From: Thermodesulfomicrobium sp. WS | GTDB taxonomy: Bacteria > Desulfobacterota > Desulfovibrionia > Desulfovibrionales > Desulfomicrobiaceae | Assembly (NCBI RefSeq): GCF_027925145.1 | Contig: NZ_AP027130.1 | Coordinates: 1,922,001-1,986,000, forward strand | Length of the DNA: 64,000 bases | Direction: 5' to 3' | Shown: positions 1 to 64,000 of the stretch, in pieces | Position numbering within the stretch: the first letter of the stretch is position 1 | Layout of the letters: each line of letters starts with the position of its first letter | Program-made: the position numbers and the translations under genes | The notes under the pieces: generated by a model | Seen by the model: the letters and a program-made list of their open reading frames with translations, nothing else | Database searches by the model: none | What the model was told of the DNA's origin: nothing

Positions 1-1
1 G

Positions 2-139
2 CTCTCCGACAACGGCGCAGACACGAAGACCCTTGCCCAAGCAGACCATTCCTTGCGCCAGATGCTCGCCCTGTGGGTGCTCCTCCAGGACATCACCATT
101 CCTCTGGCCCATTTTACCGCCTACACCGACGAGTCGTAA
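2..139 (+). CDS. 3' end of an unidentified gene (partial)
   Basis: The frame is open from the window edge to a TAA at 137-139 and gives 45 residues with GC-rich third positions, ending in ITIPLAHFTAYTDES. It overlaps the 3' end of the convergent xerC gene by about 19 bases. I do not recognise the protein; only its C-terminus is present. It could be a chance open frame, but codon use looks like that of the neighbours. Confidence 0.45.
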   Translation, partial: LSDNGADTKTLAQADHSLRQMLALWVLLQDITIPLAHFTAYTDES

Positions 140-1080
140 TCTTCGGGATCGCTTTGGGATTTTGCCTGCCCTGCGCCCCCGGACTCCTGCGTCTTTCGCG
201 CGCGGGGGTGGCAGCGGTCATAGACCTGCAGGGCGTGGCCCAGCTCCACGTGGGTATAGCGCTGGGTGGTGCTGATGCGGGCGTGCCCCAAGAGTTCTTG
301 CACCCCGCGCACATCCGCGCCCGAAGCCAACAGATGCGTGGCGAAGGCGTGACGTAGAGTGTGCGGGCTGACGGGTTTCAGAACGCCAGCGCGCTGTGCG
401 GCGGCACGCACAATGCGGTAGGCCTGGGCGCGGGTGAGTGGTGTGCCGTCTTCGTGGACGAACACCGGTCCCCGGCGCCGCCCGGCCAAAAGGGCAGCAA
501 GCCGGCGACGGGAGGCATCCGATAAGGGCACCAAGCGTTCTTTGCCGCCCTTGCCAGTCACCCGCACCATGCCCTGGGCCAGATCCACCTGTGGGGCCTC
601 AAGACCCACTGCCTCGCTGACCCGCAGTCCGGAGCCGTACAAGAGCTCCAGGAGCGCCGCGTCCCGCAGCGCCTGCGGGGAGGCGTCCGATGCGACGGCA
701 TCCAGGATGGCGATGGTCTCATCCACATTGAGGGCGCGGGGCCGACGGCGGGGTTGCTTGGGGTTGCGGATCCCCCGGGCAGGGTCCTGCAGCACAATTC
801 CATGCCGCAACCAGAAGCGAAACAGCGCACGCAGGGCGGAAAGCCGTCGGGCCACGGTGGTCTTGGCGAGTTTGCGGCGGTGCAGATCCGCCACGTACGC
901 GAGCACCTGCTCTCGGGTCAGCGTGTGCGGCTGAGCCAGCGAACCTCCCCGGTGGCGCAGGAAGCCTTCGAAATCCTCAAGATCCGTGGCATACGCATCC
1001 AGGGTCGCCTGCCGCAGCCCCCGCGCGGCGAGATATTGGAAAAAGCGCAGCACCGGCTCAGGCGCGCTGGTCCAGGACAT
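121..1080 (-). CDS. xerC: Tyrosine recombinase XerC/XerD-like
   Basis: A 319-residue site-specific recombinase, expected to resolve chromosome dimers at dif sites with a Xer partner. The N-terminal SAM-like core-binding domain (about residues 1-95) is followed by the catalytic domain. The full catalytic set is visible: Arg153 (in SGLRVSEA), Lys177 (GKGGKER), His240 and Arg243 (HTLRHAFATHLL), His266 (LLGH) and the nucleophile Tyr275 (TQRYTHV). The C-terminus carries a hydrophilic tail of about 30 residues. The ATG at 1080 gives the family's usual length and overlaps the end of the upstream GGDEF gene by 23 bases, so the two are probably co-transcribed. XerC versus XerD cannot be settled without alignment; an integrated-element integrase is unlikely, given the length and context. 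Confidence 0.88.
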   Translation of the reverse strand: MSWTSAPEPVLRFFQYLAARGLRQATLDAYATDLEDFEGFLRHRGGSLAQPHTLTREQVLAYVADLHRRKLAKTTVARRLSALRALFRFWLRHGIVLQDPARGIRNPKQPRRRPRALNVDETIAILDAVASDASPQALRDAALLELLYGSGLRVSEAVGLEAPQVDLAQGMVRVTGKGGKERLVPLSDASRRRLAALLAGRRRGPVFVHEDGTPLTRAQAYRIVRAAAQRAGVLKPVSPHTLRHAFATHLLASGADVRGVQELLGHARISTTQRYTHVELGHALQVYDRCHPRARKTQESGGAGQAKSQSDPEDYDSSV

Positions 1081-1990
1081 AGCTGCTCTTGGGATCTTTC
1101 TTGGCCATTTTTTTGAGCTCCATGGCCCTTGCCGATGCCTCGCCAAAGTGCTTGAGGCGCCCGGCGCGGTTGAAGACCACGGCAATGCTCACGGCCATGA
1201 TGGGAAACTCCTGCGGCCGTCCCTGACGGTCTACCGACAGGATGGCGCCCCGTTCCCGGTCGTCGGGATCATAGAACGACGGCACGATGGCGTCGAAATG
1301 GGCGATGATCCGCTGGCACACCCCTTCCACCTCGGCCTCGGGCACGATGAAGACGAAGTCGTCTCCCCCCACATGCCCCACAAAATGCGGGCCCTGCACC
1401 AACCCACGCACCGAATTCACCAACACCCGGGCGGTCATAAGCAGGACTTCATCGCCCCGGGCAAAGCCATACTTGTCGTTGAATGCCTTGAAATAATCGA
1501 GATCCACATACGCCAGGGCGAAGTCTTCCCGGCGGTCGATAAGGTCCTGAATGCGGTGGATGATGGAGGTATTGCCCGGCAGCTTGGTCAGGGGATTGGC
1601 GTCCAATGCCCGGGCTGCCCGGCCATGGGCAAGGAGGAGCCGGGCGCGGGCCTCCTCCACCCCGAGGGGCTGCACGAGAAAATCGTCCGCCTCCAGGGCC
1701 GCAATATCCAGCCCGGCGAGGCTCTCGGCGCCGCCAAAAATCACTACCACCGGGATCTGCCTGTAGACATTCTCGTTTTTGACAAGCTGCACCAGCTCCA
1801 GCCCGGACATGTCCGGCAAGCGCTCATCCACGAGCACCAAATCCGGCGGCGCGGTCAAAAGCTCCTCCAGGGCATCGCGGCCGCGTGCGAACACCGTCCA
1901 GCGCACCATCTCCTCCGGCCACACGCTCAGGACGAGCTGCACCAAGCCTGGCTGTGCGCTCAAAAGAAAAAAGTGCCGTGGCCGTGTCAT
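1058..1990 (-). CDS. Response-regulator-like GGDEF protein (putative diguanylate cyclase, GGDDF)
   Basis: 310 residues. The N-terminal part resembles a receiver domain, with a candidate phospho-acceptor Asp55 in LVLVDERLPD, but the usual conserved KP lysine is replaced (FLVQPLG, about residue 107). A GGDEF domain starts near DANPLTKLPGN (130-140), with YVDLDYFKAFND at 161-172. The active-site signature is GGDDF (208-212) rather than GG(D/E)EF, and no RxxD inhibitory site is visible just upstream of it. It would make cyclic di-GMP from GTP if active; the D-for-E change makes activity uncertain. It lies four bases downstream of an HDOD gene on the same strand, a typical signalling pair. Confidence 0.82.
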   Translation of the reverse strand: MTRPRHFFLLSAQPGLVQLVLSVWPEEMVRWTVFARGRDALEELLTAPPDLVLVDERLPDMSGLELVQLVKNENVYRQIPVVVIFGGAESLAGLDIAALEADDFLVQPLGVEEARARLLLAHGRAARALDANPLTKLPGNTSIIHRIQDLIDRREDFALAYVDLDYFKAFNDKYGFARGDEVLLMTARVLVNSVRGLVQGPHFVGHVGGDDFVFIVPEAEVEGVCQRIIAHFDAIVPSFYDPDDRERGAILSVDRQGRPQEFPIMAVSIAVVFNRAGRLKHFGEASARAMELKKMAKKDPKSSYVLDQRA

Positions 1991-1993
1991 GGC

Positions 1994-2818
1994 TTAGAGA
2001 TCGGCAAAGGCCGCTTCCACATCGTCAAGAATGCGCTCCCACAAGGCAGCGGTAATGCCCAAGGCCCGCAGCACGTGTGGATCGAGCGCACTCACCTGAT
2101 CGTCGCCGCCGCTTCCCACTTCGTAGAGCCGGGTGAGAAAATCCGCCAAGTGCACTATCTGGGCGGTCTTGGGATAGAGTTCCGCACTCATGGGCTTGTG
2201 ATGATAGGCAAGCCCTTCTTTGATATTGGGCGGCAAATTCCAATGATTACATAACCAGAGATTTACGCGGTCATGGGAAAAACCCAAGACATGTTTTTCG
2301 GCATCGATGTAGCGCATGTCGCGCTCCCGTACCGCAATATCGATCTCCTCCTTGGCCTCGGGCATTTGCACGGCAACCACCACTTTACCAATATCGTGCA
2401 GGAGTCCTACAACAGCATACTCTTCCGGATCCTTGCATCCAAGAGCGCGGGCAATGGTGGAACTCACAAGAGCGCAACCTTGGCTATGCTCCCAGAGCCC
2501 TACCATGGCGGTATTCATGGCGTCGAACACAGTAGTGCTGATGATGATGCCGCGAATGACGTTGAACCCCAAAAGCACCAAGGCGTGCTGGATGGATCCG
2601 ATGCGTCCCGGAAAGCCGTACACCGGCGAATTGACCATCTTGAGGACCTTGGCCGAAAGCACCTGGTCCTTGGCAATGACCTTGCTGATCTGCTCGGTGG
2701 ACGAATGCGGGTTCTCCACCAGGGCATTCACCTCTTCCAGCACCGAGGGGAGCGAAGGCAGGTCTTTCACCGCCAGGATGCGGCCTTTATACTCCGTGCG
2801 CAGATCCGTTTCCGGCAT
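1994..2818 (-). CDS. HDOD domain signalling protein
   Basis: 274 residues. The HDOD domain spans roughly residues 15-220 (start LPSLPSVLEEVNALV, then KVLKMVNSPVYGFPG), with the remnant metal-dependent hydrolase motif LLHDIGK at 139-145. HDOD proteins are usually non-enzymatic output or scaffold modules in second-messenger and chemotaxis-type signalling. The gene overlaps the small upstream gene by 32 bases and is followed by the GGDEF gene, so the three form one transcription unit; a role in cyclic di-GMP signalling is inferred from this context only. Confidence 0.85.
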   Translation of the reverse strand: MPETDLRTEYKGRILAVKDLPSLPSVLEEVNALVENPHSSTEQISKVIAKDQVLSAKVLKMVNSPVYGFPGRIGSIQHALVLLGFNVIRGIIISTTVFDAMNTAMVGLWEHSQGCALVSSTIARALGCKDPEEYAVVGLLHDIGKVVVAVQMPEAKEEIDIAVRERDMRYIDAEKHVLGFSHDRVNLWLCNHWNLPPNIKEGLAYHHKPMSAELYPKTAQIVHLADFLTRLYEVGSGGDDQVSALDPHVLRALGITAALWERILDDVEAAFADL

Positions 2819-3143
2819 CTTCTCCTCCTTGCGCGGCAGCGGCCTGGGCCTTGCTCGTGATGCGGCGGGCGATCATGGCCTTGATCTTCATCATGAACGC
2901 ATTGTCGCCAAACCCGCGAAAGAGATGATCGAGCCGCGCCAAGCGGCTTGCCGCGTCCACGGACGCAGCCCCGGGCTCGTCGCCTTCCACCACGATCCGG
3001 TCAATCCCCATGCGCCGCAGCCGATCGAGCAGCGCCGCAGTCACGGCCGTGCCCGCAGCCACGAGCACCATGCCATTGTCCCGGGTTACGGGCTTTGCCA
3101 AGACCATGCCTTCTTCGGCGGCATCAAGGGCAATTTTGCGCAT
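2787..3143 (-). CDS. Conserved small protein of the HDOD/GGDEF operon
   Basis: 118 residues starting at an ATG (3143) preceded by a GGAGGG ribosome site. The N-terminal 50 residues (MRKIALDAAEEGMVLAKPVT, then a DRLRRMGIDRIVVEG stretch) resemble the DUF3391/HD-GYP-associated N-terminal fold, in which a first stretch 'MVLAKPV.D.NG..L...G' is followed by a helix and strand. The C-terminal half is basic and Ala-rich. I do not know its function; its 32-base overlap with the HDOD gene suggests translational coupling. Confidence 0.72.
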   Translation of the reverse strand: MRKIALDAAEEGMVLAKPVTRDNGMVLVAAGTAVTAALLDRLRRMGIDRIVVEGDEPGAASVDAASRLARLDHLFRGFGDNAFMMKIKAMIARRITSKAQAAAAQGGEDAGNGSAHGV

Positions 3144-3153
3144 AGTCCCTCCA

Positions 3154-4302
3154 TCAACCCCGCAATGCCGTATAGTACATGCCCGGAGTTTGGCGCACAA
3201 GGCCTTCCATCTCCAAAAGAAGGAGCGCCGCGCTCACCCGGCCCGCGTCCCAGCCCAAGGTCTGGGCCACGGCGTCCACATGCCGGGGCTCTTCGGGATG
3301 CAGGCATTGCCACACCGTGCGGGCATCTTCGGAGGGGAATACGGGGGGCGGAGATGCAGAAGACGGCGCAGGAGAAGGAGATACGGCCCCAGGCTCTGGA
3401 GTACGGACAGGAAGATCCCCGGCGTACCGCCGCAGTGGCGCTGCCAATTCACGGAGCACGTCCGCCCCGCTTTGTACCAAAGTGGCACCGTCGCGAAGCA
3501 GTTGGTGGGAGCCGTGAAACGTGTCTGCCGTTACCGGACCAGGGACGACGAACACCTCGCGCCCCTGGGTCAGCGCCAACGCCGCTGTGACTGCGGTGCC
3601 GCTTCGCAGCGCTGCCTCAATCACCACCACGCCAAGGCTCATGCCGCTGATGATGCGGTTGCGGTACGGAAAATTGCGTCCCTCCGGTCGCGTGCCTGGG
3701 GCGAACTCCGTGACGAGCACTCCGTCTTGGGCCAAACGCTGCCACAGATCGCGGTGCTTGGCGGGATACACCAGGTCCATGCCGGTACCGAGCACCGCAC
3801 ACGAGCTGCCCACCTCCGCCAAAGCACTCAGATGCGCCGCGCGGTCGATGCCCACCGCCAGGCCCGACACCACGCATACCCCGGCCCGAGCCAGATCCCG
3901 AGCAATACTCTGGGCCATATCAAGCCCATAGCGTGAAGGACGGCGAGAGCCCACCACCGCCACACATGGGCCCCCAAGCAGCTCGCCACGCCCCAGAACG
4001 TACAGCAGGATGGGCGGGTCGGCGATCGCACGCAAAAGCGGAGGATAGACCTCGTCGCTCCACAGGACGATCCGGGCCGAAAGACGCCGTGCCGCCTGCA
4101 TCTCCGTGTGTACGGCCTCGCGCCAGGTGGCAGCGCCAAAGGACTGCGCCACCGCCGCCGAGGTCAAACGGCGCTCCGCCCAATGCCGCCAATCCTCGAC
4201 CGCAGCCTGGGCCGAGCCGTAGGCCGCCAAGAGCCGTTTCCAGGTGCGCGGCCCAAGCCCAGGGGTGTGACGCAGGGCCAAAGACGCGGTCACCGCATCC
4301 AT
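3154..4302 (-). CDS. dprA: DNA-processing protein DprA
   Basis: 382 residues, normal for DprA, which binds incoming single-stranded DNA and loads RecA during transformation. An N-terminal helical domain (PGLGPRTWKRLLAAYGS) is followed by the Rossmann-like core. Core signatures are CVAVVGSRRPSRYGLDMA, the conserved SGLAVGIDRAAHLSAL, GTGMDLVYPAKHRDL and PYRNRIISGMSLGVVVIEA. After an Ala/Pro linker comes a winged-helix-like tail (HVDAVAQTLGWDAGRVSAALLLLEMEGLV). The start was chosen at the ATG that overlaps the stop of the TPR gene as TGATG, implying translational coupling. Confidence 0.95.
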   Translation of the reverse strand: MDAVTASLALRHTPGLGPRTWKRLLAAYGSAQAAVEDWRHWAERRLTSAAVAQSFGAATWREAVHTEMQAARRLSARIVLWSDEVYPPLLRAIADPPILLYVLGRGELLGGPCVAVVGSRRPSRYGLDMAQSIARDLARAGVCVVSGLAVGIDRAAHLSALAEVGSSCAVLGTGMDLVYPAKHRDLWQRLAQDGVLVTEFAPGTRPEGRNFPYRNRIISGMSLGVVVIEAALRSGTAVTAALALTQGREVFVVPGPVTADTFHGSHQLLRDGATLVQSGADVLRELAAPLRRYAGDLPVRTPEPGAVSPSPAPSSASPPPVFPSEDARTVWQCLHPEEPRHVDAVAQTLGWDAGRVSAALLLLEMEGLVRQTPGMYYTALRG

Positions 4303-5120
4303 CACGACCCCGCCACCCGCTGCCGGGCGAGCTGTGCAGCCGGCGTCCCTGGGTATTCTGTCATCACCCGCTGCCATAGGGTGCGGGCCACCTGCGTCTT
4401 GCCCAGACGATGCCAGGAAAGGGCGATCTTGAACAAAGCATCCGACGCCTTGGCGTGGCGCGGGTGCAGACGCAGCACCTCCTCCCACGCCCAGATGGCC
4501 TGCATGAGCCGGCCCTGAGCATACCAGGTTTCGCCAATCCAATACCGAGCATTGGGAACCAGCGAAGCAGCACCATGCCGGGCAAGCAACTGCTGCCAGG
4601 TCTTTCGTGCCGCAGCGTAGCGTCTGGCCTGGTAGGCCTTCATGGCGGCATCATACAGCACCTGGGGGGAAGCGGACGAAACCGCCGGCGGCGAGGACGG
4701 AATCGGTTTGGGGGAAGGTTTTTGCGCAGCGGCCGTGGCATTGTCCGAAACAGCGTCCTCGGGATGTGCTAAGGCGGCAGCAGACGAGGCATTGCGTGCC
4801 TCGGAGGTCGTCGTTTCCCGGGGGAGCGGTTTCTCGGACACCAGGGGCTTGGGCTCTGCAGGCGGCGGGGCAAAGGAAGGGGCCGGGGCGGACGAAGATT
4901 CCTGCTGCGGGGCCGAGAGGGGAGCCGGGGGAAGAGCAGGCAGAGGTGGGGGGAACGCCGATGCCGACTGCTCTTGCCCTGCCGAAGCCGGCGGGGGCAC
5001 GGAAGACGCCATCGGCGCCGGAGGCGTTGCATTGGCACTCACCGGGAAGCGAAGCATCGCACCCCAGCCATTTGTGGCGACCAGCATCACGCCCAGCACC
5101 CACCAGAACCGACAAGCCAT
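4302..5120 (-). CDS. Exported TPR protein (YbgF/CpoB-like)
   Basis: 272 residues. An N-terminal signal peptide (cleavage near GWGA) is followed by about 120 residues of Pro/Ala/Ser-rich linker, then by tetratricopeptide-type repeats. The repeats include LYDAAMKAYQARRYAAARKT, NARYWIGETWYAQGRLMQAI and DALFKIALSWHRLGKTQVAR. This is the layout of periplasmic CpoB/YbgF proteins, which coordinate peptidoglycan synthesis with outer-membrane constriction. Tol-Pal genes are not nearby, so the exact role is open. A GGGGGTGACGT ribosome site precedes the ATG; the gene heads the unit that continues into dprA. Confidence 0.8.
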   Translation of the reverse strand: MACRFWWVLGVMLVATNGWGAMLRFPVSANATPPAPMASSVPPPASAGQEQSASAFPPPLPALPPAPLSAPQQESSSAPAPSFAPPPAEPKPLVSEKPLPRETTTSEARNASSAAALAHPEDAVSDNATAAAQKPSPKPIPSSPPAVSSASPQVLYDAAMKAYQARRYAAARKTWQQLLARHGAASLVPNARYWIGETWYAQGRLMQAIWAWEEVLRLHPRHAKASDALFKIALSWHRLGKTQVARTLWQRVMTEYPGTPAAQLARQRVAGS

Positions 5121-5185
5121 ACGTCACCCCCTTGCTGTTTGCGAGCTTTCCATAAAAGACCAGTTTCTGCCCCGCAAGCTTGGCA

Positions 5186-5413
5186 ATGCTCAGGAAGAAG
5201 ACTATCCGTGCCGGCATGGAACCGGTGTATATCGTCTGCCCTGTGTGCCAGGGCCGCGCCTCCCTCTCCGGCCCCTGAGCCGCTGCCCGTATTACCTGCA
5301 CGGAGTGCGGGAGCGAAGTCTGGGCCCATCATCACCGAGACGCCATCGAAGCCTACCAAGAAGCGCTCTGCGCTGCCTGGGCCTCTCTTGAAAAAGGCGA
5401 CCGTCTTGAGTAG
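5186..5413 (+). CDS. Small zinc-ribbon protein with an in-frame UGA (selenoprotein candidate or nonsense mutant)
   Basis: One frame runs from ATG 5186 (or ATG 5216) to TAG 5411-5413 and is broken only by a TGA at 5276-5278. Before the TGA it encodes MEPVYIVCPVCQGRASLSGP; after it, AAARITCTECGSEVWAHHH and about 25 more residues. The CPVC and CTEC knuckles, on opposite sides of the TGA, make one treble-clef or zinc-ribbon motif, so both parts belong to one gene. Either the UGA is read (selenocysteine; selA is at 38370 in this window) or this is a recently killed gene, for example CGA to TGA. No strong ribosome site is seen before either ATG. The function is unknown. Confidence 0.5.
5295..5311 (+). 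promoter_or_regulatory. SECIS-like hairpin downstream of in-frame UGA
   Basis: CCTGCAC (5295-5301) pairs with GTGCGGG (5305-5311), seven pairs with one G-U, closing a GGA loop. The loop begins 23 bases after the UGA at 5276-5278. This fits the general bacterial SECIS model: a small apical loop with G among the first two bases, a short upper stem, and the loop roughly 16-37 bases from the UGA. In DNA this GC-rich such hairpins also occur by chance. Confidence 0.3.
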
Positions 5414-5463
5414 GGGGCATGCCACCTTTTTCACAAATTCCACCCCTTGCTAAGGAGACCCTC

Positions 5464-6456
5464 ATGCACCGTTTCTCTGTACTCCTTCTGGCCCTGGCGC
5501 TGCTTGCCATGCCCGCTTGCCTCTGGGCCTCTGCGGATGGCGAAGGCAGTTCCCCGGCCATGGCCCTGCAGCGTCTTCAGGAAGGCAATGCCCGTTTCCA
5601 GGAGGGCCGCAGCATCCATCCCAACCGGGATACCGCCCGTCGACTGGTCACTTCGACCCTGGGGCAGAAGCCCTTTGCCACGGTCCTTGCGTGCTCGGAC
5701 TCCCGAGTGCCTGTGGAGATCGTGTTCGATCAGGGCATTGGCGACCTCTTTGTCATCAAAGTCGCCGGCAATGTGGCGGACACCGATGAGATCGGCTCCA
5801 TGGAATACGGCGTGGACCACCTGGGCACCCCGGTGCTCGTCGTCCTGGGCCACACCCATTGCGGCGCGGTCACTGCAGTGACCACCGGGGCGGAAGTGCA
5901 CGGCGCCATTGCGCAATTGGTGGACAACATCATCCCTGCCCTGGAAACCACCCGCCATGCCCATCCCGACCTTGAGGGAGGCGCCCTCATCGACGCCGTC
6001 ATCGAGGCCAATGTGTGGCAGGCCATCGAAGACATCTTGAAGCGCAGCCCCGCCATTGCCGCCCGGGTGGCCCAGGGGAAAACCGCGGTTGTGGGGGCGA
6101 TCTACGACATCGCCTCCGGAGCAGTGCGCTTTTTGGGAGAACACCCCAACCAGGCCGCCCTGCTCGCTGCGGCGCCCACGGCTTCCCATGCGGGAGGTGA
6201 CGGGCACGCTGCCGACACCCAGGAGCACGCCGCAGCCCCGCACCAGAATGAAGCCACGCCCGCAGCTTCCGCTGCGCATGCGCAAAACGCCGAGAGCGGC
6301 GCCCATGCAGAGGCCAAAGACGCCCACGGCACCGCCACGGCACCCGAGGCCAAAAGCGGTGGGTTTGGGTTCTTTTCCTTCCTGCTTTTCGTGGCCGCCC
6401 TCATCGGCGTGGTCATCCTGCTGGACAAGACCATCCTGCGGCCAGAAGACAACTAA
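5464..6456 (+). CDS. Exported, membrane-anchored beta-class carbonic anhydrase
   Basis: 330 residues. The start ATG follows AAGGAG. A signal peptide (about 1-23) is followed by a complete beta-carbonic anhydrase domain. The zinc-site residues are Cys77, Asp79 and Arg81 in ACSDSR, then His130 and Cys133 in LGHTHCGA. After residue 235 comes a His/Ala-rich low-complexity linker of about 65 residues, then a C-terminal transmembrane segment (FFSFLLFVAALIGVVILL) and a short tail. It should hydrate CO2 to bicarbonate outside the cytoplasm, tethered to the inner membrane. The tail anchor is unusual for this family. It stands alone between the zinc-ribbon gene and a terminator. Confidence 0.92.
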   Translation: MHRFSVLLLALALLAMPACLWASADGEGSSPAMALQRLQEGNARFQEGRSIHPNRDTARRLVTSTLGQKPFATVLACSDSRVPVEIVFDQGIGDLFVIKVAGNVADTDEIGSMEYGVDHLGTPVLVVLGHTHCGAVTAVTTGAEVHGAIAQLVDNIIPALETTRHAHPDLEGGALIDAVIEANVWQAIEDILKRSPAIAARVAQGKTAVVGAIYDIASGAVRFLGEHPNQAALLAAAPTASHAGGDGHAADTQEHAAAPHQNEATPAASAAHAQNAESGAHAEAKDAHGTATAPEAKSGGFGFFSFLLFVAALIGVVILLDKTILRPEDN

Positions 6457-6476
6457 CGGCCCTGCACCAATGCTTC

Positions 6477-6512
6477 CCCGACGGCCGGTCCTCCCCGGCC
6501 GTCGGGTTTTTT
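6477..6512 (+). terminator. Intrinsic terminator after the carbonic anhydrase
   Basis: A perfect 12-bp stem (CCCGACGGCCGG with CCGGCCGTCGGG), a six-base loop and six T residues lie just after the carbonic anhydrase stop. The T run is on the plus strand only, so it serves the plus-strand gene; the convergent trpB ends a few bases beyond. Confidence 0.9.
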
Positions 6513-6518
6513 ATTGGC

Positions 6519-7718
6519 TCACAGGGAGGGGATGCGAAGTTCCCCCTGACGCACCAAGCGCTCCACCTGCTCCACATCCTTATCCCCACGACCCGACAGA
6601 TTGACCACCAAAACCGCGTCCCGAGGCAGAGTCGGCGCCACGGCCACGGCATGGGCAAGGGCGTGGGCGGACTCCAGGGCAGGGATGATCCCCTCCAGGC
6701 GCGAGAGCAGGAAAAAGGCGTCCACGGCTTCCTGATCGCTGGCGTACACGTACTGCGCCCGGCCAGAGTCCTTGAGATAGGCATGCTCCGGGCCCACGCT
6801 GGGGTAATCCAGACCTGCGGAGATGGAGTACACTTCTGCGGGTCCCCCGGAGGCATCCTTGAGCATGTACGAGTAAAAACCATGCATGGTGCCCGGCTCG
6901 CCCAGACACAGGGTCGCCGCATGCTGCCCGTACTCCAGACCACGGCCCGCGGGCTCGACACCGATGAGCCGGACCTCCGTATCGTCCATGAACCCGGAAA
7001 ACAGTCCAATGGCATTGGAGCCGCCGCCCACACAGGCAATGCAGGCATCGGGCAGACGGCCTTCCTGCGCGAGGATCTGCTCCCGGGCCTCACGCCCCAC
7101 TACGGCCTGGAACTCGCGCACCATGAGGGGATAGGGATGCGGGCCCACGGCAGACCCGAGAAGATAGAACGCATCGCCTTCCCGCACCCAGGCCTCGATG
7201 GCCTCGTCCACGGCCTCCTTGAGGGTTTTCTGCCCGCTTTGGGCCGGAACTACCCGGGCCCCCATCATCTCCATGCGGAAGACGTTGAGCCGCTGCCGCT
7301 CCACATCCACCGCGCCCATGTAAATGGTGCATTCCATCCCCATGAGCGCGGCCGTGGCGGCCGTGGCCACGCCATGCTGTCCAGCCCCGGTCTCCGCAAT
7401 GATCTTTTTCTTGCCCATACGCTTTGCCAGCAAAATCTGTCCGATGGTATTGTTGATCTTATGCGCCCCCAGGTGGTTCAGATCTTCCCGCTTCAGGTAT
7501 ATTTTCGCTCCGCCAAGATGGCGGGTAAGATTGGCGCAAAAATACAAAGGATTGGGTCTTCCTGCATATTGACGCAAGTAGTATTGGTACTCATCGAAAA
7601 ACTCCGGATCATTGCGATACTTTTGGAATGCATGATCCAACTCATCCAGCATGGACTTCACTGGCTCTGGGACGAATTGCCCGCCGTAAGGGCCAAAAAA
7701 CCCAGAAAACTGACGCAT
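6519..7718 (-). CDS. trpB: Tryptophan synthase beta chain
   Basis: 399 residues, the standard TrpB1 length. It joins indole and serine using PLP. The PLP lysine is Lys87 in [12 protein letters not shown]; the phosphate-binding loop is [19 protein letters not shown] and the C-terminal NLSGRGDKD are conserved. AAGGAGGT precedes the ATG. No trpA or other trp gene lies next to it: upstream is its own attenuator, downstream the convergent carbonic anhydrase. Regulation is by transcription attenuation with a Trp-rich leader peptide (see 7738-7874). Confidence 0.97.
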
Positions 7719-7737
7719 ATCGACCTCCTTAAAATAC

Positions 7738-7770
7738 AAAAAAACCGCGGTCAGAATCATTCTGCCGCGG
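7738..7770 (-). promoter_or_regulatory. trp attenuator: terminator hairpin before trpB
   Basis: Read toward trpB, CCGCGG-CAGAA pairs with TTCTG-(A)-CCGCGG and is followed by seven T residues, ending 11 bases before the trpB ribosome site. An earlier hairpin (7818-7834, GGCACAC/GTGTGCC with a 3-base loop) directly follows the Trp codons of the leader peptide. The 3' arm of that first hairpin (TGTGCCG) can instead pair, 6 of 7, with CGGCAGA in the 5' arm of the terminator, giving the mutually exclusive 1:2, 2:3 and 3:4 folds of a classical attenuator. Confidence 0.88.
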
Positions 7771-7802
7771 CTTGGGTGTGCGATGGATATCGCCTCTCCG
7801 AG

Positions 7803-7874
7803 TCAACGCCCTCCCCCGGCACACTGCGTGTGCCACCACCACAACCAAGAAAAGGGACAAGTTGCGTTGAACAT
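7803..7874 (-). CDS. trpL: trp operon leader peptide
   Basis: A 23-residue ORF with ATG at 7874 and TGA at 7803-7805. It begins MFNATC and contains the run WLWWW, so four of five consecutive codons are UGG (7833-7841 and 7845-7847). The stop lies shortly before the terminator hairpin upstream of trpB. A ribosome stalling on these codons when Trp-tRNA is scarce would free the antiterminator. No clear Shine-Dalgarno is seen; a TTGACA box only 29 bases upstream of the ATG suggests the transcript may start at or very near the ATG. Confidence 0.88.
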   Translation of the reverse strand: MFNATCPFSWLWWWHTQCAGGGR

Positions 7875-7879
7875 GAAAA

Positions 7880-7909
7880 TATGGTTTCGGAAAAAATCGA
7901 TTTTGTCAA
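7880..7909 (-). promoter_or_regulatory. Probable promoter of trpL-trpB
   Basis: A perfect TTGACA (-35) on the minus strand at 7909-7904 lies 17-18 bases before AACCATA, a weak -10. It is just downstream of the tandem palindromic repeat at 7913-7959 and just upstream of the trpL ATG. The -10 is poor, so the exact start site is uncertain. Confidence 0.5.
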
Positions 7910-7912
7910 GTT

Positions 7913-7959
7913 GCTCTGGGCTGTTTACAGGGGCTCTGGGCTGTTTACAGGGGCTCTGG
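7913..7959. repeat. Tandem 20-bp repeat with CTGTTTACAG palindromes (operator candidate)
   Basis: The unit GCTCTGGGCTGTTTACAGGG occurs twice head to tail (7913-7932 and 7933-7952) and a third partial copy follows (7953-7959). Each unit contains the near-palindrome CTGT-TT-ACAG. The array ends only a few bases upstream of the -35 box of the trpL-trpB promoter, on roughly two helical turns spacing, as expected for paired operator sites. Which regulator binds is unknown. Confidence 0.6.
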
Positions 7960-8016
7960 CGAAAAAGTGGATATCCACAATGGTGTGCACAAATTTATCT
8001 GCCTGATTTTGAAGCC

Positions 8017-8055
8017 AAAAGAAAAGGCGCCTGCGTTTTGTGCATCGCCGGCGCC
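8017..8055 (-). terminator. Intrinsic terminator after the dnaA-DUF2939 operon
   Basis: On the minus strand GGCGCC at 8055-8050 pairs with GGCGCC at 8031-8026 around an 18-base loop, followed by TTTTCTTTT. It lies 33 bases beyond the stop of the DUF2939 gene. Between here and the repeat at 7959 I see no gene, only the palindrome GTGGATATCCAC at 7967-7978. Confidence 0.6.
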
Positions 8056-8088
8056 CGTGGGAAAAAGTGGAAGAAAAAAAAGACGCAA

Positions 8089-8712
8089 CTACGGAGTGCG
8101 GGCCTCCGCACGGATACGGGCCACGAGAGATTCCACGTTGAGCACGGCAACCACCCGCCATCCCTCCTTCAATCGGACCAAACGCAAGGCCAACGGATAC
8201 ACAGCACCGGTGCCGTGATCCACCAGGTCCACTTCCACCACGGAAGAGGCGCCTTCTTCCTCCACCACCTGCGCTGCGCGCAGTTCCTTGCGCCCCGGAG
8301 ACACTTGGGCCAGCACCGCGGCCAAAAGGCCTTCGCGGGGGACCTCTTCATGCGATCGTCCGGCAAAGGCCCCGCTTGCCACCCCCCACACCAGATACCG
8401 CCGTCCTTCCTCGGCCAAAACACGCCGCATCTCGCCTTCCTGCTGACCCGTTCCCACAAGCCGGGCCACGAGCACCGCCAAGGGTTCGTGCTCCAAAAGC
8501 GGGGGGTCTGCGGCCAGTTGCCGCGCCACCCCTGCCACCACGTGGCTGGAGAGCGCCGACAGATCCACCGCCCGCTCCAACAAGGCCGGATTTTGCGTCT
8601 CGATGGAACGGTTGATCAAATCCACGGCTTCCAAGGGGCCTGCGGCATGCGCCGCACATGCCCACAGCAGGACCGCCGCAAGGGGTGTCCACAGGCAACC
8701 GCAGCGTTTCAC
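8089..8712 (-). CDS. Exported DUF2939-like protein
   Basis: 207 residues from a GTG at 8712, chosen because GGAGGAGG lies at the right distance and the GTGA overlaps the gatB stop. A cleavable signal peptide ([14 protein letters not shown]) precedes a domain of the DUF2939 type: the opening [27 protein letters not shown] gives helix-turn features typical of that family, and the C-terminal half holds beta-strands with a [12 protein letters not shown] stretch. The function is unknown; it is the last gene of the operon that begins with dnaA. Confidence 0.75.
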
Positions 8713-10148
8713 GCGCCCTCCTCCCCGACCCATCGGGTAATGCAGGCATTGACCTTGGCTGGATTGGCCTTGCCGCCAGAGCGGCGCATCACCTGGCCCA
8801 CGAGAAATCCCATGAGTTTCTTCTCCCCTGCCCGCAAGCGTTGGACTTCGGCAGGGTGGGCCTGAAGCACTTCGCGCACCCAAGTCTCCACCGCAGCGTC
8901 GTCCGAGACTTGCATGAGCCCGAGGCGCTCCACCACGGCCTTGGGCTCTTCGCCAGAATCAAAGGCTTCGCGAAATACCGTTCGCGCCTGGGAGGCGTTG
9001 ATGCTGCCGGCCTCCACCAGCCCCACCAACTGGGCGAAATGGGCCGGGGAAAGCCTACAGGCGGAAATATCCACCCCACGGTCATTGAGCTCCCGCAAGA
9101 GATCGCCCATGACCCAATTGGCAATCTTCTTGGGATCCACTCCATGCCCTAAAGCGGCCTCGAAATAATCCGCCACGGCCTTTTCCGCAGTGAGCACCTC
9201 GGCATCCGCCGCCGAAAGCCCCAAGGCATCCATGAAGCGCGCGCGGCGCTGGGCCGGCAATTCCGGCAAGGCCGCCTGCCACGCCGCGATCTGTCCCTCG
9301 GTGAGTACCAAGGGGACCAGATCCGGGTCGGGAAAATAGCGGTAGTCGTGGGCCTCTTCCTTGCCGCGCATGGAGCGCGTGACTCCCTTGACCGCATCGA
9401 AGAGCCGCGTTTCCTGCACCACGGCTTCGCCGTCTTCCACGAGCTCCACCTGGCGCCGCACCTCGTAGAGGATCGCGCGCTCCACGTTACGGAAGGAGTT
9501 CATGTTCTTAAGCTCGGTGCGGGTGCCGAACGTGGTGCTTCCCCGCGGCCGGATGGAGACGTTGGCGTCACACCGAAAACTGCCTTCCTCCATGTTGCCG
9601 TCGCAGATATCGAGATACACGAGGATGGAGCGCAGCGCCTTGAGATACTCCACCGCCTCGGCGGCAGAGCGCATGTCCGGTTCGCTCACGATCTCGATGA
9701 GCGGAGTCCCGGCGCGGTTCAAATCCACCTGCGACCAGGTGCCGTCGGTGTGCAGGAGCTTGCCCGCGTCATTTTCCATGTGAATGCGCGTGATGCCGAT
9801 GCGCTTGGGGCCCGCCTCCGTAGGGATCTCCACCCAGCCGTGCTCGGCCAGGGGCTGGTCGTACTGGGAAATCTGGTACCCCATGGGCAGATCCGGATAA
9901 AAGTAGTTCTTGCGCGCAAAAAGGGACTTGCGATTCACCCGGCAGCCCACGGCCAAGGCCATCTTGACGGCATATTCCACGGCCCGGGCGTTGAGCACCG
10001 GCAAGGAACCCGGCATGCCGGTGCATACCGGACAGACATTGGTATTGGGATCCTGCCCAAAACGGGTGGAACAGGAGCAAAAAATCTTACTTTCGGTCTT
10101 GAGCTGGGCATGGACTTCCAGGCCGATGACCACTTCATAATCGCGCAT
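8709..10148 (-). CDS. gatB: Aspartyl/glutamyl-tRNA amidotransferase subunit B
   Basis: 479 residues, the normal length. With GatA and GatC it converts Glu-tRNA(Gln) and Asp-tRNA(Asn) to the amidated forms. Family signatures are [18 protein letters not shown] at the start, [44 protein letters not shown] and the C-terminal YqeY-like tail ([22 protein letters not shown]). The zinc-site Cys/His residues near the N-terminus are present. gatA and gatC are not in the window. It is preceded by the DUF4254 gene with a 14-base gap. Confidence 0.97.
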
Positions 10149-10162
10149 GATGCTTTCCCCAT

Positions 10163-10786
10163 TTATCCATTCCGGGCCGCGTACAGCTCCGGGTTGAGGC
10201 TCGGATCGTTATACATCTTGCATTGGAAATACACCCGCGGCCGGCGCCGACCCGAGGCGTAATCCTCCACCGCCGCCAGCACCGCTTGGCGCAGGTCCGC
10301 ATGCTGACGCAGGAGGAGCCGGTGGCGTTCCGCACAACGCGCCACATGCTCCGCCCCGGCGTCCACCCGCCGGCACTCTGCCTCCATATGATAGATCTTC
10401 AAGCTCAGCACCGACATCCGGTCCACCGCCGCCCCCAGGGTCTCGGTGTGGCTGGGGGTTTGCGGCGAAATCCCCTGCTGGCCAGGAAACGTACTGATGG
10501 CCGCCACGAACCAACGATCCAAGGCCTCCATCAGGTCGTTACGTTCCTGGTTGAGGACGTCGATCTCCCGCTTGCAGGCCGCAATGACCGCGTCCGCGAC
10601 GTCCCGCCGCCGGGCCCGGTCTTCCACGTGCCATAGGTCAAAATTCCGCCGATGCTGGCGCAGCCCCAGGGCTACGAGGTCGTCCCCAGGAGGGTCCTGC
10701 GGGGGCTCGTGGTGCCACCGGGCGACCCATTCCAACTGGCTTTGCCACAGCTGGTCCAAAGCCGCACACAAGGCGTCTGGTGTCAT
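10163..10786 (-). CDS. DUF4254 protein
   Basis: 207 residues, mostly helical. The stretch [21 protein letters not shown], the following [21 protein letters not shown] and [10 protein letters not shown] match what I know of DUF4254, a family often encoded near lipopolysaccharide or glycosyltransferase genes. The function is unknown. It sits between the DUF89 gene (74-base gap) and gatB in a same-strand run. Confidence 0.75.
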
Positions 10787-10860
10787 GGATTATCCTTCAT
10801 TTCCGGTAATGTGGAGGCAACTCTTCCGGCGCCAACCTCCACGCCCGTGGCAGCATGGGT

Positions 10861-12615
10861 TTAGTGATCGCCCCGTCCAGCCAGCCGGGCGTCAAAATAC
10901 TTCCCCACCCCATATTCCATGCGGCGGAAAAAACGCTTGGGGTCTGGACCGATGATCTGCATCTCTGGATGCGTTTTCTGAACATCCAAGGCGATATGCA
11001 TCTCTTTGGTGCACCCGGTGGAAAAGGTCGCGTCCTTGCCGTGCCACTCCGCAGGAACCGGGCGCCCCATGAGTTCGAAACTCTTCTCGATGTCTTCGAC
11101 AGTCTGAAATCTCCAGATATCGATATAGCCGCTGCGCTGCACCCGCTCCCACATATACATGAGATCATCCCCATCCATGCCTTCCACAAAGTGCTCCGCA
11201 GGATTGATAATAAAGAGATTGGAATACTTGGAGCGTAAATACGCCACGAAGGTATTGACCACCTGAATGGCGGTCTTGGTCTGGCCCGGGATGCTGCCGA
11301 TAATGGCGCTGTAGAACATGACCTGCTTGCCCTGGCCGCGGGCCGCCCGCATGGCCGCGATGATGGAGTCTGCCCGGCTGCGGATCTGGGGTTCGGTAAT
11401 CTTGGTCACCCGCGGCGACTTTTCCTTGAATACCACTTGGGGATTGCCCCCTTCATCCACATACACGCAGACGATGTCGCGGGTAAATTGGTGGGAATTG
11501 GCGATGAGGCGGCGAAAATGCGGGATACCCTTGGCAATGATGAGGTCCGCTTCCTTCCAGGAGCGGGCAAAGGTCACGCTGGTGCGCCACAGATTGAGAC
11601 GCTCCCGCGTGCCGTCCCCGATGACCAAGAAGGGGTTCTCCCGGTGCAGGCGCAGGAGTTCGTTTTTGGTCAGGCGCGGGTTGTCCACCACCATGGCCTC
11701 TTGCAAAAGCTCCACCAGGCTCGGATCCCGCTCCACGTCCCACACCGTGGGGGTGGTGAGGGCAAAGCCGTCCTTCACGGACAAGGTCACCCGGTGCCCC
11801 AACCGGAGCAAGGCCCGGATCACCAGAATATCAAACACGATCTCCCCGCTCTCCTCTGCAAGATAGAGGATCTTGAGGCCGTGGGCGTGGCGCAGAGTGC
11901 GCTCCAGCACCGCTTCCAGCTCCGGCCACGGGGCCGTTACCCAATGGAGCACCCCTTCAGAGACCTCTTCTCCGCCATCGGCCCAGATTTCCCCACAGAG
12001 AGACAATCGAATCAACCGGCCAAGCTCCAAGGCATCCAAGCGCCAGCGCATGGCGTCCAAAGAGGTGCACTCCAGCGTCGCATCCGGACAGGTGTACAGC
12101 ACCCAGCGCATGGCCGGGCTCTTGGTAAAGGCCAGGGCACGCGCATTTCGGTGCTGTTTCACGTCCGCCAGGGGATCGTGCAACCCGCTGGTCGCCATGA
12201 AGATGGTGAGCAGCTGCTTGAGAAAGCGCGAAGGGATGAGAAACGGAAAATTCAAAATCTGCTGAATCTTGTGCCGGGAGATGGCGTAGATCTTCTTGCG
12301 GGTAGCACGGTCCTCCACGAAACTATGTACCAGGTGAACCAAAGTCCGCCACTTTTCGCGGTACTCCAATCGCAGCTCTTCCGTGAGTTCGGTATTGAGA
12401 AGGTTGTGGAGCATGCGGTCCGAACATGGGGCAAAGACCTGATCGTCATCGATATCTACCATGAAACGGAGTTGCTCCATGCCTGCATTTTCTTGCGGAT
12501 TGACGTTGGGCTCGATATTGTTCTCCGTCATGAAGTGCAGGAGCCATCCATCGAGATACGGATCTTGGCCGTACCGCAATTGACGCACCGAGGAGAACGC
12601 TGGAAGTTTGGGCAT
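10861..12615 (-). CDS. DUF89/ARMT1-like domain protein
   Basis: 584 residues. The central and C-terminal part (from about residue 230) resembles the DUF89 metal-dependent phosphatase fold: GLKILYLAEESGEIVFDILVI, FLVIGDGT, WKEADLIIAKGIPHFRRL. DUF89 enzymes act as damage-control phosphatases on sugar phosphates. The long N-terminal helical region and a C-terminal tail rich in aromatic and charged residues (YMWERVQRSGYIDIWRF) are specific to a larger bacterial subgroup. The ATG overlaps the nadK stop (TGATG). The substrate is unknown. Confidence 0.78.
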   Translation of the reverse strand: MPKLPAFSSVRQLRYGQDPYLDGWLLHFMTENNIEPNVNPQENAGMEQLRFMVDIDDDQVFAPCSDRMLHNLLNTELTEELRLEYREKWRTLVHLVHSFVEDRATRKKIYAISRHKIQQILNFPFLIPSRFLKQLLTIFMATSGLHDPLADVKQHRNARALAFTKSPAMRWVLYTCPDATLECTSLDAMRWRLDALELGRLIRLSLCGEIWADGGEEVSEGVLHWVTAPWPELEAVLERTLRHAHGLKILYLAEESGEIVFDILVIRALLRLGHRVTLSVKDGFALTTPTVWDVERDPSLVELLQEAMVVDNPRLTKNELLRLHRENPFLVIGDGTRERLNLWRTSVTFARSWKEADLIIAKGIPHFRRLIANSHQFTRDIVCVYVDEGGNPQVVFKEKSPRVTKITEPQIRSRADSIIAAMRAARGQGKQVMFYSAIIGSIPGQTKTAIQVVNTFVAYLRSKYSNLFIINPAEHFVEGMDGDDLMYMWERVQRSGYIDIWRFQTVEDIEKSFELMGRPVPAEWHGKDATFSTGCTKEMHIALDVQKTHPEMQIIGPDPKRFFRRMEYGVGKYFDARLAGRGDH

Positions 12616-13463
12616 CAGTTCCCCCGTAAAAATCCTTTGGATTTGAGCTTACTGGCGTAGTGGGAGTGCAAGGGGCGCACCAGACGCAAGGAGTGCTTGG
12701 CCCGGGAAGCAAATACATTATCCCCTGGATTGAGCGTCACTCCCACCTGACCGTCCTGGGTCAGCACGACCTGGGAGCGGGCCTCGAGCACATGCACGCG
12801 GATCTCCTCCTCCAAAGGGAGGACCATGGGACGAAAGGCGTGCAGAAACGGACAGATGGGGGTGAGGACGAAGACATCCAGCTCGGGATAGACGAGAGGA
12901 CCTCCTGCGGAAATGGAGTACCCCGACGAACCGGTGGGTGTCGCCACGATCAGGCCGTCAGCGCGCACCTGCCCGAGGTGGTCGCCGCCATACCAGACAT
13001 CAAGACGGATCATTCGGGCGAGGCTCCCACAGCCGATGACCACGTCATTGACCGCATACCCCTGGTGGGCCACCTCGCCCCGGCGCAGCACCGTGCAGGC
13101 GAGCACCAAGCGCGAAGAGATCTCGTATTCTCCTGCAAGAATGGCAGGCAGGCAGGTTTGCCAATCCGTGGGGGTGAGCTCGGTGAGAAACCCCACTTCG
13201 CCCACATTGAGGCCGAGTATGGGGATCCCCAACTCGAGCACCCGACGGGCAAAGCCGAGCATAGTGCCATCCCCTCCCAGGGTGAGCAGCAGGTCCACCT
13301 CCTCCCAAGGAGCAGAGCAGCAGGTCTCTTCCTTGCGAGTCTCCACCACGAAGGCCCGGCATCCCTGCTCCAAAAGCCACGCAGCCACCGCACCGGCCAT
13401 GAGCTCGGCGCGTTGATTGCCGGTATGAAATCCCACGGCCACAGTGCCCAACACGCGTTCCAT
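12615..13463 (-). CDS. nadK: NAD kinase
   Basis: 282 residues. Phosphorylates NAD to NADP. The catalytic LLLTLGGDGTMLGFAR motif, GLNVGEVGFLTEL, the NDVVI stretch and ADGLIVATPTGSSGYSISAGGP are all present. Its ribosome-binding site lies within a short hairpin (13465-13489) between it and dnaA. It is second in the dnaA-led operon. Confidence 0.97.
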   Translation of the reverse strand: MERVLGTVAVGFHTGNQRAELMAGAVAAWLLEQGCRAFVVETRKEETCCSAPWEEVDLLLTLGGDGTMLGFARRVLELGIPILGLNVGEVGFLTELTPTDWQTCLPAILAGEYEISSRLVLACTVLRRGEVAHQGYAVNDVVIGCGSLARMIRLDVWYGGDHLGQVRADGLIVATPTGSSGYSISAGGPLVYPELDVFVLTPICPFLHAFRPMVLPLEEEIRVHVLEARSQVVLTQDGQVGVTLNPGDNVFASRAKHSLRLVRPLHSHYASKLKSKGFLRGN

Positions 13464-13464
13464 G

Positions 13465-13489
13465 GGGCGCTCCTACGGAAAGAGCGCCC
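13465..13489 (-). promoter_or_regulatory. Hairpin overlapping the nadK ribosome site
   Basis: GGGCGCTC pairs with GAGCGCCC (8 bp, 9-base loop) immediately before the nadK ATG. The AGGAG ribosome site is partly in the 3' arm and partly in the loop. There is no T run, so it is not a terminator. It may dampen nadK translation relative to dnaA or simply be an RNA-stability structure. Confidence 0.4.
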
Positions 13490-13513
13490 TGGCATCAAGG
13501 GCGAATCCCCACG

Positions 13514-14830
13514 CTAGGCGAGCAAACGGCCAATGGCATGGGCGATTTGATTTCCCAAGGGCGTACGGCGGGCGATCTCCCGCTCTACGGAGGTAATACC
13601 CTTGATGACCGTGGAGTGGTTCCGATTCAGACGGCGGCCGATCTCCACCAAGGAGAGCTCGGTATGCTTGCGGGCAAGGTAGAAGACCGTGTTCCGGGCA
13701 ACCACCCGGTCGCGCTTGCGGCTGCGGGAGCACAGTTCGTCGAAGGAAATCCCGTAGGCCTGACACACGAACGAAATAATGGCGTCCAGCGACAGGCAGG
13801 GGGAGTCGATCTCGTAATTGCGCAGGATCTCCCAGGCAAGGGCGGTGGTGATGTCCACGGAAAGCAACCGGGCGCGCAGCACGAGATTGCGCACGCAGCT
13901 CTCCAGTTGGCGCACGTCGGAGCGGAGGCGCTGGGCCAAGAGCTCGGCCACACTGGCGGGCATCGTGATCCCCTCCCGCCGGGCTTTGTCCTGCACAATG
14001 GCGAGGCGGGTGGCGTAATCCGGCCGGTCCATGGTGGCCAAGAACCCTTGGGTGAGCCGGGAGGTGAGGTGGACATCCATGTCTTTGAGATCCCGGGGCA
14101 AAAACGAACTCGTGAGCACCACCTGGCGGCCGCTTTGGCGCAAACAGTCCAAAGTGCTCACCAATTCATCCTGCATCTTCTCCTTGCCCTGGAAAAAGTG
14201 CACGTCTTCCAAAAGCAGGAGGTCGACGTTCTGGCGGAACCGGTTTTTGAACTGTTCGGTGGTGCGCGAACGGATGGCCACAACCAATTGGCTCACGAAC
14301 TCCTCGGCGCTCACATAACAGACGCGCACCTGCCGCTGGCCCGTATGCCGGGCGATTTCGGCGCCAATGGCCTGGGCCAGGTGCGTTTTGCCAAGCCCTG
14401 GAGCCGCGCAGAGCAGCATCTGCTCCACCCCGGCATCCCCCCGGCAAAAGCCTTGGGCCGCAGCGTATGCCAACTGATTGCACGGCCCCACCACGAAGTC
14501 ATCGAATCCATGGCGAAACGCTACCGTGGATACAGGCGGGGCGGCAGTGGGCGTTGGCAGCACCAATTGCCGGGAAGCGGCCAGCGGGCGCGAGGTCTCT
14601 TCGACCACCCCCAAATCCAGGCGCGGGCGAAAGCCCAACTCGGCTTCAGCGGCATCCTCAAAGGTTGCGCGCAGGCGCTTTTCCACCCAATCGCGCACAA
14701 ACTGGTTGGGGGCGCGCACCACCAAGGTGTCGTCCACCACCATGCCCGAAAGGGGCCGCACCCAAAGTTGCATCATGCCCGGCGGGATGCACTGAGCGAC
14801 CCGGGCGACCACGCGTTCCCATGCGTCCAT
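13514..14830 (-). CDS. dnaA: Chromosomal replication initiator DnaA
   Basis: 438 residues. Domain I is AWERVVARVAQCIPPGMMQLW onward; a short Pro-rich linker leads to the AAA+ domain from about residue 115. The ATP loop is APGLGKTHLAQAI, with Ala-Pro where Gly-Gly/Thr is usual; Walker B is LLLLEDVHFF, with Glu for the usual first Asp. Domain IV carries the DnaA-box reader RNHSTVIKGI. The start is the ATG giving MDAWERVV; the ATG one codon earlier is equally possible. It leads a run with nadK, DUF89, DUF4254, gatB and DUF2939. dnaN and gyrB are absent here, so it may be the initiator at an unusual location or a DnaA paralogue. Confidence 0.93.
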   Translation of the reverse strand: MDAWERVVARVAQCIPPGMMQLWVRPLSGMVVDDTLVVRAPNQFVRDWVEKRLRATFEDAAEAELGFRPRLDLGVVEETSRPLAASRQLVLPTPTAAPPVSTVAFRHGFDDFVVGPCNQLAYAAAQGFCRGDAGVEQMLLCAAPGLGKTHLAQAIGAEIARHTGQRQVRVCYVSAEEFVSQLVVAIRSRTTEQFKNRFRQNVDLLLLEDVHFFQGKEKMQDELVSTLDCLRQSGRQVVLTSSFLPRDLKDMDVHLTSRLTQGFLATMDRPDYATRLAIVQDKARREGITMPASVAELLAQRLRSDVRQLESCVRNLVLRARLLSVDITTALAWEILRNYEIDSPCLSLDAIISFVCQAYGISFDELCSRSRKRDRVVARNTVFYLARKHTELSLVEIGRRLNRNHSTVIKGITSVEREIARRTPLGNQIAHAIGRLLA

Positions 14831-15312
14831 CATGGGGCTGGCGTGTAGTCCCCTTGCCGCGCACACCGCAAACTCCACCGCCCCCTGATGGATGGGCTTC
14901 CTTCACGAGGTTCTCTACAGGATAACCATTTGAAATAAAAAAAAATAATTGCTTTTCCAGCGATCAAGCCGCCCCCCCGCACCCCATGGCAACCCCGCAC
15001 CACCAGCGGGTTTCCGCCAGGGGCATCCTCAAGGGCGGCAAAAATATCCACAGTAGCATGATTTTTTTTCTTCGTTTTTTGACTTTTTTCTCGATTTTTC
15101 ATTTTGATGCACTATCCCCGCCCATCAACACTGCAGAGACCGCGCGCCATCTACCATTTGATATCATACTAAAATCTATTATTTTTTAGAGATTTCAAAA
15201 AAAATCTCTCAAGCCCGCCTCTCTCCAAGGCGGCGAGAGGCCTTGGTGTCATGGACGAAAATCCATACGTTTTGGGTCGTTTTTCCAAATGAGGCGCTAC
15301 TGGGAGCTTTTT
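14831..15312. other. AT-rich non-coding region upstream of dnaA
   Basis: About 480 bases without a gene. Marked A/T runs lie at 14935-14956 and 15054-15110. A near-consensus DnaA box (ATATCCACA, 8 of 9) is at 15044-15052. Two inverted repeats are seen: AGAGATTT/AAATCTCT (15188-15209) and CCAAGGC/GCCTTGG (15225-15246). It must hold the dnaA promoter; TTGATC at about 14965 on the minus strand is a weak candidate -35. A replication origin is possible but one clear box is too few to claim it. Confidence 0.4.
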
Positions 15313-15352
15313 CCAACAATAAAGGGCCATGGAGGATTTCCCCCATGGCCCT
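15313..15352 (-). terminator. Intrinsic terminator after thyX
   Basis: On the minus strand AGGGCCATGG and CCATGGCCCT form a 10-bp stem with a 10-base loop, followed by TTTATTGTT. It lies 22 bases beyond the thyX stop and ends the rlmE-to-thyX operon. Confidence 0.85.
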
Positions 15353-15373
15353 CGGACACGCAGACCGCGCCGG

Positions 15374-16048
15374 CTACAGGCACCGAGCGGCGACTCCACC
15401 CAAGGCGGCGGCAGCCTCCCGAAATTCGCTCGCCAGGTCGTCGAACACCACGGGAATACGATCCGCACAGGCCAGAAGCAGCGGCAGCATGATCTGCCGC
15501 ATCTGCGGATGAGCGGCCTTGGCACAGCGCAGCTTGAAAATGTGTCGCCATTCTCGAAGGTTGGCGGTCATCACTACTTCGGTCTTGAGGCTTTGGGGCA
15601 GGACCGATCGCGCCTCTTGGGCAGACGCGCCTGCATCGATGAGCGCCAGATAGGCGCGCTCGCACGCCTCCATGGCCTGGATCCAGAGTTGGTAGCGCTG
15701 GTCATCGTCCTGCCAGAAAAACGGGCGGATCACCGTGATTTCGCGGCCGAAGCGCGCACCGGCGTAGTTGGCGTAGCGGGTGCTTTCCTGGCTGAACGAG
15801 CACAGGCGATGGCGCACCAGTTCATGACTCACCCCACGGTCGCAGAGGATGCGCACCGTCATGCCCACATGTTCGAGCACGCTCTCGTGCCCCATGTGGA
15901 TGATGCGGCGAAGGAGGGCCTCGGCCGACCCCGGGGCGATCTTGTCCTCGGACTTGTAGCAGGTGCGGGCCGCAGCCTCCAAATGTCCCAAGGCCACCTG
16001 CGGCTCTGGGACTGCCATGAACGCAAAGCACGGATCCACAATCTTCAT
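15374..16048 (-). CDS. thyX: FAD-dependent thymidylate synthase
   Basis: 224 residues. Makes dTMP from dUMP using methylene-tetrahydrofolate and reduced flavin. The ThyX signature RHR-x3-SFSQESTRY is at residues 79-92, and the nucleotide-binding NLREWRHIFKLRC near the C-terminus is present. It is last of the rlmE-yebC-ruvC-ruvA-ruvB-thyX run. Its presence fits an organism using ThyX; whether ThyA is also present cannot be seen. Confidence 0.97.
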   Translation of the reverse strand: MKIVDPCFAFMAVPEPQVALGHLEAAARTCYKSEDKIAPGSAEALLRRIIHMGHESVLEHVGMTVRILCDRGVSHELVRHRLCSFSQESTRYANYAGARFGREITVIRPFFWQDDDQRYQLWIQAMEACERAYLALIDAGASAQEARSVLPQSLKTEVVMTANLREWRHIFKLRCAKAAHPQMRQIMLPLLLACADRIPVVFDDLASEFREAAAALGGVAARCL

Positions 16049-16060
16049 ACTGCCTGCTCC

Positions 16061-17023
16061 TTACGCGCGCCGCCAGCGCGCCACATGGGCCCGGGCCTTG
16101 GCCGTGGCCACCCGGCCCCGGGAGGTGCGCTGGATGAGGCCACATTGGATCAAATACGGCTCGCAAATGTCCTCGATGGTGCGCGGCTCTTCGGCGCAGG
16201 CCGCGGCAATGGTCTTGATACCCACCGGACCGCCGTCGAAATGGTCGATGATGCACGTGAGGATGCGGCGATCCAAGGGATCCAACCCCAAGGGATCCAC
16301 GTCCATGAGGTCCATGCCTTGGGCCGCCACCTGGGCGTCCACCACGCAGGCCCCGGCCACCTGGGCGTAGTCGGCCACACGGCGCAAAAGCCGGCCCGCC
16401 ACCCGCGGTGTACCCCGAGCGCGGCGGCCGATCTCCAAGGCCCCTTCCGGCGACACCGACACGCCGAGGATGGCGGCGGCCCGGAGCACGATACGGGCCA
16501 AATCTTCAGGACTATAAAACGACAGGCGGAGAACGACCCCAAAGCGATCCCGCAGCGGCGAACTCAAAAGCCCAAGGCGGGTGGTGGCGCCCACCAGGGT
16601 AAAGGGTTCCAGATCGATCTTCACCGTGCGCGCCGCCGGCCCTTGACCGACAATGAGGTCCAGCTTGAAGTCCTCCATGGCTTGATAGAGGATTTCCTCC
16701 ACTGCTGGCGGCAGGCGATGGATCTCGTCGATGAAGAGGAGATCATGCCGGGAAAGGCTCGTCAGGATGGCCGCCAGATCGCCGCTGCGCTCCAAAACCG
16801 GTCCTGAGGTGGATACGAGATTCACCCCCAGTTCGCTGGCCATGATCTGGGCGAGGGTGGTCTTGCCCAACCCCGGATTGCCATAAAACAGGGTGTGGTC
16901 GAGGGCCCCGCCGCGCTCCCGGGCCGCCTGCAGGTACACGCGCAGGCTGGCGCGCAACTCGTCCTGGCCAATGAACTCGTCGAGGGTGCGCGGCCGCAGA
17001 TGGAGATCGTCGGAAGGCTTCAT
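16061..17023 (-). CDS. ruvB: Holliday junction branch-migration helicase RuvB
   Basis: 320 residues. AAA+ motor that drives branch migration with RuvA. Visible motifs: [11 protein letters not shown] near the N-terminus, Walker [12 protein letters not shown], Walker [11 protein letters not shown], sensor [19 protein letters not shown] and the C-terminal winged helix ([22 protein letters not shown], then [16 protein letters not shown]). It overlaps the ruvA stop by 4 bases. Confidence 0.98.
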
Positions 17024-17607
17024 GCAGGCTTCACAAAGCGCCGCAATGCCTGGCGCACGGTTTGGGAAACGTCTGCCTCAGGGTCGGCGGCGAGCACGGC
17101 GCGCACCGCCGCCGCGGCCTCGTCTTCCCCATAGCCCAAAGAGACCAAGGCCGCCACGCTGTCCGCAAAGGCGCTGCTCGCATCCGGGACCGCAGCTGCC
17201 GCCGCAGGCAAACGCACTCGGCCTTTGAGGTCCACCAGCAGGCGACGGGCGGTCTTGGGGCCGATCCCTGGCACGCGGGTCAGGGCGGTCACGTCTTCGC
17301 GGGCCACCGCAGCCGCCAGGCCCGCCGGATCAAACACCCCGAGCATGGCCAAGGCGGTCTTGGGGCCCAGTCCAGGGACCGCCACGAGTTGCAAGAAGGT
17401 GTGGCGCTCCTCCCAGGAGGCGCAGCCAACAAGGAGGGTGGCGTCCTCACGCATCACTGTCGCCACGGGCAAGGCCGCCCGCTCCGCCCCCACCAGACGC
17501 CAGGCCCGGGCCGACGGGGTAATGACATAGCCCACGCCCGCGGCAGTGCGCACCACGCATACCTCCGTGTCCCGCCACACCACATCGCCTTCGATCCACG
17601 CAATCAT
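17020..17607 (-). CDS. ruvA: Holliday junction protein RuvA
   Basis: 195 residues from the ATG giving [11 protein letters not shown]. The OB-fold domain is followed by two helix-hairpin-helix motifs ([17 protein letters not shown] and [20 protein letters not shown]) and a C-terminal domain III ([19 protein letters not shown]-like). Binds four-way junction DNA and recruits RuvB. The acidic pin region is normal. The gap to ruvC is seven bases. Confidence 0.97.
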
Positions 17608-17614
17608 GCCCGCC

Positions 17615-18130
17615 TCATAACCGAAGGCCCTGGGCCTGACCAGGGGTGAGCCGCGCCAAGCGGCCATGGTTCAAATGGCATACGGCCACGGCCAAGGCAT
17701 CGGCGGCGTCCAGGGGCCAGGTGGCGGGGGCGGCCACGATCCGCCCCACCATGAAGCGCACCTGCTCCTTGTCCGCCCGGCCAAAGCCCGTGACGGTCTT
17801 TTTCACCACCGTGGGCTCGTACCCAAAGACCGGGATCCCACACAGTCCGCAGGCCGCCAGGATGGCCCCGCGCGCCTGGCCAAGTTTCAGGGCCGAGGCC
17901 GCGCTCTTGGCCGTGAACACCGTCTCCACCGCCACCGCCGAAGGGGCGTAGCGCTCAAGCCAAGAGCGTGTCTCCTCCAGAAGCCGAGCCAGCCGTTCAC
18001 TGGTGGGAGAGTCCGCACGCAGGCGCACGCAGTCCGCGGCCACCAGCCGCACCTGGCCGGAATCTTCGGCCACCACGCCCAAGCCCGTGACGCGGGAACC
18101 AGGGTCCACGCCCATGACCACCACGCTCAT
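17615..18130 (-). CDS. ruvC: Holliday junction resolvase RuvC
   Basis: 171 residues. Cleaves Holliday junctions as a dimer using four acidic residues. Seen: [14 protein letters not shown] with Asp9, the AVETVF glutamate near 69, and the [13 protein letters not shown] aspartates near 145. [14 protein letters not shown] is a family signature. The start overlaps yebC by 4 bases. Confidence 0.97.
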
Positions 18131-18867
18131 TCCATTTCGGCCATGAGCGCATCGGGAAGATCGAAGTTGGCGTACACGTTCTGCACGTCGTCGTGGTCTT
18201 CCAGGGCGTCGTAGAGCTTGAGCATCTTGCGGCCCGTCTCTTCATCCAAGGCCACCGTGTTTTGGGGGATCATGGTGATTTCCGCGCTCGTAAAACCCAG
18301 TCCCGCCGCCTCGAAGGCCGCCTTGACCGCCGGAAAGTCCTCAGGAGCGCAGCGCGCCTGCCATACGTCGCCGTCATCGACCACGTCTTCCAGACCGGCA
18401 TCGAGTCCGGCCTCCAGGATGGTCTCTTCGTCCAAGTCCTTGGGGAACTCGAACACCCCCTTCTTGTCGAACATCCAGGCCACGCAACCGGCCGCGCCCA
18501 GGCTGCCGCCGTTTTTACTCAAGATGTGGCGCACGTCGGCCACGGTACGGTTCTTGTTATCCGTGGCTGCCTCGATGAGCAACGCCACGCCGCCGGGGCC
18601 GTAGCCCTCGTACACGATCTCTTCCAGGGCGTCGCTGGCCAGCTCTCCCGTACCTTTCTTGATGGCGGTCTCGATCTTGTCCTTGGGCAAGTTCACGGCC
18701 TTGGCCGCTTCGATGGCGGCGCGCAGGCGCGGGTTGGCTTCCGGGTCGCCCCCGGTTTTCGCGGCCAGGATGATCTCCTTGGTCACCTTGGTGAACATCT
18801 TGCCGCGTTTGGCGTCCTGGCGGCCCTTCCGATGCTGGATGTTTTTCCACTTACTATGTCCTGCCAT
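18127..18867 (-). CDS. yebC: YebC/PmpR-family regulator
   Basis: 246 residues, full length. Starts [20 protein letters not shown] and carries [35 protein letters not shown] and [20 protein letters not shown], all family hallmarks. YebC proteins bind DNA or assist translation of polyproline-type stalls, depending on subgroup. Next to ruvCAB, as in many proteobacteria. It overlaps the rlmE stop by 14 bases. Confidence 0.97.
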
Positions 18868-19495
18868 GGGTCTCCTCGTGATGGGGGGATAGATACCGCG
18901 GGTCCCGCTCGCGCAGCCCCAGGCCCACGATGAAGATCTCTTTGCTCTCCGACCGCGAACTCTTGGGCTTGAACAAGCTCACCCGCTCGAAAAAGGGTTT
19001 GATGCTGCGCACAAACGCCGGGGCATCCGGACCTTCGAAAATCTTGGCCACAAAATGCCCGCCCCGATCCAGCCAGCGCATGGCCACCGTATAGGCGGCC
19101 TCCACCAGCGCCAAGGATCGGGACTGATCCGTAATACGGCTGCCTGTGGTCTTGGGGGCCATATCACTTAAGACCACCGCAAAGGGCGCCGCCTGGGCAA
19201 GCACGCCCTCCACCTCGGGTGCAGGCGCGAGCATATCCGTCACCAGAAAACATACTTGAGGCGGAAATACCGTATCCGTGGGGTTGAGGTCCACGGCGAT
19301 GACCTGGCCTTTGGGGCCCACACGCTCGGCAGCGTACAGCGTCCAGGAACCAGGGGTGGCGCCCAGATCGAGCACCCGTTGCCCCGGACGCAAGATCCGC
19401 AGTGCCTTGTCCATCTCCTGGAGCTTGTATACGGAACGGGCGGGATAGTGCTCGGCCTTGGCCTTGCGAAAGTAATAGTCCCGATAGGTTTTCAT
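18854..19495 (-). CDS. rlmE: 23S rRNA (uridine-2552-2'-O)-methyltransferase RlmE
   Basis: 213 residues from ATG 19495, preceded by GAGGAC. SAM-dependent 2'-O-methylation of U2552 in the A loop. The K-D-K-E set is visible: [34 protein letters not shown] (SAM loop), [12 protein letters not shown] (Asp), HFVAKIFEG (Lys) and [13 protein letters not shown] (Glu). First gene of the repair operon; divergent from the glycosyltransferase gene, with starts about 40 bases apart or overlapping. Confidence 0.95.
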
Positions 19496-19535
19496 GCTGT
19501 CCTCTGGGGCGACCAGCCCCACGAAAGTGGTTTTT

Positions 19536-21014
19536 ATGCCAGTCCGTCCCCATCGTGTAAAGATTCGAGATGAGCTCGGCCGCAGCCAAAGCCTGGCGGA
19601 CGGCCCCCAATGCTTTGCCTGGGAAGGGGCGGGAGCGGCAGTGCTCGTGCTGGGCGTGGGCCCCGATCCCGACGAAACCCAGCACCTCGTAGGTGCGGCG
19701 CCCCAGGTATTCCTGCTGGAAGCACCAGGGCTTACGCGGCAAATGCCTGGCCCGTGGCATGCCGCCATCCCGGCCGCCTGGCAGCGCATCCATCCCCAGG
19801 ACCTCGCCCGCCTGCCGGACTGCCGCCGCCTCAGCTACCTCCCGGGACTGCGGCTTTTTCCCTCCTTTTGGCAGCCTGTACTGGCTCGGATACGCCGCTT
19901 CTCCTGCGCCCCACCTGCAGACACCATCTGGCTTCCCGGCCCTGACCACGGGCTGGTGCGCCACGAGCTGGCCACTGCGGCCCACGCCCTGGGCCTTGTC
20001 CCCCGCCTGCTTCCGGCAGAGATCCCCGCCCCAAGGCTGCGCGCCCTGCTTGGCGCCGAGCGGCCCCGCCTGGTGCTCTCCATCAATTTCCACGGCCTTG
20101 ACCCTTGGGGAGAAAACCAGGCCATACTTCAGACAGCCCAGGTCCCGGTGGTGGTCTGGTGCGTGGACAATCCCTTTCACCTGCTCGCCAAGGTCAAGAC
20201 CCGCGCCTGGCGCAGCCTTCCCCTGGCGGTCACGGACCCTTGGTTTGTCCGCCCGCTGCGCGAGATGGGCGGCCGACCGTTCTTTCTCCCTTTGGCCACC
20301 TGCCCCCGCATCTTTGCCCCGCGCACGGCACCGCCCTGCCTGGCAGCGCTCTTCGTGGGCCGCACCCGCTTTCCCGGCTCCGAGACATTTTTCGCCGCCG
20401 CCCATGCCCCGGCCAAGCTCCGCCAACGCGCCCGCGCCCTTGCCAGCTGCTGCCGCGCCCCGGACCTCTCCTGGTGGTGGGAGCAGTGCAACCGCCCCCG
20501 CCCCTGGCCCGGGCATGCCATCCGCGCCGTGGGCCACGGGGCGGACGAAGCCTCGCGCCAATGGCGGGCCAGCGTGCTGACAGCCGTGGCCCAAGCGCTC
20601 CCCTTAAGCGTCGTGGGCGATGCCGCCTGGCAGGAGCTGCTCCCCCACGCCCAAATCCTCCCGCCCGTGGACTACTATGGTCCCTTGGCCGACACCTATG
20701 CCCAGGCGGCCGTCACCCTGAACCTGACGAGTCTTCTCCTTCCCCAGGGGCTCACCCAACGCCACTTCGACGTCTGGGCCTGCGGCGGATTCCTCCTCTC
20801 CGACGCCACGCCTGGCATGCGCCTCTTTCCCCGGGAACTCACCGCGCCGGTGACTTTCGCCACCCCCAATCAGGCCGTCTGCCGCACCCAGTACTTCCTC
20901 AAGCACGAAGGCGAGCGGCGCGAGCTTGCCGCTGCCTGGCAGGCGCACATCCTCGCCCACCACACCTACACCCATCGTCTCGCCGCCCTGCTGGAGGGAG
21001 TCCCCCGTCCCTAG
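19536..21014 (+). CDS. CgeB-like glycosyltransferase family protein
   Basis: 492 residues with the two Rossmann-like halves of GT-B enzymes. Points seen: VLGVGPDPDE near the N-terminus, LVLSINFHGLDPWGENQAIL, VVVWCVDNPFHLL and, in the C-terminal half, LPPVDYYGPLADTYAQAAVTLNLTS and FDVWACGGFLLSDA, which match the Glyco_trans_1_2/CgeB type of DUF3880 proteins. Acceptor unknown; candidates are flagellin or surface glycans. The start is uncertain: ATG 19494 is also in frame; I preferred 19536, but neither has a strong ribosome site. Confidence 0.78.
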   Translation: MPVRPHRVKIRDELGRSQSLADGPQCFAWEGAGAAVLVLGVGPDPDETQHLVGAAPQVFLLEAPGLTRQMPGPWHAAIPAAWQRIHPQDLARLPDCRRLSYLPGLRLFPSFWQPVLARIRRFSCAPPADTIWLPGPDHGLVRHELATAAHALGLVPRLLPAEIPAPRLRALLGAERPRLVLSINFHGLDPWGENQAILQTAQVPVVVWCVDNPFHLLAKVKTRAWRSLPLAVTDPWFVRPLREMGGRPFFLPLATCPRIFAPRTAPPCLAALFVGRTRFPGSETFFAAAHAPAKLRQRARALASCCRAPDLSWWWEQCNRPRPWPGHAIRAVGHGADEASRQWRASVLTAVAQALPLSVVGDAAWQELLPHAQILPPVDYYGPLADTYAQAAVTLNLTSLLLPQGLTQRHFDVWACGGFLLSDATPGMRLFPRELTAPVTFATPNQAVCRTQYFLKHEGERRELAAAWQAHILAHHTYTHRLAALLEGVPRP

Positions 21015-21071
21015 ACCTTGCCGGAGGCGCGGACAGTGCCTAATGGATGCAGTCCCGCAACCCCAACCCCC

Positions 21072-23864
21072 ATGCCTATGCACACTGCCTGCATCCAGAT
21101 CCGCGGCGCCCGCCAGCACAACCTCAAGAATATCAACCTCGACATCCCCCGCGACCAGCTCACCGTGATTTGCGGACCGTCGGGCTCGGGCAAGAGCACG
21201 CTGGCCTTCGACATCGTCTACGCCGAAGGCCAGCGCCGCTACGTGGAGTCGCTCTCCACCTATGCCCGCCAATTCCTGCCGCAGATGGACAAGCCCGACG
21301 TGGACAGCATCGAAGGGCTCACCCCGGCCATCTCCCTGGAGCAGGCCACGGTGTCGCGCAACCCCCGCTCCACGGTGGGGACCGTGACCGAGGTCTACGA
21401 TTTTCTGCGCGTCTTCTGGGCCCGCCTGGGCATCCCCCATTGCCCGCAATGCCACGCCCCCATCACCGCCCAGACCAGCGACCAGATGGTGGACAGCATC
21501 CTCGCCCTCCCTGAAGGCACGCGCTTTCTCCTGCTCGCCCCATTGGTGGAACACAAGAAAGGCACCCACGCCGATCTGTTGCGCAAGCTCAAAAGCCAGG
21601 GCTTTGCCCGGGTGCGGGTCAATGGCGAGGTCCTGGGCCTCGATCCCCTGCCCGAGCTCTCCAAGACCCACAAACACACCATCCACGCCGTGGTGGACCG
21701 ACTGGTACTGCGGCCGGATCTGCGCCGCCGCCTGGCGGACTCGGTGGAGCTGGCCTTGCGCCTGGGCGAAGGCCGGCTGGCGGTGCAGCCGGTGGGCCCC
21801 GACGGCGCGGCAGGCGAAGACATCCTCTTTTCCGCCACCGCCGTGTGTCCCCGCTGCGCAGTGAGCCTGCCCTCCATGAGCCCGCAGCTCTTTTCCTTCA
21901 ACAGCCCCCAAGGGGCCTGCCCGCGCTGCGGCGGTATCGGCAGCATCGAATTCTACGACCCGCAGCTGATGGCCCCCAATACCGGCATGAGTATCGCCGA
22001 CGGCGCCCTGCTCCCCTGGCGCCATCCCAAGGCCCTCTCCCGCATCCGCCCCGATTTGGAACGCCTCGGCCGCGCCCTGGGGTTTACCCTCAACACCCCC
22101 CTCTCCCAGCTCAGTCCAGAGGCGTGGCAGGCCCTCTTCCACGGCCACGCCCCATCCGCCTGGACCGGACTCGTCCCGCTCTTGGAGCGCGGCCACCACC
22201 TGGGCGGCATCTGGCGCGATGAACTCTCCCGCTTTCGGCAAAGCACCACCTGCCCGGCATGCAACGGCGCCCGCCTCCGGCCCGAGGCCCTGGCCGTGCT
22301 CGTAGACCACCTCTCCATCTTCGACTTCTGCTGCCTGCCCGTGGAGCGCGCCCGTACCTGGCTCGACGCCTACTCCCCCGCACCCGGCAAACAGCCCATC
22401 GCCGAGCCCCTGGTGAAAGAACTGCGCCACCGCCTCGGTTTTCTCGCCGCCGTGGGGCTCGACTATCTCACCCTGTCGCGCTCCATGAGCACCCTTTCCG
22501 GGGGCGAGGCGCAGCGCATCCGCCTGGCCGGACAATTGGGCTCCGGCCTGGTGGGAGTGACCTACGTGCTCGACGAGCCGAGCATCGGGCTGCATCCCCG
22601 CGACAACGAACGCCTCATCGCCACCCTGCGCAGCCTCCAGAGCCGGGGCAACACCGTATTGGTGGTGGAGCACGACGAAGCCACCATCCGCGCCGCCGAC
22701 CACGTCATCGAGCTGGGGCCGGGTTCCGGCCTTCTGGGTGGAGAAATCGTCTTTGCCGGCCCGCCCCAGACGCTGGTGGCCGAGGCGGCGACCCTCACCG
22801 GCAAGTACCTGCGCGGCGAGCTCACCATCCCCCGGCCCACCACACGCCGCCGCCCTACAGGGCAGATCACCCTGCGGCAGGTGACCACCAACAACCTCCA
22901 AGGCATCGACTGCGCTTTTCCCCTCGGCAACCTGGTGTGCGTCACCGGGGTATCCGGGTCCGGCAAGAGTTCGCTGGTGATCGACTCCCTCTCCAAGCAC
23001 CTGGCGCTGCGCCACGGCCTGAAGGTGGACTCCCCGGGACATATCGGCGGCATGGAAGGGGCCGAGGCCGTGGAGCGGTTGGTCATCATCGACCAAACCC
23101 CCATCGGCCGCACCCCGCGCTCCAACCCCGCCACCTACACCAAGGTCTTTGACGACATCCGCGCCCTGTTCGCCGGCACCAAAGAGGCCAAAAAGCGCGG
23201 CTACGCGCCGGGACGTTTCAGCTTCAACGTACGCGGCGGCCGCTGCGAGGCCTGCCAGGGTGACGGCCAGATCCGGGTGGAGATGCATTTTCTCCCGGAC
23301 ATCTTCGTCACCTGCGAGGTGTGCGGCGGCAAACGCTACAACCGCGAGACCCTGGACATCCTCTACCGGGGCAAATCCATCGCCGAGGTGCTCGAGATGA
23401 GCGTGGCCGAGGCCAAGGAGTTCTTCGCCGGCCACAGTGCACTCAGCCGCAAATTGGGGATCTTGGAGGAAGTGGGCCTGGAGTACCTGCGCCTTGGACA
23501 ATCGGCCACCACCCTCTCCGGCGGCGAGGCCCAACGCATCAAGCTCTCCCGGGAGCTGGGCAAGCGCAGCCTCCCCGGCACCCTGTACATCCTCGATGAA
23601 CCCACCACGGGGCTGCACATCCATGAGGTGGGCAAGCTCATTGGCGTGCTCCAGACCCTGGTGGACCGCGGGGCCTCGGTCATCGTCATCGAACACAACC
23701 TGGACGTGGTGGCCGCCGCGGACCACGTCATCGACCTCGGCCCCGGAGGCGGAGAGAACGGCGGCCGCATCATCGCCCAGGGCACGCCCGAGGAGCTGGC
23801 CGCCAACCCCGCGTCCATCACCGGGCGCTTTTTGCGACCTGAGAACGCAGCACGCCCGGCCTAG
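21072..23864 (+). CDS. uvrA: Excinuclease ABC subunit A
   Basis: 930 residues, slightly short of the 940 of enterobacteria. Damage recognition in nucleotide excision repair. Two ABC modules: Walker A GPSGSGKSTLA and GVSGSGKSSLV; signatures LSGGEAQRI (twice); zinc fingers CPRCAVSLPSMSPQLFSFNSPQGACPRC and CEACQGDGQIRVEMHFLPDIFVTCEVC, as CxxC pairs. The first ATG of the MPMHTACIQIRGARQHNLKN start was chosen; the ATG two codons later is possible. It overlaps the convergent hldD stop by four bases. Confidence 0.97.
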   Translation: MPMHTACIQIRGARQHNLKNINLDIPRDQLTVICGPSGSGKSTLAFDIVYAEGQRRYVESLSTYARQFLPQMDKPDVDSIEGLTPAISLEQATVSRNPRSTVGTVTEVYDFLRVFWARLGIPHCPQCHAPITAQTSDQMVDSILALPEGTRFLLLAPLVEHKKGTHADLLRKLKSQGFARVRVNGEVLGLDPLPELSKTHKHTIHAVVDRLVLRPDLRRRLADSVELALRLGEGRLAVQPVGPDGAAGEDILFSATAVCPRCAVSLPSMSPQLFSFNSPQGACPRCGGIGSIEFYDPQLMAPNTGMSIADGALLPWRHPKALSRIRPDLERLGRALGFTLNTPLSQLSPEAWQALFHGHAPSAWTGLVPLLERGHHLGGIWRDELSRFRQSTTCPACNGARLRPEALAVLVDHLSIFDFCCLPVERARTWLDAYSPAPGKQPIAEPLVKELRHRLGFLAAVGLDYLTLSRSMSTLSGGEAQRIRLAGQLGSGLVGVTYVLDEPSIGLHPRDNERLIATLRSLQSRGNTVLVVEHDEATIRAADHVIELGPGSGLLGGEIVFAGPPQTLVAEAATLTGKYLRGELTIPRPTTRRRPTGQITLRQVTTNNLQGIDCAFPLGNLVCVTGVSGSGKSSLVIDSLSKHLALRHGLKVDSPGHIGGMEGAEAVERLVIIDQTPIGRTPRSNPATYTKVFDDIRALFAGTKEAKKRGYAPGRFSFNVRGGRCEACQGDGQIRVEMHFLPDIFVTCEVCGGKRYNRETLDILYRGKSIAEVLEMSVAEAKEFFAGHSALSRKLGILEEVGLEYLRLGQSATTLSGGEAQRIKLSRELGKRSLPGTLYILDEPTTGLHIHEVGKLIGVLQTLVDRGASVIVIEHNLDVVAAADHVIDLGPGGGENGGRIIAQGTPEELAANPASITGRFLRPENAARPA

Positions 23865-24841
23865 CGCGAACGCAAGTACGCCGGTCCCTGGAGCAGAAAA
23901 TCCTGCACATAGCGGGTCACCGCCTCCTCCAGGGACCGAAACGGCACCGTGCAGCCCCGGGAGCGCAGCTTGGCCATGCTTGCGCAAGTATAATACTGAT
24001 ATTTCTCGCGAATCGCCTCAGGCATAGGGATGTAGCGAATGCGCGGCTCCCGCCCCATGGCGGCAAACACCGCCCGGGCCAGGTCGTTCCAGGTGCGGGA
24101 CCGGCCGGTGCCCACATTGAAGATGCCGCCCACGGCGGTGTTTTCCAGCAACCACAAGACCACCTCCACGCAGTCCTCTACATAGACGAAGTCGCGCTGC
24201 TGCTCGCCGTGGGCGTAGTCGGGCCGGTGAGAACAGAAAAGCCGGAGCTCGTCCGTGGCCGCGATCTCCGCCACGGCCTTGCACACCACCGAGCGCATCT
24301 CCCCTTTGTGGTACTCGTTGGGCCCAAAGACGTTGAAGAACTTGAGGCCCGCCACAGCATCCAACAGCCCCTCCTCCCGCACCCAGAGGTCAAAGAGGTG
24401 CTTGGAATAGCCATACATGTTGAGGGGACTCAAACGGTCGAGCAGGGCGTCGTCATCCTCGAAGCCGAGGCCGCCGTCTCCGTAGGTGGCGGCAGAGCTG
24501 GCGTACACGAAGCGCGCCCCCTGCTCGAGGGCAAAGCGGCACACGAGTTTGGAATACTCCACGTTGTTGCGCATCAAATAATCGGCGTCCCGCTCGGTAG
24601 TGGAAGAACAGGCGCCCATGTGGATGACGGCCTCCACCGGCTCGGCCCACGGGGAGTTCCGCAGCCTTTGGGCGAATTCGTCTTTGTGGACATAGTCCCG
24701 GTAGCGCAATCCCACGAGATTTTTCCATTTTTCCGTGCACCCCAAATTGTCCACCACCAGGATGTCATCCACCCCGCGACGGTTGAGTCCCCACACAATG
24801 GCGCTTCCCAAAAATCCGGCCCCGCCGGTGACAATGATCAT
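23861..24841 (-). CDS. hldD: ADP-L-glycero-D-manno-heptose 6-epimerase
   Basis: 326 residues; the ATG follows GGAGGATGG. Last step in making ADP-heptose for the LPS inner core. NADP-binding TGGAGFLGSAIVW, the HMGACSSTTE loop typical of HldD, catalytic Ser with the YGYSK (Tyr-x3-Lys) motif, and NVFGPNEYHKGEMRSVV are seen. This marks the organism as making heptose-containing LPS. Other heptose genes are not nearby. Confidence 0.95.
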   Translation of the reverse strand: MIIVTGGAGFLGSAIVWGLNRRGVDDILVVDNLGCTEKWKNLVGLRYRDYVHKDEFAQRLRNSPWAEPVEAVIHMGACSSTTERDADYLMRNNVEYSKLVCRFALEQGARFVYASSAATYGDGGLGFEDDDALLDRLSPLNMYGYSKHLFDLWVREEGLLDAVAGLKFFNVFGPNEYHKGEMRSVVCKAVAEIAATDELRLFCSHRPDYAHGEQQRDFVYVEDCVEVVLWLLENTAVGGIFNVGTGRSRTWNDLARAVFAAMGREPRIRYIPMPEAIREKYQYYTCASMAKLRSRGCTVPFRSLEEAVTRYVQDFLLQGPAYLRSR

Positions 24842-24899
24842 CCATCCTCCATGGTATGTTGGCGTCCCACCCGGACGCGAAATCTTGCGGGCCCCCGCC

Positions 24900-25370
24900 T
24901 TAGCTGTTGAGGCGCCAGAGCTGCCCATTGAGCACCGCGGCAAAGCTCACCCAAGCCCAATACGGCGCAAGCAGCCACGCGGCCAGCGGACGAATCTTCC
25001 AGAAGGCGATCATGGTCGCCACAATGGCGAGCCACAGCAGCACAATGTCCACCAACGCAAGATCCGGCCGGTGCAGTCCAAAAAAGAGATATGACCACAG
25101 GGCATTGAGGACGAGCTGAAACTCAAAAAGCCCCAAGGCCACGCGTGCCGCTGCGAATCCCGCCTCCCGCCACACCAGCCAGGCGGCGATCCCCATCAGC
25201 AGGTAGAGCAGCGACCACACCGGGCCAAAGACCGCATCCGGCGGGGTCCAACTGGGTTTGATAAGTTCGGCGTACCACGGGCCAGGGACAAAGCGCGAGC
25301 CAATCCAGCCGGCCACAAAGGGCATGGCCACCCAAAAAACCAGCCCGATACGCGCATACCTAGTCGACAT
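24900..25370 (-). CDS. tspO: TspO/MBR-family membrane protein
   Basis: 156 residues, five transmembrane helices. TspO proteins bind tetrapyrroles and other hydrophobic ligands. Family motifs: WYAELIKPSWTPPDAVFGPVW, LLYLLMGIAAWLVWR, LNALWSYLFFGLHRPDLALVDI, and APYWAWVSFAAVLNGQLWRLN at the C-terminus. The start is the ATG after GGGGGGAG. It is 58 bases upstream of hldD. Confidence 0.93.
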   Translation of the reverse strand: MSTRYARIGLVFWVAMPFVAGWIGSRFVPGPWYAELIKPSWTPPDAVFGPVWSLLYLLMGIAAWLVWREAGFAAARVALGLFEFQLVLNALWSYLFFGLHRPDLALVDIVLLWLAIVATMIAFWKIRPLAAWLLAPYWAWVSFAAVLNGQLWRLNS

Positions 25371-25442
25371 GACTCCCCCCATGAAAGCACCTCAAGGCCC
25401 CAAGGCGTACCCCAAAGCACACCCGCGCCCCGGTTGGGAACT

Positions 25443-26060
25443 CTACGAATTTTCGGAACGCAGGGCCGCCCGCGCCCCGACGATCACACGCAGCGCCGAA
25501 CGCAAAAGGAACCACACAAGCCCGGAAGCCACAAGAATATCGGGCCACTTGGATCCAGTGAGCCACACCCCTCCGGCCGCGACGAATACCGAAATGTTGG
25601 AGACGATATCATTGCGCGAGCACTCCCACACCGAGCTCATGTTGATGTCTTCATGGCGGTGCCGCCACAAAAGATACAGACACACCGCATTGGCCAGCAG
25701 CCCGAGGACGCTGAATGCGCCCATCACCTCGAAGATGGGGACCGTGGGGACAAAAAGCTTGTACAGTACCTGGGCGAGCACCGCGCTCGCAGCCCCGAAA
25801 ATGAGCATCCCCTTGAAGAGGGCGACCTTGGCCTTGGTGGTATTGCTGCGGGAAACCGCGTACAGACTGAGGGCGTAGGTCACCGCATCGCCAAGATTAT
25901 CCAGGCTGTCGGCCAGGAGCGCGGTGGATTTCCCATACAGCGCTGCGACCAAGATCACCAAAAACATCAATGCATTGATGCCGAGCACCATGAGCAACGT
26001 CCCCCGTTGCCGCTGATGCAGGGCATCGATGGCGCAGCTGCCTCCACAACACCGTCCCAT
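25443..26060 (-). CDS. Short cation diffusion facilitator-type transporter
   Basis: 205 residues with five to six transmembrane helices but without the cytoplasmic C-terminal domain of full CDF proteins. Metal site residues are seen as [14 protein letters not shown] (Asp-x3-Asp like) and [14 protein letters not shown]. The N-terminus is [20 protein letters not shown], a Cys-rich start that may bind metal. Expected to export Zn, Co or Cd in exchange for protons. A GAGGAG ribosome site precedes it. The intergenic stretch to hisH (26061-26292) carries no gene. Confidence 0.8.
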
Positions 26061-26212
26061 TGGTTTCTCCTCGTATTCCGATTGGGTACATGCCCATCAA
26101 ACGCGCCGTGCCCCAGCCGGATGCAGCGGCTGCCACAGGCCGCGCCGTATGCGGATTTCTGCACCCCAGGCACCTTGTCAAGCACCTCCCGGGGGAAGGC
26201 GTGCGGGAGGAC

Positions 26213-26241
26213 TTGGATTTGCACGCCTCCTGGACTATACG
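26213..26241 (+). promoter_or_regulatory. Probable promoter of hisHF
   Basis: TTGGAT, 17 bases, TATACG, ending about 50 bases before the hisH ATG. The -10 is good (4 of 6), the -35 weak. An inverted repeat CCTCCCG/CGGGAGG overlaps just upstream. Confidence 0.4.
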
Positions 26242-26292
26242 CTGTTTTTCGCCAGAACGCTTTCCTATCCGCGCTTCTTCTCAGGAGGAACC

Positions 26293-26934
26293 ATGCTCGC
26301 CATCCTCGACTACCAGGCCGGCAACCTCACCAGTGTGCGCCGCGCCTTGGACCATCTCGGCATCCCCTGCACCGTCACCGCCGATCCGAGTACGCTTCGC
26401 GCCGCCCAGGGCGTCATCTTCCCTGGAGTGGGCGCTGCGGGCTCGGCCATGGCCCACCTCACGGCCACGGGCCTAGGCGACCTGCTCAAGGACCTGGTCG
26501 CTGCCGGCAAACCCCTTTTGGGCATCTGCCTGGGGTGTCAGATCGTCCTTGCGGCCAGCGAAGAGAACCAAACCACGACCCTGGGGATCATCCCCGGCCG
26601 CTGCCAGCGCTTCGACCCCAGCTTGACCGACGAAGACGGACATCCCATCGCCATCCCGCACATGGGATGGAACACGGTGCGCCTCACCCAACCCTGCCGG
26701 CTCTTTGACGGCATCGATCCGGCCAGCGAATTCTACTTCGTGCATTCCTACTATCCGGTACCCGAGAGCCGCTACGTCATCGGCATGACCCACTACGGCC
26801 TCGATTTCTGCTCCGTGCACGGCAAAGACGGGTTGTGGTCCGTGCAATTCCATCCGGAAAAAAGCGGCCGCCCTGGCCTCACCCTGCTCTCCAACTTCTT
26901 TGCCTACTGCCAGGAGGTCTCCCATGCTCAGTAA
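26293..26934 (+). CDS. hisH: Imidazole glycerol phosphate synthase, glutaminase subunit
   Basis: 213 residues. Provides ammonia from glutamine to HisF. Glutaminase triad: the nucleophile Cys in [15 protein letters not shown], and His/Glu in [26 protein letters not shown] is the family oxyanion region. AGGAGG precedes the ATG. It overlaps hisF by 11 bases. Only hisH and hisF are together here; hisC is 10 kb away. Confidence 0.96.
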
Positions 26935-27703
26935 GCGCGTCATCCCCTGTCTGGACGTGCGCGACGGCAAGCTCACCAAAGGGGTGCGCTTCCAAGGCAA
27001 CGTGGACATCGGCGACCCTGTGGAAACCGCCCGCCGCTACTACGAAGAAGGCGCGGACGAGATCGTCTTCTACGATATCACCGCCTCCCACGAGGGCCGG
27101 GGCATCATGCTGCGGGTGGTGGAGCAGGTGGCGGCGCAGATCTTCATCCCCTTCTCCGTAGGCGGCGGCATCAGCACCGTGGCGCAGATGCGCGATGTGC
27201 TCCTGGCCGGGGCCGAGAAGGTGTCCGTGAACTCCGCGGCGGTGAAAAATCCGGCCATCATCGGCGAAGGGGCCGCGGCCTTCGGGTCCCAATGCATCGT
27301 GGTGGGCATGGACGTCCTGCGGGTGCCGGCGACCCCAGAAATCCCGTCCGGCTATGAGATCGTCATCCACGGCGGACGCAAACGCACCGGCATCGACGCC
27401 CTGTGGTGGGCCCAGGAGGCCGAACGCCTGGGGGCAGGCGAGCTGTGCGTCAATTCCATCGACGCCGACGGCACCAAGGATGGCTACGAGCTCACCCTCA
27501 CCCGCAGGATCGCCGATGCCGTGCGCATCCCGGTCATCGCCTCAGGCGGGGCCGGGACCCCGGAGCACATGGCCGCAGCCGTGACCCAAGGCCGGGCCTC
27601 GGCGGCCCTCATTGCCTCCATCGTGCACTACGGCGAATACACCATCGCCCAGTGTAAGGAGGTCATGGCCCAACACGGCGTCAAGGTACGCACCGTGTGG
27701 TAG
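26924..27703 (+). CDS. hisF: Imidazole glycerol phosphate synthase, cyclase subunit
   Basis: 259 residues, a TIM barrel. Forms imidazole glycerol phosphate and AICAR. Starts [20 protein letters not shown] with catalytic Asp11; the second Asp is in [25 protein letters not shown] and [14 protein letters not shown] are phosphate-binding loops. AGGAGGT lies before the ATG inside hisH. Ends 23 bases into the convergent cobD-cobQ gene. Confidence 0.97.
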
Positions 27704-30236
27704 CCGAGCGCTCCAAGGCGGCGTACACCCGCTCCATGGGCAGACTTTGACGAAGCACCTGCGCCAAGCGGTCCAGGGCGGCGTTCACGTCGTACACCGC
27801 CCCTGGCCCGCGGGGCGCAAGCCCCAAACGAGCGCGCCAGCCATCCACCAGATGCCAGCGGAAGGGGTCGGCGTCGAAGAGGCCGTGGAGATACGTGCCC
27901 CACACCCGCTCGTGCCCCCAGCCGATGACGGTGCCGTCCGGCCGCACCACCACCGGCGTCACTTCCCCCAGCGGCCGGGTGCGGCCGTGGTGGATTTCGT
28001 AGCCGCAGAGCTCCAGGCCGCTGGGCAGGTGGCGGGCGGCGGTGGCCACCAGCTCCTTGGCAGGGGCAAACACCGTCTCCACGGCAAGCAGCCCCAAGGG
28101 CCGGGCCGGGAGGCGGCTCTCCACGCCCTCGGGGTCCGCGATGGCGGTCCCCAGCATCTGCAGCCCCCCGCAAATGCCAATGATCTCCACACCGCGGCGT
28201 ACCGCCTGCTGCAGGGCCGCGGCCAGACCGGAAGCATGGAGGAACTCCAAATCCTGGGCCACGCTGCGTGAGCCCGGCAGGATGATGACGCACGCCCCCT
28301 CCAGGTCTTCCGGGGTGCGGGCCCGCACCACCCGCACATCGGGCTCCAGCCGCAAGGGATCCACATCCGTGACATTGGCGATGCGCGGCAGATCCACCAC
28401 CGCCACGGTGACCGGACCTGCGCCATGCATCGCAGCCGCCGCCTTGAAGGCCACCGAGTCTTCGTCCGGAAGCCCCACGCGGTCCAGGTAGGGGACCACC
28501 CCCCACACCGGCCGCCCGGTAAAACGCTCCACGTAGTCCATGGCCGGGAGAAGAAGGTCCTGCCTGCCGCGAAACTTGTTCACCACAAAGCCGGCGACCA
28601 GGGCGCGCTCCCACGGTTCGAGCACCTCCATAGTGCCCACGAAGGACGCAAAGACCCCGCCGCGGTCGATGTCGCCCACCACGAGCACTAAGGCGCCTGC
28701 GTGCCGGGCCATGCGCAGGTTGACCACATCGTGGGCCTTGAGGTTCACCTCGGCGATGCTGCCGGCGCCTTCGAGTAGCACGGCCTCGGCCTCGGCAGCC
28801 AAACGGGCATAGGCATCGGTGATCACGGGCCAGAGTTTCTCCTTGGCCCGGTGGTAGCCGGCCACGTCCAGATCCGCCCAGGGTTTGCCCAAGACCATCA
28901 CCTGGGAACCCGTATCCGTACGCGGCTTGAGGAGCACCGGGTTCATGCGCACGTCCGGCGTGCGGCCGCACGCTGCCGCCTGCAGGGCCTGGGCCCGGCC
29001 CATCTCGCCGCCATCCGGGGTGACCGCGGAATTGAGGCTCATGTTCTGGGCCTTGAAGGGGACCACCCGCACCCCATCCTGCCACAACACCCGGCAGAGC
29101 CCGGCCACCAGCAGGCTCTTTCCCGCATCGGACGAACAGCCCGCCACCATGAGGGCCGGGGTGCGGCGCACGCGCCCCGGGCGGCGCACCCCAGCGCAGC
29201 ACTCCAGCGCCTCCACCAGCCGGGCGTGGTCTTCGGGGCGGCGCACGGCCAGGCGCACAAACCGGTGATCCAGGCCGGGGACGGTACCGCAGCCGCGGAT
29301 CAGGATGCCTTGGGCGGCCAGGTGCTGCACCACGGGCCGGGCGTCTGTGGCAAGTTCGCAGAGCACGTAATTGGCCTGTCCTGCGTACACCCGCCAGTGA
29401 AGACGGCGCGTGAGCTGCTCCACCAAATCCTGCCGCCACCAGGCCAGCGTACGCGCCGAGTCCTCGGCAAAAGCGACGTCGTCCAGGGCCGCCTGGGCCA
29501 CAGCCTGGGCCGGGCCGCAGACGTTCCACGGAGGCAGCACCGCTTCAAGGCGGCGGACGATTTCCGGGTCCGCTGCTGCAAGCCCCACCCGCAAGGCCGG
29601 GATGGCGTACATCTTGGTGAGGGATACGAGGACGACCACGTTGGCCTGGCCACCGGCCACCAACCGCGGCGTGTGCGGGGGCAGGAAGTCGGCAAAGGCC
29701 TCGTCCACCACGAACAGGCTCGCCGGGTGCCGCGCGGCAAGGGCCGTCACGGCCGGCACCGGCAAAGGCAGCCCCACGGGGTTTCCCGGATGCCCCAGCA
29801 TCACCAAGGCCGGACCCGCCACCAGCGCCCGCTCCACGGCCGCAAGATCCACCGCCAGCCCCGGCCCCGGCGGCACCAACTCCACCGTCATGCCCGCAGC
29901 CGCCGCAGCCCGGGGGTAGTCGCTGTAGCACGGCACCGGAATCACAGCACGGCCAAGCCCAGCCACCCGGGGCACGGCGAACACCAGCTCCGAAGCGCCC
30001 GCCCCCACCACCAGGCGCGCCTCGTCCACGCCGTAGCGCCGTGACGCCGCCTCGCGCACGGGCTCCGCCCGCGGCCAGGGGTAGTGCTGCACCGCATCGA
30101 GGCTGCGCGCCACCACGGCCCGCAGCCACGAAGGCGGCCCCAACGGGTTGATGCTGGCGGAGAAGTCCAGGATCTGCCCCACCCCGCATCCCAAGGCCCG
30201 AGCCGCGGCGTGGACCGCACCGCCGTGCGCAAGCAC
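27681..30236 (-). CDS. CobD-CobQ fusion: threonine-phosphate decarboxylase and cobyric acid synthase
   Basis: 851 residues in one frame. Residues 1-350 are a class I PLP fold: [14 protein letters not shown] at the start, [10 protein letters not shown], and the PLP Lys208 in [15 protein letters not shown]; this resembles CobD/CobC, which makes the aminopropanol arm. From about residue 362, [16 protein letters not shown] starts a complete Cob[38 protein letters not shown], the glutaminase Cys near 690 in [12 protein letters not shown], and GTYLHGLFD near the end. CobQ amidates four side chains of adenosylcobyrinic a,c-diamide. Starts at GTG behind GGAGGACAGG. Co-transcribed with the 161-residue gene upstream. 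Confidence 0.93.
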
Positions 30237-30247
30237 CCTGTCCTCCC

Positions 30248-30733
30248 TTAGTGCACCGTAGTGGAACTATGCTGCTTGACCTGATTTTTCAGGCTCTGCT
30301 CCATGTGCTTGGCCCCTTCTCCCTCGCGCCACTTCTCATAGACGTGCATCCACCAGTCGAAGCCGTAGATCTTCTCCATCAACTGGTCCTCGTGGAGCTC
30401 CACCCAGGTGTCAAAGAGGTACATCTCCACTTCAAAATCTTTGGAATCCAAGACGTTGGGCACCGTATTGGGCGCGAACTTCTTGCCCTCCACATAGAGC
30501 TGGAGGTACTCGCCCACGGCCTGCTGCGAAAGCTGCGGCGACAACGGCTCTTCCTGGAGCCGCTCCACCAACTCCCACATCTCCGGAAACGAGCGGCGCA
30601 TCTGCATCTCCTGCTCCGGGGAGAGGACGAGGCGCAAGCCATCCTCCGCTTCTTGAATAAAATAGTACCGCAGCCAAAACTCAAAATGAAACACTTTCGC
30701 AACTTCGCGCACCGCAGCTTTGGGAACACTCAT
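30248..30733 (-). CDS. Conserved protein of unknown function
   Basis: 161 residues, acidic and rich in aromatic residues (EFWLRYYFIQEAEDG, IYGFDWWMHVYEKWREG). No signal peptide or membrane segment. I do not recognise a domain. It lies 11 bases upstream of the CobD-CobQ gene and divergent from the mucR-like gene. The start has a GGAGATATGCC stretch just before it. Confidence 0.75.
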   Translation of the reverse strand: MSVPKAAVREVAKVFHFEFWLRYYFIQEAEDGLRLVLSPEQEMQMRRSFPEMWELVERLQEEPLSPQLSQQAVGEYLQLYVEGKKFAPNTVPNVLDSKDFEVEMYLFDTWVELHEDQLMEKIYGFDWWMHVYEKWREGEGAKHMEQSLKNQVKQHSSTTVH

Positions 30734-30790
30734 GGCATATCTCCTTCAAATAAATCCACGAAAAAAAACTCCAACAGCGCCTTCTGCATA

Positions 30791-30819
30791 TTGACAACAG
30801 AAAACTTTGTTCCTAGCAA
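30791..30819 (+). promoter_or_regulatory. Probable promoter of the mucR-like gene
   Basis: A perfect TTGACA (30791-30796), 17 bases, then TAGCAA. It is 40 bases before the ATG, and TAGGAGGACC is the ribosome site. The -10 matches only 3 of 6. Confidence 0.45.
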
Positions 30820-30859
30820 TCCGTATATGTTCATCGACCCACAATAGGAGGACCGACCT

Positions 30860-31267
30860 ATGGAAGATTATCTCAAACAGGCTCTGGAAATCGTTAAAGC
30901 ACAAGCCAGCGTGCGTACCATGACCGAAGAAGAAATCACCTCCATGCTCAAAAAATTGACCACGAGCATCCGTAACGTGGCCGTGGAAGCAGCTCCTGAA
31001 GAAGGAGAGCTGGTGGAGGGGATGGACCCCAAGAAGGCCATCCGCGAAAAGTCCATCACCTGCATGGAGTGCGGAAAGACCTTCAAGGTCCTCACCAAGC
31101 GCCATCTGGCCACCCATGGCCTGAGCCCCAAAGAATACAAAGAAAAATGGGGCTATAAGAAAGACACCTCCCTGGTGGCCAAGTCCCTGGCCCGCGACCG
31201 CCGCAAGAAGATGCAGGACATGCGGCTGTGGGAAAAGCGCGGCATCGCCAAGGCGTCTGCCGAGTAA
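30860..31267 (+). CDS. MucR-family zinc-finger transcriptional regulator
   Basis: 135 residues. The C-terminal half has the Ros/MucR DNA-binding zinc finger: CMECGKTFKVLTKRHLATHG (CxxC then HxxxH) followed by the family's LSPKEYKEKWGYKKDTSLV. The N-terminal half is helical, with an acidic patch (AAPEEGELVEGMDP). MucR proteins repress or activate exopolysaccharide, motility and other surface genes. A strong TAGGAGGA ribosome site. It is convergent with the radical-SAM gene, one base apart. Confidence 0.92.
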   Translation: MEDYLKQALEIVKAQASVRTMTEEEITSMLKKLTTSIRNVAVEAAPEEGELVEGMDPKKAIREKSITCMECGKTFKVLTKRHLATHGLSPKEYKEKWGYKKDTSLVAKSLARDRRKKMQDMRLWEKRGIAKASAE

Positions 31268-31268
31268 T

Positions 31269-33764
31269 CTATCCCTCCGTGGCGCGGTCGGCATCCATGC
31301 GCCGCGCCACCTTCACCACCCGTACCTGGGCCAAATCGAGGTCTGGGTCCACCGCCCGCAGCACCCAAAGCGGGCTCGCATAGCCTTCCACCTGCCAGGA
31401 GAGCGTCACCACCCAGCCGTTCTCCACGTCCCGCACCGCCTGCACCACGGCGCGCACGTCCACTGGCCGCGATCCCCGTTTGGAAGGCTTTTCCACCACC
31501 CATGACGAGGCCGCCGCCAGCGCCGCCCACTGCTCGGCCAAACGCTGGCGCGCCGCCGGGTCCACACACGTGACGGCAAAGTCCTCTTCCACGGCCTCGG
31601 CCATTTTGCCGGTAAGCGGCAGCGGGGTCACCTCCACCACGCGCATACCGGTGGGCAACTCGGCGCTGACCGCCTCGGCCATGGTCTGCGGTGCCACCTG
31701 CTCCCGGGTGAAGATTTCCATCTCCTCGCAAAGGCTCCCCACCCCCACCGGCAGGGCCCGGGCAAAGGACATGAGCGGCGCAGGATGAAACCCGGCGCTA
31801 AAGGCAAGGGGCACCCGGGCGCGGCGAAAAGCCCGCTCAAAAAGACGCTGCAGCTCCAATTGGCTCAGATATACGGCCGGGCCCAGGACGCTATAGCGCA
31901 TACGGAAACGTGCTGCACGCACCGTGAGGTCCACCTGCTCCACCGCCGGAGCCGCGGCCGCGGTCTCGGTTTCCGGCTGCAGGCGCGGGGCGAGCGCCCC
32001 GTCCTCTCCAGGACAGACCCCGCAGGCCCGGCAGGCGCCGAAGCGACAATCAGGCGTGGTCTTGCCCGCCAGGGCACGCGCCCGCTCGCGCAGCAGGAAT
32101 TCCCGTGTGACCCCGGCACTGAGATGATCCCATGGCAGCGGGGATTGCGGGTCGCGCGCGGCAAGGTAGGACTCCGGATCCACGCCGCAAGCCGCAAAGG
32201 CCTCCATCCAGCGGTCGAGTTGTAAGTGGTCTTCCCAGCTGGAAAGCACGGCCCCGCGGGCCAAGGCCGCCTCGATGACCGGCGCCAAGGCCCGGTCTCC
32301 ACGGGAGAACACGCCCTCCAGAAAGGTCATGGCCGGGCTGTGCCACTTGAGGCGCACAAACTTGTACGGCCGCACCGCCTGGCGCAAGAAGGCCAGCCGC
32401 CGCTCCACCTCGGCGCGCGAGATCTGCGCCTCCCATTGGAAGGGCGTATGCGCCTTGGGCACAAAAGGCGATACCGCCGCCGTCACCTGCAGGCGCTTGC
32501 GCGACGGCGCAGTCTCCGCCACCTTGCGGCACAAATCGATGATGCCGAGCAGGTCTTCATCGGTCTCCGTAGGCAGTCCAATCATGAAATAGAGTTTCAC
32601 CTGCTGCCATCCGCAGGCAAACGCCTGGGAGGTGTGGCGCAAAAGCGCCTCTTCGGTGATGCCTTTGTTGATGACATCGCGCAGCCGCTGGGTCCCGGCC
32701 TCGGGGGCCAAGGTGAGGCCGGTGCGCCGGATACTGGCCAAAAGGGCCATGAGCTCGGGCGGCACGGACCCCACCCGCAGGGACGGCAGGGCGATGGACA
32801 CCTGCTCCGCCCGGCACCGGGAGTAGGTTTCGGCAAAAAGGCGGGTGAGGCCGGTAAAGTCTCCGGTACTGAGGGACAAAAAAGACACTTCCTCGCTCCC
32901 GGTAGCCGCCAGCCCGTCCTCGATGAGCCGCGTGACCGTGGATACGGTCCGTTCGCGCACCGGCCGGTAGATCATGCCTGCCTGGCAAAACCGGCACCCA
33001 CGGGTGCACCCCCGGGCGATCTCTACGGTGAGGCGGTCGTGCACCGGTTTGCCAAAGGGCACGATCTGCTGCGTGGGGAAGGGCGCGGTGTCGAGCTGCG
33101 GCAGCGCACGCTTGCGCACCACGCCGGGGCCCTGCATGCGGCCGCTGGCGTCTGGGGTAAAAAATGCGGGGACGTAAAACCCAGGCATCCCAGAGAGATG
33201 CGTCAAGAGCTCCTGCCGGCTCCAACCCGCGGTCTTGGCCTGATCCACGGCGCGGGCCAGATCGAGCACCGCCTCTTCCCCGTCACCCAGCACCATGACA
33301 TCCACAAACGGCGCCAAGGGCTCGGCATTGAACACGCAACCGCCGCCAGCCACCACCAGGGGATGCTCGGGCCTGCGGTCCGCAGCGCGCAGCGGGATAC
33401 CCGCAAGCTCCAGCATCCACAGCACCGTGGTATAGCACAGCTCGTGGGTGAGGCTCACCAGCACCGCGTCCAACCGCCCCAAGGGGGTGTCGCTCTCCAG
33501 CGTCGCCAAGGGGACCTGACGTGCGCGCAAAAGCGCACCCACGTCCGGGCTGGGGGCAAACACCCGCTCCGCCCAGATCCATGGCTGCGCATTGAGCACC
33601 CCGTACAGGATGCGCTGCCCCAAATAGGACATCCCCACTTCATAGAGATCGGGAAAGGCCAGGGCCACATGGACCCGCACCGCGGCCGCATCCTTGTGCA
33701 CCGCACCGATTTCGGTGCCCAGGTAGTGGCTGGGCCGGGAAAAAAGAGGGAGGAGTTCTTTCAT
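31269..33764 (-). CDS. Fused radical-SAM protein (TIGR03960 plus TIGR03936/DUF2344)
   Basis: 831 residues. Residues 1-230 form a B12-binding-like start (VALAFPDLYEVGMSYLGQ, VLGDGEEAVLDLARA). The radical SAM core has its iron-sulfur ligands in CTRGCRFCQAG near residue 256. A Cys-rich patch (CRFGACRACGVCPGEDGA, about 585-600) follows. From about 635, RFRMRYSVLGPAVYLSQLELQRLFERAFRR starts the DUF2344 module. I know the family as conserved in anaerobes and linked to tRNA or ribosome biology, but the reaction is not known. It is alone in its transcription unit. Confidence 0.88.
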   Translation of the reverse strand: MKELLPLFSRPSHYLGTEIGAVHKDAAAVRVHVALAFPDLYEVGMSYLGQRILYGVLNAQPWIWAERVFAPSPDVGALLRARQVPLATLESDTPLGRLDAVLVSLTHELCYTTVLWMLELAGIPLRAADRRPEHPLVVAGGGCVFNAEPLAPFVDVMVLGDGEEAVLDLARAVDQAKTAGWSRQELLTHLSGMPGFYVPAFFTPDASGRMQGPGVVRKRALPQLDTAPFPTQQIVPFGKPVHDRLTVEIARGCTRGCRFCQAGMIYRPVRERTVSTVTRLIEDGLAATGSEEVSFLSLSTGDFTGLTRLFAETYSRCRAEQVSIALPSLRVGSVPPELMALLASIRRTGLTLAPEAGTQRLRDVINKGITEEALLRHTSQAFACGWQQVKLYFMIGLPTETDEDLLGIIDLCRKVAETAPSRKRLQVTAAVSPFVPKAHTPFQWEAQISRAEVERRLAFLRQAVRPYKFVRLKWHSPAMTFLEGVFSRGDRALAPVIEAALARGAVLSSWEDHLQLDRWMEAFAACGVDPESYLAARDPQSPLPWDHLSAGVTREFLLRERARALAGKTTPDCRFGACRACGVCPGEDGALAPRLQPETETAAAAPAVEQVDLTVRAARFRMRYSVLGPAVYLSQLELQRLFERAFRRARVPLAFSAGFHPAPLMSFARALPVGVGSLCEEMEIFTREQVAPQTMAEAVSAELPTGMRVVEVTPLPLTGKMAEAVEEDFAVTCVDPAARQRLAEQWAALAAASSWVVEKPSKRGSRPVDVRAVVQAVRDVENGWVVTLSWQVEGYASPLWVLRAVDPDLDLAQVRVVKVARRMDADRATEG

Positions 33765-33774
33765 GAGCCAAAGA

Positions 33775-33802
33775 CGAAAAAAGGGTGGGCCGGGCCACCC
33801 TT
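33775..33802 (-). terminator. Intrinsic terminator after the 114-residue gene
   Basis: AAGGGTGG and CCACCCTT form an 8-bp stem with a 6-base loop, followed on the minus strand by TTTTCGTCTTT. It falls between the stop of the 114-residue gene and the start of the radical-SAM gene. Confidence 0.8.
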
Positions 33803-33826
33803 CTCGGCGCGAAGACCGTCCGTGCC

Positions 33827-34171
33827 TTATTTGATGATTTTCCCGAAGTCCGTAACCTTGCCGCCCAAACCAGACAAATCCAGGCTGCCTGGGGTCGCCA
33901 AGGTGAGGTTGCTTGCGGCTTCCAGGTACTTGGTCTTGAGCTCTTCCGGCACGGACTTGTACTGGTAGAGCACATGGCGGCCGTCGATTTCCCCTTCTAT
34001 TTCCGTATCAAAGGGATAGCCAAAGGGGAGCAGGAGCATCTGCACCCCGCCTTGGGCCGTAGGCAAGGTCTGGAGCACCGCCGGATCCTGCAACACTTCC
34101 CGCTCCGCGTTCCACTTGCCCAGCACCATGTCGCCGTTTGCCAACTTTACAAGCCGGATATCGTATGCCAT
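33827..34171 (-). CDS. Small conserved protein, possible Sm-like fold
   Basis: 114 residues. Begins MAYDIRLVKLANGDMVLGKW, and the alternation of short strands (VQMLLLPFGYP, GRHVLYQYKSVPEELKTKYLEA) suggests a small beta-barrel, as in Sm-like or SH3-type proteins. The C-terminus is a Gly/Ser/Leu-rich flexible tail. The function is unknown. Divergent from cvpA, with an 80-base shared promoter region. Confidence 0.75.
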   Translation of the reverse strand: MAYDIRLVKLANGDMVLGKWNAEREVLQDPAVLQTLPTAQGGVQMLLLPFGYPFDTEIEGEIDGRHVLYQYKSVPEELKTKYLEAASNLTLATPGSLDLSGLGGKVTDFGKIIK

Positions 34172-34251
34172 GCGTTTGCCTCGCTTTTTGAGTTTCCAAA
34201 CACAAGATTGTTTTCTCTACGGAAGGCCGCTTCCCCCTGTCAAGGAACGCC

Positions 34252-34812
34252 ATGAATCTCCTGGACGCTGTGCTCATTGCCATTGCCACCGTCTTTACCG
34301 TGCGCGGGGTGCTGCGCGGCCTGGTCCTCGAGGTCGCCTCCCTGGCAGGCATCCTCGTCGGCTTCCTGGCGGCCAGTTCCAGCTACGAGCTTTTGGCCCC
34401 GTGGGTCATGCGCACGGCGCACCTCGGGGAAGGCGCTGCCCGCTGTGCCGCCTTCGTCCTCCTCTTGGCCGCCACGGTACTCCTGCTCCATGGAGCCGCC
34501 CGCCTGCTGCGGGGTTTTTTGCGCCTCGTATCCCTCGGTTGGCTGGACCGACTGGCCGGCGGGGCCATGGGGTTTGCCAAGGCCGGTGTACTGGCCTGTG
34601 TGGCGGTGCTGCTCGTGACCGCCTTCGTCCCGCCACATACCGATTTCATCGCCACCTCGCGGCTTGTCCCCCTCATCAACAAGGCCAACGAAGCCGCGCT
34701 CCAATATCTTGTCCCGGAAGACCTGCGCCGCCGCTTTGAAGCCGGCAAATCCGCCCTGGAGCGGCTGCGGAAACTTCCCCAAACCCTCGAGGAGATGCTC
34801 CATGGCTCCTGA
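34252..34812 (+). CDS. cvpA: CvpA-family membrane protein
   Basis: 186 residues with four transmembrane helices (first MNLLDAVLIAIATVFTVRGV) and the family's GRGLVLEVASLAGILVGF-type loop and LDRLAGGAMGFAKAG motif. CvpA is needed for colicin V production in E. coli and for envelope stress tolerance elsewhere. The C-terminus is helical and cytoplasmic or periplasmic (KSALERLRKLPQTLEEML). Overlaps mazG by 11 bases. Confidence 0.9.
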   Translation: MNLLDAVLIAIATVFTVRGVLRGLVLEVASLAGILVGFLAASSSYELLAPWVMRTAHLGEGAARCAAFVLLLAATVLLLHGAARLLRGFLRLVSLGWLDRLAGGAMGFAKAGVLACVAVLLVTAFVPPHTDFIATSRLVPLINKANEAALQYLVPEDLRRRFEAGKSALERLRKLPQTLEEMLHGS

Positions 34813-35581
34813 TCTCAGTGCGCTGCTTGCAGTCATCGATACCTTGCTCGGTCCTTCGGGCTGCCCCTGGGACCAGAAACAGACTCCCCACACCCTGGCC
34901 GAATACCTCTTGGAAGAGGCCTGCGAACTGGTGGACGCCATTCGCAGCGGCGATGTGGCGGCATGCGCCGAGGAATGGGGAGATACCCTCTTCATCCTCC
35001 TCTTCATCGGCCGTCTGCTGGAACGCGAGCTGCCCGATTTTCTCGCCCATGCCACCCGTGAGGCCGAGGCCAAGATGATCCGCCGCCATCCCCACGTCTA
35101 CGGGGAAGCGAGCAAAGAGATGACGAGCATCATCGCCACCTGGGAGCGCATCAAAAAGGCCGAGAAGGCGGAAAACGGCACGCCTCAAGGGGCCTTGGAC
35201 TCGGTTCCCGCCTCCCTGCCGCCCCTTGCCCGGGCCTACCGCATCCACTCCAAAGCGGCGCGGCTGGGCTTCACCTGGGCGAGCGACCGCGAGCAAGAGC
35301 ACAAGCTGGAAGAAGAGTGGGCGGAATGGCTGGCGGTGCGCGACGGAGAAGACGCCGGGCGCAAAGAAGAAGAGTTCGGCGACTACCTCTTCAGCCTCGT
35401 GGAGCATGGCCGCCGCCACGGCATCAAGGCCAATGCCGCCCTGCACCGGGCCATTGTCAAGTTCCTGCGGCGCTTTGCCCACATGGAAGCGCTCGCCCGC
35501 GCCCAAGGCAGCCGTCTGGAAGACCTGTCCCCTGCCGCCCAAGACCAGCTCTGGAAGCGCGCCAAGCGCGAAATCGGCTAA
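34802..35581 (+). CDS. mazG: Nucleoside triphosphate pyrophosphohydrolase MazG
   Basis: 259 residues with two MazG folds, as in E. coli. Hydrolyses NTPs to NMP and PPi, a house-cleaning role. First domain: GCPWDQKQTPHTLAEYLLEE, EACELVDAI and EEWGDTLF metal-site residues. Second domain: ARAYRIHSKAARLGFTW, EEEWAEWLA and EEEFGDYLFSLVEHGRR. The start ATG lies in the end of cvpA. It meets cmk tail to tail with a four-base overlap. Confidence 0.95.
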   Translation: MAPDLSALLAVIDTLLGPSGCPWDQKQTPHTLAEYLLEEACELVDAIRSGDVAACAEEWGDTLFILLFIGRLLERELPDFLAHATREAEAKMIRRHPHVYGEASKEMTSIIATWERIKKAEKAENGTPQGALDSVPASLPPLARAYRIHSKAARLGFTWASDREQEHKLEEEWAEWLAVRDGEDAGRKEEEFGDYLFSLVEHGRRHGIKANAALHRAIVKFLRRFAHMEALARAQGSRLEDLSPAAQDQLWKRAKREIG

Positions 35582-36240
35582 TCGTAGCCCATGTGCCTGA
35601 GGATCTGGGCGAGCACGCCCGCGGCATCCGTCTGCCCGGTATCGATGCAGATCGCATCGGGCGCCGGCCGCAGCGGGGCAATGGCGCGGTTGCGGTCCTG
35701 GTCGTCGCGGATGCGGATCTGGGTAGCCAGGCGATCTAGATCCGCATCCATGCCCATGGCCTGGAGTTGCGCATAGCGCCGCTGGGCGCGCACCATGGGA
35801 TCGGCATCCAAAAAGAACTTGTGGGGTGCCTGGGGAAAGACCACCGAGCCCATATCCCGCCCTTCGGCCACCAGGCTCACATCCGCGGCAATGAGCCGCT
35901 GGCTGCGGCGCAAGAATTCGCGCACCGCAGGGATCCGCCCCATGTGCGAGGCCCAGAGCCCCACTTCCTCGCTGCGGATGGCCGCAGGCACCGGCACGCC
36001 GTTGAGCAGCAGCGTGGAATGCTCCCCGGTGTCTTCGAGCTCGAAGTCCATGCGCGACAAGGCCCGCAGCAGGTCGTCCTGAGGCAGTTCCCACGCCCCC
36101 TCTCCCAGACTCCAGGCCACGGCCCGGAACATGGCGCCGGTATCCAAGTAGGCGATGCCCAGGCGCTGGGCGAGCATGCGCGCCACCGTGGTCTTGCCCA
36201 CCCCCGCCGGCCCATCCAAGGTCACGATGAGACGACTCAT
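35578..36240 (-). CDS. cmk: Cytidylate kinase
   Basis: 220 residues. Phosphorylates CMP and dCMP. P-loop DGPAGVGKTTVARML, LDTGAMFRAVAW, EEVGLWAS, and VAEGRDMGSVVFPQAPHKFFLDA are the family's substrate and lid motifs; RIRDDQDRNRAIAPLRPA is near the C-terminus. The start is the ATG giving MSRLIVTLDGP behind GGGGAGG. Follows hisC on the minus strand with a 40-base gap. Confidence 0.96.
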   Translation of the reverse strand: MSRLIVTLDGPAGVGKTTVARMLAQRLGIAYLDTGAMFRAVAWSLGEGAWELPQDDLLRALSRMDFELEDTGEHSTLLLNGVPVPAAIRSEEVGLWASHMGRIPAVREFLRRSQRLIAADVSLVAEGRDMGSVVFPQAPHKFFLDADPMVRAQRRYAQLQAMGMDADLDRLATQIRIRDDQDRNRAIAPLRPAPDAICIDTGQTDAAGVLAQILRHMGYD

Positions 36241-36280
36241 GGCCGGCCTCCCCAAGCGCACCTGCCAAGCATCCATCCGA

Positions 36281-37378
36281 TCATGCCAGCACCTCCTCCA
36301 GGTGACGGATCAAAAGGCGGTTTTCCGCCGCCGTGCCCACGCTTACCCGCAGCCATTGCGGCATGCCGTAGCTGGCAAGCGGCCGGATGATGATGCCGCG
36401 ACCTAGCAGCGCATGGAAGACCTCGTCCGCAGGCTTGGGCGGACAAAACATGAGAAAATTGGCCTGCGAGGGCCGCGGCGAACACCCCAGCCGCGAAAGC
36501 TCCTCGAAGAGATAGGCCCGCCCTTCCAGGACCACCCGCCGGGTCTCTTCCACAAAGATCTCGTCCTCCAGGGCTGCAAGCCCGGCCTGCTCGGCGAGCA
36601 CATTGACGCTGAAGGGGAGCTTGACCCGCAAGAGGAGGTCCGCCAGCTCTGGCGCCATGACCCCAAAACCCAAGCGCAGCCCTGCCAGGCCGTACATCTT
36701 GGAAAAGGTGCGCAGGACCACCAGGCGCGGGTGCGCCGCCACCTGTGCAAGCACCGTGTAGTGCTCCATGGGGTCGGCGAAGTCCACGTACGCCTCGTCC
36801 ACCACCAGCAGGGTGCGGCGGGGAAGGCGGGCAAGGAGGTCCAGCACAGCCGCTGCCGGCACCGCGTGGCCCGAAGGGTTGTCGGGATTGGTGAGGAAGA
36901 CCAGCGCGGTATGCTCCGTGGCTGCGGCCGCCAAGGCATCCAGATCGAAATCCAGACTCTCGGGCAGCGGCACCTGGCGCAAGGGGATGCCCGCAAACCG
37001 GGACTGGGTCTCGTAGATGCTAAAACACGGCCGAAAGGCGAGCACATGGTCTTCCCCGGGCCGGGGGACCACCCGGATAAGGAGGTCGATGATCTCATCC
37101 GAGCCGTTGCCCGCCACCACCATGGCCGGGTCCACCCCCACATGCCGGGCGATGGCCGCACTGAGCCGCGGGGTGCCTGCCTGGGCATAGCGGAAGGCCA
37201 AGGGTGCGGCCCGGCGCAAGCGCTCCTGCACCACCGGCGAAGTCCCCAGCGGATTTTCATTGCTGGCCATCTTGATCACCTGGGAAAGGCCGTACTGGTC
37301 CTGAATTTCCTCGATGGAGCGGCCCGGCACGTAGGGCCGAAAGGCCTCCACTTCCGGGCGCACACAAAGTCGGTCCAT
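36281..37378 (-). CDS. hisC: Histidinol-phosphate aminotransferase
   Basis: 365 residues. PLP enzyme of histidine synthesis. Seen: IKMASNENPLGTSP, AGNGSDEIIDLLIR, LTNPDNPSGHAVP, VVDEAYVDFAD and the PLP lysine in RTFSKMYGLAGLRLGFG. Not next to other his genes (hisHF is 9 kb away). Follows uxs with a nine-base gap. Confidence 0.97.
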   Translation of the reverse strand: MDRLCVRPEVEAFRPYVPGRSIEEIQDQYGLSQVIKMASNENPLGTSPVVQERLRRAAPLAFRYAQAGTPRLSAAIARHVGVDPAMVVAGNGSDEIIDLLIRVVPRPGEDHVLAFRPCFSIYETQSRFAGIPLRQVPLPESLDFDLDALAAAATEHTALVFLTNPDNPSGHAVPAAAVLDLLARLPRRTLLVVDEAYVDFADPMEHYTVLAQVAAHPRLVVLRTFSKMYGLAGLRLGFGVMAPELADLLLRVKLPFSVNVLAEQAGLAALEDEIFVEETRRVVLEGRAYLFEELSRLGCSPRPSQANFLMFCPPKPADEVFHALLGRGIIIRPLASYGMPQWLRVSVGTAAENRLLIRHLEEVLA

Positions 37379-37387
37379 GCATGCTCC

Positions 37388-38362
37388 TTATGCGCGGCGC
37401 GCAAGCAGCGCGTCAAAATAGGCTACGGTTCGCTCAAGCCCCTCCCTGAGGTCCACAATGGGCTGCCAGCCCAAAAGCTCCCGGGCGCGGGTGATGTCCG
37501 GACAACGGCGCTTGGGGTCGTTTTCCGGCAGCGGCAGGTGGCGGATGCGGCTGGAAGAGCCAGTAATGTCAATAATGATGCGCGCCAAGTCCCCCACCGC
37601 GATCTCTTGGGGATTGCCGAGATTGATTGGCCCGATACACTGCGGGGCCGAATGCATCAGTCGGATCAGTCCCTCCACCAGGTCATCCACATAGCAAAAG
37701 GATCGCGTCTGGCTGCCATCGCCATAGATGGTGATGTCCTGCCCGCGCAGGGCTTGGACGATAAAGTTGGAGACCACCCGGCCGTCGTTGGGGTGCATCC
37801 GCGGCCCGTAGGTATTGAAGATGCGCGCCACCTTGATGGCAACCCCATGCTGGCGATGGTAGTCGAAAAACAGGGTTTCGGCGCAGCGTTTGCCTTCGTC
37901 GTAGCAGGCGCGGGGCCCGATGGGGTTCACATGCCCCATGTAGTCTTCATGCTGCGGATGCACCTCGGGATCGCCATAGACCTCTGAGGTAGAGGCTTGC
38001 AAAATCCGCGCGCCGGTGCGCTTCGCCAGTCCCAGCATGTTGATCACGCCATGCACGCAGGTCTTGGTGGTCTGCACAGGATCGAATTGATAATGCACTG
38101 GCGATGCGGGGCATGCCAAATTGTAGATGAAATCCACCTCCACGTAGAGGGGAAAGGTGATATCATGCCGTAAGAGCTCAAAGCGCGGATGCCCGAGCAT
38201 CTTGTGGAGATGATCTTTTTGGCCGGTATAGAAATTGTCGCAACACAGGACATCGGCGCCGGCTTCCAACAACCGCTCGCAGAGATGGGAACCGATAAAT
38301 CCCGCGCCCCCTGTCACCAGCACCCGGGGCCGCACCAAATCTTGCTGTGGTCCTCGTCGCAT
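37388..38362 (-). CDS. UDP-glucuronate decarboxylase (UDP-xylose synthase)
   Basis: 324 residues, an extended short-chain dehydrogenase. NAD loop [58 protein letters not shown], catalytic Ser/Thr in [14 protein letters not shown] and Tyr-x3-Lys in YDEGKR, then [22 protein letters not shown]. These are the hallmarks of UXS, which makes UDP-xylose from UDP-glucuronate for surface polysaccharide. The ATG follows GTGAGCACATC (weak GAG site). Next to selA by seven bases. Confidence 0.92.
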
Positions 38363-38369
38363 GATGTGC

Positions 38370-39791
38370 TCACTCCTGGGAAGATTCTGCACCCAACACG
38401 GAGGCAATCGCCTGCTCCACACAGCGCTCGTCGCCAGCAAGCAGGGTACGCGGGTCCAGGACCACGGCGTCCTCCTCCACCCGCACCACCACCGGCACGT
38501 CCAGGCCAAGGAGCCGCTGGCGCACGGCGTCGGCGCGCAGCTTTGCCGGGAGCACGCGCACCACGAAGGTGGGCAGGTCCTGTTCCGGAAAGGCGCCGCC
38601 GCCCACCCGGGACACGGACGGGGCCACCGTCACCTGCGCCCGAGCGCCCAGCCGCTGCCGCAACCGGCGGGCAAGGCGGGTCGCCTGGCGCCGCAAGGTT
38701 TCTGGATCCATGAGGATACGCGCCACGGTGGGGATACGCGCCTTGGCCTTCTCCGGGTCCAGATACAGGCGCAAGGTGCCTTCCAAGGCCGCCAGGGTGA
38801 GTTTGTCGATGCGCAGCGCCCGCGTGAGCTGATTTTTGCGCAGCCGCTCCACCACCGCTGCGCGGCCGACGATGATGCCCGCCTGGGGGCCGCCCAAGAG
38901 CTTGTCCCCGCTCATGGTGACCACGTCCACCCCCGCGGCCACCACCTGCCGGGCCGTAGGCTCCTGACCGAGACCTATGGCGCTGAAATCCATGAGATTG
39001 CCGCTTCCCAAATCTTCCACCACCGGCAGGCCGTGCGCATGGCCCAAGGCCACCAATTCCTCGGCCGGCACCTCCTTCACGAAACCCAGCATACGGTAGT
39101 TGGAAGTGTGCACCTTCATGATGGCGGCGGTGTCCGGGCCGATGGCCTCCACGTAATCGCGCACATGGGTGCGGTTGGTGGCACCCACTTCCCGCAGGAT
39201 GGCGCCGCTTTTTTTCATCACCTCCGGGATGCGGAACGAGCCGCCGATCTCCACCAACTGCCCGCGGGAAACGATGACTTCCCGGCCCTTGGCCAGGGTG
39301 TCGAGCACCAAGAGCACCGCGGCGGCGTTGTTGTTGACCACCATGGCGGCCTCGGCCCCGGTGAGCCGGCACAACAGCTCTTCCACATGGACGTAGCGGC
39401 TGCCGCGCTGGCCGGTGGCGAGGTCGAACTCCAGGTTGGAATACGCCTGAGCGGCCTGCACCACCGCCTGCACCGCCTCTGCGGCCAATACCGAGCGCCC
39501 CAGATTGGTGTGCACCACCACCCCCGTGGCGTTGACCACCCGCCGAAGCTTGGGGCGGACCGCCTGGATCACGAAGGCGCGCACCCGCGCAAGCAGACGC
39601 TCCAAGGCCAAATCCGCAGGCGAGACCACAGCCCCCTGACGGATCTCTTCGCGCACCAGATCCAAAAAGCGGCCGACGGCCTCACGCACCAGGGCGCGCG
39701 GCGCGTCCGCCAGCGCCGCCTCGGCCTCCAGGGCATTCAAAATGCGGTCCACCGCCGGAATCGCCCGAAAAAACACCCCCAGTTCGCTCAT
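38370..39791 (-). CDS. selA: L-seryl-tRNA(Sec) selenium transferase
   Basis: 473 residues. PLP enzyme that turns seryl-tRNA(Sec) into selenocysteyl-tRNA(Sec) using selenophosphate. Seen: [56 protein letters not shown], and the PLP Lys297 in [15 protein letters not shown]. Full length, so the organism can probably insert selenocysteine; selB, selC and selD are not in the window. The ATGA start overlaps the folC stop. Relevant to the in-frame UGA gene at 5186. Confidence 0.96.
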
Positions 39792-41065
39792 AACTCCCCA
39801 TCCCCCCATTCTCGCACCGGCAGGATCCCACGGCTGGCAAAGTACGCGCCCACCAGATAGAGCGAGCCAAACACCAGGGCGCTTGCTCCCGCAACCTGGC
39901 GTACGGCCTCGGCCACGCTTGCCACCGGCCGGCCGTCCACCCTGCGCGCCAGCTCCGCCGCCGGCCACGCCCGCTCCACACCGCAGAGCTCCGGCACCAG
40001 CACCCGGCGGCACCGCGCCCGTACCCGGGCAAGTGCGGCGGCGTCCAGTTCCTTGTCCCGCATGGACTGAAATATCCCCCAGGAAAACACCCGACTGCCC
40101 AAGGCCTCATCCAGGGCGAGAAGCCCCATGGTGTTGTGCGCACCGTCCACGAGAATATTTCCGTCCTGGTGGAGCCGTCCTGGCCAGCGTGCCCCGGCCA
40201 CGGCCCGGCGGCAGGCGGCTTCGTCCACAGGCCAAGCCTGCTGCCGCGCAAGGTGCATCCATCCCGCCACGGCCAAGGCGGCATTTTCCACCTGAAAGGA
40301 CGCCTGCCCCGGCAGCCACGAGGCGTCCACCACAGGCCCGTCCGGCACCGCCACCGCACCCCGGCAAGGGGTGGTCAGCACCCACACCGGCCACGGACTT
40401 TGGGCGGCTTTGGCCTGCACCACCTCCAGCACCTGCGGCGCCTGGGGGGCGACAATGGCCGGGCACCGGCCCAAGGCGCCAGCCTTGTCGCGGGCGATAT
40501 GCACCAAAGTGGGGCCGAGCACGCGCTGGTGGTCCAGCCCCACCGGGGTGAGCAGCACCACGGACGGCGCAAACACGCACGTGGCGTCATAGGTGCCGCC
40601 AAGGCCGGCCTCCAGCACCATGACCTCCACCCCCAGGCGCGCAAAACTCCACACCGCCATGAGGGTCACGAGTTCGAAATACGTGAGTCCCAAATCCGCA
40701 CAGGATTCAAGAACGGCCCGGGCCGCCTCCACCCACATACCCGTGGGGAGCATGCGGCCATCCACCAGGATACGCTCACGCACCTCCACCAGATGCGGGG
40801 AGGTATAGAGCCCCACCCGCCGGCCGTGGGCCAGGGCCAGGGCGGCGCAGTAGTTGGCCGTGGAGCCTTTGCCGTTGGTGCCCACCACATGGATCACGGG
40901 TGCAGTCTGCCCCAGCCGCAAGCGCGCCACCGCCGTCTCCATGCGGCCCAGGCCCAGATCCATGTGGAACATGCCCAATTGGTCCAAGATTTCCAGGACA
41001 TCAGCAAAGGTTTCCGGCAAACGCATGGCCGCTGCCATACGGGCAACGCCCGCTGCCGGCAACAT
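39788..41065 (-). CDS. folC: Folylpolyglutamate synthase / dihydrofolate synthase
   Basis: 425 residues from the ATG at 41065; ATGs at 41038 and 41026 are also possible. Adds glutamate to folates. P-loop VVGTNGKGSTANYCAAL, SPHLVEVRERI, EAGLGGTYDATCVF, TPVGLDHQRVLGPTLVHIARDKAG and DGAHNTMGLLALDEAL are all family motifs. No clear ribosome site at any candidate start. It begins about 120 bases from the plus-strand tRNA-Ala, with which it diverges. Confidence 0.92.
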   Translation of the reverse strand: MLPAAGVARMAAAMRLPETFADVLEILDQLGMFHMDLGLGRMETAVARLRLGQTAPVIHVVGTNGKGSTANYCAALALAHGRRVGLYTSPHLVEVRERILVDGRMLPTGMWVEAARAVLESCADLGLTYFELVTLMAVWSFARLGVEVMVLEAGLGGTYDATCVFAPSVVLLTPVGLDHQRVLGPTLVHIARDKAGALGRCPAIVAPQAPQVLEVVQAKAAQSPWPVWVLTTPCRGAVAVPDGPVVDASWLPGQASFQVENAALAVAGWMHLARQQAWPVDEAACRRAVAGARWPGRLHQDGNILVDGAHNTMGLLALDEALGSRVFSWGIFQSMRDKELDAAALARVRARCRRVLVPELCGVERAWPAAELARRVDGRPVASVAEAVRQVAGASALVFGSLYLVGAYFASRGILPVREWGDGEL

Positions 41066-41185
41066 CCGCCCCAGAGGATCCCGGGCGTATTTCCGGAAAA
41101 AAACCCGCAGCAAGTCCGTTTTCCGGCCACAAGGGCGTTGACAACCACCAGCCTCCTTCCGTAGAGGCGGGCTCTCACGTCGCGT

Positions 41186-41261
<76 letters not shown>

Positions 41262-41274
41262 CCCACGACCACCC

Positions 41275-41300
41275 GGCCCGCATCCATGCGGGCCTTTTTT
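41275..41300 (+). terminator. Terminator of tRNA-Ala
   Basis: GGCCCGCA and TGCGGGCC form a perfect 8-bp stem with a TCCA loop, followed by six T residues, 13 bases after the tRNA end. From here to 41378 I see no gene. Confidence 0.92.
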
Positions 41301-41378
41301 GTGCCCCTGCGGCCTCCCCTGGATCAGAACCGCCCTCTTCTCGTGAACCGAGAGCGCCCATAGGCACCCCGCCGCGCC

Positions 41379-41431
41379 CCCGCCGCGCCGAAGAAGGCCA
41401 CGGCCCGCACGGGAGCGCCGTCGCCGCCGCG
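41379..41431. repeat. 53-bp direct repeat, copy 1 (island boundary)
   Basis: Identical over 53 bases to 44413-44465. It contains GAAGAAGGCCACGGCCCGCA. The second copy is the 3' coding end of the cyclase gene at 44394-45065, so this copy is a detached duplicate of that gene end. The two bound a 3,034-bp segment that carries the zeta/DUF262 genes, like the att repeats of an element integrated into the 3' end of a gene. No integrase is present between them. Confidence 0.85.
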
Positions 41432-41452
41432 TACGCCAAGCGCCCCCTCACC

Positions 41453-41638
41453 TCATAACGCGGGTTCCTTGCTCCTGGGGGCATCCTCGCCGAGAAGGAC
41501 CGGCTTTCCGTCTCTCCAAACCACGGCGTACTGCCCAAGACGCCGCTTTTTTTCCAGCGCCTTGGTAACGGCCTGCTGCAGTGTTTCCCATTGCCGTTGT
41601 GCTTCCGGTGATGGATCGTTCTCGTGCGACGTCTTCAT
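41453..41638 (-). CDS. Small protein encoded after the zeta-toxin-like gene
   Basis: 61 residues, [20 protein letters not shown] onward, with [20 protein letters not shown] in the middle. Its ATG overlaps the stop of the zeta-like remnant as ATGA, so the two were one operon. I believe similar small proteins accompany zeta-like kinases of this group, which suggests an antidote or accessory partner, but that is inference. The partner kinase is broken here. Confidence 0.65.
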
Positions 41639-41982
41639 CGGCGGGCCTCCTCGAGTAAAAGTCGATAATAGTCATTATGCACAATCTTTCGATATATTCC
41701 GTACTGTTCAAAAACCAATACCGGACGCTCTCCATGGTTCATGAAACAGGTGCAGATATCAACACGATGACTGAATTCATCCAGAAGGTTGCGTAGGCTG
41801 CGCGGAAAACGACGTTCGATATCAACAGAAGGCACATTGTGCCCACCATGGGCGACCCGTTCAGCAACGCGCATCTTGGACATTTCTATATTCGGTAAAG
41901 CAAGATATATGAGTTCGATTCTCCACCAATCCTGATGCAATCGATCAATCAATCGCAGATAGGTACGTCCAGAGAGTGTAGT
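41635..41982 (-). pseudogene. 3' half of a zeta-toxin-like kinase gene
   Basis: A reading frame of about 115 codons that matches the C-terminal half of small zeta-toxin/UDP-GlcNAc-kinase-like P-loop proteins: [55 protein letters not shown], then [14 protein letters not shown]. It has no start codon or P-loop of its own. The missing N-terminal half is at 44061-44303, 2.08 kb upstream on the same strand. The joined parts would give about 195 residues, the normal size. The region is visibly more A/T-rich than the flanks. Broken by the DUF262 insertion. Confidence 0.85.
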
Positions 41983-41997
41983 TGACTTTACATGACT

Positions 41998-43809
41998 TTA
42001 TTCAGGAGCTGTCGCGTCAGGAGAAATTATCCGTTTTCCCATCGCTTTTTCAATCAATTGCAGCAAGCGCTGACGCCTGTCCTCGATGAAGTGCTCAAAA
42101 TCATCCTGACGCAGCAGTTGCGCAGAGAGCGCATGGCTTTCCAATATTGCATCCATTTTCGCATCGCTCAACTGTACCTGCTTTTCATTTTGAATTTGCG
42201 GTAGATATTCGGACGGCGCACTTCCCCCGATCTTGCGATTGGCTTTGTAGGAAATGGGGGTTTTGTTGAGAATGGAATCGTATCGCTCTCTGGGGATGCC
42301 CTGCGCTTCGCACCACTTTCTTGGAAAGATATGATGAATATCCAGCGCCATCTCATTGGCATCCAGTTCCTGGACGGTAGCCTTCCAGAACCAATCACGC
42401 GCCCCTTCACGCAGGACAAGCACGTTGACGCCCTTGTAGGCCGCGCTCAGGCGGGAACGCAGGGTATCCAGGCGCTCCGGCTGGAAAGACGCATCCTGCA
42501 CCGTCCGGGGAACGGCGCTATCGTCCTCGAACCAGTTCAGCAGCTCTTCGTAATCGTTGGCAATACGGGTCTCGACCGCGCCGCCGTAGAGTTCACCGAG
42601 CACACCGCACCAGTACCAGCGGGCCAGTTTGTCGTGGATGCGCGGCTCTAGCCAGTGGTCGCCGATGCGCGCCATGACCGCGGCCAATGGTACGATCTGG
42701 GTGCTGTAGGGTAGTTCGCGGCGGTCGTAAATGCACTCCTTGCGCAGGAACTTCGCCGCCAGATTGAAGCCACGTTCGACTTCATCCGCCCAGCGTTGCC
42801 AGGCTTCCAGTGGCAACTCCAGCACATCAGCACGCTTGGCGCTGACCGGCCGCACCTGCTTGCCGGTCTTTCCCGCGGCCAGGTCGGCCTTGCGCCGTTC
42901 GTGGGTGTGAATGAGCGTCACCGCTTGCAGAAATTCAGGGGCTTCTGTCCCCCGTAGCAACGGCTCTTCTTCCAGCCGTTCCTTGCGGGATGAAACCTTG
43001 CGAAGGGTTGAGCCAAACCAGTCGTCGCGCAGGTTATAGCCGTCAGCCGCGTAACTGGCGGTGATCAGTTCAAAGACCGAGAGTTGCACCCCTCCGGTGT
43101 TGACCTTTTCGAAAACCAGGCAGACCGCTTCCTTGGAAGTCTCTTTCTTCAATTCGATGATGGGCAGTTGATAGTTTCGGAAAGTGTTGATGAACGTTTT
43201 GCGGAATTCCATATACGTCTTCATGTGTTCGGGCGCAACGCTCATCAACGTTTCTTCCCACTCATCCGAATTGATGATTTGATTGCAGGGGAAGTACAAC
43301 TGCTGGCATTCCAGTTCGCGGGTGGACAGATCGAGCACCACATCGCGGCCGAAATTGGCACGAATTTGCCGGTTTTCGTCCACGGCCACCAGCGCTTCTT
43401 CCAAGCGGCTGGGGTTTTCCAGGGCGGCGCGAATGTCGAAGTAGTAATAACGCTGGATCTCTTTGCCCTTGTTGGTGCGGGTCTGCACCGGGCCGGACAA
43501 GGCGATGGCCTGGGTGAGCGTGGTCAGGCGCTGTTGGCCGTCAAGGATAAGTTGTTCCGGCTTGACGCCGTTGCTGATGAGGCGCTCCACGCCCTCCACC
43601 GGCCGGGTCTGGAAACGCACCTGCCCGCCGTTTTCCAGCAGCATGACCGCACCAATGGGGAACGAGCGGGCCACGCTGATCAGCAAATCCTGGATGTGGT
43701 CGTCGTCCCATACCCAGCCGCGCTGGAAATCGGGCAATTGGATCTTGCCGACGGTGATCTCCTTGAGCAAATCAATCAAAGGGGTTTTGGTGCTATCAAA
43801 GGTGCTCAT
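41998..43809 (-). CDS. DUF262/DUF1524 protein (GmrSD-like)
   Basis: 603 residues. An N-terminal DUF262 domain ([27 protein letters not shown]; nucleotide-handling motif [10 protein letters not shown] at 89-98) and a C-terminal DUF1524 HNH-type nuclease domain ([10 protein letters not shown] near 490, then [20 protein letters not shown]). This is the layout of GmrSD-type modification-dependent restriction enzymes and of DUF262 proteins found inside type I restriction loci. It overlaps the preceding hsdS-like tail as ATGA, as if cut from an hsdM-hsdS-DUF262-hsdR operon. Expected role: defence against foreign DNA. No other restriction subunit is nearby. Confidence 0.88.
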
Positions 43810-44303
43810 GGGGTTTGAACTCCGTTTCGTTGCATCGTATTCTGATGTACAGGAGCCACCAGCCGCACCTTCCCGGTGAGTAGCACCTGCATCATGCCCT
43901 GTTTGACCTGGCGGACCTTTTCGCGGCGGGCCTCCAGCGCGGCGATCTCGGCGTCCATGTCCGCCAGCACGGCGGCGATTGCGTGCTGCTCTTGGATATC
44001 GGGTAGCAGGATCGTGTACAAATCCCGAATAACGCTTGGATGCGCTTTTAAGGTGTAGTCTGTTTCGAAGGCAAAACTCTCGCCCTTGGCAATGCACGCT
44101 TCAATTTGGCCCAAGAAAATACGGCTGGCTGCGGACAGCGCCCGTTCAGGCGCCAATGGAGAGAGCCCAGCGGCAATGAGATCTGCGTTGATGAACCGGA
44201 CAAACCCCGCCGCCCTCGACAGATACTCCAGCGCGAAAGTGGTTTTTCCCGCACCATTGGGGCCGGCAATAATGCACAGCGTCTTCGCATGGTTGGCGTT
44301 CAT
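43806..44303 (-). pseudogene. Chimera: 5' half of zeta-toxin-like gene joined to an HsdS tail
   Basis: A 165-residue frame from ATG 44303 (AAGAGG upstream). Residues 1-81 are the N-terminal half of a zeta-like kinase: P-loop [47 protein letters not shown]. From residue 82 the sequence becomes the coiled-coil C-terminus of a type I restriction specificity subunit: [44 protein letters not shown]. The switch is at 44060. An ACTACAC heptamer is present at this junction and at the junction with the 3' half (41976-41982). The kinase half retains the P-loop, so the chimera could still be made. Confidence 0.82.
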
Positions 44304-44393
44304 GTCCACATCCTCTTGCAAATGCTTCGACGCGGCGTGTGCCTTCCCCCGAATATGTGCACGAAGCGCTCCGCAGCGGAACATCTGCCTGCA

Positions 44394-45065
44394 TCACCGC
44401 CGATGCTCTCCACCCGCCGCGCCGAAGAAGGCCACGGCCCGCACGGGAGCGCCGTCGCCGCCGCGCACAGGCAGGGGAAAACACGCGAACACCGCCCCTT
44501 CTTGCGGCAGCAGATGCAGGGCCGTCAGGTTTTCTACGATCACCATGCCACCTTCGAGCAGCACGCGGTGCACGGGATAGGCGCCATCCGCTCCGCCGTC
44601 CATGGGATCCACAGACGGGGTGTCCACGCCGATGCCGGCAAGCCCACACGCGGCCAGCCAGGCCGCAGCCTCCAGATCCAGCACGGGGAAACCCTGAAAA
44701 TAGGCATCACGTCCCCAGTACCGACTCCAGCCCGTGTGGAGAAGGACAAAACGGCTGCCCAGGATAGCCTGGCGGGAGGGCTCCAGATCCCCAAGGCCGA
44801 TGGTGCGGCCGACGCAACCGGTGGCGTCCACCACCGCAGCCCTGCCCAGAAACCGCGCCACGGGGAAATCATCCAGTGTCTTGCCGCCCGCCAGCAGGTG
44901 GGCAGGCGCGTCCACATGGGTGCCGGTGTGTGTGGTCAGGGTCAGGATCCGCTCGGCAAAGCCGTGTTCCGCAACAAAGCTCACCAGACGCACGGATGGC
45001 GGTTGCGTTCCCGGGTACACCGGCATGCCTTCTTCGATGGGGTGCGAAAGATCGACGACGTGCAT
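44394..45065 (-). CDS. Cyclase-family protein (kynurenine-formamidase-like)
   Basis: 223 residues; ATG behind GGAGGAGC. Metal-dependent hydrolase fold: VVDLSHPIEEGMPVYPGTQPP, TLTTHTGTHVDAPAHLLAGG (His-x3-His-x-Asp zinc site), VLLHTGWSRYW, GIGVDTPSVDP and NLTALHLLP. Arylformamidase-type activity is the family's best-known reaction, but no tryptophan-degradation genes are adjacent, so the substrate is open. The last codons lie in the 53-bp repeat, so the C-terminus (GAAGGEHRR) may have been replaced when the island integrated. Confidence 0.9.
   Translation of the reverse strand: MHVVDLSHPIEEGMPVYPGTQPPSVRLVSFVAEHGFAERILTLTTHTGTHVDAPAHLLAGGKTLDDFPVARFLGRAAVVDATGCVGRTIGLGDLEPSRQAILGSRFVLLHTGWSRYWGRDAYFQGFPVLDLEAAAWLAACGLAGIGVDTPSVDPMDGGADGAYPVHRVLLEGGMVIVENLTALHLLPQEGAVFACFPLPVRGGDGAPVRAVAFFGAAGGEHRR
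44413..44465. repeat. 53-bp direct repeat, copy 2
   Basis: Identical to 41379-41431. It lies within the last codons of the cyclase gene; the cyclase stop is 20 bases beyond its outer end. See copy 1. Confidence 0.85.
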
Positions 45066-45220
45066 CCATGCTCCTCCGTCTGCCGCATGCAGCCCGCAAC
45101 CGCGCGGCATCCACCCCCTACCCGGATCCCCCGGCAAAGTATAGCAAAGCCCCCCTTGCCCCGCGGCCCGTCCTTGCGTAGACCCTGCCCCAAGACATGT
45201 CTTTTCTGCCAAGGAGCCCC

Positions 45221-45679
45221 ATGCCCCGCCGCCTTCTCGCCATCGTCTGCGCCCTGCTCTTTCTTGGGTTCACTAAGGCTGGACACGCCCAAGACATCAC
45301 CACCCGCGACCTCATGCGCCTGCTTGCCACCCACCGGGGCAAAGTGGTGGTGCTCAACTTCTGGGCAACGTGGTGTGGGCCGTGCATGAAAGAGATGCCG
45401 GAGCTTGCCCGCCTGCGCGCCGCCTATCCCGGCGGCCGACTGGAGATCATCGGCATCAGTCTCGACTATGACCCGGACGCCCTCGAAGCCTACCTCTCCC
45501 ACACGCCGCTGCCTTATCCGTCTTTCCGCGACCAGGGCGACGTGGCCGGGACCTTTGGCGTGACGCAAATCCCCCACACCTTCATCCTCAACCCTTCCGG
45601 CCGCATCCACACCAGCATCGTTGGCGAAACCGATGCCGTCACCCTGCGCCGGCACATCGACCCGCTTCTTGCGCCATGA
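45221..45679 (+). CDS. TlpA-like exported thioredoxin
   Basis: 152 residues; AAGGAG sits before the ATG. Signal peptide (IVCALLFLGFTKAGHA) then a thioredoxin fold with FWATWCGPCMKEMPE (Cys52 and Cys55), GISLDYDPDALEAYL and the cis-Pro loop in VTQIPHTFILNPSGRI. Such proteins reduce periplasmic disulfides, often for cytochrome c or cell-envelope proteins. No ResA/Ccm gene is nearby. Its stop overlaps the DUF1992 gene start. Confidence 0.9.
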   Translation: MPRRLLAIVCALLFLGFTKAGHAQDITTRDLMRLLATHRGKVVVLNFWATWCGPCMKEMPELARLRAAYPGGRLEIIGISLDYDPDALEAYLSHTPLPYPSFRDQGDVAGTFGVTQIPHTFILNPSGRIHTSIVGETDAVTLRRHIDPLLAP

Positions 45680-46053
45680 ATCTGTGGACGGAACTGGCGG
45701 AAAAGGCCATCCTCGAAGCCCAGGCCCGCGGGGAGTTCGACAACCTCCCGGGCGCAGGCAAACCCCTGAACCTGGAAGACGACACCTGGGTCCCGGCAGA
45801 GCTGCGCATGGCCTACACGGTGCTCAAAAACGCCGGGTTCGTGCCCCCGGAGGTTGCGGAGCAGCGGGAAATCCGCTCGCTCATCGAGTGCCTGGAGCGG
45901 GAAAGCGACCCCGCCCGGGCCCTGCGCCAGATACGGCTTTTGGAGGTGCGCATCCTCAAGGCCAAACTCCGAAACCCGCTCCTCACCGAAGAAAACTCCC
46001 GCTATTTCGACAAAATCGTCGCCCGCATGACCCTTGCCGGAGACCCTAGATGA
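45676..46053 (+). CDS. DUF1992 (DnaJ-homologue subfamily C member 28-like) protein
   Basis: 125 residues. LAEKAILEAQARGEFDNLPG and AGKPLNLEDDTWVPAELRMAYTVLKNAGFVPPEVA are the hallmark of DUF1992, named DnaJ-homologue subfamily C member 28 domain. The function is unknown. Overlaps the thioredoxin gene by four bases and the transglycosylase gene by four bases, so the three are one unit. Confidence 0.9.
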   Translation: MNLWTELAEKAILEAQARGEFDNLPGAGKPLNLEDDTWVPAELRMAYTVLKNAGFVPPEVAEQREIRSLIECLERESDPARALRQIRLLEVRILKAKLRNPLLTEENSRYFDKIVARMTLAGDPR

Positions 46054-47180
46054 CCCGACGCGACTCTCTCAAGGCCACCGTGGCCGCCGCCCTGCTGCCG
46101 TACTTTGCCACGGCCTGCGCCACCCTTTCTGCAGGAGAACCCCTGGAGACGCCGGAGGCAGACGAAAACGCCACCGCCCCGCTTCCCGAAGTTCCCCTGA
46201 CCGAAGCGGCGAAGATGCCCTCGGGGGCCATCCGCATCATGCAAAGCCCTGACCCCGAGCCCCTGCTCGCGGAGATCCGCGCCCCGGAATTTGCCCAGCG
46301 TCTGGCCCAAGCCACCTACGACTTCGTGGCCACCGCCTACGCCACCGGCAATCTCCCCCTCTGGAAAAAGCCCCTCGCCCAGGTGGATCTCCTTGCGCGC
46401 ATGCGTCTGGCCGCAGAAGCCATGCTGCCCGCCATCACCGCCAACGCAGGCGTATACCCTGTGGACCCGGCCTGGCTCATGGGACAGATCCTCGCGGAAT
46501 CCTTTTTCGACGAATTTGCCATCTCCTCTTCCCTGGCGGTGGGCATGTGCCAGTTTATCCGCACCACGGCCAAAGAATACGGCATGGTGTGCGCCGACGC
46601 CCCGCTTATCAGCGCCGGGCTGCGAGAGCCCCAGTGGCAGGACGAAGCCCGGCGCGCCGAAACCCTGCGCACCACGGTGCGGGATCTCCGCCGCGCGCAC
46701 CCAGACCTCTTCGCCCGCCCGGAACAGGGCCTGCGCCAGCTGGTGCGCCTGACCCAACAAAACCCATCTGCCGCCAAACGCACGGCCACAGACTGGCAGC
46801 GCATCTGGGACCAGCAAGACGCCCTGCAGGCGGATCTCCAGAGCGCCCGCCGCAATTTCCGCGCCTACCTCGAAGCCAACTTCGAGGGACGTTCCATCTT
46901 CAACGCCGAAGACGACGCCTTTCTTGCCGCCTTCGACCAGCGCACCCTGCCGCGCTTCGCCGTGCCTGCCATGGTGCGGATGATGGCCCGGCATCTGCGC
47001 GCCCGCGGAGGCAATATCCTCGCCGCCACGGCGGGCTACAACGCAGGGCTTGGCGCCACCGCCTACGAAGCCCCAGGCTACGCCACCTATGGCCGCATCC
47101 CGTCCTTTGAAGAGACCGTCAACTACGTCTCCAAAATCGCCATCCACTACCACGGGATCCGCACCCGACTCCACGGATGA
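46050..47180 (+). CDS. Lytic transglycosylase-like lipoprotein
   Basis: 376 residues. The N-terminus MTRRDSLKATVAAALLPYFATAC has a twin-arginine-type start and a lipobox-like Cys23. An SLT-type muramidase fold is seen in the catalytic ILAESFFDEFA (Glu150), SSLAVGMCQFIRTTAKEYGM and TAGYNAGLG near residue 330. A 60-residue insert between these halves is helical. Expected to cut peptidoglycan at the envelope. Followed by the 190-base regulatory region of glutamate synthase. Confidence 0.88.
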   Translation: MTRRDSLKATVAAALLPYFATACATLSAGEPLETPEADENATAPLPEVPLTEAAKMPSGAIRIMQSPDPEPLLAEIRAPEFAQRLAQATYDFVATAYATGNLPLWKKPLAQVDLLARMRLAAEAMLPAITANAGVYPVDPAWLMGQILAESFFDEFAISSSLAVGMCQFIRTTAKEYGMVCADAPLISAGLREPQWQDEARRAETLRTTVRDLRRAHPDLFARPEQGLRQLVRLTQQNPSAAKRTATDWQRIWDQQDALQADLQSARRNFRAYLEANFEGRSIFNAEDDAFLAAFDQRTLPRFAVPAMVRMMARHLRARGGNILAATAGYNAGLGATAYEAPGYATYGRIPSFEETVNYVSKIAIHYHGIRTRLHG

Positions 47181-47226
47181 CTCAAGACCTTGGGCGTCCC
47201 TGCCGCCAGCCCAATCGATTTTCGAT

Positions 47227-47243
47227 TTGGCCCTCAATTTGCT
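47227..47243 (+). promoter_or_regulatory. Sigma-54-like promoter for glutamate synthase genes
   Basis: TTGGCCCTCAATTTGCT: GG (47229-47230) and GC (47241-47242) are exactly ten bases apart, as in -24/-12 elements (TGGC...TTGCT). It lies 127 bases before the ATG at 47370. Nitrogen-assimilation control fits the downstream genes. Confidence 0.45.
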
Positions 47244-47284
47244 GAATCGCTTTTCCCGCGCGGCCACCACGGTCCGCAGGGAGT

Positions 47285-47346
47285 TTTTTGCATTTTTGCG
47301 TAAAAATATCGCTTTTTGCCAAAATTGAAATACATTTTTGCAAAAA
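47285..47346. promoter_or_regulatory. A/T palindromes before the glutamate synthase genes
   Basis: The motif TTTTTGC occurs four times (47285, 47293, 47313 and 47335). Two copies are in inverted repeats: ATTTTTGCGTAAAAAT (47292-47307) and TTTTTGCAAAAA (47335-47346). They are spaced 20-22 bases, about two helical turns. Likely operator sites for a regulator; its identity is unknown. Confidence 0.5.
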
Positions 47347-47369
47347 GACATCCGTTGAGGGAGACATCT

Positions 47370-48500
47370 ATGTGCCGACTCTTTGCGCTCACCGCAAGCG
47401 AGCCCATCTCACCCATGCACGCCATTCGCGCCCTCGATGTCATGCGCGAAGGGCATGATGGCTCTGGAGTAGGGCTCTTTCTCTCGGACTTCAGCGGCCC
47501 GCTGGCCGCCTTCAAGGACAAGCCCATCCTCTCGGGCATCTGTACCCGGGAAGGGCTGCGGCGCCTGGACGCCGCCATGGAGGATTGGGGCTTCACCCCG
47601 CTGTGGGAGTTGCCCATCACGCCCCAAGGCCCCCGCCCCCGCTGGACCCCGGAGCGGGACGTGTACGTGCTGCGGGTATACGATATGCCCGCGCATCTGG
47701 CCGCGCTTGCCCCGCAGGAGCGCGAGCTCGCCTTGGTACGCACCCGCCTTGAGCTGCGCCACATGGGCCTTGAAAACGAAGACATCATCGTGTTTTCCTT
47801 CTGGCCTGATGCAGCCATGATCAAGGAGATCGGCGATCCCTTGCAGGTGGGAGAATACCTGGGCGTGGAACGGGACGAACTTCTGTGCCGCACCATCCTG
47901 GCCCAAGGCCGGCAGAACACCAACTACGCCATCAATCTCTACGCCTGCCATCCCTTCTTCATCCAAGGGATCTCCACCATGACCAACGGCGAAAACACCG
48001 CCTTCGTGCCCATCCGCGATTTCCTCATGAATCAGGGCGTCCCTGGCTACGAAGGCTACAACTCCGATTCCGAGGTCTTCACCCACATCCTCCACTACAC
48101 CCTCAAGGTCCTGGGCCTGCCGCTCGAAGCGTACAAGCACATCATCACGCCCCTCAAGGACCACGAGCTGGAAAACCACCCCCAAAAGGCGTTTCTTGCC
48201 CGCCTCAAGCAGTTGTGCCGCCGCATGATCATCGACGGCCCCAACTGCGTCATCGGCACCATCCCCGGCGGCACCATGTTCATGGTGCAGGACAGCAAGA
48301 AGCTGCGGCCCGGCGTGGTGGGCGGCCGACCCGGCCTGTTCGCCTTTTCTTCGGAAATCTGCGGCCTGGACTTCGCCATCCCGGATCGGGACCGCTCCAA
48401 AGACGTCCAGCCCATGCACCTCGACACCGTCATCGTTGGCCCCTCGCGCCAGGAGGTAACCGTATGTCGGCAAACACAGCCGCTTCCCCTTCACAGCTGA
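47370..48500 (+). CDS. Glutamate synthase, glutamine amidotransferase (class II) protein
   Basis: 376 residues. Starts MCRLFALTASEPISPMHAIRALDVMREGHDG: after Met removal Cys is the N-terminal nucleophile, as in Ntn-type class II glutaminases. It also has GENTAFVPIRDFL and FAFSSEICGLDFA. It corresponds to GltB domain 1 and supplies ammonia to the FMN synthase protein. GAGGGAGA precedes the ATG. It overlaps the next gene by 37 bases. Confidence 0.92.
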   Translation: MCRLFALTASEPISPMHAIRALDVMREGHDGSGVGLFLSDFSGPLAAFKDKPILSGICTREGLRRLDAAMEDWGFTPLWELPITPQGPRPRWTPERDVYVLRVYDMPAHLAALAPQERELALVRTRLELRHMGLENEDIIVFSFWPDAAMIKEIGDPLQVGEYLGVERDELLCRTILAQGRQNTNYAINLYACHPFFIQGISTMTNGENTAFVPIRDFLMNQGVPGYEGYNSDSEVFTHILHYTLKVLGLPLEAYKHIITPLKDHELENHPQKAFLARLKQLCRRMIIDGPNCVIGTIPGGTMFMVQDSKKLRPGVVGGRPGLFAFSSEICGLDFAIPDRDRSKDVQPMHLDTVIVGPSRQEVTVCRQTQPLPLHS

Positions 48501-50098
48501 GCATCAAAGACCTGCCCTGGCAGATCCAGTGGCGGGAAGAACGCTGCACCCTGTGCGGTGCGTGTACCAGCGTCTGCCCGGTAGGCGCCATTCGCCTCGG
48601 AGTGTTTCGCAAGCGGGAAATCCTCGCCCACCCGTCGCTCTCCACACGCCCCAAGACCACCTGGTCCATCCGCTACGGCATCCAACAATGCACCGAACCC
48701 CACCGCGCCTGTGTGGGCTGCGCCACCTGCACCTTGGTGTGTCCCAACGACGCCATCATGCCCATGCACTCGGACGAAAAGGACAAACTGTGCATGCACC
48801 GCAACCAGGGCGGCCAGGCGCGCACCCGCGGGGGCCGGCGCAACAGTAACGAATCGGTCCTCGACCGCATCAAATTCATCCGCATCTCCATGCTCACGGA
48901 CCCGGCCCTCGATGCCGGCCGGCACGAGTTCGACCTGCGCACCCTGCTCGGTCGGGTGCTCCCGCCCCAGGAAGGTGTGCGCGCCGCCCTGGAAGGGGAC
49001 TGGGTCCCCCCGGTGCGGGAAATCTACCCACTCATGATTGGGAGTATGTCCTTCGGCGCGCTCTCGCCGAACATGTGGGAAGGACTGCAAATGGGCGTGG
49101 CGTACCTCAACGAAGAGCTGGGGATGCCGGTGCGCATCTGCACCGGTGAAGGCGGCGTGCCGCCGCGGCTGCTACGCTCCCGCTTCCTCAAATACGTCAT
49201 CCTCCAGATCGCCTCGGGGTATTTCGGCTGGGACGAGATCATCCACGCCATCCCGCACATGAAGGAGGACCCCTGCGCCGTGGAGATCAAGTACGGTCAA
49301 GGGGCCAAGCCCGGCGACGGGGGGCTCCTCATGTGGCACAAAGTGAACCAGCTCATCGCCGCCATCCGCGGGGTGCCCCCGGGAGTGAGCCTGCCCAGTC
49401 CGCCCACCCACCAGACCAAGTACTCCATCGAGGAGGCCGTGGCCAAGATGATCCAGTCCATGAGCATGGCCTGGGGATTTCGTGTGCCGGTGTACCCCAA
49501 GATCTCCGGCACCACCACCGCCACCTCGGTGCTCAACAACCTCGCCCGCAACCCGTACGCCGCGGCCCTGGCCATCGACGGCGAAGACGGCGGCACCGGC
49601 GCGGCCTACAACGTCTCCATGGACCACATGGGCGCGCCCATCGCCTCCAATATCCGCGACTGCTACCTCAACCTGTGCGCCCTGGGCAAACAGAACGAAA
49701 TCCCGCTCATCGCCGGCGGCGGCATCGGCAAGAACGGCAATCTGGCGGCCAACGCCGCGGCCCTCATCATGCTGGGCGCCTCGGCGGTGCAGATCGGCAA
49801 GTACGCCATGCAGGCCGCGGCCGGGTGTGTGGGGTCGGAGTCCGACCGGTGCAACATCTGCAACATCGGCAAATGCCCCAAGGGCATCACGTCCCAAGAC
49901 CCGCGCCTCTACCGCCGCCTGGATCCGGAAAAGGTGGCCGAACGCCTGGTGGACCTCTTCGTGAGCTTCGACACCGAGCTCAAGAAGATCGTTGCCCCCT
50001 TGGGCCGCTCCACCTCCCTGCCCATCGGCATGTCCGACGCCATCGGCATCAATGACAAAGATGCCGCTGACCGCTTGCAGATCCGCTACGTCGTTTAA
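48464..50098 (+). CDS. Glutamate synthase, FMN/synthase domain with ferredoxin domain
   Basis: 544 residues behind AGGAGGTAACC. The N-terminal 90 residues are a 2x[4Fe-4S] ferredoxin (CTLCGACTSVCPVG and CVGCATCTLVCPND). The rest is the GltB synthase TIM barrel: PLMIGSMSFGALSP, RICTGEGGVPP, EIKYGQGAKPGDGG, SPPTHQTKYSIEE, AIDGEDGGTGAA and the Cys-rich CNICNIGKCPKGI loop of the 3Fe-4S cluster. It makes glutamate from 2-oxoglutarate and ammonia. Eleven bases before the next gene. Confidence 0.95.
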   Translation: MSANTAASPSQLSIKDLPWQIQWREERCTLCGACTSVCPVGAIRLGVFRKREILAHPSLSTRPKTTWSIRYGIQQCTEPHRACVGCATCTLVCPNDAIMPMHSDEKDKLCMHRNQGGQARTRGGRRNSNESVLDRIKFIRISMLTDPALDAGRHEFDLRTLLGRVLPPQEGVRAALEGDWVPPVREIYPLMIGSMSFGALSPNMWEGLQMGVAYLNEELGMPVRICTGEGGVPPRLLRSRFLKYVILQIASGYFGWDEIIHAIPHMKEDPCAVEIKYGQGAKPGDGGLLMWHKVNQLIAAIRGVPPGVSLPSPPTHQTKYSIEEAVAKMIQSMSMAWGFRVPVYPKISGTTTATSVLNNLARNPYAAALAIDGEDGGTGAAYNVSMDHMGAPIASNIRDCYLNLCALGKQNEIPLIAGGGIGKNGNLAANAAALIMLGASAVQIGKYAMQAAAGCVGSESDRCNICNIGKCPKGITSQDPRLYRRLDPEKVAERLVDLFVSFDTELKKIVAPLGRSTSLPIGMSDAIGINDKDAADRLQIRYVV

Positions 50099-50109
50099 CG
50101 AGGGACATC

Positions 50110-52491
50110 ATGGAACACGTGCACATCTCTGGAAACGAAAACGGCGTCCGCCTGGAGTCCCGCATCCTGGAGGAACGCATCCAACAGGCCGTGACCGCCG
50201 GGGCCCGGCGCCTCACCATCGAGGCCTTCGGCCAGCATGGCATCGGCGGGCGGCTTTGGGTCTCGGCCACCGAACCCGTGCAGGTCACGGTCACCGGGCA
50301 TGCGGGCCAGCGTCTGGGCTCCTTTGGTTTCCCCGGCACCACCATCGAAGTCATGGGCCCGGCCTCGGACGATACCGGCTGGCTCAACGCCGGCGCCCAT
50401 ATCATCGTCCACGGCAACGCCGGCAACGGCACGGCCAATGCCATGGCCCAGGGCAAGCTCTGGGTGGCCGGGCACATCGGCGCCCGCGGCATGACCATGA
50501 CCAAACACAACCCCCGCTTTGCCCCGCCCGAGCTGTGGGTGCTCGGCGGGGTGGGCGACTATTTCGCCGAATTCATGGCCGGCGGCATCGCCGTGGTGTG
50601 CGGCGTGGATGCCCCGGACCCGGAGCAGGTGCTCGGATACCGGCCCTGCGTGGGCATGGTGGGCGGGCGCATCTTCTACCGCGGCCCCGAACAATGGGTG
50701 AGCCCGCCGGACGCCAAACATGTGCCCCTGGGCGACGAGGACTGGCAGTGGTTGCGCGCCGGACTTGCGGACTTTCTGGAGCGCATCGGCAGAAGCGATC
50801 TGCTGCCCAAGCTTGCCGGTCGTGCGGATTGGCACCTGGTGGTGGCGCGCTCGCCCCAGGAAAAACTCACCAAGAAACGCCGCTCCATGAGCGAATTCCG
50901 CGCCCAGGTGTGGGACGGAGAACTGGGCCGCGGCGGACTCATCGGCGACCTCACCACCCTGGACCGCTCCCCCATCGGCTACATCGTCACCGACGAACTC
51001 CGGCGCATGGTGCCGGTGTGGGAAAACTGCAAATACCTACCGCCCTGCCAGTCCAGCTGTCCCACGGGCATCCCGGTGCGGGAGCGCTGGGCCTTCATCC
51101 GCGCCGGCCGCATGGACGAGGCCGTGAACCTCGCCCTGCGCTTCACCCCCTTCCCGGCCACGGTGTGCGGCTATCTCTGCCCCAACCTGTGCATGCAGGG
51201 GTGCACCCGTAACCTGGACCGCATGGCCCCGGTGGACGTGCGGCTCCTCGGCCGGGCGAGCGAGAAGGCCGGCATGCCGGAGCTTCCCCCCATCACCGGG
51301 GCCTCGGTGGCCATCGTCGGCGGCGGCCCTGCGGGCATTTCCGCGGCCTGGCAGCTGCGCCTGCTGGGACACAATCCTGTGGTCTACGACCGCGAAGAAC
51401 AGTTGGGCGGAAAACTCAGCGCCGCCATCCCCGAAAGCCGCATCCCCCGCGCCGTGCTGGAGGCGGAGCTGGCGCGCGCCCGCCAGGTCATCGGTCACGT
51501 ACAACTGCAAACACCACTGACCCCGGAGGAGTTCCAGTCCATCCGTCAACGCCACGACTTCGTGATCCTGGCCACCGGCGCAAGCATGCCGCGCACCCTG
51601 CCGGTACCCGGCAAAGAGCGTCTGATCACGGCCCTGGACTTCCTCAAGGCAGCCAAGCGCGGCGCCGCCCAGGTGGGCCGGCGCGTGGTGATCATCGGCG
51701 CCGGCAACGTCGGCTGCGACGTGGCCACCGAGGCGGCCCGCCTGGGGGCCACGGACATCACCCTCATCGACGTGCAAAAACCCGCCTCCTTCGGCAAGGA
51801 GCGGGAAGAGGCCGAGCGCGCCGGGGCCCGCTTCCTGTGGCCGTGCTTCACCAAGGAGATCACGGCGGAAGGCGTGCTGCTCACCGACGGTCGGCTGCTG
51901 CCTGCGGACACGGTCATCGTGTCCATCGGCGACGCCCCGGATCTCTCGGCCATCCCCGAAGACATCGCCCGCGAACGCGGCTTTGTCACGGTCAACCAGT
52001 TCGGCCAGACCACGGACCCGCGGGTCTTCGCCATCGGCGACGTGGTGCGCCTGGGCCTGCTCACCCAGGCCATCGGCGACGGCCGGCGTGTGGCCGAGAC
52101 CATCGACGGCATCCACCGCGGCACCCGCCCCCTGTCGGACACGGCAGAAATCGCCGACGCCCAGGCCCTGCGCCACGAGGTCATGGACCCCGGAAACCTC
52201 CTTTCCGAGACCATCGACACCACGCGCATGCACCTGGCCTACTTCGATCCGCGCCGCGCCAGCTTTGGATCCGTGGAGGAATGCGCAAGCGAGTGCGCCT
52301 CCTGCGGCCTGTGCCGGGACTGCGGCACCTGCGAAGCCATCTGCCCACGCGGGGCCATCTCCCGCCAGAGCCTCCCCGACGGCGGTTTTGCCATGGTGAG
52401 CGATCCCAAACGCTGCATTGGCTGCGGGTTCTGCGCCGACTCCTGCCCTTGCGGCATCTGGCACATGGTCCCCAATACTCCCATGGGCTAG
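50110..52491 (+). CDS. Fusion: GltB domain 3 - GltD-like flavoprotein - ferredoxin
   Basis: 793 residues. Residues 1-255 are the GXGXG beta-helix (FGQHGIGGRLWV, NAGAHIIVHGNAGNGTANAM). From about 260 (MSEFRAQVWDGELGRGG) comes the GltD-like part: the CxxC-rich start (CKYLPPCQSSCPTGIPVRER, then CGYLCPNLCMQGCTRN), FAD loop AIVGGGPAGISAAW (397) and NAD(P) loop VVIIGAGNVGCDVA (526). From 725 there is a C-terminal ferredoxin (CASCGLCRDCGTCEAICPRG and CIGCGFCADSCPCG). It passes electrons to the synthase. The one-protein fusion of domain 3 with GltD is unlike E. coli. Confidence 0.95.
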   Translation: MEHVHISGNENGVRLESRILEERIQQAVTAGARRLTIEAFGQHGIGGRLWVSATEPVQVTVTGHAGQRLGSFGFPGTTIEVMGPASDDTGWLNAGAHIIVHGNAGNGTANAMAQGKLWVAGHIGARGMTMTKHNPRFAPPELWVLGGVGDYFAEFMAGGIAVVCGVDAPDPEQVLGYRPCVGMVGGRIFYRGPEQWVSPPDAKHVPLGDEDWQWLRAGLADFLERIGRSDLLPKLAGRADWHLVVARSPQEKLTKKRRSMSEFRAQVWDGELGRGGLIGDLTTLDRSPIGYIVTDELRRMVPVWENCKYLPPCQSSCPTGIPVRERWAFIRAGRMDEAVNLALRFTPFPATVCGYLCPNLCMQGCTRNLDRMAPVDVRLLGRASEKAGMPELPPITGASVAIVGGGPAGISAAWQLRLLGHNPVVYDREEQLGGKLSAAIPESRIPRAVLEAELARARQVIGHVQLQTPLTPEEFQSIRQRHDFVILATGASMPRTLPVPGKERLITALDFLKAAKRGAAQVGRRVVIIGAGNVGCDVATEAARLGATDITLIDVQKPASFGKEREEAERAGARFLWPCFTKEITAEGVLLTDGRLLPADTVIVSIGDAPDLSAIPEDIARERGFVTVNQFGQTTDPRVFAIGDVVRLGLLTQAIGDGRRVAETIDGIHRGTRPLSDTAEIADAQALRHEVMDPGNLLSETIDTTRMHLAYFDPRRASFGSVEECASECASCGLCRDCGTCEAICPRGAISRQSLPDGGFAMVSDPKRCIGCGFCADSCPCGIWHMVPNTPMG

Positions 52492-52511
52492 CGCCCCCAA
52501 CGGCATCCCTC

Positions 52512-52554
52512 TGCCCCGGCCAGGAGAGCTTCCTTGCCGGGGCATTTCTTTTTT
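52512..52554 (+). terminator. Terminator after glutamate synthase genes
   Basis: TGCCCCGGC pairs with GCCGGGGCA (9 bp) around 15 bases, followed by TTTCTTTTTT. Confidence 0.9.
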
Positions 52555-52567
52555 GGCGCACCTGCCC

Positions 52568-52594
52568 TAAAGTTTTTGCAGAAGCGACCGATAC
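52568..52594 (+). promoter_or_regulatory. Sigma-28 (FliA) promoter for the flgM operon
   Basis: TAAAGTTT, 11 bases, then ACCGATAC. The sigma-28 consensus is TAAAGTTT-N11-GCCGATAA, so the first box is perfect and the second matches 6 of 8. It is 25 bases before the GTG at 52619. A FliA target here fits feedback control of flgM. Confidence 0.75.
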
Positions 52595-52618
52595 AGCGCG
52601 ACAAGAAGGAGCCAAGCC

Positions 52619-53038
52619 GTGACCATCAGTCCCTTTCTCGTCAAAAACGTGCTGCGCACCTATGACCAGCAGATGGACACCGGTCGGCGCATCTCGCGGC
52701 TCAAGAAGTTCATGAGCCAGCGTGACGCGGCCGACAGCGTCTCCATCTCCCAGGAGGCCAAGCGCCGCCTGTTGGTGGAACGGGTGGCACGGGAGATCGT
52801 GGACAACCTGGTGGGGTCCACCAGCACCAACCCTGTGGTGCAGGAAATCCGTCAAGCTTTGGACGAAGAATTCGGCCCAGGCTTGGTCTTTCGCTATCCC
52901 CCGGACGGCGACGAGTTGGAAATCCTGCGCAAAGACGAAAACGGCACGCCTCGTGCTATGACCAACGGCGAAAAAGACCGGTTCATGCAGCGCTTGTGGC
53001 AGATCACCTACCACAAGGTGGATGCAACCATGCTGTAG
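52619..53038 (+). CDS. FlgM-associated conserved protein (DVU0524-type)
   Basis: 139 residues from a GTG after AAGGAG. Begins MTISPFLVKNVLRTYDQQM, with DSVSISQEAKRRLLVERVAREIVDNL in the middle. It is the family I know from Desulfovibrio as lying directly before flgM. No enzyme motif; the function is unknown. Under the sigma-28 promoter and eight bases before flgM. Confidence 0.85.
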   Translation: MTISPFLVKNVLRTYDQQMDTGRRISRLKKFMSQRDAADSVSISQEAKRRLLVERVAREIVDNLVGSTSTNPVVQEIRQALDEEFGPGLVFRYPPDGDELEILRKDENGTPRAMTNGEKDRFMQRLWQITYHKVDATML

Positions 53039-53046
53039 GAGGCCCT

Positions 53047-53346
53047 ATGGCCATCAAGACCATCACTTCTCCCCTGGCGGGCTATGAAGCCCAGCGCCTC
53101 ACCCCGGAATTGGAGCGCACCGAGACCACGCGGCACCGCACTCCCACCCCGGAAACCGACCGGGTGTCGCTTTCCGAAGAAGGTCGGCGCAAGGCCGCCG
53201 TGCTCATCGCCGCCACCGAGGCGGACGGGGTGCGGGCGCACAAGGTAGCGGCCCTCAAGGCCCAGGTGGCAGCAGGCACCTACGCGCCCAAGAGCGAGGA
53301 CATCGCCGCCGCCATGGTGCGCCATGACCTCGACCTTTGGGGTTAG
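53047..53346 (+). CDS. flgM: Anti-sigma-28 factor FlgM
   Basis: 99 residues. The C-terminal helices DRVSLSEEGRRKAAVLIAAT and AHKVAALKAQVAAGTYAPKSEDIAAAMV are the FlgM sigma-binding region (V-x-x-LKxxxxxGxY type). It blocks FliA until the hook is finished and FlgM is exported. TAGGAGG lies before the ATG. Convergent with fliW by four bases. Confidence 0.9.
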   Translation: MAIKTITSPLAGYEAQRLTPELERTETTRHRTPTPETDRVSLSEEGRRKAAVLIAATEADGVRAHKVAALKAQVAAGTYAPKSEDIAAAMVRHDLDLWG

Positions 53347-53816
53347 CCTACCCGCGCCATCACCGCCGACTCCCCGCCGCAATCACGCAGCAGTACCCGG
53401 GTGGGCTGCATGCCCACTTGGGGGACCTGCAGGCCGATACGCTCGCGGACATTGAGGCAGAGCGGCCCCATGAGGTTGAGACTGGTGTCCTCAGGCCGAC
53501 CCTTGGGGACCGTCACCAGCACCAGCACCACCAGTTCCCGCACGGAGCGTACCTTGAGGATGCGTTCCTCGACGCTGCTCACCTGAATGCGGTACTCCCC
53601 GAGAAAGGCAAAGGGATCGGCCACCAAAAACCCCACTTCGGCGCGCTCGAGACTTTGCAGGTACCGAAACGGCGTGCCGGGCTTGAAGTCCACCAGCACG
53701 AAATCCCGCAACCGCTCAAAACCGATGAGGCCATGGGGAAAGGTCACCACCGAGGCCGGATCCACGGCCACCTTTCCCACGCGGGAGGCTATGACCCGTG
53801 TGTTTCGCTGTTCCAT
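53343..53816 (-). CDS. fliW: Flagellar assembly factor FliW
   Basis: 157 residues. [38 protein letters not shown] and [20 protein letters not shown] are FliW signatures. It binds CsrA and flagellin, freeing flagellin mRNA. Overlaps csrA by 28 bases. Confidence 0.96.
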
Positions 53817-54031
53817 AATGATGCCGCCGCCAAAAGGTCGTGTTCATTGGTTTCCAGGGCGGCCGTGTTGGCCTCCCGCACCTTGAGATAGATCTCCTCC
53901 CGAAATACCGGCACCTCCGCCGGGATCTCCAGGCCGAGCCGGACCTGCTGCCCGCGCACCGCCAGTACGGTGATGCGGATATCCTCCCCCAGGATCAGGC
54001 TCTCTCCCACTTTCCGCGACAAAATGAGCAT
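53789..54031 (-). CDS. csrA: Carbon storage/translation regulator CsrA
   Basis: 80 residues. [20 protein letters not shown] and [19 protein letters not shown] are the RNA-binding core. Binds GGA in mRNA leaders to block translation, notably of flagellin. Lies between flgL and fliW in the flagellar operon; the C-terminal tail of about 20 residues is longer than in E. coli, as in flagellar CsrAs. Confidence 0.96.
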
Positions 54032-54039
54032 GCCTGCTC

Positions 54040-55842
54040 CTAGAGATAGTTGGCCAGGCTCTGGCGCAGGATGTACGACGAAGACCGCAGCACCGCCTCG
54101 TAGGCCATCTGCTGGCTGGTCAAACGGGTCATGAGTTCGGCGATGTCCACGTCCTCCACGCGGCTCAGGCGCTCGGTTTCGTCGAGTTTGAGGCCTGAGA
54201 GCACTGTTGCGGCCACTTCCAGGCGATTCTCCCGCGCACCGATGGAAGCCATGCTCACGGACAGGGCGGAACGCGCCTGCTTGATGGCATCCACCGCCCG
54301 GCCGCAGCCCTGCTGATCGTTGGTCTCCAGCGCCGCCACCAGCTTGGCCGCCGCCACCAAGAGGTTGTCCGCCCGGTTGGCGTCGGCCGCGGCCGTCACC
54401 GCGCCAAAAGCAAACACCCCGCCAAAGATTTCCATGCCCACGTCGTTGAGCCGCACCCGCGCCCCCAAGGCCACGTCCACTTCGTGGCTGGCACTGGTGG
54501 GCCGCACCACGAACAGGGCATTCTGCGGCAGTGCCGACTCCCCGCCCGGCCCCGGGGTGAGCCGCACCTCACCGCCAGGAACCGCCAGTACAGGATTGGT
54601 CCCATTGGGCGCGCTGTGCCCCGTGGACCACGTCGTTCCGCCGTCGATGCTGTAGGAGTAGCTGATGGTCCCCGCAGCCCCCACCGAGGTGGCGGTATCC
54701 ACCCGCACGAGCACGTTGGTGGAAAAACTCCCTGCCGCCCACGCGGTAACCGCGGTCCCCAAGGTATCCACACTGGTGGAAGCTGCACGGGCGGTCAGAT
54801 CCACGCCCGCGAGACTCGTCCCGGACGGCGCCCGCAGACGCACAGCACCGCCCGGGGTCCAGAGCACCGGCGAAAGACCGGTATCCGCGGTCTGAAGGGC
54901 GCTCCACGTGGTGCCGCCATCCAAGCTATACCGGTAGGAAACCGCTCCGCCCATGCTGCCTGCAGTGACCTGGATGCGCACGTCCTGGGAAAGGCCGGGC
55001 AGGGCGTCCACCTGCAGGGCGGAAGCCGCCGTGGGCTTGGCCGTATAGGTGACGGCCGCCTCGGCCTCCACATCGCCCTGGTACACCGCGGCGGTGGCCA
55101 CCGTGAGCCAGGTCCCCTGAGACGTCTTGGTGTTGGTGGCAGGGGAAAGGTCCACGGTGAAGCCGTTTTCCAGATGCACCGTCACCCCGTCCAAGTCCAC
55201 GGTGTGCGGCCAGGTGGCGTCCATGGTCTTGGTGGTCCAATTGACCCCGCCGTCGGTCGTGTAGCGGTAGGTGATGGGGTCGGTGGTCCCCACCGTGGCC
55301 TGGGTGCCCGCTGGGCCCACGAATTGCACGAGGATGGTGGCGGGCGGGCTGCCCTCGGCCCGCGCCACTACGGCGCCGTCCTGGTTCAGGACCATGGCGC
55401 CTTGGACATAGGCGGTCTCGTCCATCCGGTGCCCGGCAAAGATGGAATTGCCCTCGTAGCGGCTATTGGCCAGGCCCAGGAGCTGCTGGAAGAGCTGCCG
55501 GGCCTCGTAGGCCGAGGCGGCCCGATCCTTGGCGGTGAGGGTCCCTGTCGCCCCCTGCTCGGCCAGGGCTTGCAGCCGCGACAAGATGTCGCTCGCCTGC
55601 ATGGTGACTTCATCGGCCAGTCCCAGCCACCCTTTGGCCGCCTCGATGTTCTTCTCATACTGGCCGATGGCCGCCAAGGAATCGCGGTAGGCAAAGATGC
55701 GGGCCGTGCCCACGGGGTCGTCCGAAGGCTTGTTGACACGCTTCTGGGTGGCGGCCTGCTCGTTGAGATCCGCCAGTTTTGCTTGCGTCCGGGCAACGGT
55801 GGACAGGAAGTCGCCGTACAGGCTGCGGGTGGTGACGCGCAT
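54040..55842 (-). CDS. flgL: Flagellar hook-filament junction protein FlgL (with repeat insert)
   Basis: 600 residues, twice the E. coli length. The conserved ends are [40 protein letters not shown] and [21 protein letters not shown]. The middle (about 170-455) holds three repeats with the Asp-box-like motif [11 protein letters not shown] (193), [11 protein letters not shown] (303) and [11 protein letters not shown] (395). Each repeat is about 100 residues. These should fold as an exposed beta domain on the junction. Nine bases after flgK. Confidence 0.93.
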
Positions 55843-55851
55843 GCTTCCTCC

Positions 55852-57927
55852 TTAATTCTTGATGCCCAGAAGGGTCTGGATCATGGCATCGGACGTGGTG
55901 ATGAGCTTGGCGGCAGCCGCGTAGGCATGCTGGAATTTGATGAGATTGGTCATCTCCTCGTCCAGGTTGACACCCGCCACTTCGTCCTGACGCCGGGCCA
56001 GATCGTCAGCCAAGGTCTTGTGGTAGTCCTGATTGAACGACGCGTTGGAGACATCCGCGCCGATCAAGGCCACCAGGCTGGCGTAGTTATCCTGCACCGT
56101 CTGCTGCACCGTGCCCTCGAAGGTGGTGGTGAACGCGACTTTTTTGTGCTGCAGGGCTGCCATGGCCAGGGCCGTGGCGTTGTCCCCCACGTTGCGCTCG
56201 CCTGCCCCGTTCACATGCCCGGAGGCGATGAGGTCCGGCTCGGCGCTTACGGTCTCATTGACCCGCAGATCCTTGGCCCGGGAGCCGTCAAAAAAGGTAT
56301 TGATGCCCAGTGCCGCCAAAAGGCCCGTAGCGTCGGCGCCAAAGGCGAAGGTGAAGCCGGAATCGGCCGCCAGACGCAGCCGTCCGTCCACGATGGTGGC
56401 AGAGATGCCGTCCACGGCGTCGAAGGCCGCGCGCACGTCTTCCAGGGTGTGCACCGCAGGATCGAAATTCTGCTGCCCGGTGGTTCCCGAATCCAAATCC
56501 AGGCCCACGGTTCGCACCAGGGAGCCCGAGTCCGTGTACACGGAAAGCGACAGGTTCCCGGCCGTGAGCTTCTCCCCATAGATGAGGCCGCTATCGGCGC
56601 CGCCCAGAGCAACACCGGTATTGCGCACCGCGTTGGTGGCGGTCCAGCCCGTGAGGGGATCCAAGCCCGTACCCTGGGAATGGAGCTGGTTCACCTCCCA
56701 CACCACGGTCTTCACCAGGGCATCGAGCTTTTCGCTGTACCGCCCCACGTAGAAGTCCCGAAAGGCGCAGATCCCGGCGACACTGCCGCCGGTGATGCGG
56801 CTGGCGTCCTCCTGGCCGCTGGGGAAGATGCGCGGGGTGATGTTCATCTTGGAGGACGAGTTCTCGTACCAGTATACCCCCTTGTGGGGCACGATCTCAA
56901 AGATGTCTCCGGCCTGGAGGTTTTGCGTCCCGGCCGTAAACCACACGTCGAGCTTGCCGTCCGGCAGGGTGATGCGGTTGGCGTACGCCTGGGCCGAAAA
57001 GGTGTCGTTGCCGCTGGCGTCCGCAAGCCAGGTGCGCCCACCGTCCACGGACACCCGAAACTGCGCCGTCCCCAAGGCTCCGCCGGTGACCACCTGCACC
57101 AAGTATTCGTGGTCGCTTTGCCCGGAAAACTGGATACTGCCGTCAAAGGCCGCCACATCGGCGATGGCCTGGGGCCCTTCCACCTTGAGCTCGAAATACT
57201 CCCCCCGAGAGACCAACGTCTGCCCGGCCTTGGTGGTGATGGTCACGTTGCCGCCGCCGTTATCCAGGTACACGATGTCCATCTTCTCGGCGAGCGTGCG
57301 CACCAAGGCGGCGCGCTCATCGCGCAACCCATTGGCATTGATGCTCCCCGGCACCTCAGCCCCCAAAATGGCCACATTGAGCCGGGCGATGTCCCGAAGC
57401 AGGCCGTTGATGGTCTCCACGTCGTCTTCCAGGGCCGCATCCGCCTGGGCGCGCATCTGTTCCAGGCGGCTGTCGGCGCCGGTGAGAAAGATCTGCAAGT
57501 TCTGGGCATCCGCGAGCAGGGCGGTGCGGACATTGCTGTCGTCGGGCCGGGTGGCGAGCTGCTGCCAATCGGCAAAGAATCGCGCCAGGGCCGTGTTCAT
57601 GCCCTCGGTATTGGCCTCGTTGAACGCCCCTTCCACATCCTGCAGGCGGGCGCTCAAGGTGTCCCAACGCAAATACTCCGAGGATTTGCCGAGATATTGG
57701 AGTTCGATGAACTCATCGAAATCCCGCAGGACCTCGGCGGCCTGCACCCCAGAGCCGATCTGGCCGGGCACGGTGCTGATGTAGAGACCGTCTTCCAGGC
57801 GCACCCGCTGCCGGCTGTAGCCTTCGGTATTGGCGTTGGAGATGTTGTTGCCGGTGACCTGGATGGCGCTTTGGCTCGCCAGAAGCGAGCGCTTGCCGAT
57901 CTCGAACAGACTGGTGATGCCGACCAT
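55852..57927 (-). CDS. flgK: Flagellar hook-associated protein FlgK
   Basis: 691 residues. MVGITSLFEIGKRSLLASQS and VTGNNISNANTEGYSRQRV at the N-terminus; DEEMTNLIKFQHAYAAAAKLI at the C-terminus. A variable middle domain contains one Asp-box-like motif (FRVSVDGGRTW). Forms the hook-filament junction with FlgL. The start ATG overlaps the flgN stop as TGATG; GGGAGG lies before it. Confidence 0.96.
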   Translation of the reverse strand: MVGITSLFEIGKRSLLASQSAIQVTGNNISNANTEGYSRQRVRLEDGLYISTVPGQIGSGVQAAEVLRDFDEFIELQYLGKSSEYLRWDTLSARLQDVEGAFNEANTEGMNTALARFFADWQQLATRPDDSNVRTALLADAQNLQIFLTGADSRLEQMRAQADAALEDDVETINGLLRDIARLNVAILGAEVPGSINANGLRDERAALVRTLAEKMDIVYLDNGGGNVTITTKAGQTLVSRGEYFELKVEGPQAIADVAAFDGSIQFSGQSDHEYLVQVVTGGALGTAQFRVSVDGGRTWLADASGNDTFSAQAYANRITLPDGKLDVWFTAGTQNLQAGDIFEIVPHKGVYWYENSSSKMNITPRIFPSGQEDASRITGGSVAGICAFRDFYVGRYSEKLDALVKTVVWEVNQLHSQGTGLDPLTGWTATNAVRNTGVALGGADSGLIYGEKLTAGNLSLSVYTDSGSLVRTVGLDLDSGTTGQQNFDPAVHTLEDVRAAFDAVDGISATIVDGRLRLAADSGFTFAFGADATGLLAALGINTFFDGSRAKDLRVNETVSAEPDLIASGHVNGAGERNVGDNATALAMAALQHKKVAFTTTFEGTVQQTVQDNYASLVALIGADVSNASFNQDYHKTLADDLARRQDEVAGVNLDEEMTNLIKFQHAYAAAAKLITTSDAMIQTLLGIKN

Positions 57928-58400
57928 CACAACCTCCCGTGCACCAAGGCGGCCTCCGGCGCCCGCCGCTGCCACATTCCCCGGGCGGTATAGACATGAC
58001 TTTCCCGCGGCAGCACGTCACGCTGGATGCGGGCCAGAAGCCCCCTGGTCTGCTGCAGCAGGGCTTCGGCCAAATCCATGTTGATCATGCTCTGGCGCGC
58101 GCTCTTCTGCTCCCCTTCCTCCAGGGCCTGCAGCCACTGCGCACACTTGGCCCGCGGGCCGTCTTCCATCTGCGCCATGAGCTCGCTGACCCGCTGGACT
58201 CCCATGGGCTCCAGGAGCCGGCGCACCAAGGCGCGTTCCGCAGCGAGTTGCCGCACCAATTCCTGCACCATGAGTTCGACCCCGGCCACGGCCTGGGGAG
58301 TGCCGGCGCGCAGCAACCGGTGCTCCTCTTCCAAGAGCATGGCCAAAAGCTGCGCCCCTTTGGCTTGACGGGCGATGCTCTGCACCACGAGCTGTTCCAT
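57927..58400 (-). CDS. flgN: FlgN-like export chaperone
   Basis: 157 residues, largely helical. MEQLVVQSIARQAKGAQLLAM, LLEEEHRLLRAGTPQAVAG and QQTRGLLARIQRDVLP fit FlgN, the chaperone for FlgK/FlgL. GGAGGCAGTGG precedes the ATG. Identified by position before flgK as much as by sequence. Confidence 0.82.
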   Translation of the reverse strand: MEQLVVQSIARQAKGAQLLAMLLEEEHRLLRAGTPQAVAGVELMVQELVRQLAAERALVRRLLEPMGVQRVSELMAQMEDGPRAKCAQWLQALEEGEQKSARQSMINMDLAEALLQQTRGLLARIQRDVLPRESHVYTARGMWQRRAPEAALVHGRL

Positions 58401-58447
58401 GACCACTGCCTCCTCTCGGGAAAAAAACACCCGTTCGCCCTTCGGGG

Positions 58448-58466
58448 ATGCAAGGAGACGGCCAAA
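58448..58466 (-). promoter_or_regulatory. Sigma-54 promoter for flgN-flgK-flgL-csrA-fliW
   Basis: On the minus strand TTTGGCCGTCTCCTTGCA: GG at 58463-58462, ten bases, GC at 58451-58450. Match to TGGCACG-N4-TTGCW except one base. It lies about 50 bases before flgN ATG, with the next gene divergent. Confidence 0.65.
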
Positions 58467-58630
58467 CCATAACCAACTAAAAATCATTGAACAAAATAGA
58501 AAACACATCCCATCCGGTTCCCCGCGGTGCGGCACCTTTTTCCGGCCTGCCCCAAGCGCTGCGTTTCCCCGTGGACAGGAGGAGGCCCGCCACCGTACAT
58601 TGGCGCATCATCCCATTGTGGAGGCATGCC

Positions 58631-59086
58631 ATGTCCATTGCTCGCACCCCGCGCGGCCTGCTGGTGCTGCGCACCCTCGCCATGCCCAAGGACACCAACC
58701 CCAGCGGCGACATCTTCGGCGGCTGGATCTTGAGCCAAATGGACATCGCCGGCGGGCTCATGGCCTCGGAAGTGGCCCAGGGCCGGGTGGTGACGGTGAG
58801 TGTGGAGAAGATGAGTTTCGATAAGCCCGTGAAGATGGGAGACACCATCTGCATCCACGCCGAATTGGTGCGCGTGGGCCGCTCCTCCCTGGACATCAAG
58901 CTGGAGGTCTGGGCCCGGCAATTGGTGGGGGTCTACGAAGCCGAACGCCAGTTGGTGACCGAAGGGGTATTCCGCTACGTGGCGGTGGACGAGGCGCGCC
59001 GGCCGCGGGAAGTGCCGGAAAATCCGCACTTCTTTATCCGGAACCCCGATGGCACGGCGACAGTGCGCCCATGTGCTACCACGTAA
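58631..59086 (+). CDS. Acyl-CoA thioesterase, hotdog fold (YciA-like)
   Basis: 151 residues; GGAGGCATGCC precedes the ATG. MPKDTNPSGDIFGGWILSQMD and VVTVSVEKMSFDKPVKMGD are the YciA/BACH signature, with the catalytic Asp in GDIFGG. Hydrolyses acyl-CoA, chain length unknown. It is an island of metabolism between flagellar operons; its 3' end overlaps flgJ by 11 bases. Confidence 0.92.
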   Translation: MSIARTPRGLLVLRTLAMPKDTNPSGDIFGGWILSQMDIAGGLMASEVAQGRVVTVSVEKMSFDKPVKMGDTICIHAELVRVGRSSLDIKLEVWARQLVGVYEAERQLVTEGVFRYVAVDEARRPREVPENPHFFIRNPDGTATVRPCATT

Positions 59087-59636
59087 GCCAAATCCCCTCG
59101 CCTGAGGAAAGCGGCGCCGCCGAGGCCGTCTGCGGCCCGTGGGCCGCGTCTGCCTCCGGGCGCAGTGCTGCGTTGGCCCCGGGGGCAAGCGCCTGGGCCT
59201 TTTCGCGCACGATGCGCTCTGCCAGGGCGTCCACCGCCGCTGCGCTGGGGTCCGGCTGCGCTGGACCTGGCGAGGACGCTGCACTGGGGGCCGCCCCAGA
59301 AGCAGACGCCACCGGGGCGCGCAGCGGGCGCAGCGGCGCCGGCGCGCCATGGCCAGCACGCTCCAGGCGCGTTTGCAGCTGCCGAAAGAGCATGTCCCCA
59401 AGGCCGATGCCTCCGGCCTCGGCCATCTTCACTCCCATCTCTTGATCAAACATGGAGATGTAGCTTTCCGATTGGGGGGAGGAGAGCAGCCCGTCCTTGC
59501 CCACCCCCTGGCGCATCTGCTTCCACATCTGCGCAAGGAACAGGGCCTCGAAGTCCTGGGTGGCCTTCTTCAACCGCGCCTCGCGCACCTGCGGGGAATC
59601 GGGGTCTCGGGAGCCAAGCGCTCGAATATCCGCCAT
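59076..59636 (-). CDS. flgJ: FlgJ-like rod-binding protein (no hydrolase domain)
   Basis: 186 residues. The N-terminal rod-binding domain is clear: KKATQDFEALFLAQMWKQM, ESYISMFDQEMGVKMAEAGG and LGDMLFRQLQTRLER. The glucosaminidase domain found in enterobacterial FlgJ is absent; instead there is an Ala/Pro-rich tail. A separate enzyme should open the peptidoglycan. Last of the flgF-flgG-flgA-flgH-flgI-flgJ run. Confidence 0.9.
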   Translation of the reverse strand: MADIRALGSRDPDSPQVREARLKKATQDFEALFLAQMWKQMRQGVGKDGLLSSPQSESYISMFDQEMGVKMAEAGGIGLGDMLFRQLQTRLERAGHGAPAPLRPLRAPVASASGAAPSAASSPGPAQPDPSAAAVDALAERIVREKAQALAPGANAALRPEADAAHGPQTASAAPLSSGEGIWLTW

Positions 59637-59645
59637 GACGACCTC

Positions 59646-60755
59646 CTAGAGCACTTCTAGATCCGCGTGCAGGGCGCCCGCGGCCTTGAGCGTGCGGAGA
59701 ATGGAGATGAGATCCCGGGGCGTGGCGCCGATGGCGTTGAGCCCTTGCACCAAATCCTGCACCGTGGCCCCTTCGAGCATGGTGATGTTGCGTTTTTCCT
59801 CACGCGCCCCCACCTGGGTATTGGGCGTCACCACGGTCTGCCCGCCGGAAAAGGCCCCGGGCTGGGATACCTGCGGCTGCTCGGCCACCACAAGTTGAAG
59901 GTTTCCGTGGGTCACCGCCACCTTGGACAAGGTCACGTTGGCACCAAAAACCACGGTACCGGTCTTTTCGTCCACCACCACCCGTGCCCGGCTGTCGGGA
60001 CGGATTTCCACGTTCTCCAGCTCTGCCATGAGGCCCACGATGTTGCCCTGGTAGCGCTCCGGGATGCGCAGCTTCACCGTGGCCGCGTCCTGGGCCGCGG
60101 CGTACGGCCCGGCCATGACCTCGTTGAGGGTGTTCACCACCTGTTGGGTGGTGCTGAAATCCTGATCATCCAGATGGATGGTCACGTCTTTTTGCTCGTT
60201 GAACTGGAAGGGCACCGGACGCTCCACCACCGCCCCGCCCGGGATGCGCGCCACGGTCACCACGTTCTTGGTGGTCGTGGTCGCCTCGCCTGCGGCGGAA
60301 AATCCCCCCACGGTGAGCGGGCCTTGGGACAAGGCATAGACCTGTCCGTCCACGCCCCGCAGCGGGGTCAGCAGCAGGACTCCGCCCAGAAGCGACTGGG
60401 CGTCGCCCATGGAAGAAACCGTCACGTCCAGCCGCGAGCCCGGACGCGCCGAGGCCGGCATCTTGGCCGTGACCATGACCGCAGCCACATTTTTCGGCTT
60501 GAGCTGGGCACGGTCCACCTTGACGCCCATGGATTCGAGCATGTTGGTCATGGACTGGATGGTGAACTCCGAGCCGCTCTTGTCTCCGGTGCCCGAAAGC
60601 CCGACCACCAAGCCGTAGCCCACCAGATCATTGGAGCGCACCCCACTGAAGGAGGCGATATCCTTGAGCCGCGCCCCCCACGCCGGGCCTGCCGCCGTCA
60701 CACCCAACACGGCGAGCACGATCCACGCGGCGATATTCCTAAAACGGCCACACAT
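59646..60755 (-). CDS. flgI: Flagellar P-ring protein FlgI
   Basis: 369 residues. Signal peptide MCGRFRNIAAWIVLAVLGVT to GPAWGA. RLKDIASFSGVRSNDLVGYG, GTGDKSGSEFTIQSMTNML, SRLDVTVSSMGDAQSLLGG and LVQGLNAIGATPRDLISILRTLK are family motifs. Periplasmic ring round the rod. Overlaps flgH by 17 bases. Confidence 0.97.
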   Translation of the reverse strand: MCGRFRNIAAWIVLAVLGVTAAGPAWGARLKDIASFSGVRSNDLVGYGLVVGLSGTGDKSGSEFTIQSMTNMLESMGVKVDRAQLKPKNVAAVMVTAKMPASARPGSRLDVTVSSMGDAQSLLGGVLLLTPLRGVDGQVYALSQGPLTVGGFSAAGEATTTTKNVVTVARIPGGAVVERPVPFQFNEQKDVTIHLDDQDFSTTQQVVNTLNEVMAGPYAAAQDAATVKLRIPERYQGNIVGLMAELENVEIRPDSRARVVVDEKTGTVVFGANVTLSKVAVTHGNLQLVVAEQPQVSQPGAFSGGQTVVTPNTQVGAREEKRNITMLEGATVQDLVQGLNAIGATPRDLISILRTLKAAGALHADLEVL

Positions 60756-61419
60756 GGTCCAAAATCCTTGCCAGCCATCCCGGCCGCTGCTTTTCCGCCA
60801 GCACCCCTTCGCCAAAGAATTCGATGCGGGCATCCGCCAAATACGAAGACTCCACGGTGTTGTCCGCAGCGATGTCCCGCGCCCGGACCAAGCCTTCCAC
60901 AGCCACCAACTGGGTCTCGCCGTTGACGCGCATCTCCCGGGCGCCCATGATTTCCAACACCCCGCCAGGAAGGACCCGCGTCACCCGTGCCGCCACCGTG
61001 GCCTTCACCGAACTCTCCCTTTTGGTCTCCCCATCGCCTTCAAAATTGTTGGTGGACCCAGCCTTGACCATGGGGGTGGTGCCCACATCGCCGAGATACG
61101 GCAGGGAATCCCGCCCCAAAAAATTACTGACTCCCAGATCGACGGAGCTCTTTTTATCCGCCGTGGTGGACGCCTTGTTCTTGGCCGTGGTGCTGTCCAG
61201 GACCTTCACCACCACGATATCCCCCACCCGCCGCGCCCGGGGATCGGCAAACAAGACCGCCGCCCCATCAGGATCGTACAGGGATCCGGGATTTTCCCAG
61301 GCAGGCACCGCCGTCTGCGGCTGCGGCTCCAGGCCGCGCCCCACGGAGGGTCGGCGGGAAGGAGTCGCGCACCCCACAACCAGGGTCACAAGTACCAGCA
61401 TCGTCCCTATGGCTTTCAT
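60739..61419 (-). CDS. flgH: Flagellar L-ring lipoprotein FlgH
   Basis: 226 residues. Lipobox LVVGC (Cys17). GSLYDPDGAAVLFADPRARRVGD, AVVKVLDSTTAKNKASTT-like and VLEIMGAREMRVNGETQ are the FlgH core. Forms the outer-membrane ring. ATGA overlap with flgA. Confidence 0.97.
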   Translation of the reverse strand: MKAIGTMLVLVTLVVGCATPSRRPSVGRGLEPQPQTAVPAWENPGSLYDPDGAAVLFADPRARRVGDIVVVKVLDSTTAKNKASTTADKKSSVDLGVSNFLGRDSLPYLGDVGTTPMVKAGSTNNFEGDGETKRESSVKATVAARVTRVLPGGVLEIMGAREMRVNGETQLVAVEGLVRARDIAADNTVESSYLADARIEFFGEGVLAEKQRPGWLARILDHVWPF

Positions 61420-62375
61420 ATGCCCCCCACACGCACCGTGGACTCATCCACCACCCGGGCCTCCACCACACGCTGGCTTTGCAGGTTGCGGACCCGGATC
61501 ACGCTGCCAACCCCGCCGTCCTCCAAACTCTGGCCAGGGACCGCCAACCGCAGCCGGCCGTTGTCAAAAACCACACGGACCATACGCCCCCGCTCCACCA
61601 CCGGCACCGGCTCCACCATCTCCGCCAGGATGGGCCTTCCCTGCGGCACCGCGGAGCGCACCCGCACGGCCCCCATGCCCGCGCCGTCCCACACCGGACG
61701 CCCCAGGGCCGCCAGATCCATGCGCATGCGCACCACGCTCTGCTCCTGCACCACCTCACCCCGGGAAAGGGACCGCGCCGCGCAGGGCACCTCGGCCCAC
61801 ACCTCGGCAAGCACCACCCCGGAGAGGACATCCCGCACCACACCCGCCTCGTCCACCGCCTCCACGCGCACCGGGATGGAGCCGGAAAGGGCCGACGGCG
61901 GCGCCAGGCGGAACCGCACCGGCGCATCAGCAGCGATGAAAAACCATTGCGGCAGCCGCCACTGGGTGATGCGCACCTCCCCGCCCAGAGCAGCCAGATG
62001 CGCCCCCAAGGCCTGCTCCAGGGCAGGGCGCAAACGCTCCACCGCCACCACCTGGCCGCCCCGCTGCACCACAATCGCCTCCGGAAAGGCCAGAGGCGGG
62101 GCAGGCACCGGAATGCGCCCGGCCACGGCCTGCTGCAGGTCCCGCCCCAAGATGCGCACGCGCCCCCCAATGGCCTGCGGGGCCAAGGCTACCGGTGTCG
62201 CTCCCCATCGTTCGAGAAAGGCCATGGCCTCCTCGCCTTCGGCCCGCGCCACATGCGCCAAGGTGATGGCATTGGCCTCGGCAGGCACGCACACGGCCTC
62301 GGGGACCACCAGACGCCCTGCCGTGGCCGCCGAGGCTGTCAAGATCATGACGAGGAAAAGCAGCACAGCGCGCAT
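61416..62375 (-). CDS. flgA: Flagellar P-ring chaperone FlgA
   Basis: 319 residues, longer than E. coli FlgA. Signal peptide RAVLLFLVMILTASAATAG. The SAF-type C-terminal domain (ARSLSRGEVVQEQSVVRM, GQSLEDGGVGSVIRVRNLQSQ, VVEARVVDESTVRVG) is typical. The N-terminal half is variable. Between flgG and flgH. Confidence 0.93.
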   Translation of the reverse strand: MRAVLLFLVMILTASAATAGRLVVPEAVCVPAEANAITLAHVARAEGEEAMAFLERWGATPVALAPQAIGGRVRILGRDLQQAVAGRIPVPAPPLAFPEAIVVQRGGQVVAVERLRPALEQALGAHLAALGGEVRITQWRLPQWFFIAADAPVRFRLAPPSALSGSIPVRVEAVDEAGVVRDVLSGVVLAEVWAEVPCAARSLSRGEVVQEQSVVRMRMDLAALGRPVWDGAGMGAVRVRSAVPQGRPILAEMVEPVPVVERGRMVRVVFDNGRLRLAVPGQSLEDGGVGSVIRVRNLQSQRVVEARVVDESTVRVGGI

Positions 62376-62384
62376 CGCCGCCTC

Positions 62385-63167
62385 CTAGCGTTTCACCTGA
62401 TTGGCGATCTGCAAGAGGGAATCCGCGGTGGTAATCGCCTTGGAGTTGGCCTCGTACGCACGCTGACCCACGATCATGTTCACCATCTCCTCCACGATCT
62501 CCACATTGGACATTTCCAGAAACCCCTGAGCCAGGGTACCGGCGTTGCCTTGGCCAGGCACGTTCTCAATGGCCTCGCCCGAGGCGTCGGTCTGGTAGAA
62601 GAGGTTGCGGCCAATGGCCTTGAGCCCTGCGGGGTTCACGAAGGTGTATACCGGGATGTCCGTCTCCGCCAGCGTGGTGCCGTTCTTGTCCACGCAGGTG
62701 AGGTGCCCGTCCTCGGTGATGACGATGTTCTGGGTGTCCTGGGGAACGGTGAAGGCCGGCTGCAAGGGGTACCCATTGTCGGTGACGATGGTGCCATTGC
62801 TATTGAGCTTGAACGCCCCACTTCGCGTATAGGCGATTTCCCCGCCCTTATCGACGCGGAAAAATCCTTCGCCCTCGATGGCGATGTCCAGTTGATTGCC
62901 GGTGTTTTGAAAATCGCCCTGGGAAAAGAGCTTGTGCACGGCCACAGGGCGCACACCAAGGCCGATTTGCAGGCCAACAGGAAGCTGATCGCCGTTTTGA
63001 TTGAGTGTGCCTGCGATCTTGAGATTCTGGTACATGAGGTCTTCGAACTCGGCGCGGTTCTTCTTGAATCCCGTGGTGTTGACGTTGGCCAGGTTGTTGG
63101 ATGTCACATCCAGATTCATCTGCTGGGCCACCATGCCCGAGGCCGCGGTCCATAATGCGCGAATCAT
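62385..63167 (-). CDS. flgG: Flagellar distal rod protein FlgG
   Basis: 260 residues. MIRALWTAASGMVAQQMNLD, VTSNNLANVNTTGFKKNRAE, GEGFFRVDKGGEIAYTRSGAF and SNVEIVEEMVNMIVGQRAYE are standard. GGAGGAGAGC precedes the ATG. Follows flgF by 32 bases. Confidence 0.97.
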   Translation of the reverse strand: MIRALWTAASGMVAQQMNLDVTSNNLANVNTTGFKKNRAEFEDLMYQNLKIAGTLNQNGDQLPVGLQIGLGVRPVAVHKLFSQGDFQNTGNQLDIAIEGEGFFRVDKGGEIAYTRSGAFKLNSNGTIVTDNGYPLQPAFTVPQDTQNIVITEDGHLTCVDKNGTTLAETDIPVYTFVNPAGLKAIGRNLFYQTDASGEAIENVPGQGNAGTLAQGFLEMSNVEIVEEMVNMIVGQRAYEANSKAITTADSLLQIANQVKR

Positions 63168-63199
63168 GCTCTCCTCCTTCCCCACCGGGTCGGACGCGC

Positions 63200-63979
63200 C
63201 TAGCGCACCGAACCCACCTCGGTGATGAGTTTCTTATCCTGTTCAAAGGTCCCGGTGATGATCTTCTGATAGGCTTCGTAGGCACGCATGGTTTCAATCA
63301 TATTGACCATCTCGGTGACCACTTCCACGTTGGGCTTTTCCACCGCCCCCTGCACCACCTCGGCATCCTCGGCGGGCAAGGGGGCCGCGCCGCTCTCCGG
63401 CCGGATGCGCAGGAGATTGGCCCCCATCTTTTCCAGCGCCTTGGGATCTTCCACCCGGACCAGGGGGATGCGGTCCACGGCCTCGTTGTCGGCGCTCAAA
63501 AGCCCATCCCCGGTGATGACGATGTCCCGGGCCCCTTGCGGGATCTGGATCGGGCCGCCCTCCCCCAGAAGGCGATTGCCCTGGGCGTCCACCACGAATC
63601 CGTCTGGAGAAAGCTGGAAGCCGCCGCCGCGGGAGAGCATCTCCCCCTGCGGGGTCTGGAGGCGGAAAAACCCCTCCCCCGCCACGGCGAGGTCCAAAGG
63701 ATTGCCCGTGGTCTCCAACGGGCCTTGCGTCAAATCGATGACGCGCTCGGCAATGCGGGGCTGGGCAAGCACATAGCTGCGCGGCCAGGCCACTTGGTCG
63801 CGGACGCTATAGTTGGGATTTTGCAGGTCATGGGCGTAGCGGGTGAAGGTGTCCTGAAAGGCCAAGCGATCACCTTTAAAGCCCGCGGTGTTCACATTGG
63901 CGAGATTGTTGGCGATGATATCCAACCGTCGCTCTTGGGTCAGGGCCCCGAACAGGGCGCTGTAGCTGCTGTTTTGCAT
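63200..63979 (-). CDS. flgF: Flagellar proximal rod protein FlgF
   Basis: 259 residues. MQNSSYSALFGALTQERRLD, IANNLANVNTAGFKGDRLA, AGEGFFRLQTPQGEMLSRG and NVEVVTEMVNMIETMRAYEA are typical. AAGGAGTGCGCC precedes the ATG. First flg gene of the minus run in view; its promoter is outside the window. Confidence 0.96.
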   Translation of the reverse strand: MQNSSYSALFGALTQERRLDIIANNLANVNTAGFKGDRLAFQDTFTRYAHDLQNPNYSVRDQVAWPRSYVLAQPRIAERVIDLTQGPLETTGNPLDLAVAGEGFFRLQTPQGEMLSRGGGFQLSPDGFVVDAQGNRLLGEGGPIQIPQGARDIVITGDGLLSADNEAVDRIPLVRVEDPKALEKMGANLLRIRPESGAAPLPAEDAEVVQGAVEKPNVEVVTEMVNMIETMRAYEAYQKIITGTFEQDKKLITEVGSVR

Positions 63980-64000
63980 GGCGCACTCCTTGTGCCCATC

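Follow-up and report, generated by a model that had tools for sequence, protein, structure and literature searches.

The window, i.e., the whole stretch of 64,000 nucleotides analysed here, comes from a member of the Desulfomicrobiaceae whose genome is complete (2.36 Mb) and for which the nearest named record is the MAG UBA12183 (94% TrpB identity). On its minus strand lies a gene for a tryptophan synthase beta chain, trpB, whose product scores 594.8 bits against a TIGR00263 equivalog cut-off of 392.45. This trpB stands alone. That is, no co-directional gene follows directly 3' of it, the downstream genes vary among relatives, and an adjoining trpA can be rejected, since trpA is found in a full trp operon near 0.03 Mb of the same genome, along with a second trpB, while the standalone trpB is at 1.93 Mb. 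The gene behind the leader is in this sense monocistronic, as a first-pass annotation of the window had proposed. Its start is taken to be the ATG at 7718, which has a Shine-Dalgarno, rather than an alternative at 7760 (a 413-aa ORF).

The two TrpB proteins of this genome share 56% identity, and in a tree of 40 proteins the standalone type is placed among Bacillota TrpB, apart from operon TrpB. A duplicate of the operon gene is thereby rejected, with horizontal acquisition, as judged from that tree, the more likely origin. Outside of the order, Desulforhopalus vacuolatus possesses a trpB of this type as well (73%), there without a Trp leader.

Preceding trpB is the leader itself (Table 1). The 23-codon ORF with its WLWWW run, i.e., four Trp codons, and likewise the alternative hairpins 1:2 and 2:3 plus a 3:4 terminator ending in seven T residues, all of which the first-pass annotation had described, are located here on the minus strand, and the hairpins are borne out as well by relatives and by choice-point folds, as considered below. 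Hairpin 1:2, which is GGCACAC/GUGUGCC, begins within the last Trp codon, with arms at 7834-7828 and 7824-7818; the 3:4 terminator reads CCGCGGCAGAA-UGA-UUCUG-a-CCGCGG at 7770-7745 (both minus strand). A tandem-Trp ORF, a terminator, mutually exclusive pairings, and trpB as the target thus are all present, which supports viewing the window leader as a Trp attenuator of the trpL class.

Table 1. Features of the trpB leader region and of the likely tyrA-trpE attenuator (window positions unless otherwise indicated)
Feature	Position	Strand	Basis or remark
-35 element TTGACA, leader promoter	7904..7909	-	exact match, 29 nt 5' of leader ATG
Weak -10 region	7878..7886	-	read from sequence; a spacing of 17-18 nt yields no good hexamer, one of 20 nt CATATT
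Leader ORF MFNATCPFSWLWWWHTQCAGGGR plus stop, 23 codons	7803..7874	-	translation; ATG 7874, stop ends 7803
Leader Trp codons (WLWWW, four Trp)	7847-7845, 7841-7839, 7838-7836, 7835-7833	-	translation; kept in relatives
Segment 1, GGCACAC, overlaps last Trp codon	7828..7834	-	fold; covarying pairs
Segment 2, GUGUGCCGGGG, partner of 1 or 3	7814..7824	-	choice-point folding; pairing conserved
Segment 3, CCGCGGCAGAA, terminator 5' arm	7760..7770	-	folding and conservation
Segment 4, UUCUGACCGCGG, terminator 3' arm, one bulged A	7745..7756	-	folding and conservation
T7 run, intrinsic terminator	7738..7744	-	sequence; T run conserved
Shine-Dalgarno AAGGAGG of trpB	7724..7730	-	sequence
trpB, tryptophan synthase beta chain, standalone type, monocistronic	6519..7718	-	ATG 7718; TIGR00263
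Strong inverted repeat just past trpB stop, between trpB and convergent gene	6477..6506	.	terminator-like site from scan
tyrA-trpE likely attenuator	L032 3395-3533 (G000:C1 about 25394-25532), outside window; also L147-L176, L257-L296		

A simple consensus scan of the window for promoters and terminators lists neither the leader promoter nor the trpB-leader terminator, as due to the poor -10 of the former and the bulged A within the stem of the latter. When folded alone, the window leader is only mildly unusual in its stability relative to shuffles (z -1.83). Given these two results, the case for an attenuator rests on comparison. Directly 5' of the leader promoter there is as well a perfect 20-nt tandem repeat, in two copies (7913-7952). 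As a conserved operator this was rejected, the repeat not being seen in the closest relative (G020).

Conservation across family and order

The leader is found upstream of the orthologous trpB in nearly all of those genomes of the family which have that trpB. These family leaders display two or three adjacent Trp codons, then a hairpin, and then a terminator of the form CCGCGGCAG...CUGACCGCGG. A covariance model (R1) that was built from 14 of them, and then applied to 297 of the order's genomes, finds a same-strand match 17-448 nt upstream for 77 of the 132 trpB genes of the standalone type. Such order-wide conservation before standalone trpB rejects the leader as a chance pattern. The leader ORFs of relatives across the order contain WW or WWW, with the Trp codons kept while the remainder of the peptide varies. 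A lack of Trp-codon conservation in close relatives, which the first-pass annotation had named as grounds for discarding the idea, therefore is not what is seen, either in the family or in the order.

Hairpin 1:2 is found in compensatory variants (GGCAUG/CAUGCC, GGCACAC/GUGUGCC, and GCAGC/GCUGC), and three of its seven pairs show double-sided changes. The combined 1:2 and 3:4 structure is 96.6% paired, with none of 500 shuffles reaching its covariation score. The 2:3 pairing is preserved in 90.6% of cells, there without covariation. That pairing cannot covary because the terminator, segment 3 particularly, is almost invariant, and near-invariance of segment 3 is what would be expected of a sequence that must pair with both segment 2 and segment 4.

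The leader is not a known Rfam element. Within the window only a tRNA reaches the gathering score, with no cis-regulatory match, riboswitch, or T-box model doing so; Trp_leader (RF00513) is not among matches up to E 10; and Rfam sRNA models supply only weak, sub-threshold matches. Control of the standalone trpB by TrpR was similarly rejected, PF01371 being absent from all 22 of 22 family genomes while an E. coli control was positive.

Various loci depart from the family pattern. In a species of the window's own genus (L004, from G021) an AT-rich leader, MLRYWIWWCQMDAYWECYQR, lies upstream of trpB, with both the family terminator and an exact TTGACA absent; possibly this is a diverged attenuator. 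Three genomes of genus g24 (L128-L130) have trpB without a covariance-model match and instead possess, 290 nt upstream of trpB, candidate leaders that end in WWRP and have TTGACA 29 nt 5' of their ATG. In the large genus g12 (loci such as L133, L136, and L140) the standalone trpB type is kept, with most members lacking a recognisable Trp leader.

Predicted switching with ribosome position

Folding was done as at the choice point, i.e., with segment 4 not yet made and with bases covered by the ribosome blocked. For both the window leader and a Desulfomicrobium-type leader, a ribosome stalled on the Trp codons results in formation of the 2:3 antiterminator; without a ribosome 1:2 forms instead, and once the ribosome sits at the stop codon most of segment 3 remains unpaired. 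Folding of the leader RNA, a check that the first-pass annotation had proposed, thus reveals both alternatives, with the outcome depending on where the ribosome is found.

The same is seen in bulk over those 69 of 78 leaders that have a detectable terminator (median -17.6 kcal/mol). In 68 of the 69, half or more of segment 3 is paired with upstream sequence when the ribosome is stalled on the second Trp codon; the same holds for 27 given no ribosome and for 9 given a ribosome that has reached the stop codon. Mean segment 3 pairing upon stalling is 0.73, versus 0.50 with shuffled spacers. For the other nine leaders, G180, G185, and G192 among them, automatic search found no terminator. The window leader is one of the weaker switches of this set, with segment 3 pairing at 0.67 when stalled versus 0.50 at the stop codon and with one mismatch in its 2:3 helix. 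As the full-length minimum-energy fold is always the terminator, the switch must be kinetic, which is also how attenuation switches in E. coli.

The reading that we favour, at a probability of about 0.86, is that a ribosome-mediated, trpL-type attenuator ties a monocistronic, horizontally acquired TrpB to the charging of tRNA-Trp, with the leader starting leaderless and with the enzyme likely serving in indole salvage. Transcription would begin at the leader AUG or no more than a few bases away from it, the 23 codons then being read from an RNA that is leaderless or nearly so. Given scarce charged tRNA-Trp, the ribosome would stall on the Trp codons and cover segment 1, allowing segments 2 and 3 to pair and RNA polymerase to continue into trpB. 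Given plentiful Trp, the ribosome would instead reach the stop codon, with segment 2 either covered or re-paired with segment 1, and the 3:4 terminator, per the computed folds, would then form. The resulting TrpB would join indole to serine, a salvage route without need for TrpA.

Probable salvage, apparent leaderless initiation, and their alternatives

Neither trpA (PF00290) nor trpC (PF00218) was detected in eight genomes (G005, G015, G119, G180, G185, G192, G232, and G248). Two of these, G005 and G119, each consist of one contig and are 99% complete; in draft genomes undetected genes may be assembly gaps. All eight keep both the standalone trpB and its leader, as found by the model or by ORF scan. 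In two additional genomes (G233 and G260) trpA and trpC similarly were undetected and the standalone trpB is kept, there with no match to the leader model. A TrpB that is without TrpA and TrpC, and which is nevertheless tied to a Trp sensor, most likely has indole and serine as its substrates, that is, it would effect a TrpA-independent salvage. As the switch is present before the lone trpB also in relatives without detectable indole-making genes, what it controls probably is the rescue of scavenged indole.

The window's own genome is not of this kind, as it possesses the full operon with TrpA and TrpC both present. The second TrpB might therefore be viewed instead as a backup of the operon TrpB, one that partners with TrpA under Trp shortage instead of serving indole salvage. 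Both trpB genes would then respond to Trp, and co-regulation is seen in RNA-seq of D. hydrothermalis. There a trpB (DESAMv2_21414) which lies outside of the aro-trp cluster (21548-21557) changes by log2 -3.0 at high pressure, with the cluster itself dropping by about log2 -2.5 to -3.9 (PMC4162548). From the spacing of trpB and tyrA in G175, i.e., 144 kb apart, which suits those locus tags, we infer that G175 is D. hydrothermalis; its trpB has the leader. The joint fall of the off-cluster trpB and the trp cluster fits a shared Trp signal, thereby counting in favour of the attenuator as well, and is no proof of such a signal. Against the backup reading is the grouping of this protein with TrpB of Bacillota rather than with the operon TrpB, with which it shares 56% identity, along with its being the sole close TrpB found in several of the genomes without detectable trpA and trpC. 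A backup role consequently is judged to be rather unlikely, and indole salvage is retained as the preferred function.

How the leader peptide comes to be translated is a separate issue. An exact TTGACA is found 28-34 nt before the leader ATG at 78 of 99 order loci, and 29-31 nt before it at 57, with the intervening sequence variable. Of these 78 leaders, five of which (genus g24) are less certain, 62 have a best TA-rich -10 whose end is 6-8 nt from the ATG, and for 14 this distance is 10 nt. The distribution is somewhat sharpened by how leader starts were picked, i.e., by how near the in-frame candidates lie to the promoter. Each of the 78 begins with ATG, though GTG and TTG were allowed, and SD-like tetramers precede only 3 of these leader starts versus 60 of the 78 trpB starts. 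The simplest reading of these sequences is that transcription begins at or just before the leader AUG. The near-fixed spacing and missing Shine-Dalgarno together, that is, point to a leaderless or near-leaderless RNA, thereby providing strong comparative support for what the first-pass annotation had only suspected. That same conserved spacing argues against a transcript start downstream of the leader, the other ground on which the first-pass annotation would have discarded the idea.

It could be instead that the attenuator is real and the leader peptide is made from an ordinary, longer 5' UTR, that is, with transcription starting upstream and translation initiating independently of a Shine-Dalgarno. 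The weak window -10, and thus a promoter that the consensus scan missed, would be in keeping with this, as would the in-frame upstream ATGs of some leaders and the tetramers of the above three; with TTGACA so nearly fixed in its distance over variable sequence, and with a Shine-Dalgarno almost absent before starts that are invariably ATG, an ordinary 5' UTR nonetheless seems improbable. Far less credible still is the absence of any ribosome sensing, i.e., a 5' UTR that is constitutive and has a terminator close to the promoter, or else an sRNA, with the Trp run incidental, since this agrees with the only mildly unusual fold energy and with the weak sRNA matches but not with Trp codons that are conserved within an otherwise variable peptide, a conserved position-dependent switch, or covariation of hairpin 1:2.

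With a leaderless Trp attenuator before a lone TrpB as the preferred reading, this would be a case of one salvage enzyme, instead of a biosynthetic operon, under amino-acid attenuation, and the sulfate reducers would supply many natural examples of leader peptides that apparently are leaderless. Culturable species open up two questions, that of attenuation by leaderless initiation and that of a lone TrpB feeding on the indole of neighbours.

Related scaffolds and known systems

Classical trp attenuation normally controls a whole operon, and the first-pass annotation had set a lone trpB apart from this. The attenuator of the lone gene has held up; the genome, however, also contains a full trp operon with a likely attenuator of its own, and attenuation therefore has not simply been moved to trpB. 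At the tyrA-trpE junction of this genome the TyrA C-terminus ends with EAMLWWWRTTTSSGGP and a stop, after which comes UCCUCGGGAGG, which is able to pair with CCUCCCGAGGA, itself part of a strong terminator before trpE. In Desulfomicrobium-like genomes the TyrA tail is QKALWWWRKQHDAGGPAS, likewise followed by a stop, and as no Met immediately precedes this tail its Trp codons are translated within TyrA itself. Tails of the form LWWWR..., with a terminator before trpE, are found in several other families of the order. The trp operon attenuator thus likely consists, as predicted from these junctions, of in-frame Trp codons at the TyrA C-terminus plus an antiterminator/terminator pair before trpE. 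Since the WWW tail persists also in places lacking a downstream terminator or trpE, it may serve the protein as well. A putative attenuator was given for the D. vulgaris aro-trp supraoperon in a 2005 TyrA paper, there without detail on the TyrA tail (PMC1173090).

The scaffold is seen as well before other genes. In one related genus (L298, G017:C4:107676-107784, and L299, G018:C168:3083-3200) a Phe-rich leader, MNQTFTTFSLFYFYFFTF..., is built as is the Trp leader, with TTGACA 33-34 nt before the ATG and a CCGCGGACAG...CUGACCGCGG terminator, and is followed by a phenylacetate-CoA ligase-like gene; possibly this is a Phe-codon version of the switch, for phenylacetate salvage. The Phe-rich leader was not seen before the orthologue of that ligase-like gene in the window's genome. 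At L303 (G062:C30:20739-20861) a model match with TGGTGGTGG precedes an ORF that, by eye, resembles the solute-binding protein of a TRAP transporter, which possibly would be under Trp control. It can be suggested, quite tentatively, that Desulfovibrionales sense salvage generally through one compact attenuator scaffold, itself leaderless (Trp codons for the horizontally acquired, indole-salvage trpB and, in one genus, Phe codons for phenylacetate-CoA ligase), with the trp operon sensed via Trp codons of the TyrA tail. If true, then amino-acid salvage would be switched by charging of the cognate tRNA, using leader peptides without a ribosome-binding site or even without a leader gene of their own.

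No description of this leader in Desulfovibrio was found in a search of largely open-access literature. With trpL of E. coli and other proteobacteria the leader shares a short tandem-Trp ORF, hairpins 1:2, 2:3, and 3:4, and a terminator before a Trp gene. Leaders of several members of the order, ending in NWWWRW, resemble even in peptide sequence that of E. coli trpL, which ends in GWWRTS. It differs from these in preceding a single, monocistronic trpB, in having no Shine-Dalgarno and being apparently leaderless, in its lack of an Rfam trp-leader match, and in the absence of a TrpR from the family.

Closer in initiation is rnTrpL of Sinorhizobium meliloti, the 5' end of which is the ATG of trpL, i.e., a leaderless mRNA, and there too only one trp unit, trpLE(G), is attenuated (PMC7298713). 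That attenuator, however, is on trpE(G), an early pathway step, in another phylum, and rnTrpL has a known trans-acting role. Among Actinobacteria, Trp attenuators have been predicted before split units or single Trp-related genes, namely trpB2A and trpS2 (PMC1262725). These are predictions only, from a different phylum and with other conserved motifs, and trpB2A still includes trpA. Chlamydia trpRBA is alike in that tryptophan synthase is kept for indole use without a full pathway, but differs in keeping trpA and in using TrpR and YtgR (PMC7755916) rather than this kind of codon-sensing attenuator. As a class, the mechanism is a known one, that is, classical trp attenuation. What apparently is new is its use on one probable salvage gene, its order-wide and apparently leaderless form, and its absence from Rfam.
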